Positions 1 through 64,000 of a stretch of 64,000 nucleotides of DNA are shown here, piece by piece. Source of the stretch: Prevotella sp. (GTDB lineage Bacteria; Bacteroidota; Bacteroidia; Bacteroidales; Bacteroidaceae); assembly GCA_017650905.1 (NCBI GenBank), contig JAGCDZ010000017.1:1-64000 (forward strand). The letters run 5' to 3'. Position 1 is the stretch's first letter. Every line of letters starts with the position of its first letter. The notes under the pieces are model-generated. The model had not been told where the DNA came from, ran no database searches, and was given only the letters and a program-made list of their open reading frames with translations. Both the position numbers and the translations under genes were made by a program.

Positions 1-190
1 AAAAAGACAACGCTATCAGTAAGCAAAAATGATATTAGATTATATATATATTAGAATATATATATAATATAAATATATTTCACCCAATAGCAGTGGATAT
101 GATTTTAAACTGTCACACTGTCACACTGTAACGCTCATTATTAACCCTTTCAGCAAGCGTGCTTTTTTGCGTGCTTTTTTTGCGATAAAA
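1..190. other. AT-rich left edge, no gene seen
   Basis: No supportable coding region is visible. Positions 36-80 are almost pure A/T (tatata runs). An 8-bp unit TGTCACAC is repeated in tandem at 111-118 and 119-126. T-rich segments with GCGTGC occur twice near 155-180. The tract may be the tail of whatever lies left of the window. Confidence 0.5.
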
Positions 191-223
191 TTTGGAAGTG
201 CCTTGAATTTTTTTGTACCTTTG
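191..223 (+). promoter_or_regulatory. Bacteroidota-type promoter facing right
   Basis: TTTG at 191-194 is followed after 21 bases by TACCTTTG at 216-223, a full match to the Bacteroidota -33/-7 promoter consensus. No plus-strand reading frame starts downstream. The predicted transcript would begin near 230 and run into the 3' flank of the minus-strand DUF4293 gene, which suggests a small RNA. Confidence 0.55.
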
Positions 224-229
224 CATTGT

Positions 230-350
230 CTAAAAAAAGGCGGAATTTGCGGCCTAACTGGGTAACAAAAATTGCATAGCGCGCAGGCAATTGTTTCCTC
301 GGCAAAGCCAAAAACGAGCCAAGACAGTGTTCCTTGAAATGTTGTTACAA
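230..350 (+). ncRNA. candidate structured small RNA
   Basis: This is an orphan transcript predicted from the perfect promoter at 191-223. The segment can fold: GTAACAA (262-268) pairs with TTGTTAC (342-348) as an outer stem. Inside it AATTGC (270-275) pairs with GCAATT (287-292), and CTCG near 298-301 pairs with CGAG at 315-318. No open reading frame of note lies in this direction. A conserved Bacteroidales RNA such as the 6S-type RNA is possible, but I cannot match it to a known family by eye. Stem pairing is seen in the sequence; transcription is inferred. Confidence 0.3.
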
Positions 351-382
351 AAAAAATACACAGCAGAAAAACCACTGTGTAT
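349..382 (-). terminator. intrinsic terminator of the bamD-rpoZ-DUF4293 operon
   Basis: Read on the minus strand, ATACACAG (382-375) pairs with CTGTGTAT (363-356), an 8-bp perfect stem with an 11-base loop, followed directly by a run of at least seven T. It lies 25 bases after the DUF4293 stop codon. Confidence 0.8.
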
Positions 383-406
383 ATAATGCGACGATCGGCT
401 GAAAAA

Positions 407-868
407 TCAGCGGATGCGGTCGAGCGATCGTACAAGTTTCTCGTCTGCACGGATGGCGCGACGGGCCATGAGGTAGAGAATCAGCGCGATGGCGGGCAGC
501 ACTGCGGGCCAATGAGGGCGGAAATCTACAGTACCCCACGACTTATTGCCAGCCATCTGGCCTACGACGAAGAAGCAGACATACCATCCTAAGATAAGCA
601 AAGCATTGAGCGCACAGAAGAGGGCCTGCGCCTTGCGGTTGTGGAAAATGAAGATGGTATAGGTGCCGAGGGCGGCTGTGGGCAGCAGGATGGCCAGCAG
701 GGGCCACACGTCGAAATGACGCTTGCCGATGGGATCAGTGAACCAGAGGTTGTAGATTCTCGCCACATCAACGCCTCCCAGGTTGAAGGCACCAATCTGC
801 ATACACAGACAAATGACCGTCAGAATGACGGCCACTATCAGGTAAATGGTCTGTTTACGTTGCCACAT
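407..868 (-). CDS. DUF4293 family membrane protein
   Basis: 153 residues, resembling the DUF4293 family of small Bacteroidota membrane proteins of unknown function. Four hydrophobic segments are visible: residues about 8-28, 50-75, 82-104 and 120-136. The N-terminus MWQRKQT and the short basic C-terminus suggest both ends are cytoplasmic. It is the last gene of a minus-strand operon with bamD and rpoZ, 20 bases after rpoZ, and is closed by the terminator at 349-382. The association with omega and BamD is conserved in the phylum to my knowledge, but it does not reveal a role. Confidence 0.8.
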   Translation of the reverse strand: MWQRKQTIYLIVAVILTVICLCMQIGAFNLGGVDVARIYNLWFTDPIGKRHFDVWPLLAILLPTAALGTYTIFIFHNRKAQALFCALNALLILGWYVCFFVVGQMAGNKSWGTVDFRPHWPAVLPAIALILYLMARRAIRADEKLVRSLDRIR

Positions 869-888
869 AAGAACAAGAACCTACGTGA

Positions 889-1224
889 TTAATCGAACAT
901 AGGATTCTCACGAGAGGGGTCACGCCAGTAGACCTTGTCCTCGATAAACTCCTGTGTTGCCAGCAGCGTGGGCTTCGGCAGCTTCTCGTAATAGCGTGAG
1001 ATCTCTATCTGCTCGCGATTCTCGAATACCTCCTCGAGGGAGTCATTGTAAGAAGCGAACTCAGCCAGCTTCTTGGAGAGGTCCTCCTTGATCTGGCCGC
1101 TGATCTGATTGGCGCGCTTGGCGATGATGGCCACACTCTCGTAGATATTGTCGGTATCACGACAGAGGTCCATAATGTTGCGGGTCACGGTATTGACCGG
1201 TGCTTTTGATTTCTTGTAATCCAT
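889..1224 (-). CDS. rpoZ: RNA polymerase omega subunit (Rpb6-like)
   Basis: 111 residues. It matches the Bacteroidota form of the omega/Rpb6 subunit, which stabilises the beta' subunit during RNA polymerase assembly. The opening MDYKK followed by TVTRNIMDL, the helix with IIAKRANQI (residues about 34-42) and the stretch ENREQIEISRYYEKLPKPT are hallmarks of this protein in the phylum. It lies 59 bases after bamD and 20 bases before the DUF4293 gene. No separate promoter motif is obvious in the bamD gap, which carries low-complexity TTTACAA-like repeats, so it is probably transcribed with bamD. Confidence 0.88.
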   Translation of the reverse strand: MDYKKSKAPVNTVTRNIMDLCRDTDNIYESVAIIAKRANQISGQIKEDLSKKLAEFASYNDSLEEVFENREQIEISRYYEKLPKPTLLATQEFIEDKVYWRDPSRENPMFD

Positions 1225-1283
1225 AATGTATATTTACAATTTACAAATTTACGATTTGTGATTTAATTCTGTTCTTTTACCAT

Positions 1284-2111
1284 TTAATCTTTTATCACCT
1301 TCTTGCATTTGGCGATGAACTTCTCGGCGACACGCACGTCCTTTGAATCGGGGAACTCGTTGATGAAGCCGTAGCACTCGTCCTCAGCATCACGGTAACG
1401 GTCGAGGCGGCGATCCTCTGTGCTATTCTCTGCCAGTTCGAACTTGCTCTTCATGATGAGCAACGAAAACTGTTCGCGCATGGAGCAGAAGGGATAGGTC
1501 TTCAGCGCATTCTGAGCAGTGATGATGCACGCAGTATAATTGCTCTCATCGTTCTTGTTGATGTTGCCGAAATAGCCACCGAGATTATAGTAGAGTTCTG
1601 CAGAGAGATACTCCTTCATGATGAGCTTATCCTCCAACTCATAGAGTCGCTTCTGGGCAGCGGGGCGCAGCTTTGAATCGGGATAGAGGTCGAGGAAGTT
1701 CTGATAGGCATTGATGGCGCCGATCGTGGGCGACTGGTCGAGACGGGGCTCGGGGGCACTCTCGTAGAGGGCCTGACCCACGTAATAGGCAGCAGCTTCG
1801 GCATACGTACCACGCGGGTAGCTGCTGGCGTACTTCTTGAAAGTGGCAGAGGCAGCCTCAAAGTCACCATTGCAGTACTGCGCCATACCCAGCATATAGA
1901 GACACTCCTGTGCCTCTTCGCTCGCCTTCTTCATGGTAACAAGTTCTTCCAGCAAGACCGATGCCTGCTGGAACTTATTATTGGCGAAGGCCTCCTTGGC
2001 ATACTCATACTTGTAAGTGTCGTCTGCCGACTTGTAGACCCTATTGAATTCTCCCGCGCAACTGCACAGAAACAGCATCGCGCACGAACCTATTATGATA
2101 CTTTTTTTCAT
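1284..2111 (-). CDS. bamD: BamD-like outer membrane assembly lipoprotein
   Basis: 275 residues from the chosen start. The lipoprotein signal MKKSIIIGSCAMLFLCSC has lipobox LCSC, so the mature protein starts at Cys18 and is anchored in the outer membrane. The body is made of TPR-like helical repeats (EAFANNKFQQASVLLEEL, AQYCNGDFEAASATFKKY, YPRGTYAEAAAYYVGQ), the BamD/YfiO pattern. BamD works with BamA to insert beta-barrel proteins. A longer reading frame reaches 2150, but the promoter -7 element at 2121-2128 lies inside it, and only the Met at 2111 gives a signal peptide. First gene of an operon with rpoZ and the DUF4293 gene. Confidence 0.9.
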   Translation of the reverse strand: MKKSIIIGSCAMLFLCSCAGEFNRVYKSADDTYKYEYAKEAFANNKFQQASVLLEELVTMKKASEEAQECLYMLGMAQYCNGDFEAASATFKKYASSYPRGTYAEAAAYYVGQALYESAPEPRLDQSPTIGAINAYQNFLDLYPDSKLRPAAQKRLYELEDKLIMKEYLSAELYYNLGGYFGNINKNDESNYTACIITAQNALKTYPFCSMREQFSLLIMKSKFELAENSTEDRRLDRYRDAEDECYGFINEFPDSKDVRVAEKFIAKCKKVIKD

Positions 2112-2120
2112 ATCGGGGTG

Positions 2121-2151
2121 CAAAGTTACGATTTTTCGGCAAAATAACAAA
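2121..2151 (-). promoter_or_regulatory. promoter of bamD operon
   Basis: On the minus strand TTTG (2151-2148), 19 bases, then TAACTTTG (2128-2121). This is a full Bacteroidota promoter. Transcription would start about 3-5 bases before the bamD ATG at 2111, so the leader is extremely short. Confidence 0.7.
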
Positions 2152-2201
2152 GTTTTTTTCCAAATTTATGCATTCTGCGTCATTTATTATGAATTATTTC
2201 G

Positions 2202-2209
2202 TATCTTTG
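2202..2209 (+). promoter_or_regulatory. -7 element of uvrB
   Basis: TATCTTTG ends only 9 bases before the ATG at 2219. No clear TTTG lies at the right upstream distance. The position rules out the two upstream in-frame Met codons (2168 and 2189) as starts and implies a leaderless or nearly leaderless mRNA. Confidence 0.55.
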
Positions 2210-2218
2210 CACTTTGTT

Positions 2219-4258
2219 ATGAGTGATTTTATACTGACTTCACCTTATCAGCCGACAGGAGACCAACCTGAGGCCATCAGGGAACTGACGGAAGGATTGC
2301 AGCGCGGCGACAAGTCGCAAGTGCTGCTTGGAGTGACGGGTTCGGGAAAGACCTTCACGATGGCAAACGTCATCGCCCAGGTGAACCGCCCTACCCTCAT
2401 CCTGAGCCACAACAAGACGCTGGCAGCCCAGCTCTATGACGAGATGAGGGGTTTCTTCCCCGAGAATGCCGTAGAGTATTATGTCAGTTATTATGACTAC
2501 TACCAGCCAGAAGCCTATCTGCCCGCCAGTGACACCTATATTGAGAAAGACCTCTCCATCAACGAAGAGATAGACCGGTTAAGGCTTTCTGCCGTATCTA
2601 ATTTGTTGTCAGGAAGAAAGGATGTAGTCGTCGTGTCATCGGTTTCATGCATCTACGGTATGGGAAGTCCGGTAGCCTTGCAGGAGAACGTCATCACCCT
2701 GCACGTCGGTCAGAAACTGGATCGCAACATGTTGTTAAGGAATTTGGTAATGGCCCTCTATGTCCGTAACGACGTGGATCTGCAACGCGGCAACTTCCGT
2801 GTGAAGGGCGACACCGTCGACATCGCAATGGCCTACAGCGAGGTAGTGTTGCGCGTGACCTTCTGGGACGACGAGATCGACGCCATTGAGGAAGTAGACG
2901 CCGTCACTTTCGACCGCTTGGCCCGCTTCGAGGAATACAAACTCTACCCCGCCAACCTCTTTATGACCTCGCAGGAGCAGACCAACATCGCCATCCGCGA
3001 GATTCAGGACGACCTGATGCAGCAGGTGGCCTACTTCGAGGAGCTGGGCGACGGCATCAAGGCACAACGTATCAAGGAGCGCGTGGAGTACGATATGGAG
3101 ATGATCAAGGAGCTGGGCCATTGCTCGGGCATCGAGAATTACAGCCGCTACTTCGATGGGCGCAAGGCAGGCGAAAGGCCCTATTGTCTGCTCGATTTCT
3201 TCCCCGACGATTACCTGATGATTATCGATGAGAGTCATGTGTCGGTTCCCCAGATACGGGCGATGTACGGCGGTGACAGAGCTAGAAAGACCAACCTCGT
3301 GGAATACGGTTTCCGTCTGCCAGCCGCTTTCGACAATCGTCCGCTGACCTTCGAGGAGTTCCATAAGATGGTGAATCAGGTAATCTACGTCTCGGCCACA
3401 CCCGCCGACTACGAGCTGGAAGAGGCCGAGGGTGTGGTGGTGGAACAGGTCATCCGCCCCACAGGACTATTGGACCCCGAGATTGAGGTGCGCAAGAGCG
3501 AAAACCAGATTGACGATCTGATGGACGAGATACTCACCCGCAGTCATCGCGGCGAACGTGTACTCGTGACAACATTGACGAAGCGTATGGCCGAGGAACT
3601 GAGCGGCTATCTGCTCGACCATCACATCGCCACTGCCTATATCCACAGCGACGTGTCGACATTGGACCGTGTGAAGATACTCACCGACCTCAGACAAGGC
3701 ACGTATGATGTGCTCGTGGGTGTGAACCTGCTACGTGAGGGGCTTGACCTGCCGGAGGTATCGCTCGTAGCCATCCTCGATGCCGATAAGGAGGGATTCC
3801 TGCGCAACCATCGCAGTCTGACACAGACAGCAGGCCGTGCGGCAAGAAACGTAAACGGCAAGGTAATCATGTATGCCGACACCATCACCGCCTCGATGCA
3901 GCTGACCATCGACGAGACGCTGCGACGCCGGACGAAGCAGATACAATATAACGAGGCACACGGCATCACTCCTACACAGATTGTAAAGAATCTGAGCGTG
4001 AGCGCCCTCCAGAAAGAGAATCGCGCCGATACAAAGGAGATGCTGCGCAACATCGGTGTGGCTGCGGAAAGCGGACATGCAGGTGTGATGATGACAGCCG
4101 ACCCTATTATCGGGCAGATGACGCGCGAACAGCTGCAAAAGCTGCTGCTTGAGACCACGCGCAAGATGAAGGAGGCCGCCAAACAACTGGATTTCCTTCA
4201 GGCAGCACAGTATCGCGACGAGGTGTTTAGACTGCAAGAGCAGTTAGAACTCAAATAG
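2219..4258 (+). CDS. uvrB: UvrABC excinuclease subunit B
   Basis: 679 residues, normal for UvrB. This ATP-dependent damage-verification helicase of nucleotide excision repair receives DNA from UvrA and recruits UvrC. Visible: Walker A GVTGSGKT (residues 38-45), the beta-hairpin region rich in Tyr (YYVSYYDYYQPEAY, about 90-105) that wedges between strands, helicase motif DESH near residue 335, motif VI region QTAGRAARN, and the C-terminal UVR coiled-coil motif (about 640-676) that binds UvrC. The start at 2219 gives MSDFILTSPYQPTGDQPEAI, aligning with the family N-terminus. A single gene, divergent from bamD, with its own -7 element. Confidence 0.97.
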   Translation: MSDFILTSPYQPTGDQPEAIRELTEGLQRGDKSQVLLGVTGSGKTFTMANVIAQVNRPTLILSHNKTLAAQLYDEMRGFFPENAVEYYVSYYDYYQPEAYLPASDTYIEKDLSINEEIDRLRLSAVSNLLSGRKDVVVVSSVSCIYGMGSPVALQENVITLHVGQKLDRNMLLRNLVMALYVRNDVDLQRGNFRVKGDTVDIAMAYSEVVLRVTFWDDEIDAIEEVDAVTFDRLARFEEYKLYPANLFMTSQEQTNIAIREIQDDLMQQVAYFEELGDGIKAQRIKERVEYDMEMIKELGHCSGIENYSRYFDGRKAGERPYCLLDFFPDDYLMIIDESHVSVPQIRAMYGGDRARKTNLVEYGFRLPAAFDNRPLTFEEFHKMVNQVIYVSATPADYELEEAEGVVVEQVIRPTGLLDPEIEVRKSENQIDDLMDEILTRSHRGERVLVTTLTKRMAEELSGYLLDHHIATAYIHSDVSTLDRVKILTDLRQGTYDVLVGVNLLREGLDLPEVSLVAILDADKEGFLRNHRSLTQTAGRAARNVNGKVIMYADTITASMQLTIDETLRRRTKQIQYNEAHGITPTQIVKNLSVSALQKENRADTKEMLRNIGVAAESGHAGVMMTADPIIGQMTREQLQKLLLETTRKMKEAAKQLDFLQAAQYRDEVFRLQEQLELK

Positions 4259-4333
4259 CTTAAATATATTGTCACCCAAGTCATACAGATTTGTTAAAAA
4301 ACAACAAGGCGCAACAAGTTTTCTGTATTCACG

Positions 4334-4365
4334 TTTCGTGATTCACTTTTTTATTTGTAATTTTG
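4334..4365 (+). promoter_or_regulatory. promoter of the DUF4468-porin cluster
   Basis: TAATTTTG at 4358-4365 is a good -7 element. TTTC at 4334-4337, 20 bases upstream, is a near match to the -33 box. The -33 part lies inside a small dyad TTCACG-TTT-CGTGA (4329-4341). The leader to the ATG at 4427 is about 55 bases. Confidence 0.5.
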
Positions 4366-4426
4366 CCGCCAATATAATAAATAAAGTGATCTGTGAGATC
4401 TGTGTGAGAATAAAAAAGAAAAAGAG

Positions 4427-5047
4427 ATGAAAAAGATTTTGATAACCCTGCTGATGGCTATGCCTCTGCTGGCCGCAGCACAGGACAACACTTGGGAGAG
4501 AGTGGAAATAGCCTCCGCCCAAAGCACCAACCCCGATGCAAAATATCTGGCTGAGGGCGCTGTACCCGAGGTAGACGGCAAAGTTTGCTGGCAGAAAGTC
4601 ATCGACGCCCCTGGGAAGTCGGCGCAGCAGATCTACGACATCCTGTTGGCACAGCTCAACAAGATGGTGAAAGAGGAAAATCAAATGATGGAGCGGAGTA
4701 AGGTGGCCATTCAGAATCAGGCCAATCACCAGCTGGGCGCAACCTTCCACGAGTGGCTCGTCTTCAAGAGCACGGCTCTCAACCTCGACCGTACCGTGAT
4801 GAACTTCCAACTTATCGTGAACTGCAGCGACGGTAAGGCCGACGTTCAGATGACACGTATCAGTTACGACTACGAACTGGAGCGCGACCCCACCCACTAT
4901 GCGGCAGAAGAATGGATTACCGACAAGTATGCCGTCAACAAAAAGCGTACGAAGCTGCTCAAGCTCTCGGCTAAGTTCCGTAGGAAGACCATCGACCGTA
5001 AGGATTACATCTTTAACAAGTTTACCACACTTCTGAACGAGAAATGA
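4427..5047 (+). CDS. DUF4468-type exported protein
   Basis: 206 residues with a signal peptide (MKKILITLLMAMPLLAAAQ, cleavage after about residue 19), so periplasmic or surface associated. The central part (VCWQKVIDAPGKSAQQIYDILLAQLNKM and the strands FQLIVNCSDGKADVQMTRISYDYEL) resembles the DUF4468 domain of Bacteroidota exported proteins, whose function is unknown. First gene of a tight three-gene run: its stop codon overlaps the next start as ATGA (5044-5047). Co-translation with a small membrane protein and a porin suggests an envelope role; that is inference. Confidence 0.7.
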   Translation: MKKILITLLMAMPLLAAAQDNTWERVEIASAQSTNPDAKYLAEGAVPEVDGKVCWQKVIDAPGKSAQQIYDILLAQLNKMVKEENQMMERSKVAIQNQANHQLGATFHEWLVFKSTALNLDRTVMNFQLIVNCSDGKADVQMTRISYDYELERDPTHYAAEEWITDKYAVNKKRTKLLKLSAKFRRKTIDRKDYIFNKFTTLLNEK

Positions 5048-5211
5048 GCAAGGATCAAATCCGCAACGCGTTGAACCTGATCTTCATGATTGTGGCGGTG
5101 GTGGGCGTGGTTATTTACCTCACCGATGACAAGACGAAGGGTATTATTGTGATTCTCATCGCCATGTGCTTTAAGATGGCGGAAGCCTCAATGAGAATGT
5201 TTAATAAATGA
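5044..5211 (+). CDS. 55-aa double-spanning membrane protein
   Basis: 55 codons starting MSKDQIRNALNLIF. Two hydrophobic helices are visible (residues about 10-26 and 33-43), separated by a charged turn TDDKTKG, giving a hairpin in the inner membrane with basic ends. It overlaps the preceding gene by ATGA (5044-5047) and the following porin gene by ATGA (5208-5211), so it is almost surely translated by coupling. I do not recognise a family. Real-gene evidence is the exact packing between two genes plus the coherent two-helix pattern. Confidence 0.75.
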   Translation: MSKDQIRNALNLIFMIVAVVGVVIYLTDDKTKGIIVILIAMCFKMAEASMRMFNK

Positions 5212-7541
5212 AGATAAGACTATTTTTAATGCTGCTCGCAATGCTGGCCGTCAGACCCCTGATGGCACAGGACACCTATAACCAGATAGACGAGATGGGC
5301 AATGTGACGCAGCGCAACCAGAACTTCAACAAACACAACAACGACACCACCTCGAAGAACAAGGAGATACCCAAGGGACTGAAAACGTGGACGGTGGACC
5401 GGAAATTCGGTAATATAATCCCCACACAACCCGACACCGTACACCATCTTTTCCCACAGAGCCTCTTCAACTCGGGTGTCTATGGCCAATACAATACCAT
5501 CGGCAATAACTATTCCGCCCGACAGAACCGTATCTTCATCGACCGCAAGGAGAGCAGCTCGTTCATCTTCACCGACCCCTACTCCTTTTTCATGAAGGAT
5601 CCCGACGAGTTTCAATTTACCAATACCCTATCACCACTCACCTACCTGACTTACGACAACTGCGGCGACAAGCAGCATGGAGAAGACAGGCTCGATGCGA
5701 AGTTTGCCGTGAATGTGAACAAGCGTCTAGGTTTCGGATTCCAGATGACCTACGACTACGCTCGCGGCTACTACAATAGTCAGAGTGTGTCGCACTTCAA
5801 CGGTTCACTCTTTGCTACCTATCTGGGCGACCGTTATAACGCTCACTTCCTCTTTTCGACGAACCACCAGAAGGCGACAGAAAACGGTGGTATCACCAAC
5901 GATGAGTATATCCTACACCCGGAATCATATACCGACGCCTTCACTGACGATGAGATTCCAACGGTGCTAACACAGACCTGGAACCGTAATGATAACATAC
6001 ACGTATTCCTGAGTCACCGCTATAACATCGGTTTCTACCGTCAAGTGCCGATGACCGAAGAAGAACTCAAGGCCCGCGAGTTTGCCAAGGCCGCCCTGGA
6101 GGAGAAGGAAAAACTGGAGCAGAAAAAAGAGAATCCTGATGCGCCTAAAGGGCGTGAGACGGCAGCCCCGAAAGGTCGTCCCGAGGGTGCCGCCATCGCA
6201 GGCATGGAGCCTCCAAAGGAGAAGATCAGCGAGGCCATAGACACCACCCGTATCCAGGTAGACAGTCAGGAGAAACTCGATAGTCTGAACCGTCTCCAAG
6301 CCATTCAGGACTCCATCGATGCCACAATGAAAAAGGAATATGTGCCCGTGACCAGTATCATCCATACGCTGGAACTGCACAACTACAAGCGTACCTATCT
6401 GGCCTACACTTCGCCAAAAGACTATTATTTTGCCAGGAATTATTCGGTTTTGGGCGGCGACAGCATCGATGACATTACCAAACACCTCCAGATAAAGAAC
6501 ACCTTCGGACTGGCGTTACTCGAAGGCTTCAACAAATATATGAAGGCCGGATTGAAGGCCTTCGTCACCCACGAGTATCGCCGGTATATCATGCCCGACA
6601 CACTCAACGGTACAACCTTCCAGCAGCGATGGACAGAGCAGAACGTAAGCATCGGCGGGCAAATCAACAAGACCGAGGGCAAGACGCTCCACTTCAACCT
6701 GACGGGTGAATTCTGGGTAGCCGGAGAAGATGCCAGTCAGATGAAACTCGACTTTAATACCGACCTGAACTTTGCACTCTTCAAGGATACCGTTCGCGTA
6801 GCAGCCAAAGCGTTCTTTCACCGGCTGAACCCATCGTTCTACTATCGCCGCTATCACTCGCAGCACCTGTGGTGGGACAAGCAGAACGACTTCAAACAGG
6901 AGATGCGTACCAGGATTGAGGGCAATCTGTCGTACTCGCTGACGAACACCCGCCTGCGTCTGGCTATTGAGGAGATACAGAACTATACCTACTTCGGCAT
7001 GAGCTACGACCATACCTATGATGGCGACAACAAAAGCAATGGACGTAAGAACATGATAGCGGATGTCTATCAGGAAGGTGGCAATATCAACCTGCTCACG
7101 GCGCAACTGTATCAGGACTTCCGTCTCGGCCCGCTGAACTGGGAGAATATCATCACCTATCAGAATTCCAGCAACACCGACGTATTGCCATTACCCGACC
7201 TCAACATCTTCTCGAACCTCTATCTGAAGTTCAAGATCGCCCGCGTGCTCGATGTGGAGCTGGGCGGCAATGTGACCTACTTCACCAAATATGAGGCTCC
7301 AGACTTCTGTCCGACTCTCAATCAGTTTGCCGTGCAGAAGAATACTGCAAACCGTGTGGAATTAGGAGAGTTCCCCTTCGTGGATGTCTATGCCAACCTA
7401 AAACTGAAGGGTGTACGATTCTTCGTGATAATGAGCAATGTGCTCTACAGTTCAGCTAACAGAAAATATTTCACTACACCCCACTACCCGATGAACGGCA
7501 GTGTGATACACATGGGTGTATCCTGGCCCTTCTTCAATTAG
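5208..7541 (+). CDS. putative outer-membrane porin (Porin_10-like)
   Basis: 777 residues. Signal peptide MKIRLFLMLLAMLAVRPLMA, then a short extended region and a long series of alternating beta strands typical of a large outer-membrane barrel; the last residues end in aromatic WPFFN, as barrel proteins often do. It resembles the 'putative porin' family of Bacteroidota. A low-complexity charged insert (residues about 285-380: EEELKAREFAKAALEEKEK..., then Pro/Gly-rich) lies between barrel halves and may be a periplasmic or surface loop. Last gene of the cluster starting at 4427, convergent with menA after 22 bases. Confidence 0.8.
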   Translation: MKIRLFLMLLAMLAVRPLMAQDTYNQIDEMGNVTQRNQNFNKHNNDTTSKNKEIPKGLKTWTVDRKFGNIIPTQPDTVHHLFPQSLFNSGVYGQYNTIGNNYSARQNRIFIDRKESSSFIFTDPYSFFMKDPDEFQFTNTLSPLTYLTYDNCGDKQHGEDRLDAKFAVNVNKRLGFGFQMTYDYARGYYNSQSVSHFNGSLFATYLGDRYNAHFLFSTNHQKATENGGITNDEYILHPESYTDAFTDDEIPTVLTQTWNRNDNIHVFLSHRYNIGFYRQVPMTEEELKAREFAKAALEEKEKLEQKKENPDAPKGRETAAPKGRPEGAAIAGMEPPKEKISEAIDTTRIQVDSQEKLDSLNRLQAIQDSIDATMKKEYVPVTSIIHTLELHNYKRTYLAYTSPKDYYFARNYSVLGGDSIDDITKHLQIKNTFGLALLEGFNKYMKAGLKAFVTHEYRRYIMPDTLNGTTFQQRWTEQNVSIGGQINKTEGKTLHFNLTGEFWVAGEDASQMKLDFNTDLNFALFKDTVRVAAKAFFHRLNPSFYYRRYHSQHLWWDKQNDFKQEMRTRIEGNLSYSLTNTRLRLAIEEIQNYTYFGMSYDHTYDGDNKSNGRKNMIADVYQEGGNINLLTAQLYQDFRLGPLNWENIITYQNSSNTDVLPLPDLNIFSNLYLKFKIARVLDVELGGNVTYFTKYEAPDFCPTLNQFAVQKNTANRVELGEFPFVDVYANLKLKGVRFFVIMSNVLYSSANRKYFTTPHYPMNGSVIHMGVSWPFFN

Positions 7542-7563
7542 AAATCTGGCCGGACTAAATCAG

Positions 7564-8478
7564 CTAGACCAGCAGAAGGCCAACCGATACACAAACTCCG
7601 TAAATAAAGATATTGCGCGCTGTATCTCCCAAACAGATATTCAGCGCCTTTCCTTTATCTATCCGTTTGATCTTCAGATAGGTATAGATATGGAAAATGA
7701 GATAGACAAAGGGCAGGAAGAACGCCAGAGGGTGGCCGTTCATAAAGAAAGTGAACCCCAAGATCATGGCTCCAATGCCCACACCCAAATAGAGCTGCAG
7801 GCCTGCCTTGGCACCTAAATTCACCACGAGTGTATTCTTTCCCGCCTCACGATCGGTCTCGCGGTCGCGGAAGTTATTCACCAACAGCAATGCATCAATC
7901 ACCATACCACAGGCCACTGAGGCGAGGAACACCTCCCACGTCACCGTATGGAACTGCACATAATAGGTGATGCAAACAGGCACGATGCCAAAGAACACCA
8001 GCACCAGCACATCGCCCAGCCCCATATACGACAGATGGGTGGTATAGAGGAAGCAGAATACGATGCAGACGAGGCCGATGAGAATCATCTCGAATCCGCC
8101 CCAATAGACAAGGGGCAAGCCCACAATACAAGCCAGACAGGTGGTGGCGGCGATGGCTTTCTTCATCGAGTCAAGTTTCACCCAGCCCATCGCACAAGCG
8201 CGACGAGGTCCTAAGCGCGTTTCATTATTATCCGTGCCATTAGCAAAGTCAAAGAAGTCGTTGATGAAATTAGCATCGATCTGCATAATGAAGGCGAAGA
8301 GGAGGCACAGCACGGCTGCCACCCAGCTGAACACATCATCGCCATAGGTCTTCGCATCAACATACGCCAAAGATACACCAATCATCACAGGAACGGCCGC
8401 ACCCGACAACGTTTTGGGACGAGCAGCCAAGAGCCAAGCTTTCATGGAATTGGTCTCGATTCTCTTCTCTTCCAACAT
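7564..8478 (-). CDS. menA: 1,4-dihydroxy-2-naphthoate polyprenyltransferase
   Basis: 304 residues from the chosen Met at 8478. This UbiA-family membrane prenyltransferase attaches a polyprenyl chain to DHNA to make demethylmenaquinone, the quinone of anaerobic respiration. Visible: ARPKTL near the N-terminus, the first Asp-rich motif INDFFDFANGTD (about residues 65-77) that binds the Mg-diphosphate, the second Asp-rich region NNFRDRETDREAGK, and eight or nine hydrophobic segments. The reading frame extends to 8562, but the -7 element at 8498-8505 excludes a start upstream of it; Met at 8445 is an alternative. A single gene, divergent from the HD-domain gene. Confidence 0.92.
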   Translation of the reverse strand: MLEEKRIETNSMKAWLLAARPKTLSGAAVPVMIGVSLAYVDAKTYGDDVFSWVAAVLCLLFAFIMQIDANFINDFFDFANGTDNNETRLGPRRACAMGWVKLDSMKKAIAATTCLACIVGLPLVYWGGFEMILIGLVCIVFCFLYTTHLSYMGLGDVLVLVFFGIVPVCITYYVQFHTVTWEVFLASVACGMVIDALLLVNNFRDRETDREAGKNTLVVNLGAKAGLQLYLGVGIGAMILGFTFFMNGHPLAFFLPFVYLIFHIYTYLKIKRIDKGKALNICLGDTARNIFIYGVCVSVGLLLV

Positions 8479-8497
8479 ATTTTTTACTATTTTCGTG

Positions 8498-8505
8498 CAA
8501 ATATA
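8498..8505 (-). promoter_or_regulatory. -7 element of menA
   Basis: On the minus strand TATATTTG followed by C, about 19 bases before the ATG at 8478. It forms a divergent pair with the plus-strand element at 8549-8556; the two -7 boxes are only 43 bases apart, so the polymerases would compete for the same DNA. Confidence 0.6.
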
Positions 8506-8548
8506 CAAAAAAATTGTGAATGTTGGATGACGAATGATGTTTTTTTCG

Positions 8549-8556
8549 TATATTTG
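8549..8556 (+). promoter_or_regulatory. -7 element of HD-domain gene
   Basis: TATATTTG followed by C, 21 bases before the ATG at 8578. A weak TTGG lies upstream. Its position inside the longer reading frame that begins at 8527 supports the internal start. Confidence 0.55.
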
Positions 8557-8577
8557 CATCAAAATACAGACTTATCT

Positions 8578-9219
8578 ATGATAACCAATAGCCCAAGCCT
8601 TGATCTGGTGGAATTCGTTGAAACCCAGATTCTACCCCGATATGCAGACTTTGACCGTGCCCACAATCTGGAGCATGTTACCCGTGTAATACGCCGTTCG
8701 CTCGAAATGGTGAAGACCACCGGAGCCGACATCAACATGGCCTATGTTATCGCGGCTTACCACGATTTAGGAATGTCGGGGCCGAGAGCCGTACACCATA
8801 TCACGGGCGGCAAGATACTCGCCAACGATGCAAGGTTGAAGAAATGGTTCTCGCCTGAACAAATTAAGATCATGAAAGAGGCGGTGGAGGATCATCGCGC
8901 TTCAGCCAGCCATTCACCCAGAAGCCTCTATGGTAAGATTGTGGCGGAGGCTGACAGGGATATCAGTGTCGACATTGTTATCCGTCGCACCATCCAGTAT
9001 GGTCTGGGTAACTATCCGCAACTCAACAAGGAGGAACATTGGAAACGCTTCAAGAAGCACTTAGACGAAAAATACTCAGTGAACGGCTATATCCGTCTGT
9101 GGCTCCCCCACTCGCCCAATGAGAAGAACCTCAATGAGTTGCGCCAGCTCATTGCCAATCCTCAGGAACTGCGTAAGACCTTTGATACGGTCTTTGCAGA
9201 AGAGACACGTGAAGCCTGA
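8578..9219 (+). CDS. HD-domain metal-dependent phosphohydrolase
   Basis: 213 residues from the start at 8578. The HD superfamily pattern is clear: His33 in NLEHVTRV, the HD pair His62-Asp63 in AAYHDLGM, a His in HHITGG (about 78-79), EDHRAS and a distal Asp in EADRD. Such proteins are metal-dependent phosphatases or phosphodiesterases, often on nucleotides; the substrate cannot be told. No signal peptide, so cytoplasmic. Single gene with its own -7 element, convergent with the small membrane protein at 9224-9376. Confidence 0.8.
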   Translation: MITNSPSLDLVEFVETQILPRYADFDRAHNLEHVTRVIRRSLEMVKTTGADINMAYVIAAYHDLGMSGPRAVHHITGGKILANDARLKKWFSPEQIKIMKEAVEDHRASASHSPRSLYGKIVAEADRDISVDIVIRRTIQYGLGNYPQLNKEEHWKRFKKHLDEKYSVNGYIRLWLPHSPNEKNLNELRQLIANPQELRKTFDTVFAEETREA

Positions 9220-9223
9220 CGCC

Positions 9224-9376
9224 TTATCTCAGATACATCCAATAGATATATCCCAAAACAGCTGCCAGCACGATAAGCACTATCGAGCGAACAAGACATG
9301 TCGTCACCTTCTTGATAATCAGGAAGGCTACGATGATGGCCACTAAAATAAAGATATAATACCCTATATTTTCCAT
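9224..9376 (-). CDS. 50-aa membrane protein downstream of RluA-type gene
   Basis: 50 codons beginning MENIGYYIFIL and ending in WMYLR. Two hydrophobic helices (residues about 6-21 and 31-46) are separated by a basic turn IKKVTTCLVR. It starts 2 bases after the pseudouridine synthase stop codon and ends 4 bases from the convergent HD gene stop, which leaves little doubt that it is a packed coding region. I recognise no family. Confidence 0.65.
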   Translation of the reverse strand: MENIGYYIFILVAIIVAFLIIKKVTTCLVRSIVLIVLAAVLGYIYWMYLR

Positions 9377-9378
9377 AA

Positions 9379-10272
9379 TCAGAACATTTTCTTAAAAGGT
9401 GTTGGTAACGGTGTCTCAAATTCCATGGGCTCACCCGTCACAGGATGATGAAAGCAGAGCAGCCATGCATGGAGGCAAAGACGATGAAGCGGGTCGTCGC
9501 CGTTGCCATATTTCGTGTCACCACAGACGGGATGACCCATATCGGCAGAATGTACGCGAATCTGATTCTTGCGACCCGTTTCCAACTTGAACTCCACCAG
9601 TGAATGCTCAGCCGTACGGGCCAGCACATGATAATGGGTAATGGCATACTTGCCACCATTGTCAACAGGTGATGAATAGGTGACGTAGGCCTTGTTGTCT
9701 TTCAGCCAGTTCTCAATGGTACCATCGTCTTCTGCAATCTCTCCCGAGCAGACAGCCACATAACGGCGGTCATAGACGATATCATGCCAATTATGCTCCA
9801 AAATCTGCTCTGTCTCCATATCCTTGGCGTAGACCATCAGTCCGCTAGTATCCCGGTCGAGACGATGCACCACATGAGCCGTACACTTCTGGCGCGACTT
9901 CTTGAAATAGTCGTCGAGCACACTCTTTACATTCAGCGTCGAATGGCCACCTGCCATCGAGAGAATGCCCTCAGCCTTCTCGACGACAATCAGCCAGCGG
10001 TCTTCATACACAATCTTCACCCAACGGCTCTTGAAACCCTTCTGGTTGCGCTTGGTCTTGCTCACGGCAATCTTCATGCCTTTCTCCAGTGGGAAATCAA
10101 ACTGAGAGACGGTCTTGCCGTTGACCTTGATGCCCCTTCCTTGCAGCGTAGCCTTGATCTTCGACTTCGTCTGAGGCACATTAGCCAACAACCACTCCAA
10201 CAGTGGCATCGGCTCTGAGACGACAAAATGGTCGTACTCACCCCCTTGGTTATATCCTGCGTTGTATCTCAT
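9379..10272 (-). CDS. RluA/RluD-family RNA pseudouridine synthase
   Basis: 297 residues. An N-terminal S4-like RNA-binding region (about 20-70: LLEWLLANVPQTKSKIKATLQGRGIKVNG) is followed by the RluA catalytic domain with HRLDRDTSG, where Asp139 is the nucleophile that converts uridine to pseudouridine, and the conserved KLETGRKNQIRVH block. It modifies rRNA or tRNA; which position cannot be told. Start chosen at 10272 because the -7 box at 10291-10298 overlaps the longer frame. It is followed by a 50-aa membrane protein. Confidence 0.88.
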   Translation of the reverse strand: MRYNAGYNQGGEYDHFVVSEPMPLLEWLLANVPQTKSKIKATLQGRGIKVNGKTVSQFDFPLEKGMKIAVSKTKRNQKGFKSRWVKIVYEDRWLIVVEKAEGILSMAGGHSTLNVKSVLDDYFKKSRQKCTAHVVHRLDRDTSGLMVYAKDMETEQILEHNWHDIVYDRRYVAVCSGEIAEDDGTIENWLKDNKAYVTYSSPVDNGGKYAITHYHVLARTAEHSLVEFKLETGRKNQIRVHSADMGHPVCGDTKYGNGDDPLHRLCLHAWLLCFHHPVTGEPMEFETPLPTPFKKMF

Positions 10273-10290
10273 ATCTGCTGATTTTGGGTG

Positions 10291-10322
10291 CAAAGGTAGT
10301 GCAAATCAAGTGAAACACCAAA
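10291..10322 (-). promoter_or_regulatory. promoter of the pseudouridine synthase gene
   Basis: On the minus strand TTTG (10322-10319), 20 bases, TACCTTTG (10298-10291). Full consensus. The start of transcription would fall about 12 bases before the ATG at 10272. Confidence 0.7.
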
Positions 10323-10338
10323 CGATTGGAGGTTTTTC

Positions 10339-10369
10339 TTGGAAGTATCGAAAATTTTGCGTACCTTTG
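10339..10369 (+). promoter_or_regulatory. promoter of the ABC-F gene
   Basis: TTGG (10339-10342), 19 bases, TACCTTTG (10362-10369). It is divergent from the pseudouridine synthase promoter, with the -33 boxes about 17 bases apart. The leader to the ATG at 10415 is about 40 bases. Confidence 0.6.
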
Positions 10370-10396
10370 CAGCCTGATTCAGTAGTATATATATAA

Positions 10397-12028
<1,632 letters not shown>

Positions 12029-12078
12029 TGGCACGATATTTGCATAGAGGTTAGCAGAAGATTAAAACAAACGCAATT

Positions 12079-12672
12079 ATGAAAGAAAAAGATATTCATA
12101 TCGAAGAGGAGGAAACTCTGAACGAGAATCCCTCAGAAGAAACTGCCAATGAGGCAGCAGAAGAATCCGAAAAGTGTGAGAACCCTGAAAACTCCGACCA
12201 GTCAGAAGGCGCTGAAGAAAAGGATCCTCTACAGAAAGCCGAGGAAGAAATTGCCGATTTGAAGAATCAGCTGCTCTACAAGGTGGCAGAGTTTGAGAAT
12301 TATCGCAAACGTACCCTGAAAGAGCGTGCAGAACTGATCCTGAATGGCGGTGAGAAGTTCATCACAGCCATCCTACCCGTGCTCGACGATATGGAGCGTG
12401 CCATCGAGAATGGTGCTAAGACCGACGATCCGGCCGTACTGCGTGAGGGTATGGAACTGATCCATCAGAAATTCATGAAGACCCTTGAGTCGCAGGGGGT
12501 GAGCAAGATTGAGACGACAGACGCCGACTTCGATACCGATGTACATGAGGCAGTGGCAATGGTACCCGGTATGGGCGACGATAAGAAGGGCAAGGTGATC
12601 GACTGTCTCCAACAGGGCTATAAACTAAACGACAAAGTAATCCGCCACGCCAAAGTGGCAGTTGGACAATAA
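12079..12672 (+). CDS. grpE: nucleotide exchange factor GrpE
   Basis: 197 residues. GrpE releases ADP from DnaK and so drives the chaperone cycle. The N-terminal 60 residues are Glu/Asn/Asp rich and disordered, then a long helix (KAEEEIADLKNQLLYKVAEFENYRKRT, about 52-80) leads to the conserved ILPVLDDMERAIEN and the C-terminal beta part with VPGMGDDKKGKVIDCLQQGYKLNDKVIRHAKV. It precedes dnaJ by 3 bases. No CIRCE-type operator is visible upstream; dnaK is not in the window. Confidence 0.95.
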   Translation: MKEKDIHIEEEETLNENPSEETANEAAEESEKCENPENSDQSEGAEEKDPLQKAEEEIADLKNQLLYKVAEFENYRKRTLKERAELILNGGEKFITAILPVLDDMERAIENGAKTDDPAVLREGMELIHQKFMKTLESQGVSKIETTDADFDTDVHEAVAMVPGMGDDKKGKVIDCLQQGYKLNDKVIRHAKVAVGQ

Positions 12673-12675
12673 CAC

Positions 12676-13830
12676 ATGGCACAAAAAAGAGACTACTATG
12701 AGGTGCTTGGGGTCGAAAAGACCGCCTCAGAAGACGAGATTAAGAAAGCCTATCGAAAGATAGCCATCAAGTATCACCCCGATCGCAATCCTGGCGACAA
12801 GGAAGCCGAGGAGAAATTCAAGGAGGCCGCAGAGGCCTACAATGTGCTGCATGACCCGAAGACGCGTCAGCAGTACGACCAGTTCGGCTTTGCAGGTCCT
12901 GGTGCCGGCGGTTTCGACTTCAGTGGCTTCGGTGGTGCCAGCATGAACATGGACGATATCTTCTCGATGTTCGGCGACATCTTTGGCGGTCACGGTTTTG
13001 GTGGTTTCGGCGGTCAGCGTCGTCCTCAACAGCATCGAGGCAGCGACCTGCGCCTGAAGGTAAGACTGACACTGCAAGAAATCAATACGGGCGTCACCAA
13101 GAAGTTCAAGGTTCGCAAGGATTTATCCTGCCCTCATTGCAACGGTTCAGGCGCAGAGGCCGGCAGCGGCAAGGAGCAGTGCGCCACCTGTCACGGTAGC
13201 GGTGTCATCACCCACACCACGCAGAGCATCTTCGGTATGATGCAACAGCAGAGTGTCTGTCCTAACTGTCACGGTGAGGGTATGGTCATCAAGAATAAGT
13301 GCAAACACTGTGGTGGTACCGGTATCGAAAAAGGCGAGGAAGTAGTGGAAATCAACATCCCGGCAGGCGTTGCTGAGGGTATGGTAGTCAATGTGCCTGG
13401 TAAAGGAAATGCCGGCAAACACAACGGCATCGCAGGCGACATACAAGTGTTTATTGAAGAGGCCGAGAACGATACTTTCGTGCGCGACGGCAACGATCTG
13501 ATATATAACCTGCTGCTCGACTTCCCCACAGCAGCCTTAGGCGGCGAAGTGGAAGTGCCCACCATCGATGGCACAAAACTGAAGGTGAAACTGGAGAACG
13601 GTACTCAGCCCGGAAAGACCCTCCGTCTGAGAGGCAAAGGACTGCCCGCTGTACAGGGATATGGTTCTGGAAAGGGCGACCTCGTTGTGAATATCAGTGT
13701 GTATATCCCCAAGACTCTCAGTCGCGAGGAAAAGGAACTGATAGAGAGATTCAAGAACTCCGACAACTTCAAGGGCGACAAGCAAACGAGGGACTCCATC
13801 TTCCAGCGCTTCAAGAACTACTTCAATTAA
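12676..13830 (+). CDS. dnaJ: chaperone DnaJ
   Basis: 384 residues, type I Hsp40. J domain with the HPD triad (KYHPDRN, residues about 33-39), a Gly/Phe-rich linker (about 75-115), a zinc-finger region with four CxxCxGxG repeats ([32 protein letters not shown]), and the C-terminal substrate-binding domain. It delivers unfolded clients to DnaK and stimulates its ATPase. Lies 3 bases after grpE and 1 base before folC, so the three genes are read together. Confidence 0.97.
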
Positions 13831-13831
13831 A

Positions 13832-15145
13832 ATGGATTATCAAGAGACCTGTAAATATCTGTTCACGCAGACCCCGATGTTTGAGAAGCAGGGGGTCAGC
13901 GGCTACAAGGAAGGCCTGGAGAACACGCTTGCCCTTGATGAGCATTTCGGTCATCCGCACAAGAACTTCCGCAGTATCCATATCGCGGGTACAAACGGTA
14001 AGGGTTCCTGTGCGCATACCATAGCAGCCATCCTGCAGCAGTGCGGTTACAGAGTAGGTCTCTACACCTCTCCCCATCTGGTGGATTTTCGTGAGCGCAT
14101 CCGCATCAACGGACAGCCCATCCCGGAGAAATACGTGGTTGATTTTGTTGAGAAGGAAAAGGAATTCTTCGAACCCCTGAAACCCACTTTCTTCGAGTTG
14201 ACGACGGCTATGGCTTTCCTATATTTCAGCGAGAAGCAGATTGACATCGCTGTCATCGAGGTGGGACTTGGAGGTAGGCTCGACTGCACAAACATCATCA
14301 CCCCCATCCTATCGGTCATCACCAACATCAGTCTGGACCATACGCAACTATTGGGACAATCGCTCGAGCAGATTGCGATGGAGAAGGCTGGTATCATTAA
14401 AAAGGGTGTACCTGTGGTGATTGGTGAGGCATTACCTGAGACACGCCCCATTTTCGAAGCTATGGCCGAAGAGAATAAGGCGCCCATTGTCTTTGCAGAA
14501 GATCAACCGGAAGTATTGCATGCAGAACTGCAATTCTCCAATATGCTCTACACCACTCGCAACTATGGCAAGATTACAGGTGAACTCTGGGGATCCTATC
14601 AGGAGAAGAATGCCAACACTATTCTTTGGGCCATCAGAAAACTTGAGGATGCAGGTTATCTGTATCGCTTCACTAACGACTCAAAGTCTTTATCCAAGGG
14701 ATATGAGGTGAAGGAGGGCTTCAAGAGTGTCTGCGAGATAACTGGTCTGAAAGGTCGCTGGCAAGTGGTCAGCAAAGACCCCACCATTGTGTGCGACACA
14801 GGCCACAACACTGCCGGATGGCAGTATCTCAGCCAACAACTTAATCAGGTGAAGTGTCGGAATATGTATATCGTCTTTGGTGTGGTTGAGGACAAGGATG
14901 TCGACGGCATCATGGCTTTGCTGCCCAAGCATGCCACCTATTTCTTCACGAAAGCCAACAATCACCGTGCCGTTTCCGAGCATGTACTCCACATGATGGG
15001 ACAGCAACTGGGTCTGACGGGCGACACCTATCCGAGTGTCGTAGAAGCCTACCAAGCTGCAAAATCTAAAGCCAAAACAGACGATTTTGTGTTTATTGGA
15101 GGTAGCAGTTACGTGGTCGCAGACTTCCTTAAAAACTGCGTTTAG
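13832..15145 (+). CDS. folC: folylpolyglutamate/dihydrofolate synthase
   Basis: 437 residues. This Mur-ligase family ATPase adds glutamate to folates and probably also makes dihydrofolate from dihydropteroate. Visible: P-loop region HIAGTNGKGSCAHTIAAIL (about 50-68), the GLGGRLDCTNII motif, NISLDHTQLLG and MEKAGIIKKG, and the C-terminal domain with VCDTGHN and VFGVVEDKD. It starts 1 base after dnaJ, suggesting transcription with grpE-dnaJ. A T-run with weak dyad follows the stop codon at 15150. Confidence 0.93.
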   Translation: MDYQETCKYLFTQTPMFEKQGVSGYKEGLENTLALDEHFGHPHKNFRSIHIAGTNGKGSCAHTIAAILQQCGYRVGLYTSPHLVDFRERIRINGQPIPEKYVVDFVEKEKEFFEPLKPTFFELTTAMAFLYFSEKQIDIAVIEVGLGGRLDCTNIITPILSVITNISLDHTQLLGQSLEQIAMEKAGIIKKGVPVVIGEALPETRPIFEAMAEENKAPIVFAEDQPEVLHAELQFSNMLYTTRNYGKITGELWGSYQEKNANTILWAIRKLEDAGYLYRFTNDSKSLSKGYEVKEGFKSVCEITGLKGRWQVVSKDPTIVCDTGHNTAGWQYLSQQLNQVKCRNMYIVFGVVEDKDVDGIMALLPKHATYFFTKANNHRAVSEHVLHMMGQQLGLTGDTYPSVVEAYQAAKSKAKTDDFVFIGGSSYVVADFLKNCV

Positions 15146-15185
15146 GTTTTTTTAATACATCAGCAACATTTTTTTCGTTGATTCC

Positions 15186-15217
15186 TTTGCCCAATTGGAA
15201 TTTTTTCTGTTACTTTG
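15186..15217 (+). promoter_or_regulatory. promoter of the galactose operon
   Basis: TTTG (15186-15189), 20 bases, TTACTTTG (15210-15217); the second base of the -7 box deviates from TAnnTTTG. The leader to the galM ATG at 15252 is about 30 bases. Confidence 0.5.
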
Positions 15218-15251
15218 CAAAAAATAGTTTGTAACTAAAAACATTTCAATT

Positions 15252-16340
15252 ATGGCAACAACAGAAAATGCGAATTTGTGTGGTCTGAAGAGAGAAAACT
15301 TCCAGACCACTATCAATGGTAAGAAGACCGATCTGTACATTCTTAGGAATCGTAAGGGTTATGAAGTGGCAATCTCCAATTATGGCGGTGCCATTTGTGC
15401 TATTATGGTGCCTGACAAGGATGGTAAAGTAGCAAACGTTATCCAGGGTCATGACAGCATCAAGCAGCTCATGAGCGGCAACGAGCCCTACCTCTCGACA
15501 CTGATCGGACGTTGGGGTAATCGTATCTGTAAGGGACAGTTTACGCTGAATGGCAAGGACTATCAGCTGGCGCTTAACGACGGTCCCAACCACCTTCATG
15601 GCGGTGCTATAGGCTTCAACGCCAAAGTGTGGGATGCCCGTCAGATGGGTCCTCGTGCTCTGGCTCTCCACCGTATTTCTTCATACGGAGAGGAAGGTTA
15701 CACAGGCGAGTTGGACATCACGGTTGAGTTTACATTCACTGATCTGAATGAGCTCATCATCGAGTATCTAGCCACTACAAACAAGAAGACCATCGTGAAC
15801 CTCACGCATCACGCTTTCTTCAGTCTGACAGGTACGGCTGATCCTACACCGACGATTGAGGACCAGATCTGTGAGATCAATGCTGATTTCTATCTGCCTA
15901 CCGACAACACTGCTATTCCTACTGGTGAGATTCTGAAGGTAGAGGGAACACCATTCGACTTCCGTAAGCCTAAGACCTTCGGACAGGAGATTGATGCTGA
16001 TAATGAGCAGATTATCTTCGGTCATGGTTACGATCACAACTACGTGCTGAACAAGCGCGAGGAAGGTGAGCTGAGTTTTGCCGCCAGAATAACGGAACCC
16101 AAGAGCGGCCGTACGCTGGAGTGCTACACCACAGAGCCCGGTATGCAGCTCTACACAGCAAACTTCGCCTCGGGTTACAAGGGTGCCAACGGCTGCACGT
16201 TCCCACGTCGCTCAGCTGTCTGTCTCGAAACCCAGCACTTCCCCGACACGCCCAACCGTCCATACTTCCCCAGCGTTGTGCTGAGACCCGGTGAGCGCTA
16301 CAAGCAGAAGACAATCTATCGTTTCGGCGTTGTAGAATAA
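15252..16340 (+). CDS. galM: cytoplasmic galactose mutarotase
   Basis: 362 residues, aldose 1-epimerase family, interconverting alpha and beta anomers so that galactokinase gets alpha-galactose. Visible: NYGGAI (about 45-50), GRWGNRI, NDGPNHLHGG (about 112-121) with the first catalytic His, LTHHAFFSL with the second His, GYDHNYVL and the late Glu in ETQHFPD. No signal peptide, so cytoplasmic, unlike the second mutarotase at 19075. First gene of galM-permease-galK. Confidence 0.93.
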   Translation: MATTENANLCGLKRENFQTTINGKKTDLYILRNRKGYEVAISNYGGAICAIMVPDKDGKVANVIQGHDSIKQLMSGNEPYLSTLIGRWGNRICKGQFTLNGKDYQLALNDGPNHLHGGAIGFNAKVWDARQMGPRALALHRISSYGEEGYTGELDITVEFTFTDLNELIIEYLATTNKKTIVNLTHHAFFSLTGTADPTPTIEDQICEINADFYLPTDNTAIPTGEILKVEGTPFDFRKPKTFGQEIDADNEQIIFGHGYDHNYVLNKREEGELSFAARITEPKSGRTLECYTTEPGMQLYTANFASGYKGANGCTFPRRSAVCLETQHFPDTPNRPYFPSVVLRPGERYKQKTIYRFGVVE

Positions 16341-16375
16341 TTAAATCGTTTTTCCAACACTTTTTTTAAATCATT

Positions 16376-17698
16376 ATGAGTAATCAAAAACAGAATGGAA
16401 GTGTCATCGCCATTGTGACGATGTTCTTCCTATATGCCATGATTTCGTTTGTCACGAATCTTGGCGCACCCATCGGAGTCATCTGGAAGAACCAGCCTGA
16501 GATCGGCGGTTCTAATGTGCTCGGTATCATGGGTAACTTCATGAATTTCTTTGCCTACCTGTTCATGGGTATTCCTGCAGGAAAGATGCTGACAAAGGTG
16601 GGTTACAAGAAGACCGCCCTCATTGGTATTGCAGTAGGCTTCTTCGGTGTGCTTATTCAGTTCCTTTCGGGCTACTCCGGTGGTATTCCCGGCTTCTGCA
16701 TCTATCTGTTAGGCGCCTTTATTTCTGGATTCTCCGTATGTATCCTAAACACGGTGGTGAACCCCATGCTGAACTTGCTTGGCGGTGGTGGTAATCGTGG
16801 TAACCAGCTGAATATGATCGGCGGAACACTGAACTCCCTCTCGGGAACCATGACCCCGTTGCTTGTAGGTGCACTGATTGGTACGGTGACGGCTTCCACA
16901 CAGATGGCCGACGTCAATCTGGTGATGTACATCGCTATGACCGTCTTCGCCTGCGCCTTCATCATCCTTACTTTCATCCCCATCGAGGATCCTGAAATGG
17001 GTAAGGTCACAGCTGATACAGTATTTGAACATTCTCCCTGGTCCTTCCGTCACTGTCTGCTTGGTGTCATAGCCATCTTCGTGTATGTAGGTGTCGAGGT
17101 AGGTATTCCTGGTGGATTGAACTTCTACCTCTCGGATACTACTGCCAGTGGTGCGTGGGTGAATCCTGAGGCTATTCTCAACGCAGCAACAATCGGAGGT
17201 GCTGTAGCTGCTATGTATTGGTTGCTGATGCTCGTAGGACGTCTGGTTTCCAGTACGATTGCAGGCAAGGTATCCTCTCGTCAGATGATGCTCGTCACAA
17301 CGACTGTAGGTATGGTGCTCATCATTGCTGCCATCCTTACACCGAAAAGCGTGACCGTCACTATGCCGTTGGTGAAGATTCTGGAAGGATCGATAGAGAT
17401 GACAACCGTTCCTCTGAGTGCTCTTTTGCTGGTACTCTGCGGACTTTGCACCTCGGTAATGTGGCCGTCTATCTTCAACCTTGCTACAGAAGGTCTTGGT
17501 AAGTACACGGCTCAGGCTTCCGGTATCTTTATGATGATGGTAGTCGGTGGTGGCGTACTGCCCGTAGTACAGAATTTCTTTGCCGACTTCATGGGATATA
17601 TGCCCAGCTACTTCGTCTATCTGCTGGCTATGGCCTACATGTTCTACTATGCCCTCATCGGCTGCAAGAATGTCAATACCGACATCCCCGTAGATTAA
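16376..17698 (+). CDS. MFS sugar permease (probably galactose)
   Basis: 440 residues with about 12 hydrophobic segments, no signal peptide, inner membrane. The pattern resembles the FHS/glucose-galactose permease branch of the major facilitator superfamily: GIPAGKMLTKVGYKKTALIGI after TM2 is the cytoplasmic loop 2-3 signature, and EPxxNP-like NPMLNLLGGGGNRG occurs in TM4-5. Position between galM and galK (35 and 36 bases away) points to galactose uptake by proton symport; the substrate is inferred from context. Confidence 0.82.
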   Translation: MSNQKQNGSVIAIVTMFFLYAMISFVTNLGAPIGVIWKNQPEIGGSNVLGIMGNFMNFFAYLFMGIPAGKMLTKVGYKKTALIGIAVGFFGVLIQFLSGYSGGIPGFCIYLLGAFISGFSVCILNTVVNPMLNLLGGGGNRGNQLNMIGGTLNSLSGTMTPLLVGALIGTVTASTQMADVNLVMYIAMTVFACAFIILTFIPIEDPEMGKVTADTVFEHSPWSFRHCLLGVIAIFVYVGVEVGIPGGLNFYLSDTTASGAWVNPEAILNAATIGGAVAAMYWLLMLVGRLVSSTIAGKVSSRQMMLVTTTVGMVLIIAAILTPKSVTVTMPLVKILEGSIEMTTVPLSALLLVLCGLCTSVMWPSIFNLATEGLGKYTAQASGIFMMMVVGGGVLPVVQNFFADFMGYMPSYFVYLLAMAYMFYYALIGCKNVNTDIPVD

Positions 17699-17734
17699 AT
17701 TGTCAAATATTAAATTGTATAATTGTAAATCAAC

Positions 17735-18901
17735 ATGATGGATATTGAATTTGTAAGAAGCCGTTTCATCAAGCACTTTGATGGAAAGACTGGTAACGTA
17801 TATACCTCTCCAGGTCGTATTAACCTGATTGGTGAGCACACCGACTATAATGGTGGTTTCGTATTCCCAGGTGCCGTTGACAAAGGCATTATGGCAGAAA
17901 TGCGTGCCAATGGCACAGAGGATACTGTGATGGCCTATGCCATTGACCTGAAGGATCGTGTCGACTTCAAGTTGAGCGACCCCAATGGCCCACGTGCATC
18001 ATGGGCTCGATACATCTATGGTATCTCCCTTGAAATGAGGAAATTAGGCGTACCCGTTAAAGGTTATAATATTGCCTTTGCAGGTGATGTACCCTTAGGT
18101 GCAGGTATGTCTTCTTCAGCCGCTATGGAGAGTTGTTTCGCCTTCGGTCTGAACGATATCTTCGGCGACAACAAGGTATCGCAGTGGGATATGGCTTTGG
18201 CTGGACAGGCTACAGAGCATAACTACTGTGGTGTAAACTGTGGTATCATGGACCAGTTCGCATCTGTATTCGGTAAGGCTGGCTGCCTGATGCGCCTTGA
18301 CTGTCGTAGCCGTGAGTTCGAGTATTTCCCCTTCAAGCCCGACGGCTATCGCCTCGTGCTGCTCGACTCTGTGGTAAAGCATCAGTTGGCAGGCTCACCT
18401 TACAATGATCGTCGTAACTCCTGCGAGAATGTGGTGAGACACATCCAGGCCAAGCATCCGGAAGGTAAGTATGAAACCTTGCGCGACTGCACCTGGGAGC
18501 AACTGGAGGAAGTGAAGGAAGAGGTAGGCGCTGAGGACTACAAGCGCGCTAAGTTCGTACTCGGTGAGAAAGACCGTGTGCTGGGTGTCTGCGAAGCTCT
18601 CACCGAAGGCGATTACGAGAAGGTTGGTGAACTGATGTACAAGACCCACGAAGGTCTATCGAAGGACTACGAGGTGTCCTGCGAGGAGCTCGACTTCCTG
18701 AACGATGTAGCCAAGGAGAACGGCGTCACCGGTTCCCGTATCATGGGTGGTGGCTTTGGTGGCTGTACCATCAACCTCGTTCGTAACGACCTTTACAGGA
18801 AGTTCATTGAGGACGCCAAGAAGAAGTTCAACGAAAAGTATGGTCACGAGCCAAAAGTCTATGATGTTGTCATCAGCGACGGCTCTCGTAAACTCTGCTA
18901 A
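17735..18901 (+). CDS. galK: galactokinase
   Basis: 388 residues, GHMP kinase family, phosphorylating alpha-D-galactose at C1 as the first Leloir step. Visible: GRINLIGEHTDYNGGFVFPGA (about 27-47), the ATP-binding GAGMSSSAAMES (about 122-133), catalytic Asp in GVNCGIMDQFASVFG, and the third motif MGGGFGGCTINL near the C-terminus. Two Met codons begin the frame (17735, 17738); either may be used. Last gene before a strong terminator. galT and galE are not in the window. Confidence 0.96.
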   Translation: MMDIEFVRSRFIKHFDGKTGNVYTSPGRINLIGEHTDYNGGFVFPGAVDKGIMAEMRANGTEDTVMAYAIDLKDRVDFKLSDPNGPRASWARYIYGISLEMRKLGVPVKGYNIAFAGDVPLGAGMSSSAAMESCFAFGLNDIFGDNKVSQWDMALAGQATEHNYCGVNCGIMDQFASVFGKAGCLMRLDCRSREFEYFPFKPDGYRLVLLDSVVKHQLAGSPYNDRRNSCENVVRHIQAKHPEGKYETLRDCTWEQLEEVKEEVGAEDYKRAKFVLGEKDRVLGVCEALTEGDYEKVGELMYKTHEGLSKDYEVSCEELDFLNDVAKENGVTGSRIMGGGFGGCTINLVRNDLYRKFIEDAKKKFNEKYGHEPKVYDVVISDGSRKLC

Positions 18902-18907
18902 AAGCCA

Positions 18908-18987
18908 CCTTTAAACACACAAAATGTGTTTATAAAGGTTAAATATGAGCGGTAAGGTGTAATATTTACACTTTACCGCTTTTTTTT
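18908..18987 (+). terminator. double hairpin terminator after galK
   Basis: A first stem pairs CCTTTAAACACA (18908-18919) with TGTGTTTATAAAGG (18925-18938). It is followed by a 15-bp stem AGCGGTAAGGTGTAA (18948-18962) / TTACACTTTACCGCT (18966-18980) with loop TAT and one G-U pair, ending in seven T. This separates the galactose and arabinose operons. Confidence 0.9.
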
Positions 18988-19003
18988 ATGTCCTTTTTCA
19001 TGG

Positions 19004-19032
19004 TTATTTCAGAAATAAGTTGTAAATTTACA
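19004..19032. promoter_or_regulatory. two adjacent palindromes before the arabinose operon
   Basis: TTATTTC-A-GAAATAA (19004-19018) is a perfect 15-base palindrome, and TGTAAATTTACA (19021-19032) is a perfect 12-base palindrome directly beside it. The second overlaps the only candidate -7 box (TAAATTTA, 19022-19029). They lie 43-71 bases before the first gene. Likely operators, possibly for the AraR encoded in this operon; the link to AraR is inference. Confidence 0.45.
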
Positions 19033-19074
19033 CCCAAAATTGACATTCATTAAACAACTTAAAACGTAGTAACA

Positions 19075-20253
19075 ATGAAAGTACTGAAAAAAAGTATTCT
19101 GAGTCTCGGCGCAGCAGCGCTGATGCTCGCAGCATGTGAAGGTGGCCAGCAGGCACCTGTATTAACGGTTTCGGGTCTCGACCCTGCCAAGTTCGACACC
19201 ACCCTTCAGGACAAGCCCGTGAAGCTCTATACCCTGAAGAATGCCAACGGCATGGAGGTGTGCATCACCAATTATGGCGGACGCGTAGTATCGCTCGTCG
19301 TTCCTGACAAGAACGGCAACCCCACTGACGTTGTTCTCGGCTTCGACAACATCGCCCAGTATGCTGATACTCTCAACTCCCCCACCGACTACGGTTCCAG
19401 CGTCGGACGCTATGCCAACCGTATCAAGAACGGTAAGTTCACTCTCGACGGCACAGAGTATGCCCTCAAGCAGAACGACGGCCCCAACTGCCTGCACGGT
19501 GGTGGCACCACAGGTTGGATGAACCAGGTTTACGATGCTGAGCAGATTGGCGATTCCGTACTGAGACTGACCATCGTTGCTGCTGATGGCGAGAACGGCT
19601 TCCCCGGCAAGGTAATGGCTGTGACCACTTATACAGTGACTTCTGACAACATCCTTGACATCACTTGGGAGGCAGAGACCGACAAACCGACGATTATCAA
19701 TCAAACCAACCACAACTATTATAACCTGAGCGGTGACTTCACCCAGCCCGGCTATGATATGGTGCTCTATGTGAATGCAGACAATTTCACTCCCAGCGAC
19801 ACACTCTATATCCCCACTGGTGAAATCAAGTCTGTAGAGGGCACACCGATGGACTTCCGTACCCCTCACGCCATTGGCGACAGCATCAAGTCACAGTTCG
19901 ATCAGATTCAGAATGCCGGTGGTTACGATCACAACTGGTGTCTAAACACCTATAAGGATAGCAAGGGCGACGACACACAGGTCTGCGCCAGCCTTTACAG
20001 CCCCAAGACCGGCATCTTCATGGAGATGTATACCAACGAGCCTGGTGTACAGGTCTACAGCGGTAACTTCCAGGGTGTTGGCAATGAGCTGAACATCCAG
20101 CATAAGAATGGTCCATATCCGCAGCACGTCAGCGTATGCTTGGAGAGCCAGAAGTATCCCGATTCTCCTAACAAGCCTCAGTGGGTACAGCCCGCTTTGA
20201 AGCCAGGTGAGAAGTATTTCAGCCACGCAGCTTACAAGTTCTCCGTGAAATAA
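19075..20253 (+). CDS. lipoprotein galactose mutarotase-like epimerase
   Basis: 392 residues. Lipoprotein signal MKVLKKSILSLGAAALMLAAC with lipobox LAAC (Cys21), then a full aldose 1-epimerase domain: NYGGRVVSL, GRYANRIKNG, NDGPNCLHGG with catalytic His, QTNHNYYNLSG with the second His, GYDHNW and CLESQKYPDSP. It would interconvert sugar anomers in the periplasm or at the outer membrane, feeding the sodium symporter encoded 38 bases later. First gene of the arabinose operon, so the natural sugar may be arabinose rather than galactose; that is inference. Confidence 0.88.
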   Translation: MKVLKKSILSLGAAALMLAACEGGQQAPVLTVSGLDPAKFDTTLQDKPVKLYTLKNANGMEVCITNYGGRVVSLVVPDKNGNPTDVVLGFDNIAQYADTLNSPTDYGSSVGRYANRIKNGKFTLDGTEYALKQNDGPNCLHGGGTTGWMNQVYDAEQIGDSVLRLTIVAADGENGFPGKVMAVTTYTVTSDNILDITWEAETDKPTIINQTNHNYYNLSGDFTQPGYDMVLYVNADNFTPSDTLYIPTGEIKSVEGTPMDFRTPHAIGDSIKSQFDQIQNAGGYDHNWCLNTYKDSKGDDTQVCASLYSPKTGIFMEMYTNEPGVQVYSGNFQGVGNELNIQHKNGPYPQHVSVCLESQKYPDSPNKPQWVQPALKPGEKYFSHAAYKFSVK

Positions 20254-20291
20254 TTATCCATTGTAAATCATCAATTAAATAAAAGTATAAT

Positions 20292-21983
20292 ATGGCATTA
20301 TTAGATTGGATTGTCATTGGCGTCTTCTGCTGTGCGCTGATTGGCATTGTACTTTGGGTTGTCAGCCAGAAGAACGACAACTCGGCAGACTATTTCCTCG
20401 GTGGTAAGGATGCAACATGGATTGCTATCGGTGCTTCTATCTTCGCATCAAACATCGGCTCAGAGCACCTCATCGGTCTCGCAGGAGCAGGTGCTTCCTC
20501 TGGTATGGCAATGGCCCACTGGGAAATCCAGGGCTGGATGATCCTGATTCTCGGATGGGTATTCGTACCTTTCTATACACGTAGTATGGTGTATACCATG
20601 CCTGAGTTCCTGGAGCGTCGCTATAACACACAAAGCCGCACCATCCTCTCCGTTATCTCACTGATCAGTTATGTGCTCACAAAGGTGGCCGTTACGGTTT
20701 ATGCCGGTGGTCTTGTCTTCCAACAGGTCTTTGGTATCGAGGAGCTCTGGGGTATCGACTTCTTCTGGATTGCTGCTATCGGACTGGTGCTCATCACCGC
20801 CATTTATACCATCTTCGGTGGTATGAAGAGTGTGCTCTACACCTCTGTGCTCCAGACCCCAATCCTGCTCTTGGGTTCGCTGATTATCCTCGTTTTAGGT
20901 ATGAAGGCTCTGGGCAGTTGGGATCAGATGCTGCAACTCTGCGATGTGAAGCCTAACTACGAAGGTGCCACAGGTACGATGGTTCACCTGATGCGTTCGA
21001 ACAGCGACCCGCAGTATCCTTGGCTGGGTGCTCTGATCGGATCGGCTGTCATCGGTTTCTGGTACTGGTGTACTGACCAATATATCGTTCAGCGTGTTCT
21101 CTCTGGTAAGAACGAACGCGAGAGCCGTCGCGGTACCATCTTCGGAGCTTATCTGAAGTTGTTGCCCGTGTTCCTCTTCCTCATTCCTGGTATGATTGCA
21201 TTTGCCCTGCATCAGAAGTATGCTGGCGACGGTGGTTTCCTGCCTCTGCTCGCCGATGGTACGCCTAATGCCGACGCTGCCTTCCCCACCCTCGTGGCTA
21301 AGATTCTGCCTGCTGGTGTGAAGGGACTCGTGGTCTGCGGTATCCTTGCAGCCCTGATGTCGTCGCTCGCTTCACTGTTCAACTCTTCAGCCATGCTGTT
21401 CACCATCGACTTCTGGAAGCGCCTGAAGCCCCAGACCTCTGAGAAGAGCCTCGTTCGCATCGGACAGATTGCTACTGTTGTAATCGTGGTGCTCGGTATC
21501 CTCTGGATTCCTATTATGCGTTCTGTAGGAAATGTGCTCTACAACTATCTGCAGGACGTTCAGTCAGTGCTGGCTCCTGGTATCGCCGCTGCCTTCCTTC
21601 TAGGTATCTGCTGGAAGCGCGCCTCTGCCAAAGGTGGTATGTGGGGTCTGCTCTCAGGTATCATCATCGGTCTGACCCGTCTGGGTGCCAAAGTTTACTA
21701 TAGCAACGCCACTGATGCCGGCGATAGCTGGTTCAAGGCCGTATTCTACGACTTCAACTGGCTGTTCTTCTGTGGTGTGATGCTCATCGTCTGCTGTCTG
21801 GTTGTGATCATCGTATCTCTCTGCACTGAGGCTCCTGAGGAGAAGAAGATCGAGGGACTCGTATTCGGAACCTCTACACCAGAACAGATTGAGGCAACCC
21901 GCAACAGTTGGAACCACTGGGATGTCATCCACACAGTGATCATTCTTGGCTTCACAGTTGCCTTCTATATTTACTTCTGGTAA
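20292..21983 (+). CDS. sodium/sugar symporter (SSS family)
   Basis: 563 residues with about 14 hydrophobic helices, inner membrane. SSS signature features: DYFLGGKDATWIAIGASIFASNIGSEHLIGLAG (about 35-66) in TM1, and GFWYWCTDQYIVQRVLSGKN (about 255-275), typical of the SGLT branch that couples sugar import to Na+. Between the periplasmic mutarotase and araR (15 bases downstream), so L-arabinose is the probable substrate. Confidence 0.9.
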   Translation: MALLDWIVIGVFCCALIGIVLWVVSQKNDNSADYFLGGKDATWIAIGASIFASNIGSEHLIGLAGAGASSGMAMAHWEIQGWMILILGWVFVPFYTRSMVYTMPEFLERRYNTQSRTILSVISLISYVLTKVAVTVYAGGLVFQQVFGIEELWGIDFFWIAAIGLVLITAIYTIFGGMKSVLYTSVLQTPILLLGSLIILVLGMKALGSWDQMLQLCDVKPNYEGATGTMVHLMRSNSDPQYPWLGALIGSAVIGFWYWCTDQYIVQRVLSGKNERESRRGTIFGAYLKLLPVFLFLIPGMIAFALHQKYAGDGGFLPLLADGTPNADAAFPTLVAKILPAGVKGLVVCGILAALMSSLASLFNSSAMLFTIDFWKRLKPQTSEKSLVRIGQIATVVIVVLGILWIPIMRSVGNVLYNYLQDVQSVLAPGIAAAFLLGICWKRASAKGGMWGLLSGIIIGLTRLGAKVYYSNATDAGDSWFKAVFYDFNWLFFCGVMLIVCCLVVIIVSLCTEAPEEKKIEGLVFGTSTPEQIEATRNSWNHWDVIHTVIILGFTVAFYIYFW

Positions 21984-21998
21984 ATCCATCCATAGGAC

Positions 21999-22676
21999 AT
22001 GACCACTTTCTATAGTGAACATTCCAAAGTCTGGCTGTCTGTCGACTGCATCATCTTCGGCTTCGATGAAGGGAAACTGAAGATTCTGATTGGTCGTCGT
22101 AAGATGGAACCGGGTCGTGGCGAATGGAGCCTCTACGGAGGCTTCGTTCGCAGCGACGAGGGTATTGACGATGCTGCCAACCGCGTGCTCTACGACCTCA
22201 CTGGACTTCGGAACCTCTATATGCGGCAGGTAGGTGCCTTTGGTAATGTTGACCGCGACCCTGGTGAGCGTGTAGTCTCCATCGCCTATTATGCCCTTAT
22301 CAATGTCAACGACTACGACGACTATCTTCGTCAGGAGCACGGTGTGGAATGGGTGAACTTCGACGAACTTCCCCGACTCTATTCTGACCATAATGAGATG
22401 GTTCTCAAGGCCCGTAAGTTGATGAAGCAGAAGATTGCCAACCATCCCGTAGGCTTTCACCTGCTGCCGAGCCTTTTTACGCTCACTCAACTCCAAAGGC
22501 TCTATGAGGCCGTCAATGGCGAACCCATTGATAAGCGCAACTTCCGCAAGCGTATTAAGGAAATGAACTACATTGAGAAGACCGAATTAATTGACAAAAC
22601 AGGATCCAAGCGTGGGGCCTACCTCTACCGTTTCAACAAGAGGGCCTACAACGAGGATCTGAACTTTAAATTATAA
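21999..22676 (+). CDS. araR: AraR-type Nudix transcriptional regulator of arabinose use
   Basis: 225 residues: N-terminal Nudix-like domain (about 8-140) and C-terminal winged-helix (about 150-225, with [32 protein letters not shown]). This is the architecture of the Bacteroides AraR/NrtR-type regulators, where the Nudix fold senses the sugar. The Nudix box reads [20 protein letters not shown], and the usual REUXEEXGU glutamates are replaced by N/V/Y/D, so it should not hydrolyse nucleotides. It sits inside the operon it probably controls, 5 bases before araD. Family and architecture are recognised; the operator is not proven. Confidence 0.85.
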
Positions 22677-22681
22677 GTATC

Positions 22682-23380
22682 ATGCTCGAAGAATTAAAAG
22701 AAAAAGTATTTCAGGCCAACCTCGACCTCGTGAAGCACAACCTCGTGATCTTCACTTGGGGCAACGTGTCTGGCATAGACCGTGAAAACGGACTGGTGGT
22801 CATTAAGCCATCAGGCGTCGACTATGATGTGATGAAGGCCTCCGATATGGTGGTAGTAGACCTCCAGACAGGCGAGGTCGTCGATGGTGAGCTGAACCCC
22901 TCCAGCGACACTCCCACCCATCTGGTACTCTATCGTGAGTTCCCCGAACTGGGCGGCATCGTCCACACCCACAGCACCTATGCCACCGCATGGGCACAGG
23001 CTGGCAAAGACATCCCCAATATCGGCACCACTCACGCTGACTACTTCCACGACTGCATCCCTTGCACCGACAGCATGGTGGAGGCACAGATGCCTGAGTA
23101 CGAGAAGGAAACAGGTGTGGTGATTGTCGACCGTTTCCGTCGCGATAACATCAATCCTGTGCATACGCCGGCAGTGTTGGTCAAGAACCACGGTCCCTTC
23201 TCTTGGGGTAAGGATCCTGCCCAGGCTGTTTATCATGCTGTTGTTGCTGAGCAGGTGGCCAAGATGGCATTCATCGCCTACTCCGTGAATCCTGACCTCA
23301 CAATGAATCCGCTTCTCATCGAGAAGCACTTCTCCCGCAAGCACGGCCCCAACGCCTACTATGGACAAAAGAAAAAATAA
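22682..23380 (+). CDS. araD: L-ribulose-5-phosphate 4-epimerase
   Basis: 232 residues, class II aldolase/epimerase fold. It converts L-ribulose 5-phosphate to D-xylulose 5-phosphate. Visible: [11 protein letters not shown] (about 22-32), KPSGVDYD, the zinc ligands in [13 protein letters not shown] (His-x-His near residues 95-97), [10 protein letters not shown] and a later His in VKNHGPF. Length is standard. Between araR and araA, 18 bases before the latter. Confidence 0.95.
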
Positions 23381-23398
23381 TTATTAACAATAACGACA

Positions 23399-24937
23399 AT
23401 GAAAGCATTTGAAAATTTTGAAATTTGGTGGGTAACTGGTGCACAGCTCCTGTACGGAGGCGATGCAGTGGTTGCTGTAGACGGACACTCAAAGGAGATG
23501 GTCGAGGGCCTAAACGCCAGTGGCAATATCCCCGTGAAGATTGTATATAAAGGCACTGCCAACAGCAGCAAGGAAGTTGAAGCCATCATGCTGGCTGCCA
23601 ACAACGACGAGAAGTGCGTAGGTATCATCACCTGGATGCACACCTTCTCACCTGCAAAGATGTGGATCAAAGGTCTACAGCAGTTGCAGAAGCCCCTCCT
23701 CCACTTCCACACACAGTACAATGCCGAAATCCCCTGGAACGAAATCGACATGGACTTCATGAACCTGAACCAGAGTGCTCACGGTGACATCGAGTACGGA
23801 CACATCTGCACCCGTATGCGCATCGCCCGTAAGGTGGTTTGCGGTTATTGGAAGGACGAGAAAGCCCAGAAGCAGATTGCCGTTTGGGCTCGCGTAGCCG
23901 CTGGTGTGGCTGATGCTCACAATGTGCGCTGTCTGATGTTCGGTATGAACATGAACAACGTAGCCGTGACCGATGGCGACCGTGTGGAGTTCGAGCAGCG
24001 TCTCGGCTATCACGTCGACTACTATCCTGTCAGCTCACTGATGGAATACTACAAGAAGGTCACCGACGCAGAGGCTGATGCCCTTGTTGAGGAGTACAAG
24101 AAACTTTACACTATCAAGATCGACGAGAGTGGCGAAGAGGTTTACTGGGAAAAGGTTAAGAACAGCGCTAAGGCTGAGATTGCACTGCGTCGCGTGCTGA
24201 AGGATGAGGGCGCTACCGCTTTCACCACCAACTTCGACGACCTGGGTGATGCCAACATCGACGATCCTAACTTCTGCGGTTTCGACCAGATTCCTGGCCT
24301 TGCTTCACAGCGCCTGATGCAGGAAGGTTACGGTTTCGGTGCTGAGGGCGACTGGAAGACTGCCTGCCTCTATCGCACCCTTTGGGTTATCCAGCAGGGC
24401 ATGCCTATTGGATGTTCATTCCTCGAGGACTACACCCTCAACTTTGCTGGCGACCGCTCATCTTGTCTGCAGAGCCACATGCTCGAGATCTGTCCGCTCA
24501 TCGCTACCGACAAGCCCAAGCTCGAGGTACACTTCCTCGGCATTGGTATCCGCAAGCAGCAGACCGCCCGCCTCGTCTTCACCTCGAAGACTGGCCGTGG
24601 TATCAAGGCCACCATCGTCGACCTCGGCAACCGCTTCCGTCTCATCTCTCAGGAAGTGGAGTGCATCGAGCCGAAGCCAATGCCCAAACTGCCCGTGGCC
24701 TCTGCACTCTGGGTTCCCCAGCCCACATTCGAGATTGGCGCTGGCGCATGGATCCTCGCAGGTGGTACACACCACAGTGCCTTCTCTTACGACATCAACG
24801 AGGAGTACTGGGAGGACTTTGCTGAGATGACCGGCATCGAGTATGTCCGCATCAACAAGCAGACCAACATCGCTGACTTCAAGCAGACCCTCCGCAACAA
24901 CGAGGTTTACTACATGTTGAACAAAGCACTGAAGTAA
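23399..24937 (+). CDS. araA: L-arabinose isomerase
   Basis: 512 residues, the usual length. It isomerises L-arabinose to L-ribulose with a divalent metal. Visible: FWWVTGAQLLYGG-like N-terminus (FEIWWVTGAQLLYGGD), TWMHTFSPAKMWIKGL, LHFHTQYNAEIPW, MDFMNLNQSAHGDIEYG, the catalytic Glu-containing AEGDWKTACLYR region and a C-terminal GGTHHS with metal-binding His. Three bases before the kinase gene. Confidence 0.97.
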   Translation: MKAFENFEIWWVTGAQLLYGGDAVVAVDGHSKEMVEGLNASGNIPVKIVYKGTANSSKEVEAIMLAANNDEKCVGIITWMHTFSPAKMWIKGLQQLQKPLLHFHTQYNAEIPWNEIDMDFMNLNQSAHGDIEYGHICTRMRIARKVVCGYWKDEKAQKQIAVWARVAAGVADAHNVRCLMFGMNMNNVAVTDGDRVEFEQRLGYHVDYYPVSSLMEYYKKVTDAEADALVEEYKKLYTIKIDESGEEVYWEKVKNSAKAEIALRRVLKDEGATAFTTNFDDLGDANIDDPNFCGFDQIPGLASQRLMQEGYGFGAEGDWKTACLYRTLWVIQQGMPIGCSFLEDYTLNFAGDRSSCLQSHMLEICPLIATDKPKLEVHFLGIGIRKQQTARLVFTSKTGRGIKATIVDLGNRFRLISQEVECIEPKPMPKLPVASALWVPQPTFEIGAGAWILAGGTHHSAFSYDINEEYWEDFAEMTGIEYVRINKQTNIADFKQTLRNNEVYYMLNKALK

Positions 24938-24940
24938 GAT

Positions 24941-26530
24941 ATGACAGCAAAACAGACAATCGAAGCAGGTAAGGCCATTCTCGGTATCGAGTTTGGCTCT
25001 ACCCGCATCAAGGCCGTCCTCATCGACGAGGACAATAAGCCCATCGCACAGGGCTCACACGAGTGGGAGAACCAATTGGTAGACGGTCTCTGGACCTACT
25101 CCATCGAAGCCATCTGGTACGGACTTCAGGACTGCTATGCCGACCTACGTAAAGACGTGCTCCAGCAATATGACTGCGAGATTGAGGCCCTGGCTGCCAT
25201 CGGTTTCTCCGCCATGATGCATGGCTACATGGCCTTCAACGAAAAGCAGGAGATTCTCGTGCCTTTCCGCACCTGGCGTAACACCAACACCGGCAAGGCC
25301 GCTGCTGAGCTCTCCGAACTCTTCAACTACAACATCCCCTTACGCTGGAGCATCAGCCATCTCTATGAGTGCATCCTCGAGGGCAACGAACACGTGAAGG
25401 ATATCAAATACCTTACCACCCTCGCAGGCTATGTCCACTGGCAGGTAACAGGTGAGTTCGTCCTTGGTGTAGGCGATGCCTCAGGTATGATTCCCGTCGA
25501 TCCCGCCACTAAGACATACGATGCAGAGATGGTGAAGAAGTTTGACAATCTGATTGCACCGAAGGGTTACGCGTGGAAGCTTCTCGACATCCTGCCCAGG
25601 AGCCTCAACGCAGGCGAGAATGCAGGTTTCCTGACAGCTGAGGGTGCTAAGAAACTCGACGTCTCCGGCCACCTGAAGCCAGGCTGCCCCGTTTGTCCGC
25701 CAGAGGGTGACGCTGGCACCGGTATGGTTGCCACCAACGCCGTCAAACAGCGCACAGGTAACGTCAGCGCAGGCACCTCATCCTTCTCGATGATCGTGCT
25801 CGAGAAACCGCTCAGCAAGCCTTACGAGATGATTGACATGGTTACCACCCCCGACGGCTCGCTCGTGGCAATGGTACACTGCAACAACTGCACCAGCGAT
25901 ATCAATGCCTGGGTGGGACTCTTCAAAGAATATCAGCAACTTCTTGGTATTGAGGTGGATATGAACACACTCTATGGCAAGCTTTTCAACAAGGCCCTCG
26001 AGGGCGATACCGACTGCGGAGGTCTGATGGCCTACAACTACGTTAGTGGTGAGCCTGTCACAGGTCTCAGCGATGGCCGTCCCCTCTTCGTTCGTTCTGC
26101 CAATGACAAGTTCAACCTCGCCAACTTCATGCGCGCCCAGCTCTATGGTGCCATCGGTGTGCTGAAAATCGGTAACGATATCCTCTTCAAGGAGGAGATG
26201 ATCCGAGTCGATCGCATCACAGGTCACGGTGGTTACTTCAAGACACCTGGTGTCGGACAACGCATGCTCGCAGCTGCCCTCAACAGCCCCATCTCCGTCA
26301 TGGAGACCGCTGGCGAAGGTGGTGCATGGGGTATTGCCCTGCTGGCAGGTTACGTTGTGAATAATCCCGACAAACTGAATCTGGCTGATTATCTCGAAAA
26401 GGTGGTCTTCGCAGGCAATACGGGTGTATCAATCGCCCCCACAGCCGAGGATGTCGCAGGCTTCGAGAAGTACATTGAGAACTACAAGCGCTGTCTGCCC
26501 ATCGAGCAGGCTGCTGTCGACAACAAGTAA
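24941..26530 (+). CDS. araB: FGGY-family ribulokinase
   Basis: 529 residues, two-domain FGGY sugar kinase: GIEFGSTRIKAVLID (about 14-28) is the first phosphate loop, FSAMMHGYMAF the substrate region with an aromatic/Met lining, and GNVSAGTSSFSMIV plus GHGGYFKTPGVGQRMLAAALN the second domain motifs. Within the operon it should phosphorylate L-ribulose to L-ribulose 5-phosphate. The sequence is not of the E. coli AraB subtype; FGGY kinases are hard to assign by eye, so the substrate rests on the araD-araA-kinase order. Two bases before the HAD gene. Confidence 0.85.
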   Translation: MTAKQTIEAGKAILGIEFGSTRIKAVLIDEDNKPIAQGSHEWENQLVDGLWTYSIEAIWYGLQDCYADLRKDVLQQYDCEIEALAAIGFSAMMHGYMAFNEKQEILVPFRTWRNTNTGKAAAELSELFNYNIPLRWSISHLYECILEGNEHVKDIKYLTTLAGYVHWQVTGEFVLGVGDASGMIPVDPATKTYDAEMVKKFDNLIAPKGYAWKLLDILPRSLNAGENAGFLTAEGAKKLDVSGHLKPGCPVCPPEGDAGTGMVATNAVKQRTGNVSAGTSSFSMIVLEKPLSKPYEMIDMVTTPDGSLVAMVHCNNCTSDINAWVGLFKEYQQLLGIEVDMNTLYGKLFNKALEGDTDCGGLMAYNYVSGEPVTGLSDGRPLFVRSANDKFNLANFMRAQLYGAIGVLKIGNDILFKEEMIRVDRITGHGGYFKTPGVGQRMLAAALNSPISVMETAGEGGAWGIALLAGYVVNNPDKLNLADYLEKVVFAGNTGVSIAPTAEDVAGFEKYIENYKRCLPIEQAAVDNK

Positions 26531-26532
26531 TT

Positions 26533-27318
26533 GTGGACCGCTACGCGCTATTTTTTGATATCGACGGCACGCTCGTCAGCTTTAAAACCCACGAGATCCC
26601 TGCGTCAACGATTCTCGCGTTGACGCAGGCCAAGGCAAACGGACATCATGTGTTTATCGCTACGGGCAGGCCGCCGATTATTATTACCAACCTAGGTGCC
26701 ATCGAGCACCTCATCGACGGCTATGTCACCACCAACGGCGCCCTCTGTCTGGTGGGCTCAGAGACCGTAGCCTGTCACGCCATTTCCGCTGATTCTGCCC
26801 GCTTCATTACCGACGATGCCGTTGCCAAAGGCTACGGTCTGATTGTCATTGGCGAGCGCGATGTCGCCGTCTACGACCCCAAAGGCGATGTCAACCGCAT
26901 CTTCAGCCAGGAGCTGGCTGTCAAGAACCTTCACTTAGCCAAACCTCTTGAAGGAGTGCTCCAGCAGCGCATCCTTCAGATTACAGCGTTCTTCACAGCT
27001 GACTATGAAACCACACTCATGGCACTAGTCCCCGACTGCACCTCCGGCCGCTGGCATCCCGAGTTTACAGATATCACTGCCCGCGAGGCTGACAAGGGCC
27101 AGGGGCTACTCACCATGGCTGCCTACGTTGGTCTCGATCCCGCCTTCACCATCGCTTTTGGCGACGGCGGCAACGACACCACGATGATCCGCACCGCAGG
27201 TATCGGCATCGCCATGGGCAACGCTATCGACGCGCTCAAACAAGAGGCCGACTACGTCACCACCTCCGTCGACGACGATGGCATCCGCACCGCCCTCAAG
27301 CACTTCGGAATCATTTGA
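26533..27318 (+). CDS. Cof-type HAD-IIB sugar-phosphate phosphatase, GTG start
   Basis: 261 residues. Motif I FFDIDGTL (Asp nucleophile, about residues 8-15), motif II ATGRPP, and motif IV FGDGGNDTTMI with the metal-binding Asp pair; the cap is of the C2B (Cof) type. It probably removes phosphate from a sugar phosphate or related metabolite. The start is GTG 2 bases after the kinase stop codon; no in-frame ATG is placed suitably. Last gene of the seven-gene arabinose operon, so a detoxifying role for excess pentose phosphates is a fair guess. Confidence 0.82.
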   Translation: MDRYALFFDIDGTLVSFKTHEIPASTILALTQAKANGHHVFIATGRPPIIITNLGAIEHLIDGYVTTNGALCLVGSETVACHAISADSARFITDDAVAKGYGLIVIGERDVAVYDPKGDVNRIFSQELAVKNLHLAKPLEGVLQQRILQITAFFTADYETTLMALVPDCTSGRWHPEFTDITAREADKGQGLLTMAAYVGLDPAFTIAFGDGGNDTTMIRTAGIGIAMGNAIDALKQEADYVTTSVDDDGIRTALKHFGII

Positions 27319-27344
27319 ATATACATCGTAACCGTGTTGGTCGG

Positions 27345-29555
27345 CTAGTTTGTCATATAGAATTCCAACAACCCTCCGTTTTCAATATCTTTGTGGTCGA
27401 TATACCATTTGTTGTAAGGTTTCCCGTTCAGGCAGATTTTGCGGATGTGGTGTTTTTTGTCGCTGACGTTGTGGGCGACGATGCGGAAGGTGCCACCTTT
27501 CACCTTGACCTCTGCCTCAGGGAAGAGCGGCGTGCCGAAGACATAGCGTCCGCCTGCCGGTTCAACCTGATAGAAGCCGAGGGCAGAAAGGATATACCAT
27601 GCCGACATCTGCCCTACGTCCTCGTTGCCGCAGATGCCGTCCATACGGTCCGTATAGAGGGTGGTCTGTATCTGTCGGATACGGTCAGCAGCCTTTCGCG
27701 GCTCTCCCAATAACGTATAGAGATAGGCGATGTGGTGACTGGGCTCATTGCCGTGGGCATACTGGCCAATGAGGCCGGAGATATCAGGCGCGGCATTCTC
27801 ACCCAGGTCGCCTGTCACAGTGAAAAGTGAGTCGAGTTTACTGATGAGTGCCTGTTTGGAGCCGAAACAATCGATAAGCCCCTCAATGTCATGTGGCACG
27901 AGGAAGGTGTATTGCCAGGCATTGCCCTCACAGTAGTCGTCACCACCAGCCACCTGCCGGATGGGGTCGAAAGGTGTACGCCAGTTACCTTTTGCGTCTT
28001 TCGGACGAATGAAACGAGTTGTCGGGTCGAAGAGATTCTTGTATTGCCTGCTGCGCGAAAGAAAGCGTTTGTAGTCATCGTCCTTGCCCATTCGTCTGGC
28101 CACTTGTGCGAGCGCCCAGTCAGCCAAGTCGTATTCCAGTTCGTAGGCCACATTCTCATGGCGCAGCGAGTCCGTAGGGATATAACCACAATGACGGTGG
28201 GAAGACAGTCCGCGCTCATCGACTTCGGTAGAACGGACCATTGCCTCGTAGGCCCTTTCCCATTCCGACTCTGGTAACAGAACTTTCAGCAGGGCGTCGG
28301 CTACCACAGGGATGGCGGGATAGCCCACCATACAGTTGGTCTCGCAACCCATCAGGTGCCAGACGGGCAGCTTTCCCTGTTCGTCACAGATGTCGAGCAT
28401 GGTCCGTATCATGTCAGGCACACGCTCTGGCTGGATGATGGTCATCAGCGGGTGTGCCGCGCGATAGGTGTCCCAAAGCGAGTAGGTAGTATAGGTGGTG
28501 TGACCCTTCGAAGCGTGGTTGCGATGGTCTGCCCCGTAGTAGTCGCCATTGACGTCGCAGAATTCCGACGGCGCCACCATCAGATGAAACATAGCTGTAT
28601 AGAACGTGCGCTTGCGGGCCGTGTCGTCTGTCTTGATGGTAATTTTCTGTAGTTCCTCCTGCCACTTCGCCTTGGCCTGTTTCACCGTCTGTTCAAAGTC
28701 CCAGCCCAACAACTCTGCCTGCATGTTTCGCAAGGCTCCGTCAGTGGAAGTCGGCGAGAGAGCCACCTTTACCAGGATCTGTTCATTGGCACGGGTCTTG
28801 AAGTTGGCTCTGAAGTAGAGGTATTTGGCAGAGGCGGTTGTCGAGACTGATGCAACTGTGCGGGCTTCCTTGTCTGTACCCTCTATAATCGCATAGCTCT
28901 CGAAGGGGCGTGAGAACTCGGCACGGAAGAAGATGCGCTCATCGTCAGCCCAGCCTCCGGAATAGCGGTAGCCCTCGATGGTATGATCATCGACGATGCG
29001 GAGGGCCGACTCACGGCATCTGTCCCATCCGCCTCCGTGCACGAGGTCGATGACGATGGCTGCCTCTTTTGACTCAGGGAAGGTATAACGGTGCAGTCCT
29101 ACGCGCGATGTGGCTGTCAGCTCCGCATCGATGCCGTAGCGCTTCAGACGGGTGGCGTAATAGCCTACCTGCGCCCGTTCCTTAGTTCTGTCCTGATACG
29201 ACCAGAGTCCGCTCTGCTGGTCATCATGGTTTCCTCTGGCGTAGGTCACCTGGCCTGTCACAGGCATCACCATGATGTCGTGCAGGTCGCCGCAGCCTGT
29301 GCCGCTGAGGTGGGTATGGGCGAATCCTATGATGGTCGAGTCGCTCCGGTTGTAGCCTGAGCACCAGTCCCAGTCCTGCTTGATGTTCGACGGCCCTAGC
29401 TGCACGAATCCATAGGGCACGTTGGCACCTACGAACACATGCCCGTGTTCTGCCGAGCCTATGAGCGGATCCACATACTGTGTCAGTTCTTCTGCGAGTG
29501 CCATCCCTGCCGTCATCACCAGCCAGGCGGTGGTCAAAAATAGCTTCTGTTTCAT
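27345..29555 (-). CDS. GH92 alpha-mannosidase
   Basis: 736 residues. Signal peptide MKQKLFLTTAWLVMTAGMALA, then the two-domain GH92 fold. GH92 enzymes are calcium-dependent exo-alpha-mannosidases acting by inversion, mainly on N-glycans and yeast mannans. Visible: YVDPLIGSAEHGHVFVGANVPYG and QLGPSN near the N-terminus, GYNRSD...FAHTHLSGTGCGD, YSLWDTYRAAHPLMTI, and the C-terminal GNEDVGQMSAWYILSALGFY block with the presumed catalytic acid region. Secreted or periplasmic. Single gene with its own promoter, convergent with the HAD gene 26 bases away. Confidence 0.92.
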   Translation of the reverse strand: MKQKLFLTTAWLVMTAGMALAEELTQYVDPLIGSAEHGHVFVGANVPYGFVQLGPSNIKQDWDWCSGYNRSDSTIIGFAHTHLSGTGCGDLHDIMVMPVTGQVTYARGNHDDQQSGLWSYQDRTKERAQVGYYATRLKRYGIDAELTATSRVGLHRYTFPESKEAAIVIDLVHGGGWDRCRESALRIVDDHTIEGYRYSGGWADDERIFFRAEFSRPFESYAIIEGTDKEARTVASVSTTASAKYLYFRANFKTRANEQILVKVALSPTSTDGALRNMQAELLGWDFEQTVKQAKAKWQEELQKITIKTDDTARKRTFYTAMFHLMVAPSEFCDVNGDYYGADHRNHASKGHTTYTTYSLWDTYRAAHPLMTIIQPERVPDMIRTMLDICDEQGKLPVWHLMGCETNCMVGYPAIPVVADALLKVLLPESEWERAYEAMVRSTEVDERGLSSHRHCGYIPTDSLRHENVAYELEYDLADWALAQVARRMGKDDDYKRFLSRSRQYKNLFDPTTRFIRPKDAKGNWRTPFDPIRQVAGGDDYCEGNAWQYTFLVPHDIEGLIDCFGSKQALISKLDSLFTVTGDLGENAAPDISGLIGQYAHGNEPSHHIAYLYTLLGEPRKAADRIRQIQTTLYTDRMDGICGNEDVGQMSAWYILSALGFYQVEPAGGRYVFGTPLFPEAEVKVKGGTFRIVAHNVSDKKHHIRKICLNGKPYNKWYIDHKDIENGGLLEFYMTN

Positions 29556-29582
29556 GATGTTTAATTAAACACTTTCGGTTTG

Positions 29583-29614
29583 CAAATATACATTTTTTTT
29601 CGGAAAGTTACAAA
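29583..29614 (-). promoter_or_regulatory. promoter of the GH92 gene
   Basis: On the minus strand TTTG (29614-29611), 20 bases, TATATTTG (29590-29583). Full consensus, about 20 bases of leader before the ATG at 29555. Confidence 0.75.
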
Positions 29615-29643
29615 TAATCGGAACGAAAAAAGTATTTGGCTAT

Positions 29644-29668
29644 ACACGGGGGCAGGAACGTTGTGCAA
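29644..29668 (+). repeat. REP-like sequence, copy 1 (plus orientation)
   Basis: ACACGGGGGCAGGAACG followed by TTGTGCAA matches the minus-strand sequence of the copy at 35189-35213 at 22 of 25 positions. Orientation is opposite to copies 2 and 3. The ends ACAC/GTG-like arms are partly complementary, as in REP hairpins. It marks the left edge of the repeat-rich intergenic region. Confidence 0.55.
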
Positions 29669-29828
29669 TTTTTCTTACGAACCACCTCTTGAGAATCGAA
29701 AATTATCCAGCAATCAATCATTGGCCTGCAAATACGCGAGTTTTGAGCCGTTTTGCTAAGTGTTTGATATATCGCAAGTTATGTTTCTAAACGTTTTACT
29801 ATTACTGACAGGGGGTATCTTTGGGTCG

Positions 29829-29911
29829 TTCAAATGCCTCTTATCACTCGTTCAAATAACACTTTCGATTCATTCAAATAATCTCTATAGGGGGAAAGAG
29901 GTTATTTGAAC
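29829..29911. repeat. TTCAAAT array with 22-bp period and inverted partner
   Basis: TTCAAAT occurs at 29829, 29851 and 29873, exactly 22 bp apart each time. The third forms a hairpin with an inverted copy: TTCAAATAATCTCT (29873-29886) pairs with AGAGGTTATTTGAA (29897-29910), 14 pairs with one G-U, loop of 10 bases. Could be regulator sites on one helix face or RNA hairpins. Confidence 0.6.
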
Positions 29912-30218
29912 AAGTCGTTCGGACTATCCAAACCACCGTTTTGCTACGTCCAAGTTCCCAGTTCCCAACATTCACCCCCAATTCCTTCGAATACGCCCTC
30001 ATTTTCCTCCTAGATTATTCTATCGAAACAGCGTAATTATAGGCAAAGTATCTTGACATTCCCATAAAATGACACATCTCGCACATCGTTCTAGATCCTC
30101 TGTGTATGTAAAACTTCCAAATTGTATTTCCATTTACGAAAAAGTCTCAATCCCTCCCATATATCTGCCGCGCCCCCTTTAAATAAAACAAACTTAGCAT
30201 TTTCTTCCTTCCCTTCAC

Positions 30219-30310
30219 CTCTCCCTTGATCCCTCACCTTATCCCTCCCATTATCGATTTTCAAACTAACAAGTCACATGTGAGGATTAGGTGAGGGTTA
30301 AGGGAGGGAT
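30219..30310. repeat. long imperfect inverted repeat of CCCT/AGGG units
   Basis: The pyrimidine-rich arm at 30219-30244 (containing TCCCTTGATCCCTCACC) is nearly the reverse complement of the purine-rich arm at about 30284-30310 (containing GGTGAGGGTTAAGGGAGGGA). The TCCCTCCCAT motif inside it also occurs upstream at 30149-30158, and GTGAGGGAAG recurs at 30368. Confidence 0.5.
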
Positions 30311-30471
30311 TCTAAATATCTCTCCCGTCCTGAATTCCCTTTGTAAAAAGGCGTTCCAGATGATTATGTGAGGGAAGATGGTTTTTCTATGATAAGATGC
30401 TTTTATTCATTATCGGAAGCCTTTTGTCACTCAACAAGTTCATCTTATTTTGCACCCAAAGCCTACAATTT

Positions 30472-30531
30472 ATTCCCGCTGTGGGAATGAATTATTCCCA
30501 CGTGGGAACAAAACATTCCCAGCCTGGGAAT
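30472..30531. repeat. three tandem TTCCC...GGGAA palindromes
   Basis: ATTCCC-gctgt-GGGAAT (30472-30488), TTCCCACGTGGGAA (30495-30508, perfect) and ATTCCCAG-C-CTGGGAAT (30515-30531, perfect). Centres are at 30480, 30501.5 and 30523, a spacing of 21.5 bp. Inner bases differ while the TTCCC/GGGAA arms are kept, which suggests selection on pairing or on dimer half-sites. Confidence 0.6.
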
Positions 30532-30541
30532 ATAAACGCGA

Positions 30542-30614
30542 CTCTAGTATGATACTAAAGCCCCTTTACCCTAACACTAAACACCCTTTAGTGTCATACT
30601 AGAGCATCTTTAGT
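30542..30614. repeat. CTTTAGT hairpin set
   Basis: CTCTAGTATGATACTAAAG (30542-30560) pairs with CTTTAGTGTCATACTAGAG (30586-30604), 19 pairs with one G-U. Nested alternative: ACACTAAA (30574-30581) with TTTAGTGT (30587-30594). ACTAAA units at 30554 and 30576 are 22 bp apart; TTTAGT units at 30587 and 30609 are also 22 bp apart. The two foldings are mutually exclusive. Confidence 0.6.
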
Positions 30615-30634
30615 ATTAAGGTAGAGAAATCTAT

Positions 30635-30715
30635 TCCGTCTATCTCAGATCCGTATCTAGGACGGACTGTGAGTTCGTACACTACGGACACAGAGTTTGT
30701 TCCTTACGAACAAAC
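30635..30715. repeat. TCCGT/ACGGA and GTTTGTTC inverted repeats
   Basis: TCCGT at 30635 and 30650 faces ACGGA at 30662 and 30684 (the latter two 22 bp apart). GTTTGTTC (30695-30702) pairs perfectly with GAACAAAC (30708-30715) across a 5-base loop. GTTCGTA (30673-30679) is also inverted at 30705-30711. Confidence 0.45.
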
Positions 30716-30787
30716 AGACGTATATCAGATGGAGTTCTTTTGATTTATGTATCTTCTTTTTATGCGATACGATGGAATTATTGCTAC

Positions 30788-30839
30788 AAGGCCTCGTAAC
30801 ACTTTTTAGAAGGGGATGGAAAAAGTGTTGGAAGGCCTT
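30788..30839. repeat. long two-part hairpin
   Basis: AAGGCCT (30788-30794) pairs with AGGCCTT (30833-30839), and inside it AACACTTTTT (30798-30807) pairs with AAAAAGTGTT (30820-30829), with a 3x3 internal loop and a 12-base terminal loop AGAAGGGGATGG. The inner stem is a perfect 10-mer. Confidence 0.6.
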
Positions 30840-30877
30840 CTAATAAACGGGGTACGAAACATTGTTTCTGTACTTCT

Positions 30878-30900
30878 TTACACATCGTTCCTGACCCCGT
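30878..30900 (-). repeat. REP-like sequence, copy 2
   Basis: 23 bases, including CATCGTTCCTGACCCCGT on the plus strand, are identical to copy 3 at 35189-35211 and in the same orientation. It begins 22 bases beyond the stop codon of the minus-strand gene at 30922. The outer palindromic arm seen in copy 3 is lost here (CGTGTTTT instead of GTGTAA). Confidence 0.65.
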
Positions 30901-30921
30901 CGTGTTTTCGTGTTTTGCTTG

Positions 30922-31569
30922 CTACAGCGGTACCACACGAGCAACATTATCATGGAATATAACTCCGATAATATAATAATGAGGCGAATGTTTGAAATAA
31001 TCACTTTCCCTGATGTTCTCTTCCGTCAGTTCTTTCTCTCCACAGAAACGACATATCTTATACTTGGAATCCCACCAGAAAGAACCATAAAGGGCAAGGG
31101 GAATGAAAGTGTTAGGTCGTATCGCAGAAACCCGGAATGGAACCTTTTCATAGAGATAAATAGTTTCAGGCGCATCGGGGACCGGTTTTAGAACTAAATC
31201 CCTTGCTAACCCATTTCGGTGTTCTGAACGAACATAAACTGTTACCATTGAGTCCGATTGTACCGATTGTCTGGGAGAGAACCCTATGGATAACGTCTTT
31301 GCCATCTTAAGTCCCTGCCCTTTCATTTCACCTATCATGCCATCTTGGTTGTATTCACGAATGACGATGATAATGCGTGAAGCAGAATCCGACACAGAGG
31401 ATATGTCGTATGTTAACACATCGTCTTCTTGCATTATCTTCTGTTCCATAGCAACCTTTGGCTTAACTTCAACACTCTTGACATTTTTCTTCTGGCCCTT
31501 CGTTACGATGCTAACGAGCAATATAGCGACGAGGGCGAGCAGTGCGGTGATGATGGTTTTCTTGTTCAT
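30922..31569 (-). CDS. unknown membrane-anchored protein of the M56 operon
   Basis: 215 residues. One N-terminal hydrophobic helix (MNKKTIITALLALVAILLVSIV, residues about 5-24) without a lipobox, so probably anchored with the rest in the periplasm. The remainder is a mixed domain with strands (DSASRIIIVIREY, DSMVTVYVRSEHR) and a C-terminal CRFCGEKELTEENI segment holding CxxC. I recognise no family. Last gene of the BlaI/M56 cluster but 111 bases from the preceding gene, with a terminator-like hairpin (31585-31617) in the gap. Followed by a REP-like copy. Confidence 0.6.
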   Translation of the reverse strand: MNKKTIITALLALVAILLVSIVTKGQKKNVKSVEVKPKVAMEQKIMQEDDVLTYDISSVSDSASRIIIVIREYNQDGMIGEMKGQGLKMAKTLSIGFSPRQSVQSDSMVTVYVRSEHRNGLARDLVLKPVPDAPETIYLYEKVPFRVSAIRPNTFIPLALYGSFWWDSKYKICRFCGEKELTEENIRESDYFKHSPHYYIIGVIFHDNVARVVPL

Positions 31570-31584
31570 TTCTATTCTCAGTTT

Positions 31585-31617
31585 AAAAACTGGAGGGGGC
31601 TTCTCAGCAGCCTCCAG
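31585..31617 (-). terminator. intergenic hairpin, terminator or attenuator
   Basis: On the minus strand CTGGAGG (31617-31611) pairs with CCTCCAG (31596-31590), and inner GGCT-like bases can extend it; five T follow. It ends about 16 bases before the ATG at 31569, so it could reduce expression of the last gene of the M56 cluster. Confidence 0.55.
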
Positions 31618-31680
31618 AAGTCCCGGGTAATAAATAACTTTCTATGAAAAAACGTCTTTTATGGATGTTTATATAATTAT

Positions 31681-32313
31681 TCAGCGAATAATGCGACCCT
31701 GCTTCTTGGGCTTTTCCTGCTTCATGGCGTGAGGGCGTAGATCGTCGAGGTCATAGACCTTGCTCAGCGAGCCTGCACCGCTCATCCATTGGCGCGACTC
31801 GCTGCTAGGCGAGTATATCTGTATACGCTTCACGGAGAGAGGTAGGGCGGGATACCTACTGATGAGGCGTATGGTCTCATTCTTATGTCCGTATATCCAG
31901 AAGCACTGATCGAGAGGGAAATGCTCATGGCTCACGACAATATAGCGGTCACCAGTGTCGGCATCGATGATTGCCGCCCCTGAGTTTTCACGGAAGAACC
32001 ACCAGTCCTGATTGTCGGGCACATCCCAGTCGTAGCACACGTAGGTAGCATCCTTGCAGCGGTAAATAACTGTTCTGCCGTGTCCTATGCTGCCATCTTC
32101 ATTCTGTACATTTATACCTTCTCCCTTTGGTGCTGTCTGCACATGCGAGAAGGCGGCAAACGAACGGTCGTTATGAAGGTCATAGTTGGGCCATGCGGGA
32201 CGCTCCAGAACGGGCTGTTTGTTCTCAGGGCGCTCGTCGTAGGCTATTTGAGCGGTATTGCAGCCTACCAGCACATTGGCTACTGTAATCATGATAATTA
32301 TTTTTTTCTTCAT
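31681..32313 (-). CDS. unknown lipoprotein of the M56 operon
   Basis: 210 residues. The signal MKKKIIIMITVANVLVGC has lipobox LVGC (Cys18), so it is a lipoprotein, likely facing the periplasm. The mature part contains YRCKDATYVCYDWDVPDNQDWWFFRENSGAAIIDADTGDRY-like strands rich in Trp and Asp, and a basic tail KQEKPKKQGRIIR. No family recognised. It starts 12 bases after the M56 gene and so is co-transcribed with it. The phrase DADTGDRYIV also occurs in similar form in the C-terminal part of the M56 protein (VKTGDNYMY), hinting at a shared domain; this is a weak visual match. Confidence 0.6.
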   Translation of the reverse strand: MKKKIIIMITVANVLVGCNTAQIAYDERPENKQPVLERPAWPNYDLHNDRSFAAFSHVQTAPKGEGINVQNEDGSIGHGRTVIYRCKDATYVCYDWDVPDNQDWWFFRENSGAAIIDADTGDRYIVVSHEHFPLDQCFWIYGHKNETIRLISRYPALPLSVKRIQIYSPSSESRQWMSGAGSLSKVYDLDDLRPHAMKQEKPKKQGRIIR

Positions 32314-32325
32314 GGTCGTTCCTTT

Positions 32326-34269
32326 TTAGTTGGTAATAATATGAGGTTTGCGAGGAATATCCTTTAAGCGATAGGTGTTGAAATGGTTTGGCTCTTCTTC
32401 AATGTGTTTTAACTTTATCACATCCACTTTCTTGCCTAATGGCGGAAAGACAAGACATATTTGATAGATAGAATATTTACCATCTTCATTCTCTTCTTGC
32501 TTCACTAGTTTTAAATATGATTCGTCGAAAGAGCGGTACATGTAGTTGTCGCCAGTCTTCACGTCGTGGATAGCCCACTTCCTGAAGCCATCATCTTTAC
32601 TAATCAGCTCTATCACATTTGCTTCATCTCTGACATTCACCGTCAGATACATAAACCATCGTGTTTCTTTTTTCGTCAATTCAATGGCCGCAGGCCCTGT
32701 GCCAAGAAAATCTTTTTTCGTCAAAACTTTATCAGTTGATAGTATTTTGGGGTCATTCTTTGGCTTATCGTAGTTTCGAGTGTTAGAATTGACGGGTTGC
32801 AGATAGCGAATGTAATAGCCTGTTTCGCCCTTGCGAGTGCCCTGTTGCAGGGTCAGTTCGTAGGCGTAGGGGTCATTTTCGCTGACGCTGCTGATACCCG
32901 ATGCCATGGCAATCTGCGACTGCTTGTCAAGCACCTTTACATGGCAGATACGCACGGTATCGGTGTTCAGGTTCGGCTGGAAGTGACCGTAGTAGGCACC
33001 CTCATAGAGCTTTCGCGCACCTACAGCCTGCATCACGCTGTCTACCAGTTCGTTGATTTCTTTGTATTTGGCCAAACCGGTGACTCGCAGTTCCTCTTCT
33101 GTCTGGTCTTTCAGGTCGGCTTTCACCAAGTTGGCATCGGGTCCCACGATAGTAACTGTATCCACAGCCTCATGGCTATAGTGGGCATTTTCCAACTGAA
33201 TAACATCGTTTCCTGTTGTGAGCGTTCCTGTATACAGAGGTTCTTCCTCAGAGAAGTTAACAGCGCCTGTAAAAAGGGCTTTTGTGTTCTGTACAATAGT
33301 GGGAGCTGCTTTTTCTACTTTCTTTTCTATATCGCTCATCACTTGCGGACGGGCGAAAGCCATGAGTGCCAAAGCACCCAGCGGCAGGAGATAGGCGGCT
33401 TTCAGAGCCACCCATCGTCGGGATGGTTTGCGGTACATCATTTTGAATCTTCGTTTAATTGGACTTTGATTGAATGCGTTCACCACAGGCTGCAGTCCCG
33501 TAGAGGTTGCTTTCTTTATTAATAACAGCTGATATTCTTCATCTTTAATGCCTCCTTGAAGCACGCGGCGGTCGGCCTGATATTCATGCACATCGCGTAG
33601 ATCCTGGCGCAGCATCCACACAAAGGGCACGAACCAGAGCATACGACAGGTCAGTTCGCAGAGCAGCATGTCCCAGGAATGCCCCAGTCTGATATGTGAA
33701 AGTTCGTGCTTGATGATAGGACGCATGTTAATGTCGGCAGGATTCAATAGCATCCAGCACATCCAACTGCAAGGAGTCTTGATATCTGGATGGACTAATG
33801 CATGGACACCTTTTGGCAGACCCTCAACATCTATTCGCTTGCTCCGATGTATGAGTAACAATAATGCTGACAATTGCCACAAGTAACGCAGCCAACAAAC
33901 AAGAAGGCCTAACAGATAGATGGCTATAGCGATAAGAATGTAGGCATTGACATCATCACGGATAGGAATGTGCGTGTATTTTACGCCGTTATCGGGATTA
34001 GTGATGATAACTTTCTTCACGTCGCCACTCAAAGGGTTTTGTACGTTTGCAATCTGATACTCGATTTTCTCGCGGCTTTGTGTCACTATATTCTTTCTCC
34101 CTGTTTCTATCTGACATAACGGTAGCACCATACTCGCCTCAAGAATAGCAAGCAACACAATGCGATTGAAGCCATGCAGCGTCTCACGCTTAAGGAATAG
34201 ACCGAAGAGCGAGTAGAGCAATGTAAGCACTACAGCCCACCTAATAATATATATAATAAATGATGTCAT
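32326..34269 (-). CDS. M56 (BlaR1/MecR1-type) membrane metallopeptidase sensor
   Basis: 647 residues. N-terminal transmembrane helices (about 5-25, 35-50, 105-135) lead to the M56 peptidase domain with zinc motif HELSHIRLGH (about 190-199) and a further Glu/Asp in RDVHEYQADRRVL; then a transmembrane helix (AAYLLPLGALALMAFA, about 290-305) and a roughly 340-residue periplasmic part. That outer part is not a penicillin-binding domain: it has none of the SxxK/KTG motifs, so the ligand is not obviously a beta-lactam. It contains repeats of a TGDNY/DESY type related to the adjacent lipoprotein. Such proteins cleave BlaI-type repressors on signal. Three bases after blaI-like gene. Confidence 0.85.
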   Translation of the reverse strand: MTSFIIYIIRWAVVLTLLYSLFGLFLKRETLHGFNRIVLLAILEASMVLPLCQIETGRKNIVTQSREKIEYQIANVQNPLSGDVKKVIITNPDNGVKYTHIPIRDDVNAYILIAIAIYLLGLLVCWLRYLWQLSALLLLIHRSKRIDVEGLPKGVHALVHPDIKTPCSWMCWMLLNPADINMRPIIKHELSHIRLGHSWDMLLCELTCRMLWFVPFVWMLRQDLRDVHEYQADRRVLQGGIKDEEYQLLLIKKATSTGLQPVVNAFNQSPIKRRFKMMYRKPSRRWVALKAAYLLPLGALALMAFARPQVMSDIEKKVEKAAPTIVQNTKALFTGAVNFSEEEPLYTGTLTTGNDVIQLENAHYSHEAVDTVTIVGPDANLVKADLKDQTEEELRVTGLAKYKEINELVDSVMQAVGARKLYEGAYYGHFQPNLNTDTVRICHVKVLDKQSQIAMASGISSVSENDPYAYELTLQQGTRKGETGYYIRYLQPVNSNTRNYDKPKNDPKILSTDKVLTKKDFLGTGPAAIELTKKETRWFMYLTVNVRDEANVIELISKDDGFRKWAIHDVKTGDNYMYRSFDESYLKLVKQEENEDGKYSIYQICLVFPPLGKKVDVIKLKHIEEEPNHFNTYRLKDIPRKPHIITN

Positions 34270-34272
34270 TGT

Positions 34273-34638
34273 CTATTCGTGTTTGTTTTCTTTCAGTTCT
34301 TTCAGAAAATCCAATAAATCTTGTTCGCTGACTTTGTCCTCAGCCACAAGCGACGAAACAAGTTCCATATACGAATGTTTGAAATAGCGATCGACAAAAC
34401 CGCCTAATTTCGTACGGCCATAATCATCCTTGCTCACGATGGGCTCATAGATATAGCCGCGACCGACGGGTTTGTGCGTCAGGAAATGCTTGCGTTCCAA
34501 AGACTGGAATACGGTGGCAATGGTGTTGATGTGCGGCTGCGGTTCTGGGTAACGTGCCTGCACATCTTTTGGAGCACAAGGACCTATCTCCCAAATCTGC
34601 TCCATCACTTCTTCTTCCTTGGTTGTTAGTCTGTTCAT
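34273..34638 (-). CDS. BlaI/MecI/CopY-family repressor
   Basis: 121 residues from the Met at 34638. N-terminal winged helix: LTTKEEEVMEQIWEIGPCAPKDV, then the recognition helix region HINTIATVFQSLERKHFLTHKPVGRGYIYEPIV; the C-terminal part (GGFVDRYFKHSYMELVSSLV) is the dimerisation and cleavage region. It should repress its own operon until cut by the M56 protease encoded 3 bases downstream. The frame runs open to 34848, but the promoter at 34669-34700 overlaps that extension. Confidence 0.9.
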   Translation of the reverse strand: MNRLTTKEEEVMEQIWEIGPCAPKDVQARYPEPQPHINTIATVFQSLERKHFLTHKPVGRGYIYEPIVSKDDYGRTKLGGFVDRYFKHSYMELVSSLVAEDKVSEQDLLDFLKELKENKHE

Positions 34639-34668
34639 ACTTTCAACGTATTTTTTAGTTCGACGGTG

Positions 34669-34700
34669 CAAAGATAGGTCTTTACTATATAACTTCCAAA
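34669..34700 (-). promoter_or_regulatory. promoter and candidate operator of the BlaI/M56 operon
   Basis: On the minus strand TTTG (34700-34697), 20 bases, TATCTTTG (34676-34669). A small dyad AAAGA-CCTA-TCTTT overlaps the -7 box and is a candidate BlaI-type operator. Confidence 0.65.
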
Positions 34701-34834
34701 TATTATTGATGCATTTTAAACTATTTTTACCGTTGAATCGAAAATAGTGGATAGTCTTTACTTCGGTTAAGGTTTTGTATGACTCAGTATACGTCAGAAC
34801 ACATGGGAACGCTGTGTTTTTATTTCGCGTTTTA

Positions 34835-34866
34835 TTTGGTAATATCAAATATTATTCTTACCTTTG
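34835..34866 (+). promoter_or_regulatory. promoter of the transposase remnant
   Basis: TTTG (34835-34838), 20 bases, TACCTTTG (34859-34866). Full consensus, retained although the gene it serves is broken. Confidence 0.6.
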
Positions 34867-34892
34867 CAACTGTTAACAATAAATGTATTATT

Positions 34893-35187
34893 ATGGCAAG
34901 ACAACTCAGAAAAGAAAGTGCAACAGGTATTCACCACGTTATGCTGCGTGGGATTAATCGTCAGGACCGCAATTCTGGATTTTGACAATGCATCTAAGAA
35001 TAGGACAGACCGTTACATAGCAAATTTCTTGACAAACACGCATGGCCTTTGGGACGTCTCGAACATTCTTTTGTATAGTCGTGATAGGCAAAGAGACATT
35101 CTTCGTGCAGCAAAAGAACATGGTGTAAGCATCCGACAGTTATCAAGACTGACGGGAATCAGCGTTAGAATCATAAGGAATGTGTGA
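34893..35187 (+). pseudogene. REP-associated tyrosine transposase (RAYT) remnant
   Basis: The start, MARQLRKESATGIHHVMLRGINRQD, is the characteristic N-terminus of Y1/RAYT transposases (TnpA_REP). It goes out of frame at 34985. The end, in another frame, holds RDRQRDILRAAKEHGVSIRQLSRLTGIS, the C-terminal helix-turn-helix of the same family, stopping at 35187. The central part with the HxH metal site and the Tyr nucleophile is absent: about 100 residues instead of roughly 180-250. So it is an internally deleted, non-functional copy. It is followed 1 base later by a REP-like sequence, as intact RAYT genes usually are. Confidence 0.75.
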
Positions 35188-35188
35188 A

Positions 35189-35217
35189 TTACACATCGTT
35201 CCTGACCCCGTGTGTAA
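35189..35217 (-). repeat. REP-like sequence, copy 3
   Basis: Plus strand: TTACACA at 35189-35195, then TCGTTCCTGACCCCG, then TGTGTAA at 35211-35217, so 7-bp perfect arms around a 15-base loop. Bases 35189-35211 equal copy 2 exactly. It abuts the RAYT remnant and forms the 3' end of the HAD gene on the minus strand. Confidence 0.7.
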
Positions 35218-35833
35218 GGATCTGTTCGAGGGGTTGGATCCAATCCTCGTTGTCCTGGGGATGGAGGGTGTGCATGCCGAGAGCGGCGGCAGCCTCGACA
35301 TTACGCTGGCCATCGTCGACGAAGATGGTCTCCTCGGGTAGTGCCTGCTGGCCGCGGAGCATGATCTCGAAAATCTCGCGGTGGGGCTTCATTACCTCGC
35401 ACTGGTAACTCAGATACATCGCGTCGAAGAAATAACTGATGGGATGGCCCTGACCATCGAAATCGCGGTTGGCCCACTCCATCATATAGTGGTTGGTGTT
35501 CGAGAGCAGGCAGACCTTATACCCCCTAGCCCGCAGACTCTGCAGGGCCTCAAGGTTGCGCGGGGGAACATGGTCGACATAACCGTGCCAAGCGTAATAA
35601 CACTCCTCGTGCGACAGCTCCCTGCCAACCAACAGACTCAGCTCTTTGCGGAAAGTCTCGGCTGTGATGCGGCCTGCCTCAAGATCGCCGAAGATGCCCT
35701 TTTGTTCGAAGGCATCGAGATGACGACGGGCATCGCGGAGTCCGATTTCGCCAAAACGCGCAACAGCCTGTTCATAACTTAGGGCAAGCACCACACCGCC
35801 CAGATCGAATGCAATATTCCGTATGTTACTCAT
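35189..35833 (-). CDS. HAD-family phosphatase whose end lies in a REP copy
   Basis: 214 residues. HAD subfamily IA: motif I AFDLGGVV (residues about 8-15), cap helices, motif II LLSNTNH (about 111-117), motif III Lys in MKPHREIF, motif IV FVDDGQRNVEAA. The pattern resembles YihX-type sugar-phosphate phosphatases. The natural end is probably near QPLEQIL; the last residues THGVRNDV and the stop codon are encoded by the REP-like copy 3. It overlaps the upstream acetyltransferase gene by 4 bases (35830-35833), so the two are translationally coupled. Confidence 0.85.
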   Translation of the reverse strand: MSNIRNIAFDLGGVVLALSYEQAVARFGEIGLRDARRHLDAFEQKGIFGDLEAGRITAETFRKELSLLVGRELSHEECYYAWHGYVDHVPPRNLEALQSLRARGYKVCLLSNTNHYMMEWANRDFDGQGHPISYFFDAMYLSYQCEVMKPHREIFEIMLRGQQALPEETIFVDDGQRNVEAAAALGMHTLHPQDNEDWIQPLEQILTHGVRNDV

Positions 35834-36306
35834 GTCAATTCCTCCAAAGCCTTGGTATCAAGGCGATAAACAGTCCACTCTTTCATGGGAACGGCTCCCA
35901 ACGAGAGATAAAAGTCGATGCTTGGCTGATTCCAGTTCAGGCAACTCCACTCCATTCTTCCGCATTTCTTTTCTCGTGCAATTGCTGCCAGATGCAACAG
36001 GAGCGCCTTGCCATAGCCTCGCCCACGATACTCTGGCCAGACATACAAGTCCTCAAGATACAAACCAGAGTGCCCAATGAACGTCGAGAAATTGAAGAAA
36101 TAGAGTGCAAAGCCCACCTCCTTACCATCCACGACTGCAAACACAGCCTCAGCTCTATGATGGTCGAACATCTCAGCCTCCAGCGTCTCTGTCGTCGCTA
36201 CGACTTCATCTTCCATCTTCTCATATTTGGCAATTCCACTGATAAACGCCAGCAGCAACGCCACATCCTGACGCTCTGCCTTGCGGATAATGATATTATT
36301 TTTCAT
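35830..36306 (-). CDS. GNAT-family N-acetyltransferase
   Basis: 158 residues from the Met at 36306. GNAT fold with the acetyl-CoA loop in LYVWPEYRGRGYGKALLLHL (about 85-104) and the late motif LNWNQPSIDFYLSLGAVPM. It acetylates an amine on a small molecule or protein; the pattern resembles diamine acetyltransferase-like members, but the substrate cannot be fixed. Upstream Met codons (36318, 36336, 36339) are possible. It has its own promoter and overlaps the HAD phosphatase gene by ATGA. Confidence 0.85.
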   Translation of the reverse strand: MKNNIIIRKAERQDVALLLAFISGIAKYEKMEDEVVATTETLEAEMFDHHRAEAVFAVVDGKEVGFALYFFNFSTFIGHSGLYLEDLYVWPEYRGRGYGKALLLHLAAIAREKKCGRMEWSCLNWNQPSIDFYLSLGAVPMKEWTVYRLDTKALEELT

Positions 36307-36359
36307 ATAGTGTCTCATATCGTTATCAAGCTTCATCAACTTATTTAGTTTTCACGTCA

Positions 36360-36390
36360 CAAAGATAAGCATTTTTACGCAATCTGCAAA
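36360..36390 (-). promoter_or_regulatory. promoter of the acetyltransferase-phosphatase pair
   Basis: On the minus strand TTTG (36390-36387), 19 bases, TATCTTTG (36367-36360). Full consensus. Confidence 0.7.
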
Positions 36391-36485
36391 ATTTCCAATG
36401 AAGAAATTCTTTCCTCCTTTGGACAATTTCTGAGGCGTTTTCCCCTGTTTTGTCGATTGTAGAATGGAAATTGGAAATAATGTAT

Positions 36486-36493
36486 TATCTTTG
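36486..36493 (+). promoter_or_regulatory. -7 element of the thioredoxin-like gene
   Basis: TATCTTTG followed by C, 27 bases before the ATG at 36520. No clear -33 box. Confidence 0.5.
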
Positions 36494-36519
36494 CATCCAG
36501 AAAAACAGAATCAACAAAA

Positions 36520-38079
36520 ATGAGAAAACTATTATTATCAACCGCATTGTTTACACTCGTCGCGATGACGGCACAGGCCATCGACGAGTACCAGTTTCAT
36601 CAAGGAACGGCCGTACTGAAAGGACGCATCCTGAACAAACCTGCCAAGGAATGGACCACCCTCTCGATAACGACCTACAACCATTTCAGCGATAAGGATA
36701 GAGTGGTCAGTATCGCCGTGAACGACGACGGCAGCTTTGAGGCGGCCATCGCCCTACCCCACTCACAAGGTGTTTATCTGGAAGACGTAGGTAACGTGTT
36801 TCTGGCCGTAGGTGACACCCTGGAATTGACAAAGGATGCGACTAAACTGGACATGGAGGGCGTGACCTTCGGCGGACACAGCATGAGTACTAACATCAAC
36901 CGCCTGTGGCCGCAAGTGAAGAAACACTATTTCGGCGACGCCCCCCTCAGTGTACGAGACCTGTCGATCGAAGAGATTCCAGCTTGGAAACAGAAGATGG
37001 TGAAGCTGATGGATGCCGTGATTGCCGACATCGAGGCCGACAAGCTGCCGTTGCCCGCAGGAACCAGCAGCTACGAGAAGGAGGTGCTGGGAGCCAGCGC
37101 GCTGGCAATGCCGTTTCTGGAGGTGATGGTCGTCTTCCGTAACAATATGACGAACCTGAAGGCGAGTGAGTACTACAACTTCGTTTCCGACAGGGAACGC
37201 TGGCTGCTCGATACACCCGCTATACTGTTCGCCATCAGCTACCCCAGTCATGTGTTCAGCTACACGAGCCTCTGTCTGATGCTCGACGTGAGTTGGGGAG
37301 CGGACCAATTCAGAGTGAACTACAAGTTAGACGACCCAGACGACATGAAAGCATACAAGCACGATTTCCAGCTGCCCAACAACTTCGACGCCAAACTTCA
37401 CAGTGAGATGCTCGCCCTGCGCGAGGATTCGTTGTTCACAATGGCCGACTACTTCCGCACAACGACACAGGCCACCCTGAAACGTTTCAACCTGAAGCAG
37501 ATGGACTTCATGCTACAGATGGCACTCTGCCGATACATTTTCGACGAAATTCGCCTTGACGACATCACCCCCGACAGGATGGCTGCCAATTTCGCCGCCG
37601 TGATGCCATACTTCAAGCATAGCGCGGTGGCTCACCATGCGCTGGAGGCCTACCGGCAGTTCGTAATCAGCAAGGAGGGCAAGGTGGAACAGACCGCTTC
37701 GCTATCGCCTGAGGGGGATACCATCTTCGAACGTATCATCGCCCCCTACAAGGGCTATGCCCTTTACGTGGATTTCTGGGGCATGAGCTGCGGACCGTGC
37801 AGAGTCAACATGATGAATGAGCGCGAAAAGGTGGAGAAGATGAAAGACCTGCCCGTGCGTTTCCTCTATATCTGCGATGAGACGGACAGACCACGCGAGA
37901 TGGCAGAGCAATGGCTACAGGAGAATAACATCAAGGGTGAACATATTTTCGTGACCCACGAGGAATGGAAACATCTGGCCACCAAGTTTCAGTTCAGCGC
38001 CATCCCCTTCGCGACGGCTGTGGATAAAGACGGCAACTTGACGACGCAGCAAGAACTGAACAATACATACAGGTATTAA
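36520..38079 (+). CDS. exported thioredoxin-like (TlpA-type) protein
   Basis: 519 residues. Signal peptide MRKLLLSTALFTLVAMTAQA, a long alpha/beta N-terminal region (about 25-400) of the kind found in Bacteroidota thiol-disulfide oxidoreductases, and a C-terminal thioredoxin fold with active site GMSCGPCRVNM (Cys pair near residues 423-426) and the cis-Pro in SAIPFAT. Periplasmic reductant or disulfide isomerase; partners unknown. It ends soon after the cis-Pro strand (NNTYRY), somewhat early for the fold. A phage-type ORF6N remnant follows immediately, so its C-terminus may have been trimmed. Confidence 0.82.
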   Translation: MRKLLLSTALFTLVAMTAQAIDEYQFHQGTAVLKGRILNKPAKEWTTLSITTYNHFSDKDRVVSIAVNDDGSFEAAIALPHSQGVYLEDVGNVFLAVGDTLELTKDATKLDMEGVTFGGHSMSTNINRLWPQVKKHYFGDAPLSVRDLSIEEIPAWKQKMVKLMDAVIADIEADKLPLPAGTSSYEKEVLGASALAMPFLEVMVVFRNNMTNLKASEYYNFVSDRERWLLDTPAILFAISYPSHVFSYTSLCLMLDVSWGADQFRVNYKLDDPDDMKAYKHDFQLPNNFDAKLHSEMLALREDSLFTMADYFRTTTQATLKRFNLKQMDFMLQMALCRYIFDEIRLDDITPDRMAANFAAVMPYFKHSAVAHHALEAYRQFVISKEGKVEQTASLSPEGDTIFERIIAPYKGYALYVDFWGMSCGPCRVNMMNEREKVEKMKDLPVRFLYICDETDRPREMAEQWLQENNIKGEHIFVTHEEWKHLATKFQFSAIPFATAVDKDGNLTTQQELNNTYRY

Positions 38080-38080
38080 A

Positions 38081-38290
38081 AATTCACTTGAGGCGATAGA
38101 GCTCTTCCGCCATCAGACCATCTATGTAATGAAGGGACGGAGCGACGGCGGGGATGTAGAAGTCGTCAGCATCCCCTCAGATTTTATGTTTCAATTAAAC
38201 CAGACAGAATTTGAACAGTTAAAGAATGACTTGATATTCCAAGATGGAATTTCAAGTTGGGGAGGCACTCGTAAATTACGAGGAAACGAT
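38081..38290 (+). pseudogene. ORF6N-domain remnant
   Basis: An open stretch with no proper start encodes SIPSDFMFQLNQTEFEQLK and then SSWGGTRKL, the core of the ORF6N domain found in phage-type DNA-binding proteins (typical: RFPxDFMFxL...SSWGGTRKLPYAFTEQG). Both ends are missing. It runs in frame into the transpeptidase gene, which would make a false long N-terminus (from 38129) in automatic annotation. Confidence 0.6.
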
Positions 38291-38362
38291 TCTGTTAATC
38301 CTTGCAAAAAAAGACTTACATATAATACATTTTCGAAACTCTTTTGTAATTTTGCATTCGTC

Positions 38363-39481
38363 ATGAAATATGTCTATCCATACCTCTTAACATTAGTCCT
38401 GTTGCTGACGAGTGGGACAAGCAAGGCACAGGGGCTTCCAACTGATGGTCCACTGACCATCCGGCAGACGCTGCAACAACTGGGCGAACGACTGCTGAAA
38501 GGAAAAACGGGCAGTATCGTGGCCATCAACCCTGAAAATGGCGAGATTATCTGTCTGGCGACGAACACGCCTCAGGGATCAGATGTGCGTCTGGCCATCG
38601 GTAAGCCGCAGGCTCCCGGGTCTACCTTCAAAACAGCTCAGGCCCTGACGCTGTTGTCGGAGGGCATCGTCACACCGGAAACCCAAATGGAATGTCAAAG
38701 CGGCATCACCGACGGCAATATCAAGGTGGGCTGTCACAAGCACCGCTCGCCCCTCAACCTGAAAGATGCGTTGGCACAGAGTTGTAACACCTGGTTTATC
38801 GTGAACTTCGGCTCGATGATCAACGATGACTTCATGTACGAATCGAAGGAGGAGGCCATCACCACCTGGCGCAGTTACATGCAATCGATGGGACTGGGCG
38901 GCCCCATGCACATTGACATCCAAGGGGAACAGGGTGGTCTGCTGGCAGGTGCCGACTACCTGAATCGTCGCTACAAGGATGGCTGGGATGGCAAGACCAT
39001 CTGGTGGGCTGGTATGGGACAGGGCGATGTGACCTGTACCCCGCTGCAACTCTGCAACCTCGCCGTCACGATTGCCAATCGTGGATGGTACTATGTGCCT
39101 CATATTCACAAGGATACCAAGAATCAGCGCTATCTGACAAAACGGCAAACCAAGGTTGCCAAAGAGGCCTATGCCCCAGTGGTGGAAGGCATGCGACTCG
39201 CAGTGGAGAATGGTACGGCTACCAGCATCAAGACCTCCTACCCTATCTGTGGCAAGACCGGCACTATTGAGAATCCCGGCGAGGACCATTCTGCCTTCAT
39301 CGCCTTTGCCCCGATGAACAATCCGAAGATTGCCATTGCAGTCTATGTGGAGCATGGCGGCTTTGGTGCTGATCTGGCAGCGCCGATGGCAGGACTTATC
39401 ATCGAGGCTTACCTGAAAGGAGAGCTCTCGAAGGCATCAGAGGAAAAAGCCAAACGTATCGAGAAAAAGAAAATCAATTAA
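38363..39481 (+). CDS. free-standing secreted PBP2-type transpeptidase domain
   Basis: 372 residues from Met at 38363. Signal peptide MKYVYPYLLTLVLLLTSGTSKAQ, then directly a penicillin-binding transpeptidase domain: SxxK at Ser87-Lys90 (PGSTFK), SxN at Ser140-Asn142 (QSCNTW), KTG at 298-300 (CGKTGTIENPGEDHSAF). The sequence around these motifs follows PBP2/MrdA. The pedestal/dimerisation domain and membrane anchor of a normal PBP2 (about 600 residues) are absent. All catalytic residues are kept, so an active DD-transpeptidase or carboxypeptidase acting on peptidoglycan is likely. TAATTTTG at 38347-38354 is its probable -7 box, giving a leader of only about 2-4 bases. Confidence 0.82.
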   Translation: MKYVYPYLLTLVLLLTSGTSKAQGLPTDGPLTIRQTLQQLGERLLKGKTGSIVAINPENGEIICLATNTPQGSDVRLAIGKPQAPGSTFKTAQALTLLSEGIVTPETQMECQSGITDGNIKVGCHKHRSPLNLKDALAQSCNTWFIVNFGSMINDDFMYESKEEAITTWRSYMQSMGLGGPMHIDIQGEQGGLLAGADYLNRRYKDGWDGKTIWWAGMGQGDVTCTPLQLCNLAVTIANRGWYYVPHIHKDTKNQRYLTKRQTKVAKEAYAPVVEGMRLAVENGTATSIKTSYPICGKTGTIENPGEDHSAFIAFAPMNNPKIAIAVYVEHGGFGADLAAPMAGLIIEAYLKGELSKASEEKAKRIEKKKIN

Positions 39482-39549
39482 CAGACAATCTGCCCGAGGG
39501 GTTGTGTTTTCTTCCCAAATGAATTTTTTTGAGAAATATTATCATTTAA

Positions 39550-39581
39550 TTTGTAAGGCTCGGAAATATTTCGTAACTTTG
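39550..39581 (+). promoter_or_regulatory. promoter of the GH51 gene
   Basis: TTTG (39550-39553), 20 bases, TAACTTTG (39574-39581). Full consensus; ATG at 39614. Confidence 0.75.
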
Positions 39582-39613
39582 TAGCCAAATTGCATTAAAA
39601 TCCAATTATCAAT

Positions 39614-41206
39614 ATGAAAAGACTATTTGTTTGTGCAACCATCGCACTGGCCTTTGCCACAGGAGCAACGGCCGCTGAAAACGTGAAGGCAACGGTTCAC
39701 GCCGACAAGGCTGGAGCCAAGATTAACAAAGAAATTTACGGCCAGTTCTCTGAGCACTTAGGCAGCTGTATCTACGGTGGTCTCTGGGTGGGCGAGGACT
39801 CGAAGATTCCTAACATCAACGGCTACCGTAAGGATGTGTTCGAGGCCCTGAAGGTGCTGAAGGTGCCCGTGCTGCGCTGGCCGGGCGGCTGCTTCGCCGA
39901 CGACTACCACTGGATGGACGGTATCGGTCCGAAGGACAAACGTCCCTCACTGCGTAACAACAACTGGGGCGGCACCATCGAGGACAACTCATTCGGTACG
40001 CACGAGTTCCTTAACCTCTGCGAGATGCTCGGCTGCGAGCCGTACATCAGCGGTAACGTGGGAAGCGGTACGGTGAAAGAGATGGCCCAGTGGGTGGAAT
40101 ACATGACCTCAGACGGTGATACCCCGATGGCTCGCCTGCGCCGTCAGAACGGCCGCGACAAGGCCTGGCACGTGAAGTATTTCGGTATCGGCAACGAGGC
40201 CTGGGGCTGCGGTGGTAACATGACACCGGAATACTACTCTGATGAGTTCCGCAAGTTCAACACCTATCTGCGCGACTATACGGGCAACAGGCTCTACCGT
40301 ATCGGCAGCGGTGCCTCGGACTATGACTACAACTGGACGGAGGTGCTGATGGACAAGATCGGCGACCGTATGCAGGGCGTCTCACTGCACTATTATACCT
40401 GCTCGGGCTGGAGTGGCTCGAAGGGCTCTGCCACGAAGTTCGACAACGACCAATATTACTGGGCGCTCGGCAAGTGTCTGGAGATTGAAGAGGTGATCAA
40501 GAAGCACAAGGCCATCATGGACGAGAAAGACCCGAAGGGTAAGGTGGGACTGCTCGTGGATGAATGGGGCACCTGGTGGGACGAGGAGCCTGGCACCATC
40601 GCCGGACACCTGTACCAGCAGAACGCCCTCCGCGATGCCTTTGTGGCTTCGCTGAGCCTGAACGTGTTCCATAAATATACTGACCGTGTGAAGATGGCCA
40701 ACATCGCACAGATTGTGAACGTGCTGCAGTCGATGATCCTCACCGACCAGGAAGGTACGGGCCACATGGTGCTCACACCGACCTACCACGTGTTTGAGAT
40801 GTACACCCCGTTCATGGAGGCTACCTATCTGCCCGTCGACCTCGAATCAGAGGTAATGGCAGTGAGCAAGGCTTACTTCAAGGAGAAGGCCGATGCCAAG
40901 GACGCCGGCTATCGTCCCTGCCCCATGCTCTCAGCTTCAGCAGCCAAGACCACTGACGGTTCAATCGTGCTGGCTATCACCAATGTGAGCCTCGACAAGG
41001 ACCAGACCATCGACTTCAACATCGCCGGTTATCAGGCCAAGAATGTCAGCGGCCGTATCCTCACCTCGAAGAACGTGGCTGACTACAACGACTTCAAAAA
41101 TCCTAATGTGGTGGCTCCCAAGGCCTACAACGACGCCAAACTGAACAAAGGCGTGCTGACGGTGAAGGTGCCCGCCAAATCGATTATCGTGCTGAACATC
41201 AAATAA
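39614..41206 (+). CDS. GH51 alpha-L-arabinofuranosidase
   Basis: 530 residues. Signal peptide [20 protein letters not shown], then a TIM-barrel with catalytic acid/base in [11 protein letters not shown] (about residue 195) and nucleophile Glu in LVDEWGTWW (about residue 317), followed by the C-terminal beta domain. Retaining exo-enzyme releasing L-arabinose from arabinan or arabinoxylan side chains; exported. Its product feeds the arabinose operon at 19-27 kb. Other typical strings: [23 protein letters not shown]. Single gene. Confidence 0.95.
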
Positions 41207-41208
41207 AC

Positions 41209-41240
41209 AATTAAGGGGCCTCGATTGAGACCCCTTAATT
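41209..41240. terminator. bidirectional terminator between GH51 and GH97
   Basis: AATTAAGGGG (41209-41218) pairs with CCCCTTAATT (41231-41240), and inside it CTC with GAG around loop GATT. U-rich stretches follow on both sides, weaker than usual. It overlaps the GH97 stop codon by one base. Confidence 0.7.
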
Positions 41241-43210
41241 TATTTCAAGATAATGCCACCCATGGGTTGGATAGTGACCTTAGCCTGGCCTTTCTTATCG
41301 AACTTCAACTGCTTGAGCTGAGGTTCTTTTGTTTTCGCATCGTCCACGTAATAATCCACAGTCCTGCCAGCCCACTCCTTCATGGTAATGGTGAGTGTCT
41401 TGGGCTGTGACTCAGCATTCAGACCTGCCACGTACCAGTCGTCGACGTTACGACGTGCCAGCACCACGTACTTACCGGGATAGCCGTCGAGGAAACGGGT
41501 CTCATGCCAGAGCGTAGGCACCTGACGCAGGAAATCCAACTCGAATTGCGGCAACTCATCCAGATTATTGGGCTGCATGGCGATACACTGAATAGTCGTC
41601 CTTGTAGTAATGGATACAGCCATCTCGAAGATATCGGTAGTATAACGCTTGTGGCGACTCTTGTTGTCGCGCGACAGATATTTGTTCATAATGGTGCCGC
41701 CCCAGTCCATCGGTTCCATGGCGTTGCGGATGAAGGGGTGCAGACAAAGCTCGAAGGCCTCCGTCTTGGCGTGTCCCTCGCTGAAATAGACGTTCTCGGA
41801 GGCGAGCACAGCCTCGGAAGCCACAAAGTTGGGATACATCATTCCCCAGCCGCGCGGAACAGTACAACCGTGGAAGATGACCTGCAGGCCATAGCGGAAG
41901 GCGTCGTAGAGGATATCTTCATAGAGCTGCATGGTCTGCTGCTTGTCGCCACCGAAGAAATCAACCTTGATACCCTTCACACCTATTTTCTGCAACCACG
42001 CCATCTCCTTGTCACGGGCAATGGCTGTCGACATGCAATCGCGTGGCGTCTGAGGGGCATCATTCTCGTAGCCGTTGGAGTTGTACCACAGCATCAGGCT
42101 CACACCCTTCGACTGGGCGTACTTCGATAGTTCCTCAATCTTATCGCGGCCGATGCGCTGGTCCCACCAGTTGTCGACGAGGCAGAATTCGAAGCCCATC
42201 TTGGCAGCGAGGTCGATGAACTGCACCTGATCGTCGTAATTGATCGACTCATCCTGCCAGACAAGCCACGACCATGTATATCGGCCAATCTTGTATGGTT
42301 CCTCCGGCATGTACTTGGGCGACAGTGAGGGTAAGATGTGTCTGTTCTCGACAATGGGTTTCAGGGAGGCTCCGACGATGATGGTGCGCCAAGGTGTGGT
42401 GTAAGGCAGAGGGATGCCGGCATAGGGCGTGCCGTTGCCATTGTTCTCGCCAGCCTGCGGGAAAGCGATGGTATAACCGTTCTCGGGGCTATAGTCGCTC
42501 AGATGGGAGCCGACATAGCTGCCGTCGACACCTATCTCGCTGACCAGCACCCAGGCATTGGGAGATGCGCCAGCCTTCAAGGCCTTCTCAGAGGTCTCTA
42601 TCGGCACCCGGAACAGACAGGGAAAAGTATAGCCCTGACCGAAGCGTGAACGGTCGGTCATCGGGGCGTCGGCCTTGTAATCCTCCTCGTAGCTAGGCTT
42701 GGTACGCTCCCACCCCGTCATGGGACCTATCTGCGGACAGAGGAACGTGGATGTGCCCTCGGGGAAATTGAACGAACTGACCTCACGACGGATGACACCG
42801 CACTTGGGATTCTCGCCCGGACGGGGAATCTCGTAACGGTAGGCAACACCATTGTTTGTCAGATAGAAGATGACCGACATCTTCTGCCCTTTGGCATTGG
42901 TGAACGGCACGGTATAGCGTATGGCATTAACCACCGTCTTGGTGTGTTGGCCAACGTAGGTGGCATCATTGAACTGCATCTTATACTCGCCCATCTTCAG
43001 GCCTTGCGTAAAGTCGCCGAAGTCGGCCTCAAAGCCTAAGCGTGAGGACTCCATTACCTTCACATCGTCATAGTAGACAGCATAGGTGGCCAGGCCGCCA
43101 TTGTTTTCTACCATCACATCGAGCCGACCATTGTGCGAACTCAGATTAACCGTCTGTGCCATCGCTACAGCGCTGGTCATCAGCAACAGAATGAATAGTT
43201 TCTTTCTCAT
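41240..43210 (-). CDS. GH97 alpha-glycosidase
   Basis: 656 residues. Signal peptide MRKKLFILLLMTSAVAMA, N-terminal beta-sandwich (about 20-280), TIM barrel (about 285-550) and C-terminal beta domain, the GH97 order. GH97 has inverting (SusB) and retaining members; here GIKVDFFGGDKQ places an Asp where the retaining alpha-galactosidase type has its nucleophile, so a retaining enzyme on alpha-galactosides or alpha-glucosides is favoured. Other family strings: FCLVDNWWDQR, LMLWYNSNG, HGCTVPRGW. Periplasmic. Convergent with GH51, divergent from transketolase. Confidence 0.9.
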   Translation of the reverse strand: MRKKLFILLLMTSAVAMAQTVNLSSHNGRLDVMVENNGGLATYAVYYDDVKVMESSRLGFEADFGDFTQGLKMGEYKMQFNDATYVGQHTKTVVNAIRYTVPFTNAKGQKMSVIFYLTNNGVAYRYEIPRPGENPKCGVIRREVSSFNFPEGTSTFLCPQIGPMTGWERTKPSYEEDYKADAPMTDRSRFGQGYTFPCLFRVPIETSEKALKAGASPNAWVLVSEIGVDGSYVGSHLSDYSPENGYTIAFPQAGENNGNGTPYAGIPLPYTTPWRTIIVGASLKPIVENRHILPSLSPKYMPEEPYKIGRYTWSWLVWQDESINYDDQVQFIDLAAKMGFEFCLVDNWWDQRIGRDKIEELSKYAQSKGVSLMLWYNSNGYENDAPQTPRDCMSTAIARDKEMAWLQKIGVKGIKVDFFGGDKQQTMQLYEDILYDAFRYGLQVIFHGCTVPRGWGMMYPNFVASEAVLASENVYFSEGHAKTEAFELCLHPFIRNAMEPMDWGGTIMNKYLSRDNKSRHKRYTTDIFEMAVSITTRTTIQCIAMQPNNLDELPQFELDFLRQVPTLWHETRFLDGYPGKYVVLARRNVDDWYVAGLNAESQPKTLTITMKEWAGRTVDYYVDDAKTKEPQLKQLKFDKKGQAKVTIQPMGGIILK

Positions 43211-43237
43211 TTTAATGAATGTTTAGGGTTTTGTGTG

Positions 43238-43245
43238 CAAAGATA
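43238..43245 (-). promoter_or_regulatory. -7 element of the GH97 gene
   Basis: TATCTTTG on the minus strand, about 27 bases before the GH97 ATG. It is divergent from the transketolase element at 43289-43296. Confidence 0.55.
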
Positions 43246-43288
43246 ATAAAAAATATGAGAAACTGTCGATTGTTTCGGAATAATTTTG

Positions 43289-43296
43289 TATCTTTG
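43289..43296 (+). promoter_or_regulatory. -7 element of tkt
   Basis: TATCTTTG followed by C, 35 bases before the ATG at 43332. No clear -33 box. Confidence 0.55.
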
Positions 43297-43331
43297 CACG
43301 CAAATTATCTATTGATATAATTAATTTCATT

Positions 43332-45344
43332 ATGAACGACAACAAAGTTATGAACATGGCAGCGGACAATATCCGTATCCTTGCTGCCTCGATGGTTGAA
43401 AAGGCAAAGTCGGGTCACCCCGGCGGTGCTATGGGTGGTGCAGACTTCATTAACACCCTGTACAGTGAGTTCCTAGTGTATGACCCCGAGAATCCTGCAT
43501 GGGAGGGACGCGACCGTTTCTTCCTCGATCCTGGTCACATGGCTCCAATGCTCTATAGCCAGCTCGCCCTCATCGGCAAGTATACGCTGGAGGATCTGAA
43601 GAACCTGCGTCAGTGGGGTTCTGTGACACCCGGTCACCCTGAGCGCGAGATTGAGCGTGGTATCGAAAACACCTCTGGTCCCCTTGGACAGGGTCACTGC
43701 TTCGCCGTCGGTGCTGCTATCGCCGCTAAGTTCCTGAAGGCTCGTCTGGGCAATGTGATGAACCAGACCATCTACGCCTACATCTCTGACGGTGGCGTGC
43801 AGGAGGAGATCTCACAGGGTGCTGGTCGTATCGCCGGCAACCTGGGTCTGGACAACCTGATCATGTTCTACGACGCTAACGATATTCAGCTTTCTACCCG
43901 TACCGAGGTGGTGACCTGCGAGGATACCGCTAAGAAGTATGAAGCTTGGGGCTGGTTTGTTCAGAAGATCGATGGTAACGACGTGGATCAGATCCGTGAG
44001 GCTATCAAGAAGGCTCAGGCTGAGAAGGAGCGTCCAAGTCTGATTATCGGTCACTGTATCATGGGTAAGGGTGCCCGTAAGGCTGACAACAGCTCATACG
44101 AGAGCAACTGTGCTACCCACGGTGCTCCTCTCGGTGGCGATGCTTACATCAACACCATGAAGAACCTGGGTGCTGATCCTGAGAATCCATTCCAGATTTT
44201 CCCAGAGGTTCAAGAACTCTACGCCAAGCGTGCTGAGGAACTGAAGAAGATCTGCGCTGAGCGCTATGCCGAGAAGGCTGAGTGGGCCAAGGGTCATCCC
44301 GTACAGGCCAAGCAGCTTGAGGAGTGGTTCAGCGGTAAGGCTCCTGTGATTGACTGGAGCAAGGTAGAGCAGAAAGCCGGCTCGGCTACCCGTAGCGCTT
44401 CAGCTGCTGTTCTCGGACAGCTGGCTGAGCAGGTGCCCAATATGATCTGTGCTTCTGCCGACCTGAGCAATTCAGATAATACCAATGGCTTCCTGAAGAA
44501 GACCAAGGACTTGGTGAAGGGTGACTTCAGCGGTGCATTTTTCGAGGCTGGTGTGGCTGAGCTCACCATGGCTTGCTGCTGTATCGGTATGGCTCTGCAC
44601 GGTGGTGTGATCCCCGCTTGCGGTACCTTCTTCGTATTCTCTGACTATATGAAACCCGCCGTTCGTATGGCTGCCCTGATGGAGCTGCCTGTGAAGTTCA
44701 TATGGACACACGACGCCTTCCGCGTTGGTGAGGATGGTCCTACCCACGAGCCCGTGGAGCAGGAGGCACAGATCCGTCTGATGGAGAAGCTGAAGAACCA
44801 TCACGGCAAGAACTCTGTACTCGTAGTTCGTCCTGCCGATGCTGAGGAGACCACCGTCTGCTGGCGCATGGCTATGGAGAATGTCGATACCCCGACCGCT
44901 CTCATCTTCTCTCGTCAGAACATCGAGATGCTGCCCGAGGGCAATGACTACACACAGGCTACCAAGGGTGCTTACGTGGTTGCCGGCTCTGATGAGGATT
45001 ACGACGTGATCCTGCTGGCTTCCGGTTCTGAGGTGTCCACCCTTGAGGCTGGTGCCAAACTGCTTGCTGCCGATGGCATCAAGACACGTATCGTGAGCGT
45101 TCCTTCTGAGGGTCTGTTCCGCAGCCAGAGTAAGGAATATCAGCAGAGCGTGCTACCTGCAGGCAAGAAGAAGTTCGGTCTGACCGCTGGTCTGCCCGTG
45201 AACCTCGAAGGTTTGGTAGGTGCCGATGGTACTGTATGGGGTCTTGAGAGCTTCGGTTTCTCTGCTCCTTACAAAGTGCTCGACGAGAAGCTCGGCTTCA
45301 CTGGTGAGAACGTGTACAACCAGGTAAAGAAACTGCTTGCTTAA
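43332..45344 (+). CDS. tkt: transketolase
   Basis: 670 residues. Thiamine-diphosphate enzyme moving two-carbon units between sugar phosphates in the non-oxidative pentose phosphate pathway. Visible: KSGHPGGAMGGADF (about 26-39), PGHPE, GPLGQGHCFAVG, the TPP/Mg region YISDGGVQEEISQGAG...MFYDAND, GPTHEPVEQ with a catalytic His, and the C-terminal domain. It takes the xylulose 5-phosphate made by the arabinose operon. Followed after 77 bases by the cytidylate kinase-like gene and rpiB. Confidence 0.97.
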   Translation: MNDNKVMNMAADNIRILAASMVEKAKSGHPGGAMGGADFINTLYSEFLVYDPENPAWEGRDRFFLDPGHMAPMLYSQLALIGKYTLEDLKNLRQWGSVTPGHPEREIERGIENTSGPLGQGHCFAVGAAIAAKFLKARLGNVMNQTIYAYISDGGVQEEISQGAGRIAGNLGLDNLIMFYDANDIQLSTRTEVVTCEDTAKKYEAWGWFVQKIDGNDVDQIREAIKKAQAEKERPSLIIGHCIMGKGARKADNSSYESNCATHGAPLGGDAYINTMKNLGADPENPFQIFPEVQELYAKRAEELKKICAERYAEKAEWAKGHPVQAKQLEEWFSGKAPVIDWSKVEQKAGSATRSASAAVLGQLAEQVPNMICASADLSNSDNTNGFLKKTKDLVKGDFSGAFFEAGVAELTMACCCIGMALHGGVIPACGTFFVFSDYMKPAVRMAALMELPVKFIWTHDAFRVGEDGPTHEPVEQEAQIRLMEKLKNHHGKNSVLVVRPADAEETTVCWRMAMENVDTPTALIFSRQNIEMLPEGNDYTQATKGAYVVAGSDEDYDVILLASGSEVSTLEAGAKLLAADGIKTRIVSVPSEGLFRSQSKEYQQSVLPAGKKKFGLTAGLPVNLEGLVGADGTVWGLESFGFSAPYKVLDEKLGFTGENVYNQVKKLLA

Positions 45345-45421
45345 CCACCTGAGTCAAGAAGTGAGTGTCTGAGCGACCGCCACAACAAATCAATGAACCA
45401 ATTATAATTAAATAAAAAATT

Positions 45422-46066
45422 ATGAACAAAAACGAAAACTTTATCATTACTATCAATCGTGAGTTAGGTAGTGGCGGTCGTACCGTCGGCCGTTTGTTGG
45501 CTGAGAAATTGGGAGTAGCATTCTACGACAAATGGCTCATCAACGAACTGAAGAGCAAGTTCAATATCAGCACCGAAGAGGTGGAAAAAGTGAAGGGTGG
45601 CAACAGTTCCTGGTGGCGCGAAATGCTGAACTCAGCCATCTATATGGGAGAAAAGATGAGTGAGATAAACAGCGTGCCCCATCCCCCTATGGACGCATAC
45701 CACTTGGTAACCACCGACGACATGTACAAGGTAGAGACTGAGATCTTCAGCCATCTTGCCGACAATGAGTCGTGCATCGTGGCAGGTCGTACTGGTTTCT
45801 ACGTGTTCCGCAATCACCCCAACCACCTGAGCATTCTCATACAGGCCTCTATGCCGTTCCGCATAGAGCGTGTGATGCGCAAACAGGACATGTCCGAGGA
45901 CGAAGCCCGCATGACCATTGAGAAGGTGGACAAGATGCGTGAGAACTATGTCAAAAAGTTCACCAAGACGTCGCGCTATGACACTCGCAACTATGACCTC
46001 GTCATCTCTGCCGATAATAAGACAGAAGAAGAGATTGTAGATCTCATCATGAATTACATTGGATAG
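45422..46066 (+). CDS. cytidylate kinase-like protein
   Basis: 214 residues. P-loop-like start ITINRELGSGGRTVGRLLAEKLGVAFYDK (about 9-37) as in the Cytidylate_kin2 family, with RTGFYVF and RIERVMRKQDMSEDEA further on. Members are P-loop nucleotide kinases of uncertain substrate. It is 3 bases before rpiB, so co-transcribed with it. Confidence 0.82.
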   Translation: MNKNENFIITINRELGSGGRTVGRLLAEKLGVAFYDKWLINELKSKFNISTEEVEKVKGGNSSWWREMLNSAIYMGEKMSEINSVPHPPMDAYHLVTTDDMYKVETEIFSHLADNESCIVAGRTGFYVFRNHPNHLSILIQASMPFRIERVMRKQDMSEDEARMTIEKVDKMRENYVKKFTKTSRYDTRNYDLVISADNKTEEEIVDLIMNYIG

Positions 46067-46069
46067 ACT

Positions 46070-46510
46070 ATGGAAGTAAAGACTATCGGCATAGCCAGCG
46101 ACCATGCTGGCTATGCTTTGAAACAGTTTGTAAAGAAGTACCTCGACGAGAAGGGCTACGCCTACAAGGACTACGGTACCTACACCGAGGACTCTTGCGA
46201 CTACTCTGATTTCGGTCATGCACTGGCTGAGGGCATTGAGCAGGGCGAGGTATTCCCTGGTATCGCTATCTGCGGCAGCGGCGAAGGCATCAATATGACG
46301 CTGAACAAGCACCAGAGCATCCGTGCAGGTCTCTGCTGGATTCCTGAGATTGCCCATCTGATTCGTCAGCATAACGATGCCAATGTGCTCGTGATGCCCG
46401 GACGGTTTATCGACGACGATATGGCCCGTAAGATAATGGACGAGTTCTTTACTACCACCTTTGAGGGTGGGCGTCATCAGAAACGTGTCGATAAGATTCC
46501 ATGTAAATAA
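46070..46510 (+). CDS. rpiB: ribose-5-phosphate isomerase B
   Basis: 146 residues, RpiB/LacAB family: GIASDHAGYALK at the N-terminus with Asp-His, catalytic Cys in ICGSGEGINM (about 70-79), and the His-containing IRQHNDANVLVMPGR. Interconverts ribulose 5-phosphate and ribose 5-phosphate. With transketolase it links arabinose catabolism to the pentose phosphate pool. Ends at the terminator 46518-46543. Confidence 0.95.
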   Translation: MEVKTIGIASDHAGYALKQFVKKYLDEKGYAYKDYGTYTEDSCDYSDFGHALAEGIEQGEVFPGIAICGSGEGINMTLNKHQSIRAGLCWIPEIAHLIRQHNDANVLVMPGRFIDDDMARKIMDEFFTTTFEGGRHQKRVDKIPCK

Positions 46511-46517
46511 CAAAAAG

Positions 46518-46543
46518 GTCTCGGCAATCGCCGAGACTTTTTT
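46518..46543. terminator. bidirectional terminator between rpiB and a lipoprotein gene
   Basis: GTCTCGGC (46518-46525, with the preceding G) pairs with GCCGAGAC (46530-46537) around loop AATC. Six T follow on the plus strand, and CTTTTTG follows on the minus strand, so it serves both convergent genes. Confidence 0.9.
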
Positions 46544-47057
46544 ATTGTACCTCAAAATTCTTCACCCACTCTTTCAGTTCGATGATCGCATCCTCATGCT
46601 CCGGATAGTAGCGCAGGATAATGGTCACCAAACGCGCGGAATCCTCGATGACCTTGGCATAGTACTCCCAATCGTCGTCGGTACCCCTATGGATAGAGTA
46701 ACGGTCGGTGATTTCGACAAGATCAGCCCCCATGCCCATCATCCGTTGGCCTGGACTACGCATCATACTATCAATAGACTCCGACATGACAGATACCGAC
46801 ACATCGTCCATCATGAACAACTCCTGAAGTCCTGCCGTCTCAGGCAATTCCTGATGAACGAGATACGAGGGATAGTTGATGTTGAACCCTAGGCGCTCGC
46901 TATAATACTTCAACAGGCTGTACTGACCCATTCGTATCGACACACTGTCGGCACTCGTCAATTCACTCACATAGGCCTTGGGTTGCCTACGACCGCTGCA
47001 TCCACCCAACATCCCGATGGCGATGACAACCAGAATCAAAAATCTGCTCTGTTTCAT
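46542..47057 (-). CDS. small lipoprotein of unknown function
   Basis: 171 residues from Met at 47057. Lipoprotein signal MKQSRFLILVVIAIGMLGGC, lipobox LGGC (Cys20). The mature part has no motif that I recognise; it contains ERLGFNINYPSYLVHQE and a Met-rich run MMRSPGQRMMGMGADLVEI. The layout (lipoprotein with NINYPSYL) resembles Bacteroidota proteins of unknown role. The frame extends to 47114, but the -7 box at 47081-47088 excludes that start. Convergent with rpiB, divergent from HU. Confidence 0.75.
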   Translation of the reverse strand: MKQSRFLILVVIAIGMLGGCSGRRQPKAYVSELTSADSVSIRMGQYSLLKYYSERLGFNINYPSYLVHQELPETAGLQELFMMDDVSVSVMSESIDSMMRSPGQRMMGMGADLVEITDRYSIHRGTDDDWEYYAKVIEDSARLVTIILRYYPEHEDAIIELKEWVKNFEVQ

Positions 47058-47080
47058 ACAAAAAACACATTTTTCAGCCA

Positions 47081-47088
47081 CAAAGATA
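47081..47088 (-). promoter_or_regulatory. -7 element of the lipoprotein gene
   Basis: TATCTTTG on the minus strand, 23 bases before the ATG at 47057. It lies about 90 bases from the divergent HU promoter. Confidence 0.55.
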
Positions 47089-47149
47089 CAAAAAAAGGGG
47101 CAATTAATTATCAAAAATCATTAAATTCAAAAAAAAATGGGGAAATATT

Positions 47150-47179
47150 TTTGTAATCGGCTGAAAATTAGTAACTTTG
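47150..47179 (+). promoter_or_regulatory. promoter of the HU gene
   Basis: TTTG (47150-47153), 18 bases, TAACTTTG (47172-47179). Leader of about 50 bases to the ATG at 47239. Confidence 0.65.
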
Positions 47180-47238
47180 CAGTCCAAAATCGAGAAAAAG
47201 CAGATATTCACATTATTAATATATAGAAATAGAGAAAA

Positions 47239-47517
47239 ATGACTAAGGCAGAAATCATCAACAAAATTGCTGAAGAGACAGGCATTGCCAAGAAAGATGT
47301 GGCCGCTACCGTAGAGGCCTTTATGGAAGAAATCCGTGTAAGCCTGGCGGATAACAAAGAGAATGTCTACCTGCGTGGATTCGGTACCTTTACCGTCAAG
47401 CATCGTGCAGCCAAAACCGCACGTAATATCTCCAAGAACACGACACTGGTTATTGATGCCCACGACTTCCCCGCATTCAAGCCCTCCAGGAGTTTCATTG
47501 AAAAGATGAAGAATTAA
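47239..47517 (+). CDS. HU-family DNA-binding protein
   Basis: 92 residues, standard length. N-terminal helices MTKAEIINKIAEETGIAKKDVAATVEAFM, then the HU/IHF signature in the beta arm: RGFGTFTVKHRAAKTARN (about 46-63). Dimeric nucleoid protein that bends DNA without strong sequence choice. The arm tip is short of the usual Pro-containing motif (KNTTLVIDAHDFPAFKPS). Followed after 30 bases by the small basic peptide gene. Confidence 0.93.
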   Translation: MTKAEIINKIAEETGIAKKDVAATVEAFMEEIRVSLADNKENVYLRGFGTFTVKHRAAKTARNISKNTTLVIDAHDFPAFKPSRSFIEKMKN

Positions 47518-47547
47518 TTAGAATTTTAACAATAAACATTTAGAATT

Positions 47548-47637
47548 ATGCCAAACGGAAAAAAGAAGAAGGGCCACAAAATGGCTACTCACAAGCGTAA
47601 GAAGAGACTGCGCAAGAATCGTCATAAGAGCAAGTAA
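47548..47637 (+). CDS. 29-aa basic peptide (AURKAIP1/COX24, mS38-like)
   Basis: 29 codons: MPNGKKKKGHKMATHKRKKR and then LRKNRHKSK. Seventeen of the residues are Lys, Arg or His. The MATHKRKKRLRKNRHK core is the AURKAIP1/COX24 motif known from mitochondrial ribosomal protein mS38 and from short Bacteroidota proteins; it is probably a small-subunit ribosomal protein. Below the size limit of many gene finders. Between HU and RNase G; a hairpin with CCTTTTG tail follows. Confidence 0.85.
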   Translation: MPNGKKKKGHKMATHKRKKRLRKNRHKSK

Positions 47638-47686
47638 TCCCTGATTACTGCTCCGACGGATAGACGTAGCAAAAGAAATGAAAGGA

Positions 47687-47726
47687 GTGTGTCTGCAAAT
47701 CCAACGAGGATTGCGACACACCCTTT
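47687..47726 (+). terminator. hairpin between the basic peptide gene and rng
   Basis: GTGTGTC (47687-47693) pairs with GACACAC (47715-47721), and inner CAAATCC with GGATTG; CCTTTT follows. Short T-tract, so moderate strength; some read-through into rng is likely. Confidence 0.55.
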
Positions 47727-47762
47727 TGAATTAAAACCCATTATCAAGACAAGCAAAAGACA

Positions 47763-49343
47763 ATGACAAGTGAAGTTATCATTGATGTGCAACCGAAGGA
47801 CATCTCGATCGCACTGCTCGAAGACAAGACGCTGGTGGAATACCAGAAGGAGCAGCGGTCGGCATCGTTCTCCGTGGGCAACATCTACGTGGCAAAGGTG
47901 AAAAAGCTGATGCCCGGACTGAACGCCTGTTTTGTGGATGTCGGTGCTGAGCGTGTCGCATTCCTGCATTATCTTGACCTGGGCTCTCAATTCTGCTCCT
48001 ATGAAAAATACCTGAAACAGGTAACAAGCGACCGCAAGAAACTCTACCCGATCCAGAAAGCCACCATCCAGCCGACACTGCCCAAAGACGGCAGCATTGC
48101 CAATGCGCTGAAGGTGGGACAGGAGATCATGGTACAGATTGTCAAGGAACCTATCAACACGAAGGGTCCCCGTCTGACATGCGAACTCAGTTTCGCAGGA
48201 CGGTATCTCGTGCTGATGCCCTTCGACAACACCGTATCCGTATCGACAAAGATCAAGAAAGGTGAAGAAAGGAGTCGTCTGAAACAACTCATCCAGAGTA
48301 TCAAACCCAAGAACTTCGGCGTGATTGTACGAACCGTAGCTGAAGGCAAGCGGGCTGCAGAGCTGGATGCTGAGTTGAAAATCCTACTCAAGCGCTGGGA
48401 AGACGCTATTACAAAGGTACAGAAGACCGTAGAAAGGCCTGTACTCTGTTTTGAAGAACAAAGCCGTGCCGTAGCCTTGTTGCGCGACTTGTTCAATCCC
48501 ACTTACGACAGCATTCAAGTGAACGATGAGGTAATCAGTGAACAGATTCGCGACTACCTCGGTATGATTGCTCCAGAGAAAAAGGACATCGTAAAGCTTT
48601 ACAATGGTACGGTGCCCATTTTTGACAATTTCAATGTCACCAAGCAACTTAAGTCAGGATTCGGACGAACCGTAAACTACAAACATGGAGCTTATCTGAT
48701 CATCGAGCATACGGAGGCTATGCATGTGGTAGACGTAAACAGCGGAACGCGTGTGAAAAAGGAAAATGGCCAGGAAGCCAACGCCTTGGAGACTAACCTC
48801 GGCGCTGCTGATGAGCTGGCCCGTCAGTTGAGACTCCGTGACATGGGAGGTATCATCGTGGTGGATTTCGTGGATATGAAACTGGCTGAAGACCGCCAGA
48901 TCCTCTATGAGCGCATGTGCAAGAACATGCAGAAGGACCGCGCCCGCCACAATATCCTGCCACTGTCGAAGTTCGGACTGATGCAGATTACCCGTCAGCG
49001 TGTCCGTCCTGCAATGGACGTGAACGTTGAGGAGGAATGTCCCACCTGTCACGGCTCGGGAAAAATCAAGTCGAGCATCCTGTTTACAGACCAATTAGAG
49101 AGCAAAATTGATCGCATGGTCAACAAAATCGGCATCAAGAGGTTCTATTTGCATGTACACCCCTATGTGGCGGCCTATATCAACAAGGGCGTCTTCAGTC
49201 TGAAGATGCAATGGCAGCTGAAGTACGGGTTGGGCGTGCATATCATTCCTTCACAGAAACTGGCTTTCCTGCAGTATGAGTTCTATGACACTAAACAGCA
49301 GTTCATCGACATGCAGGAAGAAATTGAATCAACATTACAGTAA
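47763..49343 (+). CDS. rng: ribonuclease G
   Basis: 526 residues, RNase E/G family. N-terminal part with an S1-type RNA-binding domain (about 38-125: GNIYVAKVKKLMPGLNACFVDVG), the catalytic region with Mg-binding Asp in HVVDVNSGTR and VVDFVDMK, and the zinc-link cysteines in EEECPTCHGSGKI (about 420-432). Length fits RNase G, without the long RNase E degradosome tail. Single-strand endonuclease in rRNA maturation and mRNA decay. 16 bases before the glycosyltransferase gene. Confidence 0.95.
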   Translation: MTSEVIIDVQPKDISIALLEDKTLVEYQKEQRSASFSVGNIYVAKVKKLMPGLNACFVDVGAERVAFLHYLDLGSQFCSYEKYLKQVTSDRKKLYPIQKATIQPTLPKDGSIANALKVGQEIMVQIVKEPINTKGPRLTCELSFAGRYLVLMPFDNTVSVSTKIKKGEERSRLKQLIQSIKPKNFGVIVRTVAEGKRAAELDAELKILLKRWEDAITKVQKTVERPVLCFEEQSRAVALLRDLFNPTYDSIQVNDEVISEQIRDYLGMIAPEKKDIVKLYNGTVPIFDNFNVTKQLKSGFGRTVNYKHGAYLIIEHTEAMHVVDVNSGTRVKKENGQEANALETNLGAADELARQLRLRDMGGIIVVDFVDMKLAEDRQILYERMCKNMQKDRARHNILPLSKFGLMQITRQRVRPAMDVNVEEECPTCHGSGKIKSSILFTDQLESKIDRMVNKIGIKRFYLHVHPYVAAYINKGVFSLKMQWQLKYGLGVHIIPSQKLAFLQYEFYDTKQQFIDMQEEIESTLQ

Positions 49344-49359
49344 GTAATCTCTGTCGTCT

Positions 49360-50541
49360 ATGCTGACACTGAAAATCCTATTCTGGCTTTGTCTGTTTAT
49401 CGTATTCTATACTTATCTCGGATACGGCATACTGCTTTTCCTGATTATCCGCCTAAAAAGACTGGTGAAGGGAAAGCCCCAGATAATAGCCATGCCCGCA
49501 GACGATGAGCTGCCCACGATGACGCTCATGATCTGTGCTTACAACGAACAGGATATCGTGGCAGAGAAGATGCAAAACACCCGCGCCCTGGACTATCCAA
49601 AGGATAAGTTCAGGGTAATGTGGGTTACTGATGGCACAACGGACAACACCAATGAACTGCTGAAGGCTTATCCTGAGGTAGACCTGGTGTTCAGTCCTGA
49701 GCGCAAGGGTAAGACGGCTGCCCTGAAACACGGCCTCAGCAAGGTGAAAACGGAAATTTTGGCTTTTACCGATGCCAACACAATGATCAACAGTGGTGCC
49801 ATGCGTGAAATCGCCAGGCTATTCCAAGATAAGACCGTAGGTTGTGTCAGCGGTGAGAAACGTGTTGCCTCTCGAAATGGAGAGATGGCCGCAGAAGGCG
49901 AAGGTCTCTATTGGCGCTATGAGAGCACGTTGAAGAAATGGGATAGTGAACTCTACTCGACCATGGGTGCTGCAGGTGAATTGTATGCCATCCGCCCGGA
50001 ACTCTGTCGAGAAGTGCCTGACAATGCCCTTCTGGATGATTTCATGATGTCGATGCTCATCGTCGATGAAGGTCATCGCATTGCTTATGCACCTGATGCC
50101 TACGCTTTGGAATATGGCTCTGCCAACATTTTTGAGGAGTCAAAGCGCAAGCGTCGCATCGCAGCTGGTGGCCTGCAGAGTATCTGGTGGCTCCGCAAGA
50201 TGCTCAACCCGCTGCATCAGCCGTTGGTGGCCTTCCAGTACATCAGTCATCGCGTGCTGAGATGGAGCATTACCCCTATCGCATTGGTTATTCTGCTCCT
50301 CGTCAATATCCTTCTCGTGTGGGCTGGTTCTGGCTTGCTCTATACAATTCTACTGGCTCTGCAAGCTGCTTTTTATCTGGCTGCATTGCTGGGATGGGCA
50401 CTCAACAAATGCGGCCATCGGAACAAATTGCTATACACAGCCTACTATTTCCTGTTTATGAACCTGAATGTGTTCCGGGGAATGGCCTATCTGAAAAGCC
50501 ACTCTCATAGTGGAGCTTGGGAAAAAGCAAAGAGAAGTTGA
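49360..50541 (+). CDS. membrane GT2 glycosyltransferase
   Basis: 393 residues. One N-terminal helix (about 2-27), a cytoplasmic GT2 domain (about 45-285) and two or three C-terminal helices (about 295-365). GT-A features: MTLMICAYNEQDIV (45-60 region), TDGTTDNTNELL, FTDANTMINSG with the metal-binding Asp, GEKRVASRNG, DDFMMSMLIVDEG as ED-type base, and SKRKRRIAAGGLQSIWW in place of the QxxRW motif. Processive enzymes of this type make cell-surface polysaccharides; the product is unknown. 16 bases after rng. Confidence 0.87.
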   Translation: MLTLKILFWLCLFIVFYTYLGYGILLFLIIRLKRLVKGKPQIIAMPADDELPTMTLMICAYNEQDIVAEKMQNTRALDYPKDKFRVMWVTDGTTDNTNELLKAYPEVDLVFSPERKGKTAALKHGLSKVKTEILAFTDANTMINSGAMREIARLFQDKTVGCVSGEKRVASRNGEMAAEGEGLYWRYESTLKKWDSELYSTMGAAGELYAIRPELCREVPDNALLDDFMMSMLIVDEGHRIAYAPDAYALEYGSANIFEESKRKRRIAAGGLQSIWWLRKMLNPLHQPLVAFQYISHRVLRWSITPIALVILLLVNILLVWAGSGLLYTILLALQAAFYLAALLGWALNKCGHRNKLLYTAYYFLFMNLNVFRGMAYLKSHSHSGAWEKAKRS

Positions 50542-50557
50542 TTTTTTCCTCCATTTT

Positions 50558-50589
50558 TTTGTTTATCTGAAATACATTTGCTATCTTTG
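50558..50589 (+). promoter_or_regulatory. promoter of the hybrid histidine kinase gene
   Basis: TTTG (50558-50561), 20 bases, TATCTTTG (50582-50589). Full consensus; leader of about 18 bases to the ATG at 50614. Confidence 0.75.
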
Positions 50590-50613
50590 TAGCCGAATAG
50601 TGATGGAAATGGG

Positions 50614-51867
50614 ATGGAATTAAACGAAAAAGAAATTCTTCTGCAGAAGTTTGCTGATGCTAACCGAAAGTTAAAACTCTTGAACGAGCAACTGCAGATT
50701 GCAAACAAAAAACTGAAAGAATACGAAGAGAAGGCTCTGAAGGCTGAAAAAGCCAGTCAGATGAAATCCCTATTCCTGGCTAATATGAGCCATGAAATCC
50801 GTACCCCCCTGAACGCTATCGAAGGCTTCTCGCGCGTAATCGCTGAAACCGATTCAGAGGAGGAGCGCATGAAATATTATCAGATTATCGAGAGTAACAG
50901 CCAGCATCTGTTGAGTCTGATCAACGAAATCCTCGACCTCTCTAGAGTGGAATCGGGAGAAATCGAGATGAAGAAAACGATGACCGACATCAACCAACTG
51001 TGTGAAAACATCAGGCAGTTATTCAAATTCCGTTGTCCGGAGTCATTGAAGCTGAAGTTTGAGAAACCGTTGATGACCGTGACGATGAATACTGATGCCA
51101 ATCGACTTATTCAGGTGTTCTCCAATCTGATTGGCAATGCCTTAAAACATACCTCGACAGGTAGTATTACCTATGGTTTCCACGTCATCAACGAGATGAA
51201 GGAGATTGAATTCTTCGTAAAGGATACCGGCACAGGCATCGCTCCTGAATTTATCGATACCATTTTCAACACTTATGCATCTCAAGATGCTGACCAGCAA
51301 CAAGGTTTTGGCCTTGGTCTGGCACTCTGTAAGATTATTGTCGAGAAACTAGGTGGAACCATCAGCGTAAAGTCTACTGTTAACGTCGGTTCTACTTTTA
51401 CCTTCGTATTACCCTTCGATGGCACCATTGGTGGTGTCGATCAAGACCACACCACCACGACAACCAATGTACGCACCATCCGTGTAAGTGCCCGTCCTGA
51501 AGAAATGAACCAGAAGACGATTCTCGTAGCTGAGGATGAAGACAGTAACTATGAATTGGTGAAGATCGTGCTCCAGAAACGCTTCCGCCTGTTACGTGCC
51601 CATAACGGTATTGAGGCTGTCAACATGAATGAGGACGAGCAACCCGACCTTATCCTGATGGATATCCGCATGCCCGAGATGAACGGTCTCGATGCCACCC
51701 GTATCATCAAGGAAGTGAATCATGATACTCCCGTCATCGCCCTTAGCGCCTATGCCTTTGAAGAGAATATCCGCGAAGCCAAATTAGCAGGTTGCGATGA
51801 GTTCATGGCCAAGCCATTCAGGGTTGAAAATCTTATTGAGGTAGTCAGGAAATACCTTGATGACTAA
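50614..51867 (+). CDS. soluble hybrid histidine kinase/response regulator
   Basis: 417 residues. No signal, no membrane helix and no sensor domain: it starts with a coiled coil (about 1-50), then HisKA with the phospho-His in MSHEIRTPLNAI (about 58-69), HATPase with QVFSNLIGNALKHTSTG, DTGTGIAPE and GFGLGLALCK, a short linker, and a C-terminal receiver domain with the acidic pair in ILVAEDEDSNYE, phospho-acceptor Asp in LILMDIRMPEMNG, and Lys in MAKPF. A cytoplasmic phosphorelay protein that must get its signal through the coiled coil or from a partner. No DNA-binding output. Confidence 0.93.
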   Translation: MELNEKEILLQKFADANRKLKLLNEQLQIANKKLKEYEEKALKAEKASQMKSLFLANMSHEIRTPLNAIEGFSRVIAETDSEEERMKYYQIIESNSQHLLSLINEILDLSRVESGEIEMKKTMTDINQLCENIRQLFKFRCPESLKLKFEKPLMTVTMNTDANRLIQVFSNLIGNALKHTSTGSITYGFHVINEMKEIEFFVKDTGTGIAPEFIDTIFNTYASQDADQQQGFGLGLALCKIIVEKLGGTISVKSTVNVGSTFTFVLPFDGTIGGVDQDHTTTTTNVRTIRVSARPEEMNQKTILVAEDEDSNYELVKIVLQKRFRLLRAHNGIEAVNMNEDEQPDLILMDIRMPEMNGLDATRIIKEVNHDTPVIALSAYAFEENIREAKLAGCDEFMAKPFRVENLIEVVRKYLDD

Positions 51868-51903
51868 TATCTAAATGTATCTATCATTTCAAGACATTCT
51901 CTT

Positions 51904-52971
51904 ATGGGTAAACTTGCAGTTCAGAAATACTTCTCATTCATGATGCTCATCATCACCCTGATGATGATGATATTCACTATTGTAGGCCTTTTCGGAGGCA
52001 ATGTCAACCCCTCAGGTAACATGGCACGTGCATTGCTCGTCTATGCACTCCCCCTGCTGATTGCAGGCAATGTCATTCTGCTGATATACTGGCTAATACT
52101 GAAACGCTGGCACTGGGCCCTGATGCCCTTTATCACGCTACTCTGCTGTATTCCTTATGTCGGAACACTTTATCAGTTCGGAGGAATCGACGAGAATGCC
52201 GACAAGCAGGCAGGCTTGAAGATTGCCACCTATAACGTGGCAGGCTTCGGCGGTGAGACATCAGGTTTCATCGCTCAGGATATCCTGGCAGAAATGAAGA
52301 AACAGAAAGTGGATGTATTCTGCATTCAGGAGTACAGCGACTATAGTGGCGATAAGAAAAACTCGGAGAGTTATCTGGAGTACTTTCCCTATATGAAGTA
52401 TGGTGCTAATGGACACTATGCCATCTACAGCCGCTACCCCATTAAAGATAGCGCTCCCATCGAATTCCCTGCCAGCTCAAATAGTGCGATGTGGGCAGAC
52501 ATCGATGTCAATGGACAGATGTTTCGTATTTATAATGTGCATTTGGAAACGGCAGGAGCCCACCACGTGGTATATCGCGCCAACAAGATGGAGGAAGATG
52601 GCTACAACGTGCAGGGCAACCGCCTGATGGAGGCTATCTATGGTTCCTATACCGTTGGTATGATTAAACGTGCAGGACAGGCTAACATTCTGGCCATGCA
52701 CATGCGTGACTGCGAACACCCCGTTATCCTAGCAGGTGACTGTGTGGATGTCCCCTACTCTTACGTTTACAATACTTTGAAGGGTGAACTGACGGATGGT
52801 TTCAAGGAATGCGGAAGCGGATGGATGCATACCCTTCGTGGGAAGACGCCTTTGAGAATCGATTACATCTTCCACGATAAGAACTACGAGGGTCTGTCGT
52901 ATTACAAGAAGGAACTCAGTTATTCTGACCACTACCCGGTATTCATGAAGATTGCACTCAAAGACAAATAA
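51904..52971 (+). CDS. membrane-anchored endonuclease/exonuclease/phosphatase-family protein
   Basis: 355 residues. Three N-terminal hydrophobic segments (about 10-33, 42-66, 70-95) anchor an EEP domain: LKIATYNVAGFGG (about 103-115), catalytic Glu in FCIQEY, YNVHLET, the metal/His region in VILAGDCVDVPYSYVYN where the usual GDFN Asn is replaced (GDCVD), RIDYIFHD, and terminal SDHYPVFMKI. Common in Bacteroidota; likely a phosphodiesterase on the periplasmic side, substrate unknown. Followed by a strong terminator. Confidence 0.87.
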   Translation: MGKLAVQKYFSFMMLIITLMMMIFTIVGLFGGNVNPSGNMARALLVYALPLLIAGNVILLIYWLILKRWHWALMPFITLLCCIPYVGTLYQFGGIDENADKQAGLKIATYNVAGFGGETSGFIAQDILAEMKKQKVDVFCIQEYSDYSGDKKNSESYLEYFPYMKYGANGHYAIYSRYPIKDSAPIEFPASSNSAMWADIDVNGQMFRIYNVHLETAGAHHVVYRANKMEEDGYNVQGNRLMEAIYGSYTVGMIKRAGQANILAMHMRDCEHPVILAGDCVDVPYSYVYNTLKGELTDGFKECGSGWMHTLRGKTPLRIDYIFHDKNYEGLSYYKKELSYSDHYPVFMKIALKDK

Positions 52972-52977
52972 ACAAAG

Positions 52978-53009
52978 ATGCCCGGCCTTTCGGCTGGGCA
53001 TTTCTTTTT
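52978..53009. terminator. strong terminator between the EEP gene and alaX
   Basis: ATGCCCGGCC (52978-52987) pairs with GGCTGGGCAT (52992-53001) around TTTC, one G-U pair, then TTTCTTTTT. Read on the minus strand it also follows the alaX stop codon directly, so it ends both genes. Confidence 0.9.
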
Positions 53010-53013
53010 GGAA

Positions 53014-53493
53014 TCACACAATCTTAAATCTGACTCGGAAGGAGTGTTCCTGTTCATCCCAGTTTGTGCCGAGCATCTCAAAACGTCCTATCTGGGAGGT
53101 GCTACGAACATGCCTGCCAATACAAGGACACACATCATAATCGCCAATACGGACGAGCCTGATAGTCTCGGAAGCATCTTCAGGCAGACGGTCTGCAGAA
53201 ACCGCCTCAGGAAGATTGTCACGAGTGACAAACTCAAAGGTCACAGGCAGGTCCTCGTCGATGATATCATTCATCCGACGCTCAATCTCCTTCTCCTCCT
53301 GACGAGAGGGCTTGTGGTCAAGATAGAAACTCATCTTGCTCTTCTTTCGCTCAATATGAGCATTATGCGACCGTTTGCAACCAAACAGACGAATCATCGT
53401 CTGGTTCAACAGATGCTCTGCCGTGTGCGCAGGGGGAAATGACACATCCCTTTCTTGCAATATATCAGAATTATTTTGTAAATTTGCAGCCAT
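53014..53493 (-). CDS. AlaX-type tRNA-editing protein, 5' end replaced by a mobile element
   Basis: 159 residues from Met at 53493 (163 if Met at 53505 is used). It matches the free-standing editing domain of alanyl/threonyl-tRNA synthetase: zinc ligands HTAEH (His-x3-His, about residues 22-26) and CPCIGRH (Cys-x3-His, about 122-128), with SFYLDHKPS between. It hydrolyses mischarged tRNA (for example Ser-tRNA-Ala). The codons up to SFPPA come from the integrated element at 53427-58727; the native start (MDPILNDHN...EEFPPA) is stranded at 58727-58775. The promoter used now (-7 box at 53524-53531) is also element DNA. Confidence 0.85.
   Translation of the reverse strand: MAANLQNNSDILQERDVSFPPAHTAEHLLNQTMIRLFGCKRSHNAHIERKKSKMSFYLDHKPSRQEEKEIERRMNDIIDEDLPVTFEFVTRDNLPEAVSADRLPEDASETIRLVRIGDYDVCPCIGRHVRSTSQIGRFEMLGTNWDEQEHSFRVRFKIV
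53416..53450. other. attL, left junction of the integrated element
   Basis: Host alaX sequence up to TG at 53426-53427, then element sequence CGCAGGGGGAAA and the arm TGACACATCCC (53440-53450). The arm is the exact reverse complement of GGGATGTGTCA at 58703-58713 in attR. The crossover TG is shared with 58726-58727. Confidence 0.75.
53479..53486 (+). promoter_or_regulatory. -7 element of the large serine recombinase
   Basis: TAAATTTG followed by C, 25 bases before the ATG at 53511; CTTG at 53454-53457 (21 bases upstream) is a near -33 box. It lies inside the first codons of the minus-strand alaX. Confidence 0.5.
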
Positions 53494-53510
53494 AAACAAT
53501 ATCATAAGTT

Positions 53511-55625
53511 ATGAATTCGGCTACAAAGGTACAAAAAAAGGAGAATAAAACAGCAATTTACTGTAGAATTTCAACCTCCATGCAATCAACTGACAGACAA
53601 AAGGAAGATTTGTTGAAGGTTGCAGAGCGGTTTGAGCTTGAAATAGATGCAGACCACATCTATATCGACATCATCACTGGTTTTAGTATTGGCGAAGAGA
53701 GACCAAATTATTCCGCATTACTTGATGAGGTTGAAAAAGGCAATATAGACACCATCCTATTCTCAGAACTCACACGTCTTGGAAGAAGTTCCACAGAATT
53801 GTTGGCAGAAATTCAGAGACTTCAAGATAAAGGAATAGACCTATACTTCGAGAAACAAGACCTATGGGTAAGACATGGCAAACAAGATTTAGGCTCTCGC
53901 ATATTGCTGGCTGTACTCGCTATCACAGCATCATACGAGATAGAAATATTTGCAGAGAGAAGTATATCTGGAAAGATTGAGAAGGTTAGCAAAGGTGGTG
54001 GCATAGGTGGTGACAACAATGCCTATGGCTATATGAATGATGAAAACAAGATAATGGTGGTTCGTGAAGATGAGGCTGAAATAGTACGCAGAATCTTCAA
54101 CATGTATGCAGATGGGAAAAGCACCATTGATATATGTGATATTCTCAATACCGAAGGAGTGCCAACATCATATGGGACCAGAATCAAGGAATTCAAGGAG
54201 AATCGAAAGCGCAAAGGTCTAGCGCCAAAAACTTACGACCACTTCAAGGATGAAGATAACTTCGAATGGAGACCATCTGCTATTGCTAAACTGTTATGCA
54301 AGGAGCTATACAAAGGTCATAGACATGTCGTATTTCACAAGCCACTAGTTGACAAACTCGATAATAAAAAGGGTGAACAAACTGAGCGTGAAATTGTACG
54401 TACCGTTGACCTTCAACTTGAGAATTTGCGCATCGTTGATGATGAGCTATTTCAAAGAGTACAAGACAGACTGGCACAAGCAGCCTACAATAAAAATAAC
54501 GCCATGCAACACCCAAATCTGTTAAAAGCCAAACTCATTTGTGGTGAATGTGGCTCACGATTCACAGTTGGCAAACAGACTGATACCGCCACTAACTATA
54601 GTATGAACCCAAGGACATATAAGTGTTATGGTTTGGTTGACCGCAAAGACCATCCTAGAGTTTGCACTAGAGGCGCAGAAATGAGGCAGTGGCGACTAGA
54701 TGGCTTAGTGCTGACCCTATCACTTTACATGTTCGCTGAAATAAACATTGCAGACTCAAACGCTAACAAGATTGGTCAACTGACATCAGAGATTGAAGAT
54801 ATGCTCAAAGTCAAGGATGCCAAAATCAAGGAACTAAGTACCCTTACTGATGAGCACAAGAAAGTAGTATCAAGGCTGTCCCATAGTAAAGAGCCTGATG
54901 AGATAGTTAATGAGTTGATGGCAAATGAGACTATGGAATATAATACCAAACAGAAAGCTTTGGCTGACTCCATTGACAAATATTCCAGAGGCATTATATC
55001 AAGGAGAGTAACCATCAGCAAACTGCAAAGGTTAACGAGTACATACTCAAACATCAAGGACAAAATTGATGAGATACACCAAAACAAGGAACTTGTTAAG
55101 GCTATGGTTGACGAATACATTGAAGATGTGACCGTCTACAAGATACACAAGTTATGGAACTTGATAATTGTACACTATACCAATGGTGCTGAAAGTTGGG
55201 GTACAATCAAGAATGCAAGATATAAGAAAGATGAAATGTTCTTCGATGAGGCTTTCTGTCACTATGGGATAGAGTTTCGGAGTTGGATTATCAACAACAA
55301 CGACCACGCATTTACTTACGACAAGGATAATCAGACAGTTCACTACAACGGCAAAAGTGAAATCTATAGACAACTACATGCTGGTACATATACTTACGAA
55401 GAGTTTGACAATATGCTTGTCGAGAACGAATGGATTGGCAGTTTCCCACTCTATGCTTATGAGGAATATCCAGCTGCTCAAGTTCAAGACGCCAAACAAG
55501 AACAGCACCCAACAAGTGATATTGATTGGGACAAACATAATCAACAAGTCATTGATGAATTAAAGAGAAGGAAAGAACAAGAGGAACTAGAGATAGCATG
55601 TGCAGCAGCCACCGAAGAAGAATAA
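53511..55625 (+). CDS. large serine recombinase (integrase)
   Basis: 704 residues. Resolvase catalytic domain (about 13-165) with the nucleophile Ser21 in IYCRISTS and Arg-rich SELTRLGRSSTEL; recombinase domain (about 190-310: NAYGYMNDENK...EAEIVRRIFNMYADGKSTIDICDILN); zinc-ribbon domain (about 345-400: ICGECGSRF ... CTRGAEM with four Cys); a coiled coil (about 425-520), and a poorly conserved C-terminal region rich in aromatic and acidic residues. Integrates and, with a directionality factor, excises the element. Its start is 5-17 bases from the divergent alaX start and next to attL, as is usual for such integrases. Confidence 0.93.
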   Translation: MNSATKVQKKENKTAIYCRISTSMQSTDRQKEDLLKVAERFELEIDADHIYIDIITGFSIGEERPNYSALLDEVEKGNIDTILFSELTRLGRSSTELLAEIQRLQDKGIDLYFEKQDLWVRHGKQDLGSRILLAVLAITASYEIEIFAERSISGKIEKVSKGGGIGGDNNAYGYMNDENKIMVVREDEAEIVRRIFNMYADGKSTIDICDILNTEGVPTSYGTRIKEFKENRKRKGLAPKTYDHFKDEDNFEWRPSAIAKLLCKELYKGHRHVVFHKPLVDKLDNKKGEQTEREIVRTVDLQLENLRIVDDELFQRVQDRLAQAAYNKNNAMQHPNLLKAKLICGECGSRFTVGKQTDTATNYSMNPRTYKCYGLVDRKDHPRVCTRGAEMRQWRLDGLVLTLSLYMFAEINIADSNANKIGQLTSEIEDMLKVKDAKIKELSTLTDEHKKVVSRLSHSKEPDEIVNELMANETMEYNTKQKALADSIDKYSRGIISRRVTISKLQRLTSTYSNIKDKIDEIHQNKELVKAMVDEYIEDVTVYKIHKLWNLIIVHYTNGAESWGTIKNARYKKDEMFFDEAFCHYGIEFRSWIINNNDHAFTYDKDNQTVHYNGKSEIYRQLHAGTYTYEEFDNMLVENEWIGSFPLYAYEEYPAAQVQDAKQEQHPTSDIDWDKHNQQVIDELKRRKEQEELEIACAAATEEE
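53524..53531 (-). promoter_or_regulatory. element-borne -7 element driving alaX
   Basis: TACCTTTG on the minus strand, located within codons 5-7 of the recombinase gene. Transcription would start about 12 bases before the Met codon at 53505. It replaces the lost fabD-amylase operon read-through for alaX. Confidence 0.55.
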
Positions 55626-56236
55626 GCTATGTCACCCAAGTCCTATTGCTGTGAACTCCAATTCACCATATCACAGCATCAGTTCGAAAAAAAATCTGGG
55701 GACCTATTCACGACAAGATACAATCCACCTTTTTATCTTCCATATATCTCCCATGCCTCGCAGAGCAGACTCTTATGAGCAATGGAGATGATATAAGAAA
55801 GATATATGGTCACTGTTCTGATACAGTGCAGCACACTTTGTTGCCTCTTCCACCTATATTCCATAGGCGCTGAATCGTTCCCATCCCTATCAGCATTTAA
55901 CAACACTAGTGATTCTTGTCCTTTTCGCTTTCGCTCTGGAATCAAGGGGCGTTTGGTGTCAGCGTTGCCCTCACATCAGACAAGACTAGCGGAGTGTACA
56001 CGCTACTTTTAATTGGTGTAGCCTCAACCATAGTTTCTTTTAAGGTATTCAGACCCTTGTTGCAGCAGATTAAACTAATAATAACTGCTTGGACTATTGC
56101 AACTCTATTTCGTCCTTATAAATAATAATTGACATAAGAAGAAAAACAATAGTTTCACTATCATTTTTTTATTAATCGTACTATTTATATATGAAGTCAA
56201 TTCATAAATAAATATATCAATAAAGACAAAAGTAAT
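55626..56236. other. 611-bp stretch of the element without a clear gene
   Basis: No convincing gene. A plus-strand open frame at about 55916-56125 (TTG start only) encodes two hydrophobic helices (VYTLLLIGVASTIVSFKVF and QIKLIITAWTIATLF) and ends in RPYK; it could be the tail of a decayed membrane protein gene. The final 100 bases are AT-rich and probably hold the promoter of the NUMOD3-like gene, although no good TAnnTTTG is present. Confidence 0.4.
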
Positions 56237-56509
56237 ATGGACAAGACAAATAATTTACAAACAAATAGCAGGAAAGATAGACATGGGGCTAATAACCCAA
56301 TGTGGGGCAGGCATCATACGGCTATTACTAGACAGAAACAAAGTGACGCTGCAACCAAAAGATACCAGCAATACAAAAAGGCAATAGAAAACCAGCCTAG
56401 TCTATCAATGGATGAGTTTCTTGGCAGCCAGCCCATACATGAGTATATCAGTTCATTAATCAGAGAAGAAATAAACAAGTTATTATGTTACCAAATAAAT
56501 GGAAGATAA
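56237..56509 (+). CDS. NUMOD3-motif small DNA-binding protein
   Basis: 90 residues. The segment HGANNPMWGRHHTAITRQKQSDA (residues about 16-38) follows the NUMOD3 pattern (GxNNPMxGKxHTxETxxKxS), a DNA-binding module of homing endonucleases. No nuclease domain (GIY-YIG or HNH) is attached. The C-terminal half is helical (MDEFLGSQPIHEYISSLIREEINKLL). Possibly a DNA-binding accessory factor, for instance for recombination direction; that is speculation. Overlaps the next frame by 25 bases. Confidence 0.65.
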   Translation: MDKTNNLQTNSRKDRHGANNPMWGRHHTAITRQKQSDAATKRYQQYKKAIENQPSLSMDEFLGSQPIHEYISSLIREEINKLLCYQINGR

Positions 56510-56685
56510 GGCAGAAATATATCGACATGGTTAAGAGATATGATAACACCAAAGACTTAGCAGAAAAGATACAGAAGAAGTACAAGTTTATCGAATGGAT
56601 AAATGGCAACCATAACATGTTGACAGATGCCGAACTTGAATATTTACAAAAAGCCATTTGCTATGTTGAGGACATCAATTATTAG
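56485..56685 (+). CDS. 66-aa hypothetical protein of the element
   Basis: 66 residues, Lys- and Tyr-rich, predicted helical (MVKRYDNTKDLAEKIQKKYKFIEWINGNHNML and then TDAELEYLQKAICYV). Starts within the end of the NUMOD3-like gene in another frame (25-base overlap), typical of coupled phage-type genes. No family recognised. Confidence 0.5.
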   Translation: MLPNKWKIRQKYIDMVKRYDNTKDLAEKIQKKYKFIEWINGNHNMLTDAELEYLQKAICYVEDINY

Positions 56686-56806
56686 TTTCATTACCCACGC
56701 TATGTAAATTCACTTGTACAGCCTCAACGTTGTACAAGTTCTTTGTTTATGGCTATTTCACCACTTAACTAGTGAAGAAAACAACAGTTTGCCGTCTTTA
56801 TCTTCA

Positions 56807-57046
56807 TTATACTTGTGAAGATTTACGAATGCCACGCCCCCCACTCTTTGACAGCAGTACTCCCTTGCGGATGATACACTTCTTATTTTGGTAAGGGTGT
56901 TCATAAGATAAGCCGTAGTTCCGTAGGCTTGCATAAGTTATGCCAAGTTCTTCACTAGTGTAGAACTCATACATATTGGCGACACTACCATAGTAGTGAT
57001 GCTGACCATTTATCTCCAGATGGATAACTGTTCTTTCCTTCTCCAT
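56807..57046 (-). CDS. 79-aa hypothetical protein with own promoter
   Basis: 79 residues from Met at 57046 (82 from 57055). Begins MEKERTVIHLEINGQHHYYG and then SVANMYEFYTSEELGITYASLRNYG, a strand pair followed by a helix-turn-like segment that could bind DNA, and ends with a basic tail SKSGGRGIRKSSQV. No family recognised. It is divergent from the small recombinase and preceded by one copy of a 20-bp repeat that overlaps its -33 box, so it is a candidate regulator of that switch. Confidence 0.6.
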   Translation of the reverse strand: MEKERTVIHLEINGQHHYYGSVANMYEFYTSEELGITYASLRNYGLSYEHPYQNKKCIIRKGVLLSKSGGRGIRKSSQV

Positions 57047-57063
57047 AATCTCCAATTACGGTG

Positions 57064-57094
57064 CAAAGATAGGCAAAATATTGCATATATCAAA
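57064..57094 (-). promoter_or_regulatory. promoter of the 79-aa protein gene
   Basis: On the minus strand TTTG (57094-57091), 19 bases, TATCTTTG (57071-57064). The -33 box lies inside repeat copy 57081-57100. Confidence 0.7.
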
Positions 57095-57152
57095 CAAATG
57101 CAACATATTTAACTGGATTTAACCATGAAAAGTTGCATATATCAAATAAATG
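57081..57152. repeat. two 20-bp direct repeats in a divergent promoter region
   Basis: TTGCATATATCAAACAAATG (57081-57100) and TTGCATATATCAAATAAATG (57133-57152) agree at 19 of 20 positions, 52 bp apart (about five helical turns). One overlaps the -33 box of the minus promoter, the other overlaps the -33 region of the plus promoter. Likely operator pair. Confidence 0.7.
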
Positions 57153-57163
57153 TCGTAATTTTG
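57132..57163 (+). promoter_or_regulatory. promoter of the small serine recombinase
   Basis: GTTG (57132-57135, near match to TTTG), 20 bases, TAATTTTG (57156-57163). The leader to the recombinase start is about 130 bases. Confidence 0.5.
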
Positions 57164-57298
57164 CAATGTAATCAGAAGGTAACAAGTTTACTGCATGATG
57201 TACTCAAATAATAAGGTGTTATCAAAAAAAGCAAATATATCTATCTACAAGGTCAAAAAGTGATATAAAACATGTTCAACAATATATCAAAGATTAAT

Positions 57299-57940
57299 AT
57301 GATGGCAAAGACAGCAGTTATCTACAGCCGTACAAGTTCAAGCGGTTATCAGCAGAACAGACAAGACACATCAAGACAAGTGGCTGACCTCAAGGCATAC
57401 GCAGAGTATGCGCAGCTGGAAGTGCGTAAGGTGTACGAAGAACATGTGAGCGGTGCAAGCAAACAAAAGCCTACACTTGTTGAGGCTATCGACTACTGCA
57501 AGCGTGAACACGTTGACATGTTGCTGGTCTCGGAGTTGAGCCGTGTGGGTCGTAACGCATTCGAAGTGCTAGCAACAGTGAAAGATTTGGTTGACCACAA
57601 GATTAACATGTTCATGCAGAAGGAACAGTTGACGCTACTTGATGAAAAGGGCGAGCCGACACTCTTTGCACCGATTATGATAGCTACCTTGAGCACATGT
57701 GCGCAACTTGAACGTGACAGCATTAGTTTCCGTCTGAACAGTGGGCGTAAGCAGTACGTTGAGAATGGTGGTCAGTTAGGACGTAAAAAGGGCAGCGTTA
57801 AGAGCCGTGAGCAGAAGGAAAAGCAGTACAAAGAAGTGCTTGCCTACCTTCGCAAAAACTACTCCATCCGTGTGACAGCCAAACTCACCAATATATCAGT
57901 TGCAACAGTTCAACGACTGAAAAATGAGTTTGAATTGTAA
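57299..57940 (+). CDS. small serine recombinase (resolvase/invertase type)
   Basis: 213 residues from the Met pair at 57299/57302; a Met at 57272 is an alternative. Catalytic domain (about 1-145) with Ser in VIYSRTSSSG, the Arg-containing SELSRVGRNAFE, and TLSTCAQLERDSISFRLNSGR leading into helix E; then a C-terminal helix-turn-helix (about 170-213, VTAKLTNISVATVQRLKNEF). Could invert or resolve a segment, or act as a second integration enzyme. Codon use is less AT-rich than the lipoprotein beside it. Target sites were not found with certainty. Confidence 0.88.
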   Translation: MMAKTAVIYSRTSSSGYQQNRQDTSRQVADLKAYAEYAQLEVRKVYEEHVSGASKQKPTLVEAIDYCKREHVDMLLVSELSRVGRNAFEVLATVKDLVDHKINMFMQKEQLTLLDEKGEPTLFAPIMIATLSTCAQLERDSISFRLNSGRKQYVENGGQLGRKKGSVKSREQKEKQYKEVLAYLRKNYSIRVTAKLTNISVATVQRLKNEFEL

Positions 57941-57999
57941 TGTATCTAGTTAAAAATGTTCATTTTCATAACATTTTTGAATATATATCGCCTAAAAAA

Positions 58000-58030
58000 T
58001 TGGTCGTATCAGATAAAATCTCTATCTTTG
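58000..58030 (+). promoter_or_regulatory. promoter of the element lipoprotein
   Basis: TTGG (58000-58003), 19 bases, TATCTTTG (58023-58030); ATG at 58057. Confidence 0.6.
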
Positions 58031-58056
58031 CGGCAGAATAAAAAAAATATAGTAAA

Positions 58057-58569
58057 ATGAAAAAAAGTAGCATTATTATATTGATACTTACAGTACTAAG
58101 TTATACTGCATGCACTAAAGATAATGATAATGATGCGCAAAGCAATAAGTCTAACGATATTGTTGAAATGCTTACTGGTAAATGGACTATTCATGGAGTT
58201 TATAAAAAAACAGAAATTGATGGTAGGGTAAAATCATATAATTATACTGGTGAAATTGAATTCATGCATGATAAGAGTATATATATGTATGGTTCACCAT
58301 TTAGATATGATACCTTTTATGAAAATGGTATCCCCAAAACAATTCCAACTTCTATTGCAGATGTGATAAATTATTATTGGGGGTATTCTGTTGTAGATAT
58401 AGGTGGTAAAGATTATATCAGTATTGGTAATGATGAATTCAGAAATAATTTCCAAATTGTTTCTTTAACAAAAAATGCTTTCATATTAGTTGAGGATGAA
58501 GATAAAGAATATAATATAGATGGGAAAATCTATAAAGAACATTATTATGTAACAATGGAGTCAGAATGA
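58057..58569 (+). CDS. AT-rich lipoprotein cargo gene
   Basis: 170 residues. Signal MKKSSIIILILTVLSYTAC with lipobox YTAC (Cys19), an Asn/Asp-rich linker, then a small beta-rich domain (LTGKWTIHGVYKKTEI, GEIEFMHDKSIYMYG) similar in layout to lipocalin-like domains of Bacteroidota lipoproteins. Function unknown. Codons are strongly A/T-ending compared with all surrounding host genes, so it was acquired with the element. It is the only apparent cargo gene and is closed by its own terminator. Confidence 0.75.
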   Translation: MKKSSIIILILTVLSYTACTKDNDNDAQSNKSNDIVEMLTGKWTIHGVYKKTEIDGRVKSYNYTGEIEFMHDKSIYMYGSPFRYDTFYENGIPKTIPTSIADVINYYWGYSVVDIGGKDYISIGNDEFRNNFQIVSLTKNAFILVEDEDKEYNIDGKIYKEHYYVTMESE

Positions 58570-58638
58570 TACAAGAACCATTGATTTAAAGCCTAAAATT
58601 AGAATAGTTTTCAATTTTGATTCATAAAGAATATTAAA

Positions 58639-58670
58639 AAGTTCCTCTTATTAAATAGGAGGAACTTTTT
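58639..58670 (+). terminator. terminator of the cargo lipoprotein gene
   Basis: AAGTTCCTC (58639-58647) pairs with GAGGAACTT (58659-58667), then a T-run to 58670. It isolates the element from the downstream host genes. Confidence 0.85.
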
Positions 58671-58694
58671 CATAATATACTGAGAACAAGCATC

Positions 58695-58775
58695 TTAAAT
58701 TTGGGATGTGTCAAACGCAGCAGTATGCGCTGGCGGGAACTCTTCCTTGTTGTGGTCATTAAGAATGGGATCCAT
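58695..58775 (-). pseudogene. stranded native 5' end of alaX
   Basis: Starts MDPILNDHNKEEFPPAHTA and then runs into element sequence (AFDTSQI, stop at 58695). The part up to HTA belongs to host DNA and is the original alaX start; at 58727 it joins the element. It begins 10 bases after the amylase stop codon, which shows that alaX was once the last gene of the fabD-amylase-alaX operon. Confidence 0.75.
58703..58750. other. attR, right junction of the integrated element
   Basis: Element arm GGGATGTGTCA (58703-58713), then ACGCAGCAGTA and the shared TG at 58726-58727, then host sequence CGCTGGCGGGAACTCTTCC. See attL for the matching arm and crossover. Confidence 0.75.
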
Positions 58776-58785
58776 ATTGTTTGTT

Positions 58786-60441
58786 TTATGCTTTAAACTT
58801 CAACACAACGGCACAATTGGCCTGCACATTGACTGCCACAGCCTCATCACGCTTCAGGGATAGTTTCTGCTTCTCATCAGAGAGCAAATCCGTAGCCTGC
58901 ACATTTTTCTCCTTCATTTTAAGGAAATCAAAAGCATGGCTGGGAATTGTAATGCTGACGGTCTGATTGGAATCAGCGAAGTTTGCCACCACCAGCAACA
59001 CCTCTGCCCCGGCCTTTCGGATAAAGGCATATTCATGGTTATACTGGCCGTTGACATACATCAGATCGAAAGAGGCCCCATCCACGACAGCTTTCTCTGT
59101 AGTAGCAATGCCGATCACCTTGTCATAGATAGCTTTTAGATGCTTCTCCTGAGCAGTCAGTTTCCGCTCAGCAGCGCGCACGATAGTGTCCACGCTCCAA
59201 TAGTCGAAAATTGTCGTGCGACCATCATTACCACTGAAGCCCTCCTTGTCCATACCCCGCTCGCCATACTCCTGTCCGAAGTAAATCATCAGCGGATTCT
59301 GCTGCAGAAGCGCCGACACCACAAGTGCAGGCACACCTTTCTGAGCATCGCCCGCAAAGAAACTACTGGCAATACGCTGCTCATCATGGTTCTCGAGGAA
59401 ATAGAGCATATGGCTGCGAATATCGTCAGTAGCCTGCCAGGCACCAGTAATGGCGTGGGTGCTCTGATGCCCACGCATCACCTCGCGCAGGGTGTCATAC
59501 ATACCCACCTTGTCATAGAGATAGTCAAACCCAGCGGCCAGATAGTTGCGATACTCGGCAGGATTATACACCTCGCCGATGAAGATGATCTGCGGATAGG
59601 CGAACTTCACCTTATCCGTTGCCCACTGCCAGAAAGCGGCAGGCACCATCTCCGCCATATCACAACGGAAGCCGTCGACACCCTTCCTGGCCCAAAAGAG
59701 CAGAATGTCAGTCATCTTGCTCCACGTGTTGGGGATAGGATTGAAATGGCCCACGCGACCGGCATAGTAGTCGACGCCATAGTTCAGCTTTATCGTCTCA
59801 TACCAGTCGTTGATGCCGGGTGCATTGTGGAAACAGTCATTGCCCGTAGCCTTGGCAGGTTCCTCGATATAGGGTTCGTCCTCACCATGATAGAGGTCAA
59901 AGTAAGGTGTGAAGCGCTGTCCTGGACAATAATAATAATTGTTCTGTGGGTCAAAGCCCATCTGTGGATTGTCTTCTTCTCCGAGATTCTTCACACCCTC
60001 AGGCTTACAGATGCTCTGATACTGACGGGCCACATGATTAGGCACGAAATCGATTATCACCTTCATACCAGCCTTGTGCGTACGCTCAATCAGTTGTTCA
60101 AACTCCTGCATACGCTTGTCGACATCCGTAGCCAAATCAGGATCTATGTCATAATAGTCTGTGATGGCATAGGGAGAACCCGCCATACCCTTGACAATGG
60201 CAGGATGATTCCTGGTGATGCCATAGGCAGAATAGTCTGTCTGGGTGGCATGACGGATGATACCCGTGTACCAGATATGGCTCACGCCCATTTCCCTGAT
60301 GTGTTTCAGGGCAATAGGCGCGAAGTCGTTCATCTTTCCGCAACCATTCTCCTGCAGTGTCCCACCCTCTTTGCGAGTGGTGTTACGATTACCGTAGAGA
60401 CGGGTAAAGACTTGATAGAGTATTAACTTTTCACTATTCAT
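58786..60441 (-). CDS. cytoplasmic GH13 alpha-amylase-type enzyme
   Basis: 551 residues, no signal peptide. GH13 barrel with DFVPNHV (motif I), nucleophile Asp in GVDGFRCDMAEM (motif II), acid/base Glu in IIFIGEVYN (motif III), and FLENHDEQR (motif IV), plus a C-terminal beta domain. Acts on alpha-1,4-glucans such as glycogen or imported maltodextrins inside the cell. Its start overlaps the fabD stop codon by one base (TAATG), so the two are coupled. Confidence 0.92.
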   Translation of the reverse strand: MNSEKLILYQVFTRLYGNRNTTRKEGGTLQENGCGKMNDFAPIALKHIREMGVSHIWYTGIIRHATQTDYSAYGITRNHPAIVKGMAGSPYAITDYYDIDPDLATDVDKRMQEFEQLIERTHKAGMKVIIDFVPNHVARQYQSICKPEGVKNLGEEDNPQMGFDPQNNYYYCPGQRFTPYFDLYHGEDEPYIEEPAKATGNDCFHNAPGINDWYETIKLNYGVDYYAGRVGHFNPIPNTWSKMTDILLFWARKGVDGFRCDMAEMVPAAFWQWATDKVKFAYPQIIFIGEVYNPAEYRNYLAAGFDYLYDKVGMYDTLREVMRGHQSTHAITGAWQATDDIRSHMLYFLENHDEQRIASSFFAGDAQKGVPALVVSALLQQNPLMIYFGQEYGERGMDKEGFSGNDGRTTIFDYWSVDTIVRAAERKLTAQEKHLKAIYDKVIGIATTEKAVVDGASFDLMYVNGQYNHEYAFIRKAGAEVLLVVANFADSNQTVSITIPSHAFDFLKMKEKNVQATDLLSDEKQKLSLKRDEAVAVNVQANCAVVLKFKA

Positions 60442-61337
60442 TATTCACTTACTTCGATGCCATGGGCTGACACCGCTTTATTGATTTTGGCAATCATACC
60501 TTGCAGAGCCTTGCCTGGGCCGCACTCCGTGAAGTCGTCAGCACCATCGGTAATCATATTCTCCACACTCTGAGCCCAACGCACACTGCTCGTCAGCTGA
60601 GCAATCAGGTTGGCTTTGATTTCAGCGGGATCAGTGTGAGGCTTACCGTCGACATTCTGATAGACAGGACATTGAGGAGCCTTGATCTCAGTCTTCTCGA
60701 TAGCGGCCTGAAGTTCATCCTTGGCAGGCTGCATCAGCGGTGAATGGAAAGCACCGCCCACCTTCAGGGGCAAGGCACGCTTGGCACCGGCAGCCTTCAA
60801 CAGCTCGCAAGCCTCGTTGATAGCCTCAATATTACCGGAAATTACCAACTGACCAGGGTTATTGTAATTGGCACATACCACGACGTTGCCTTCGCGGTTG
60901 ATAGCAGCACAGATTTCCTCCACCTTTTCGTTGGGCAGACCGATGATGGCAGCCATCGTTGAGGGCTGAGCCTCACAGGCCTTCTGCATGGCCATCGCAC
61001 GGGCATAAACCAGTTTCAAACCATCTTCAAAACTCAGGGCACCAGCAGCCGTCAGGGCTGAGAACTCACCCAGGGAATGGCCAGCAACCATTTTCGGCTC
61101 AAAGGCATCACCCATGCAGAGGGCTGAAATCACACTATGCAGGAAAACGGCAGGCTGAGTCACCTTCGTCTGCTTCAGTTCCTCGTCAGTACCCTCAAAC
61201 ATAATATCAGTGATACGATAGCCAAGAATATCATTGGCCTTCTCAAAAAGTTCCTTTGCAAGCGGGTTGTTTTCATACAGGTCCTTACCCATACCAACAA
61301 ACTGTGCTCCCTGTCCGGGAAAAACAAATGCTTTCAT
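60441..61337 (-). CDS. fabD: malonyl-CoA:ACP transacylase
   Basis: 298 residues. FPGQGAQFVGMG near the N-terminus (about 5-16), catalytic Ser in AGHSLGEFSAL (about 89-99), conserved Arg, His in GGAFHSPLMQPA, and Gln-containing late motif GPGKALQGM. Loads malonyl groups onto ACP for fatty-acid synthesis. First gene of the fabD-amylase(-alaX) operon; other fab genes are not nearby. Confidence 0.96.
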   Translation of the reverse strand: MKAFVFPGQGAQFVGMGKDLYENNPLAKELFEKANDILGYRITDIMFEGTDEELKQTKVTQPAVFLHSVISALCMGDAFEPKMVAGHSLGEFSALTAAGALSFEDGLKLVYARAMAMQKACEAQPSTMAAIIGLPNEKVEEICAAINREGNVVVCANYNNPGQLVISGNIEAINEACELLKAAGAKRALPLKVGGAFHSPLMQPAKDELQAAIEKTEIKAPQCPVYQNVDGKPHTDPAEIKANLIAQLTSSVRWAQSVENMITDGADDFTECGPGKALQGMIAKINKAVSAHGIEVSE

Positions 61338-61412
61338 CTTGTAATTTACAATTTAATTATTTACGATTTACAATTTATTTTCAAATTTACCTTTTTTATT
61401 ATTTTCGAGGTG

Positions 61413-61420
61413 CAAAATTA
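61413..61420 (-). promoter_or_regulatory. -7 element of the fabD operon
   Basis: TAATTTTG on the minus strand, with about 70 bases of AT-rich leader containing TTTACAA-like repeats before the ATG at 61337. Confidence 0.45.
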
Positions 61421-61494
61421 CTGCTTTTTTCTGAAAGATGGCCCATAAAAGATATTTTTTTCGCTAAAGAGTGCTGAATATCGGATTTTTGGTG

Positions 61495-61502
61495 TAATTT
61501 TG
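61495..61502 (+). promoter_or_regulatory. -7 element of the ThiE-like gene
   Basis: TAATTTTG followed by C, 28 bases before the ATG at 61531. No clear -33 box. Confidence 0.5.
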
Positions 61503-61530
61503 CACATGAGAAAGAGTCGAGACTGAAGAA

Positions 61531-62139
61531 ATGAAGTTAATTGTTATGACAAGACCCACGTTTTTCGTGGAGGAAGACAAGATTCTTACCAACCTCTTTG
61601 AGGAGGGAATGGACAACTTGCACCTGCACAAGCCAGGCTCCTCACCTATGTACTCCGAGCGGTTGCTGACACTCTTGGGCGAAGACATTGCCAGCAAGAC
61701 AACCGTCCATAACCACTTCTATCTGAAAGAAGAATACCGCATGCGCGGCATACACATCGATGATGCCTATACCGAGCCTCCTACGGGCTATAAGGGCAAC
61801 ATCAGCCGCACCTGCCATGCCGTGTCGGAGCTCAAAGATGCCAAGAAGCAATGCAACTACGTGTTCCTACACCCCATCTTCGACAGCCAAACCATCAAGG
61901 AAGAGAAGTCAGGCTTCACGATGGAGGAACTGCAAGAAGCCTCACGACAGGGACTCATCGACAAGAAAGTGTATGCCCTCGGCGGCATGAACCTCGGCAA
62001 CATCAAAGTGGCTCGCGAGCTGGGATTCGGCGGAGTGGTCATCTGTGGCGACCTCTGGAATCGCTTTGACATCCACAACGAGCTCGACTACAAGGAGTTA
62101 CTCCTCCATTTCGAGCGATTAAAGAAAGCTGTAGACTAA
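61531..62139 (+). CDS. thiamine-phosphate-synthase-like (ThiE/TenI) protein
   Basis: 202 residues, TIM-barrel order of ThiE/TenI: LHLHKPGS (strand 2), TTVHNHFYLKEEYRMRGIHIDD, CHAVSELKDA, YVFLHPIFDSQTIKEE, VYALGGMNLGNI, GFGGVVICGDLWN. The phosphate loop and GPIF-like strand are recognisable, but several catalytic positions differ from true ThiE (no NDR after the third strand), as in the TenI-like paralogues of Bacteroidota. No other thi gene nearby, so a thiamine role is unsure. 20 bases before prs. Confidence 0.75.
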   Translation: MKLIVMTRPTFFVEEDKILTNLFEEGMDNLHLHKPGSSPMYSERLLTLLGEDIASKTTVHNHFYLKEEYRMRGIHIDDAYTEPPTGYKGNISRTCHAVSELKDAKKQCNYVFLHPIFDSQTIKEEKSGFTMEELQEASRQGLIDKKVYALGGMNLGNIKVARELGFGGVVICGDLWNRFDIHNELDYKELLLHFERLKKAVD

Positions 62140-62159
62140 TAATACTTATAATCAGAAAA

Positions 62160-63098
62160 ATGATCAATACAAACTCTTACATGGTTTTCTCCGGTACCGC
62201 CACGAGGTACCTTGCAGAAAAGATCTGCCAGAGCCTAGGCAGCCCCTTGGGACAACTGCAGATTACCAAGTTCTCTGATGGCGAGTTTGCCGTCAGCTAC
62301 GAGGAAAGCATCCGTGGCCGCGACATCTTCCTGGTACAAAGTACCTTCCCCAACAGCGATAACCTGATGGAGTTGCTGCTGATGATTGACGCTGCCAAGC
62401 GAGCCTCTGCCCGCACCATCAATGCCGTTATCCCCTACTTCGGTTGGGCGCGTCAGGACCGCAAGGACAAACCTCGTGTCAGCATTGGTGCCAAGCTGAT
62501 AGCCGACCTGCTCAGCGTGGCGGGTGTAAACCGTGTGATTACGATGGATCTGCATGCCGATCAGATACAGGGTTTCTTCAATGTGCCTGTCGACCATCTC
62601 TATGGTTCAAGTGTCATCCTGCCCTATCTGCAGAGTCTGAAGCTCGACGACCTGGTGATAGCCTCACCCGACGTGGGCGGTTCCAAGCGAGCCAATACCT
62701 ATGCCAAGTATCTGGGCTGTCCCCTCGTTCTCTGCAATAAGACCCGTGCGCGTGCCAATGTGGTAGAGTCTATGCAGATTATTGGAGAAGTGGAAGGCAA
62801 AAACGTGGTGATTGTCGACGATATGGTTGACACAGCCGGCACCATCACCAAGGCAGCCGACCTGATGAAGGAGAATGGAGCCAAGACCGTGAGAGCCTGT
62901 GCCAGCCATTGTGTGATGAGCGGTCCTGCTAGCGAGCGTGTGCAGAATTCAGCACTTGAGGAAATAGTCTTCACCGACTCCATCCCCTACACCAACCGCT
63001 GTGCCAAGGTCAAGCAGCTCTCTGTAGCCGACACCTTTGCAGAAGCCATCCGTCGTGTCATTAATAACATGAGTATCAGTGACCTATACCTCATCTAA
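62160..63098 (+). CDS. prs: ribose-phosphate pyrophosphokinase
   Basis: 312 residues, class I PRPP synthase. It transfers pyrophosphate from ATP to ribose 5-phosphate. Visible: FSDGEFAVSYEESIRGRDIFLVQS (about 39-62), PYFGWARQDRKDKPR, the metal-binding DLHADQIQGFF, and the PRPP loop VIVDDMVDTAGTI (about 219-231). Its product supplies nucleotide, His and Trp synthesis and links to RpiB. The next gene begins within its last 20 bases. Confidence 0.96.
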   Translation: MINTNSYMVFSGTATRYLAEKICQSLGSPLGQLQITKFSDGEFAVSYEESIRGRDIFLVQSTFPNSDNLMELLLMIDAAKRASARTINAVIPYFGWARQDRKDKPRVSIGAKLIADLLSVAGVNRVITMDLHADQIQGFFNVPVDHLYGSSVILPYLQSLKLDDLVIASPDVGGSKRANTYAKYLGCPLVLCNKTRARANVVESMQIIGEVEGKNVVIVDDMVDTAGTITKAADLMKENGAKTVRACASHCVMSGPASERVQNSALEEIVFTDSIPYTNRCAKVKQLSVADTFAEAIRRVINNMSISDLYLI

Positions 63099-63399
63099 AC
63101 TAATATCACTGGCAGCCCTGAGTCTCTTCATCACGGGCTGTCAGCTTTCTTCCAAGCATCGGCAGATGCGGGAGTGGCAGGCGTTGAACGATACCATCCG
63201 GGAGTGTAGCCAGAAGATCCAGAACATCGTCAACGTTATCCACCAAAGCCCCTATACTACCGAAGAGACACAAAAGAGCCTGCTCCACGAGATTGACAGC
63301 ATCGACCAGCGCATGAAGCAGGCCATCCGCAACTGTGCTGAGCGCAACAAGGACAACGACCTCGGCAAGTACATCCTCGACAACTACTCGGAGGAATAA
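63079..63399 (+). CDS. small lipoprotein overlapping prs
   Basis: 106 residues with a GTG start 20 bases inside the end of prs. Lipoprotein signal VTYTSSKLISLAALSLFITGC (lipobox ITGC), then one long charged helix region (REWQALNDTIRECSQKIQNI, TEETQKSLLHEIDSIDQRMKQAIRN), probably a coiled coil. No family recognised. An inner start is unlikely because the signal peptide would be lost. Confidence 0.65.
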   Translation: MTYTSSKLISLAALSLFITGCQLSSKHRQMREWQALNDTIRECSQKIQNIVNVIHQSPYTTEETQKSLLHEIDSIDQRMKQAIRNCAERNKDNDLGKYILDNYSEE

Positions 63400-63417
63400 A
63401 TGAGCAACTAAATCCAG

Positions 63418-64000
63418 ATGAAGCGACTGATTGCATGGCTCTTTGTGAGCGTGAGTGTTGTAGGGATATGGGCACAGGATGTGGAAAGCACACTGGCCAA
63501 GTTTGACAAGCAACCTGTAGCTGCTGCGGCCAATGCGTTCTTCGATGCTTTGCTGAATGAAGAGTTTATCGACGAGAAGACCACTTTCCCTGCGTCTGCG
63601 AGTACGGATTCATTATGCCAGCAGGTATGGTATTGGGCTGCTGAGTGGCTGTACGATCAGGGGAAATACAAGGATGCCGAGCAATATGCCTTAAAAGCTC
63701 TTAGAAAATATCACCACTCGAACCCCGAAAAAGCGGACTGCCTGAATACATTGGGTTGCATCTATGTGCGTCTGAGCGATTTCAAGCAGGCTGCCAATTA
63801 TTCGCGTCAGAGTATGGAGGTTGACCTGAAGGGTGGCGACGACGATCGCATCTCGTCGAGCATGAACACGCTGGCTGGCATCTTAATGGCCGGTTATCAG
63901 ACCAAAGAGGCAGAGCAGGTAATCCTGCAGGCACTCGAACACGCCAACAAGGTGGATAATCCTGGTCGTAAAGCCATCATTCTGGGCATGGCCTCAGAAA
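63418..64000 (+). CDS. TPR-repeat exported protein, cut by window end
   Basis: 194 codons visible, 3' end outside the window. Signal peptide MKRLIAWLFVSVSVVGIWAQ, then helical TPR units: WAAEWLYDQGKYKDAEQYALKALRKY (about 75-100), ADCLNTLGCIYVRLSDFKQAANYSRQSMEVD (about 106-136), SSMNTLAGILMAGYQTKEAEQVILQALEHA (about 142-171). In Prevotella such N-termini often belong to TPR sensor proteins with a membrane helix and a C-terminal signalling or DNA-binding domain; that part is not visible. 18 bases after the small lipoprotein gene. Confidence 0.8.
   Translation, partial: MKRLIAWLFVSVSVVGIWAQDVESTLAKFDKQPVAAAANAFFDALLNEEFIDEKTTFPASASTDSLCQQVWYWAAEWLYDQGKYKDAEQYALKALRKYHHSNPEKADCLNTLGCIYVRLSDFKQAANYSRQSMEVDLKGGDDDRISSSMNTLAGILMAGYQTKEAEQVILQALEHANKVDNPGRKAIILGMASE

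Follow-up and report, generated by a model that had tools for sequence, protein, structure and literature searches.

In the 64,000-nucleotide stretch of Prevotella DNA analysed here (the window), the tRNA-proofreading gene alaX of a gut bacterium is interrupted by a 5.3-kb element (53427-58727), with a rebuilt gene on one side and a displaced native 5′ end on the other, which raises the question of how the element entered the gene and how the gene survived the event.

An element within alaX

The initial annotation had described alaX as split, with its native start carried to the far end of the inserted DNA, and both pieces were present as it gave them (Table 1). The rebuilt gene starts at the ATG at 53493, with a second in-frame ATG at 53505, and the displaced native start (MDPILNDHNKEEFPPAHTA) begins with the ATG at 58775. 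Comparison with relatives confirms insertion inside alaX with both att sites readable. The domain set of the large recombinase, the attP plan and the uninterrupted attB in relatives place the insertion among the large-serine-recombinase elements; the coiled coil of the recombinase was represented by a weak APG6_N match only, under the Pfam cut-off. The element also appears to be target-restoring, in that it supplies a replacement gene end.

Table 1. Features of the interrupted alaX locus (coordinates are those of the window).
Feature	Position	Strand	Remarks
alaX, rebuilt	53014..53493	-	host body and element-encoded N-terminus (MAANLQNNSDILQERDVSFPPA joined to HTAEH...); tRNA_SAD E 1.5e-9
Left crossover block TGCGC (attL)	53426..53430		last flank mismatch to RUG12981 at 53425; arm symmetry
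attP arm TGACACATCCC	53440..53450		doubles as AlaX codons for R-D-V-S
Large serine recombinase, 704 aa	53511..55625	+	Resolvase 1.3e-24, Recombinase 2.6e-17, Zn_ribbon_recom 1.8e-5; divergent from alaX
TAnnTTTG promoter-like -7 box (TACCTTTG)	53524..53531	-	38 bp upstream of alaX ATG, within the start of the recombinase gene
Conserved non-coding stretch	55715..56115		common to five Prevotella-type elements; 81-94% identity to the other four
90-aa protein, NUMOD3-like motif	56237..56509	+	also in four other Prevotella-type elements
66-aa protein	56485..56685	+	also in four other Prevotella-type elements (G730 weakly)
82-aa protein	56807..57055	-	shared with three Prevotella-type elements and, at 66%, with that of B. 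oleiciplenus
Small serine recombinase (resolvase/invertase type), 222 aa	57272..57940	+	Resolvase 9.2e-27
Variable cargo, putative lipoprotein (by eye), 170 aa	58057..58569	+	no Pfam family
Terminator-like inverted repeat, near right end	58632..58674		
attP′ arm GGGATGTGTCA	58703..58713		inverted partner of left arm
Right crossover block TGCGC (attR)	58726..58730		block common to both element ends
Displaced native alaX 5′ end (MDPILNDHNKEEFPPAH)	58726..58775	-	element closes the frame (HTAAFDTSQI stop); same as native starts in G090/G031
Alpha-amylase-family gene, host operon, upstream of native alaX	58786..60441	-	
fabD	60441..61337	-	named by inspecting the translation, not by family search

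Pfam searches of the window element gave no terminase, portal, capsid, primase/helicase or packaging gene, and no relaxase, conjugation or transfer gene in the six ORFs scanned. Homologues of the small serine recombinase were present in six other elements (that of G849 at merely 28%), and the putative lipoprotein had none in the eight element loci searched. For the conserved non-coding stretch, single-strand folding gave no result (z -1.6 and -1.4) and a search of phages no match; Rfam returned just two sub-threshold plant-miRNA matches for the element (58628-58678).

The att sites share one symmetric plan

The crossover dinucleotide is probably the TG at 53426-53427 (CA in the sense of alaX), a 2-bp core picked by symmetry out of the 5-bp TGCGC block shared by both ends. 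The 48-bp symmetric attP with perfect 11-bp inverted arms that had been proposed for this locus was borne out, as the arms matched at 11/11 positions at exactly the symmetric register and at 1-5/11 in eight alternative registers, and the plan recurs in relatives. Nine att pairs followed it, with inverted arms (8-11/11 matching at register 0) 12 bp to each side of a CA core, and the right attP half resembled alaX codons too. In G849 both arms had changed to AAGTATGTTTA, and its AlaX reads QSMF in place of QDVS. An arm change was also seen in G310, but its right-arm TGTTA recurs beside a TGTCA left arm in G103, G730 and G789, and so the change is weak evidence for co-variation. The attP of a circular form was not found in the element's own assembly, 398 genomes of the genus or viral contigs, using search patterns that would miss some variants.

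Relatives of the large recombinase lie beside alaX

The large recombinase was found in ten copies, with identities down to 36%, among genomes of Prevotella, Bacteroides and Porphyromonadaceae type; each copy lay beside alaX and was directly divergent from it, that of RGIG7923 being spread over two contigs. All nine carriers with att pairs had a displaced native 5′ end. The count of ten leaves aside G173 (32%, broken, and without a neighbouring alaX in the portion read), L063 and L064 (26-27%), and other recombinase-like matches of 29-37%, mostly N-terminal, which include a second one in G310 (35%). The G310 relative is a roughly 24-kb prophage that encodes terminase, portal and capsid, and its recombinase, at alaX, is 44% identical to that of the window. 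The G849 element is 8 kb long and encodes a DnaB_C/PriCT_2 protein (primase-helicase); judged by eye, its ORFs include no evident structural gene. In viral contigs, one search for recombinase relatives gave a single 28% match and another gave none; all matches listed for the G310 recombinase against phages and for the window recombinase against plasmids were below 30% identity.

Empty sites and recent movement

Native alaX starts will be called type a and element-type starts type b. In the closest non-carriers by alaX, G090 and G031, the gene was uninterrupted and lay in the order fabD-amylase-alaX, as the initial annotation had predicted for related genomes. In a tree of AlaX bodies the rebuilt gene was nearest to that of the carrier G103 and next to the type-a bodies of G090 and G031. 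Nine of the ten carriers had a type-a body at a tree distance of 0.02-0.15, and UBA4262 had none close. The idea that a type-b start (MAANLQNNSDILQERDVS in this species) is simply native to the window's species was rejected, as the closest non-carriers carry type a. A natural start like that of the left copy, which the annotation had named as evidence against insertion, was thus absent from the closest genomes, but type-b starts do exist elsewhere, at 22 of 121 census loci, two of which are element carriers.

Comparison of the window with RUG12981 gave flanks 55-76% identical up to a last mismatch at base 53425, after which the next 2122 bases differed at 1. This contrast argues for recent movement of the element, and the step in identity supports the left junction edge independently of the arms.

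The rebuilt start

A TAnnTTTG box, which we take to be the Bacteroidetes -7 consensus, preceded the alaX ATG by 28-39 bp at all 10/10 loci examined, namely the G789 relic and nine carriers other than RUG12981, a count made without a control. Between the start codon and the core, the element end spans about 65 bp and provides 22 replacement codons, which are unlike those of the native start. The earlier claim that the element re-supplies a start and a promoter holds up across relatives for the start and for a predicted, promoter-like box, and the rebuilt gene is presumably expressed.

Element-type starts without a recombinase

Four recombinase-less genomes resemble relics, which presumably arose by loss of the element. 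In G788, G778 and G812, an element-type alaX lies next to a displaced native 5′ end, with no recombinase match. In G789 the displaced end is accompanied by both arms and, at the divergent position beside alaX, by a recombinase-like stub about 16 residues long, which was found by eye and pattern and was missed by tblastn at 1e-4. Besides G789 there were 19 recombinase-less type-b loci, in both genera. Displaced ends occurred within 700 bp at 3/19 of these compared with 0/96 type-a loci (p 0.004), or 3/16 compared with 0/94 when restricted to loci with at least 700 bp upstream (p 0.003); the three loci belong to close kin and may represent one event. The other 16 showed no remnant, among them all seven in Prevotella, where no displaced type-a end was seen (two of these have less than 700 bp upstream). 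On the AlaX body tree the start type was scattered, with 26 changes against a shuffled mean of 27.3, at least nine of them forced by starred branches.

Alternative explanations

The absence of a remnant at so many type-b loci means that type b could also have existed as a native allele and been captured by elements, in which case the apparent relics would be local rearrangements or gene conversions. The occurrence of recombinase-less type b in both genera fits such an old allele, as does the grouping of some type-b loci (L104, L105 and L107) in a small clade. It accounts poorly for the presence of displaced type-a ends upstream of three type-b genes that lack a recombinase but of none of the 96 type-a genes, for the recombinase-like stub in G789 and for the scatter of start types over the body tree. 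We regard this explanation as doubtful, while giving it appreciable weight.

The mobility of the element raises further possibilities. Movement by the small serine recombinase instead of the large one might be suggested by its homologues in other elements, but, apart from the large gene itself, nothing matched it in either the element of B. oleiciplenus or the L052 portion of the G310 prophage (the L097 part lay outside the search), both of which share the att plan, and it is the large recombinase gene that always lies at the alaX edge; this is very improbable. It is also unlikely, if rather less so, that the window element is neither self-sufficient nor conjugally mobilised but lives as a satellite on alaX-targeting phages. 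The G310 prophage, the G849 element with its primase-helicase and the lack of a relaxase in the six scanned ORFs of the window element are consistent with a satellite, whereas the lack of any primase or packaging gene in the window element speaks against it. Finally, the host assembly is fragmented (110 contigs), as might be expected of a chimera, but the left junction is the same across ten assemblies, among them B. oleiciplenus YIT 12058 (a 1.9-Mb scaffold) and the single-contig G310 and G849. An assembly chimera was rejected on this ground, and the chance of either a chimera or an unrelated rearrangement is negligible.

A proposed mechanism

Very probably, then, the locus carries a large-serine-recombinase integrative element that uses an alaX motif as attB, rebuilds the 5′ end of the gene and leaves a borrowed start behind when it decays. 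The site and its polarity, the empty sites, the transfer, the shared att plan, the displaced ends and the relics are all evident at the sequence level; the circular intermediate, and the large recombinase as the acting enzyme, are what they would imply. The attB would consist of the codons of a conserved AlaX motif (F/Y-P-P-A/M followed by H-T-A-E-H), and the attP of the circular element would hold two inverted, predicted recombinase-binding arms 12 bp from the CA core. Recombination would cut alaX at the first His codon of the motif, moving the promoter-proximal native 5′ end to the far end of the element, where an element stop codon would terminate it. The alaX body would gain the element 5′ end in its place, and because this end includes a start with 22 codons as well as a promoter-like box, AlaX would remain encoded. 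By the same fusion, the attP arm would be both an integrase site and AlaX coding sequence. After decay of the element the borrowed 5′ end would stay with the cell.

More tentatively, and at a little short of an even chance, a clade of serine integrases (of phages and small elements) evolved an arm that equals the N-terminal codons of its target, and repeated gain and decay swapped the alaX promoter and start many times across Bacteroidales. If so, integrase specificity would write part of AlaX, a mobile element would provide a core proofreading gene with an interchangeable 5′ end, and a ratchet would be possible, since loss of the rebuilt end would cost the gene.

Relation to known systems

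Target-restoring integration is already known, chiefly with tyrosine integrases. The SXT/R391 integrase is of this type, and Hochhut and Waldor reportedly described in 1999 how SXT supplies a new 5′ end and promoter to prfC. According to a later account, SXT/R391 ICEs insert in the 5′ portion of prfC and the functional gene is restored (PMC12210918). The likeness lies in a translation gene entered in its 5′ portion and restored, at alaX as a predicted coding sequence. As described there, those elements are 79 to >110 kb with their own transfer genes, whereas the alaX elements have a serine integrase and are 5-24 kb, with no relaxase found in that of the window, and the alaX integrase arm appears itself to be target coding sequence.

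For serine recombinases, the main text of Durrant et al. 2022 (PMC10083194) describes diverse large enzymes converging on one conserved coding site, for example in Mg-chelatase/protease or prolyl isomerase genes. It speaks of these targets as disrupted, unlike the rebuilt alaX, and the words alanyl, Bacteroid and Prevotella are absent from that main text. Serine-recombinase IMEs are likewise small and site-specific and, according to a review (PMC5704250), disrupt dispensable genes on integration; alaX, in contrast, seems to survive, and the scanned ORFs of the window element include no relaxase. For integrative islands, PMC10111431 gives as a general rule that attP usually carries replacement sequence, with identity blocks up to about 250 bp, whereas the alaX element replaces one end with 22 codons unlike the native start. 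In the literature searched, supplements apart, there was no serine-integrase arm doubling as target codons and no relic of this kind. Nothing there linked alaX with a large serine recombinase or alanyl-tRNA editing with a serine recombinase, and a broader search had no alaX among the matches listed.

The locus suggests how a serine integrase can use sequence coding for an active site as its target in a broad range of hosts while sparing the gene. Here the rewriting of a translation-fidelity gene's start and control by mobile elements can be put to the test, and the effect of element gain on tRNA(Ala) editing can be tested directly. For Bacteroides and Prevotella, the att pairs provide candidate attP/attB combinations that include natural variants.

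The element at alaX and its empty site

The initial annotation placed a serine-recombinase element inside alaX and predicted the junction that an uninterrupted gene would carry. That junction was indeed present in G090 and G031, the two genomes that come closest by alaX among those lacking the element; both have the order fabD-amylase-alaX without the insert, and their alaX starts MAPILNDHNKEEFPPAHTAEHLLNQ or MDMILNDHNKEEFPPAHTAEHLLNQ (the native start, type a). The element-type start (type b) reads ..DVSFPPAHT; its form in the Bacteroides-type genus is ..KFQDVSIAPMHT. We take HTAEH to carry the HxxxH zinc ligands of AlaX, which would explain one attB serving several genera. Among the matches listed, alaX of 18 genus genomes is part of a stop-free open frame 719-752 aa long (e.g. 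G124:C1:805187-805615), which suggests an in-frame amylase-AlaX fusion.

The window insert measures 5300 bp from CA to CA (53427 to 58727) and also contains small conserved genes. Between the recombinase and a 90-aa gene, in the window and in four locus stretches from compared genomes (L046, L058, L059 and L089), lies a non-coding stretch, possibly an RNA or an origin, that is 81% identical even in G730, where recombinase identity is 52-53%. It had no Rfam match and weak z-scores for its folds; in the consensus fold 9 of 103 pairs (three adjacent) had two-sided changes and the covariation term was net unfavourable. Among 200 genus genomes, the two carriers alone had this stretch.

Features of the window element and of the G310 prophage
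Feature	Position	Strand	Remark
alaX	ATG 53493, end 53014	minus	
Large serine recombinase, 704 aa	53511-55625	plus	start 17 bp from alaX ATG
Non-coding stretch	55715-56115		
Small serine recombinase	57272-57940		
Cargo gene	58057-58569		
Displaced 19-codon alaX piece MDPILNDHNKEEFPPAHTA	starts 58775		just downstream of amylase-family gene and fabD
Prophage at alaX in G310	G310:C1:3326876-3351094		locus stretches L097, L052

Distribution and movement of the recombinase

Ten copies of the recombinase were found (the window, RUG12981, G103, G608, RGIG7923 (spanning two contigs, and equated with G706 through its matching contig), G730, UBA4262, B. oleiciplenus YIT 12058 (G860), G310 and G849), with identities to the window protein from about 100% down to 44% (G310) and 36% (G849). 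All ten adjoin alaX directly in divergent orientation. Such recombinases are rare among the genomes searched: with the window's genome included, a recombinase was found in 3/399 family genomes (the window, G310 and G173, the last 32% identical, broken and without alaX beside it) and 5/398 genus genomes, and in 3/158 genomes of G310's genus.

Elements with both ends on one contig measure, CA to CA, 5.3 kb in the window, 6.1 kb in G730, 7.2 kb in G103, 8.1 kb in G849, 8.3 kb in G608, 11.4 kb in B. oleiciplenus and 24.2 kb in G310. The last is a small prophage with terminase, portal and capsid genes (Pfam); no phage record covered 80% of its recombinase. The G849 element encodes a DnaB/primase protein, and that of B. 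oleiciplenus a PDC-S28 candidate defence protein (E 1.6e-300); L061:18355-20877 and 15311-17269 encode this protein and a phospholipase/patatin-like one.

RUG12981, an uncultured Prevotellaceae, has the left end of the window's element on a contig that stops within the recombinase. The host flanks are 55-76% identical over seven 200-bp bins, against 99.5-100% in the junction bin and the next nine full bins; the last flank mismatch, at 53425, directly precedes the inferred TG core, and base by base 1 of 2122 element positions differs. This step from a diverged flank to a near-identical element shows that the element was transferred horizontally between hosts, into one and the same site. In G103 (RGIG7649), where the cargo is unlike the window's, flank and element have diverged about equally (BLAST pieces 90% and 88%, bins 83-94.5%), so shared descent of the element is possible.

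Attachment sites and the coding arm

Nine att pairs were compared, from the ten carriers minus RUG12981 and UBA4262, with RGIG7923 ends taken from two contigs, plus G789, a relic that keeps a displaced type-a end beside a type-b alaX. In alaX sense attP runs arm, 12 bp, CA, 12 bp, inverted arm, and at this symmetric register the arms match at 11, 10, 10, 10, 8, 9, 10, 10 and 9 of 11 positions, compared with 1-6 of 11 at eight other registers tested. G849 has AAGTATGTTTA in both arms instead of the otherwise GGATGTGTCA-like arm and, because the left arm is coding, its AlaX reads QSMF rather than QDVS; in this lineage, then, the site used by the integrase has changed jointly with residues of AlaX. 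G310, with TGTTA in both arms and MDVL in AlaX, is a weak case of such co-variation, since the right arms of G103, G730 and G789 also contain TGTTA.

The right attP half is alaX-like too: all nine displaced ends read H, T/I, three residues, N/D, T/I (e.g. HTAEHNTSQI stop in G103), with HTA in five. Every one is closed in frame, ten codons past the crossover in eight and thirteen in B. oleiciplenus, so that the element seals off the displaced fragment. All ten element-type loci that were counted (nine carriers, RUG12981 being left out, and G789) have a TAnnTTTG box whose distance upstream from the borrowed alaX ATG is 28-39 bp. The large recombinase would carry out the reaction on a circle, and the rebuilt alaX, with a host body and an element N-terminus, would be transcribed and active. 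Patterns that miss some variants found no circular attP in the assembly itself, 398 genus genomes or viral contigs.

An attP usually brings replacement sequence for its own target (PMC10111431), a review has serine-recombinase IMEs disrupting dispensable genes (PMC5704250), and a large survey has serine recombinases converging on conserved genes (PMC10083194). The nearest analogue is SXT in prfC (PMC12210918). The terms 'alanyl', 'Bacteroid' and 'Prevotella' are absent from the main text of the survey (PMC10083194), as is 'alanyl' from PMC12884075. A literature search for serine recombinases in connection with alaX, or with the editing of alanyl-tRNA, found no paper; supplementary target tables lay outside its reach, so alaX may sit unremarked as a target in some catalogue.

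Census of alaX starts and relics

Of 121 alaX loci, 96 were type a, 22 type b and 3 other; 56 were genus g1 loci among the matches listed, mostly best-scoring, which biases this part of the sample towards the window's kind. The other 65 (E below 1e-40) came from 80 genomes of G310's genus. Whole elements stand at two type-b loci (G103 and G310). Among the other 20, the relic in G789 is an insert of 2.2 kb that retains the two att arms and a displaced type-a end. At the divergent position it has a recombinase-like stub (MDSKVAIYCRVSSQMQ..), which tblastn did not detect but which was recognised by eye and by a pattern match. Two small ORFs in this insert (L103:12383-14577) have a leader-like ELSDDELDxVAGG motif of the kind that precursors of class II bacteriocins or RiPPs carry.

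Displaced type-a ends also occur in G788, G778 and G812 (639, 557 and 202 bp CA to CA), where no recombinase match was found; the single gene in between is PD-(D/E)XK_3 in G788 (PDDEXK_3 by Pfam) and a look-alike in G778. These two loci have one GxxExxY-type gene each between displaced and rebuilt ends (L091:489-1128 and L095:421-978). Relics would come from internal deletion. A displaced fragment lies at most 700 bp upstream at 3/19 recombinase-less type-b loci (G789 left out) vs 0/96 type-a loci (p 0.004), or 3/16 vs 0/94 among loci with at least 700 bp of upstream sequence (p 0.003); the three loci with remnants are close kin in the AlaX body tree and may represent one event. No remnant was seen at the other 16 recombinase-less type-b loci of the census.

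That tree has 129 rows, and its forks are weak, with few columns behind them. On it, start type requires 26 changes, compared with a shuffled mean of 27.3 (142/500 shuffles as low), and the starred branches alone force 9. Nine of the ten carriers have a type-a body within a tree distance of 0.02-0.15, for instance RUG12981/G119 (0.02), G849/G494 (0.04) and G608/G055 (0.05).
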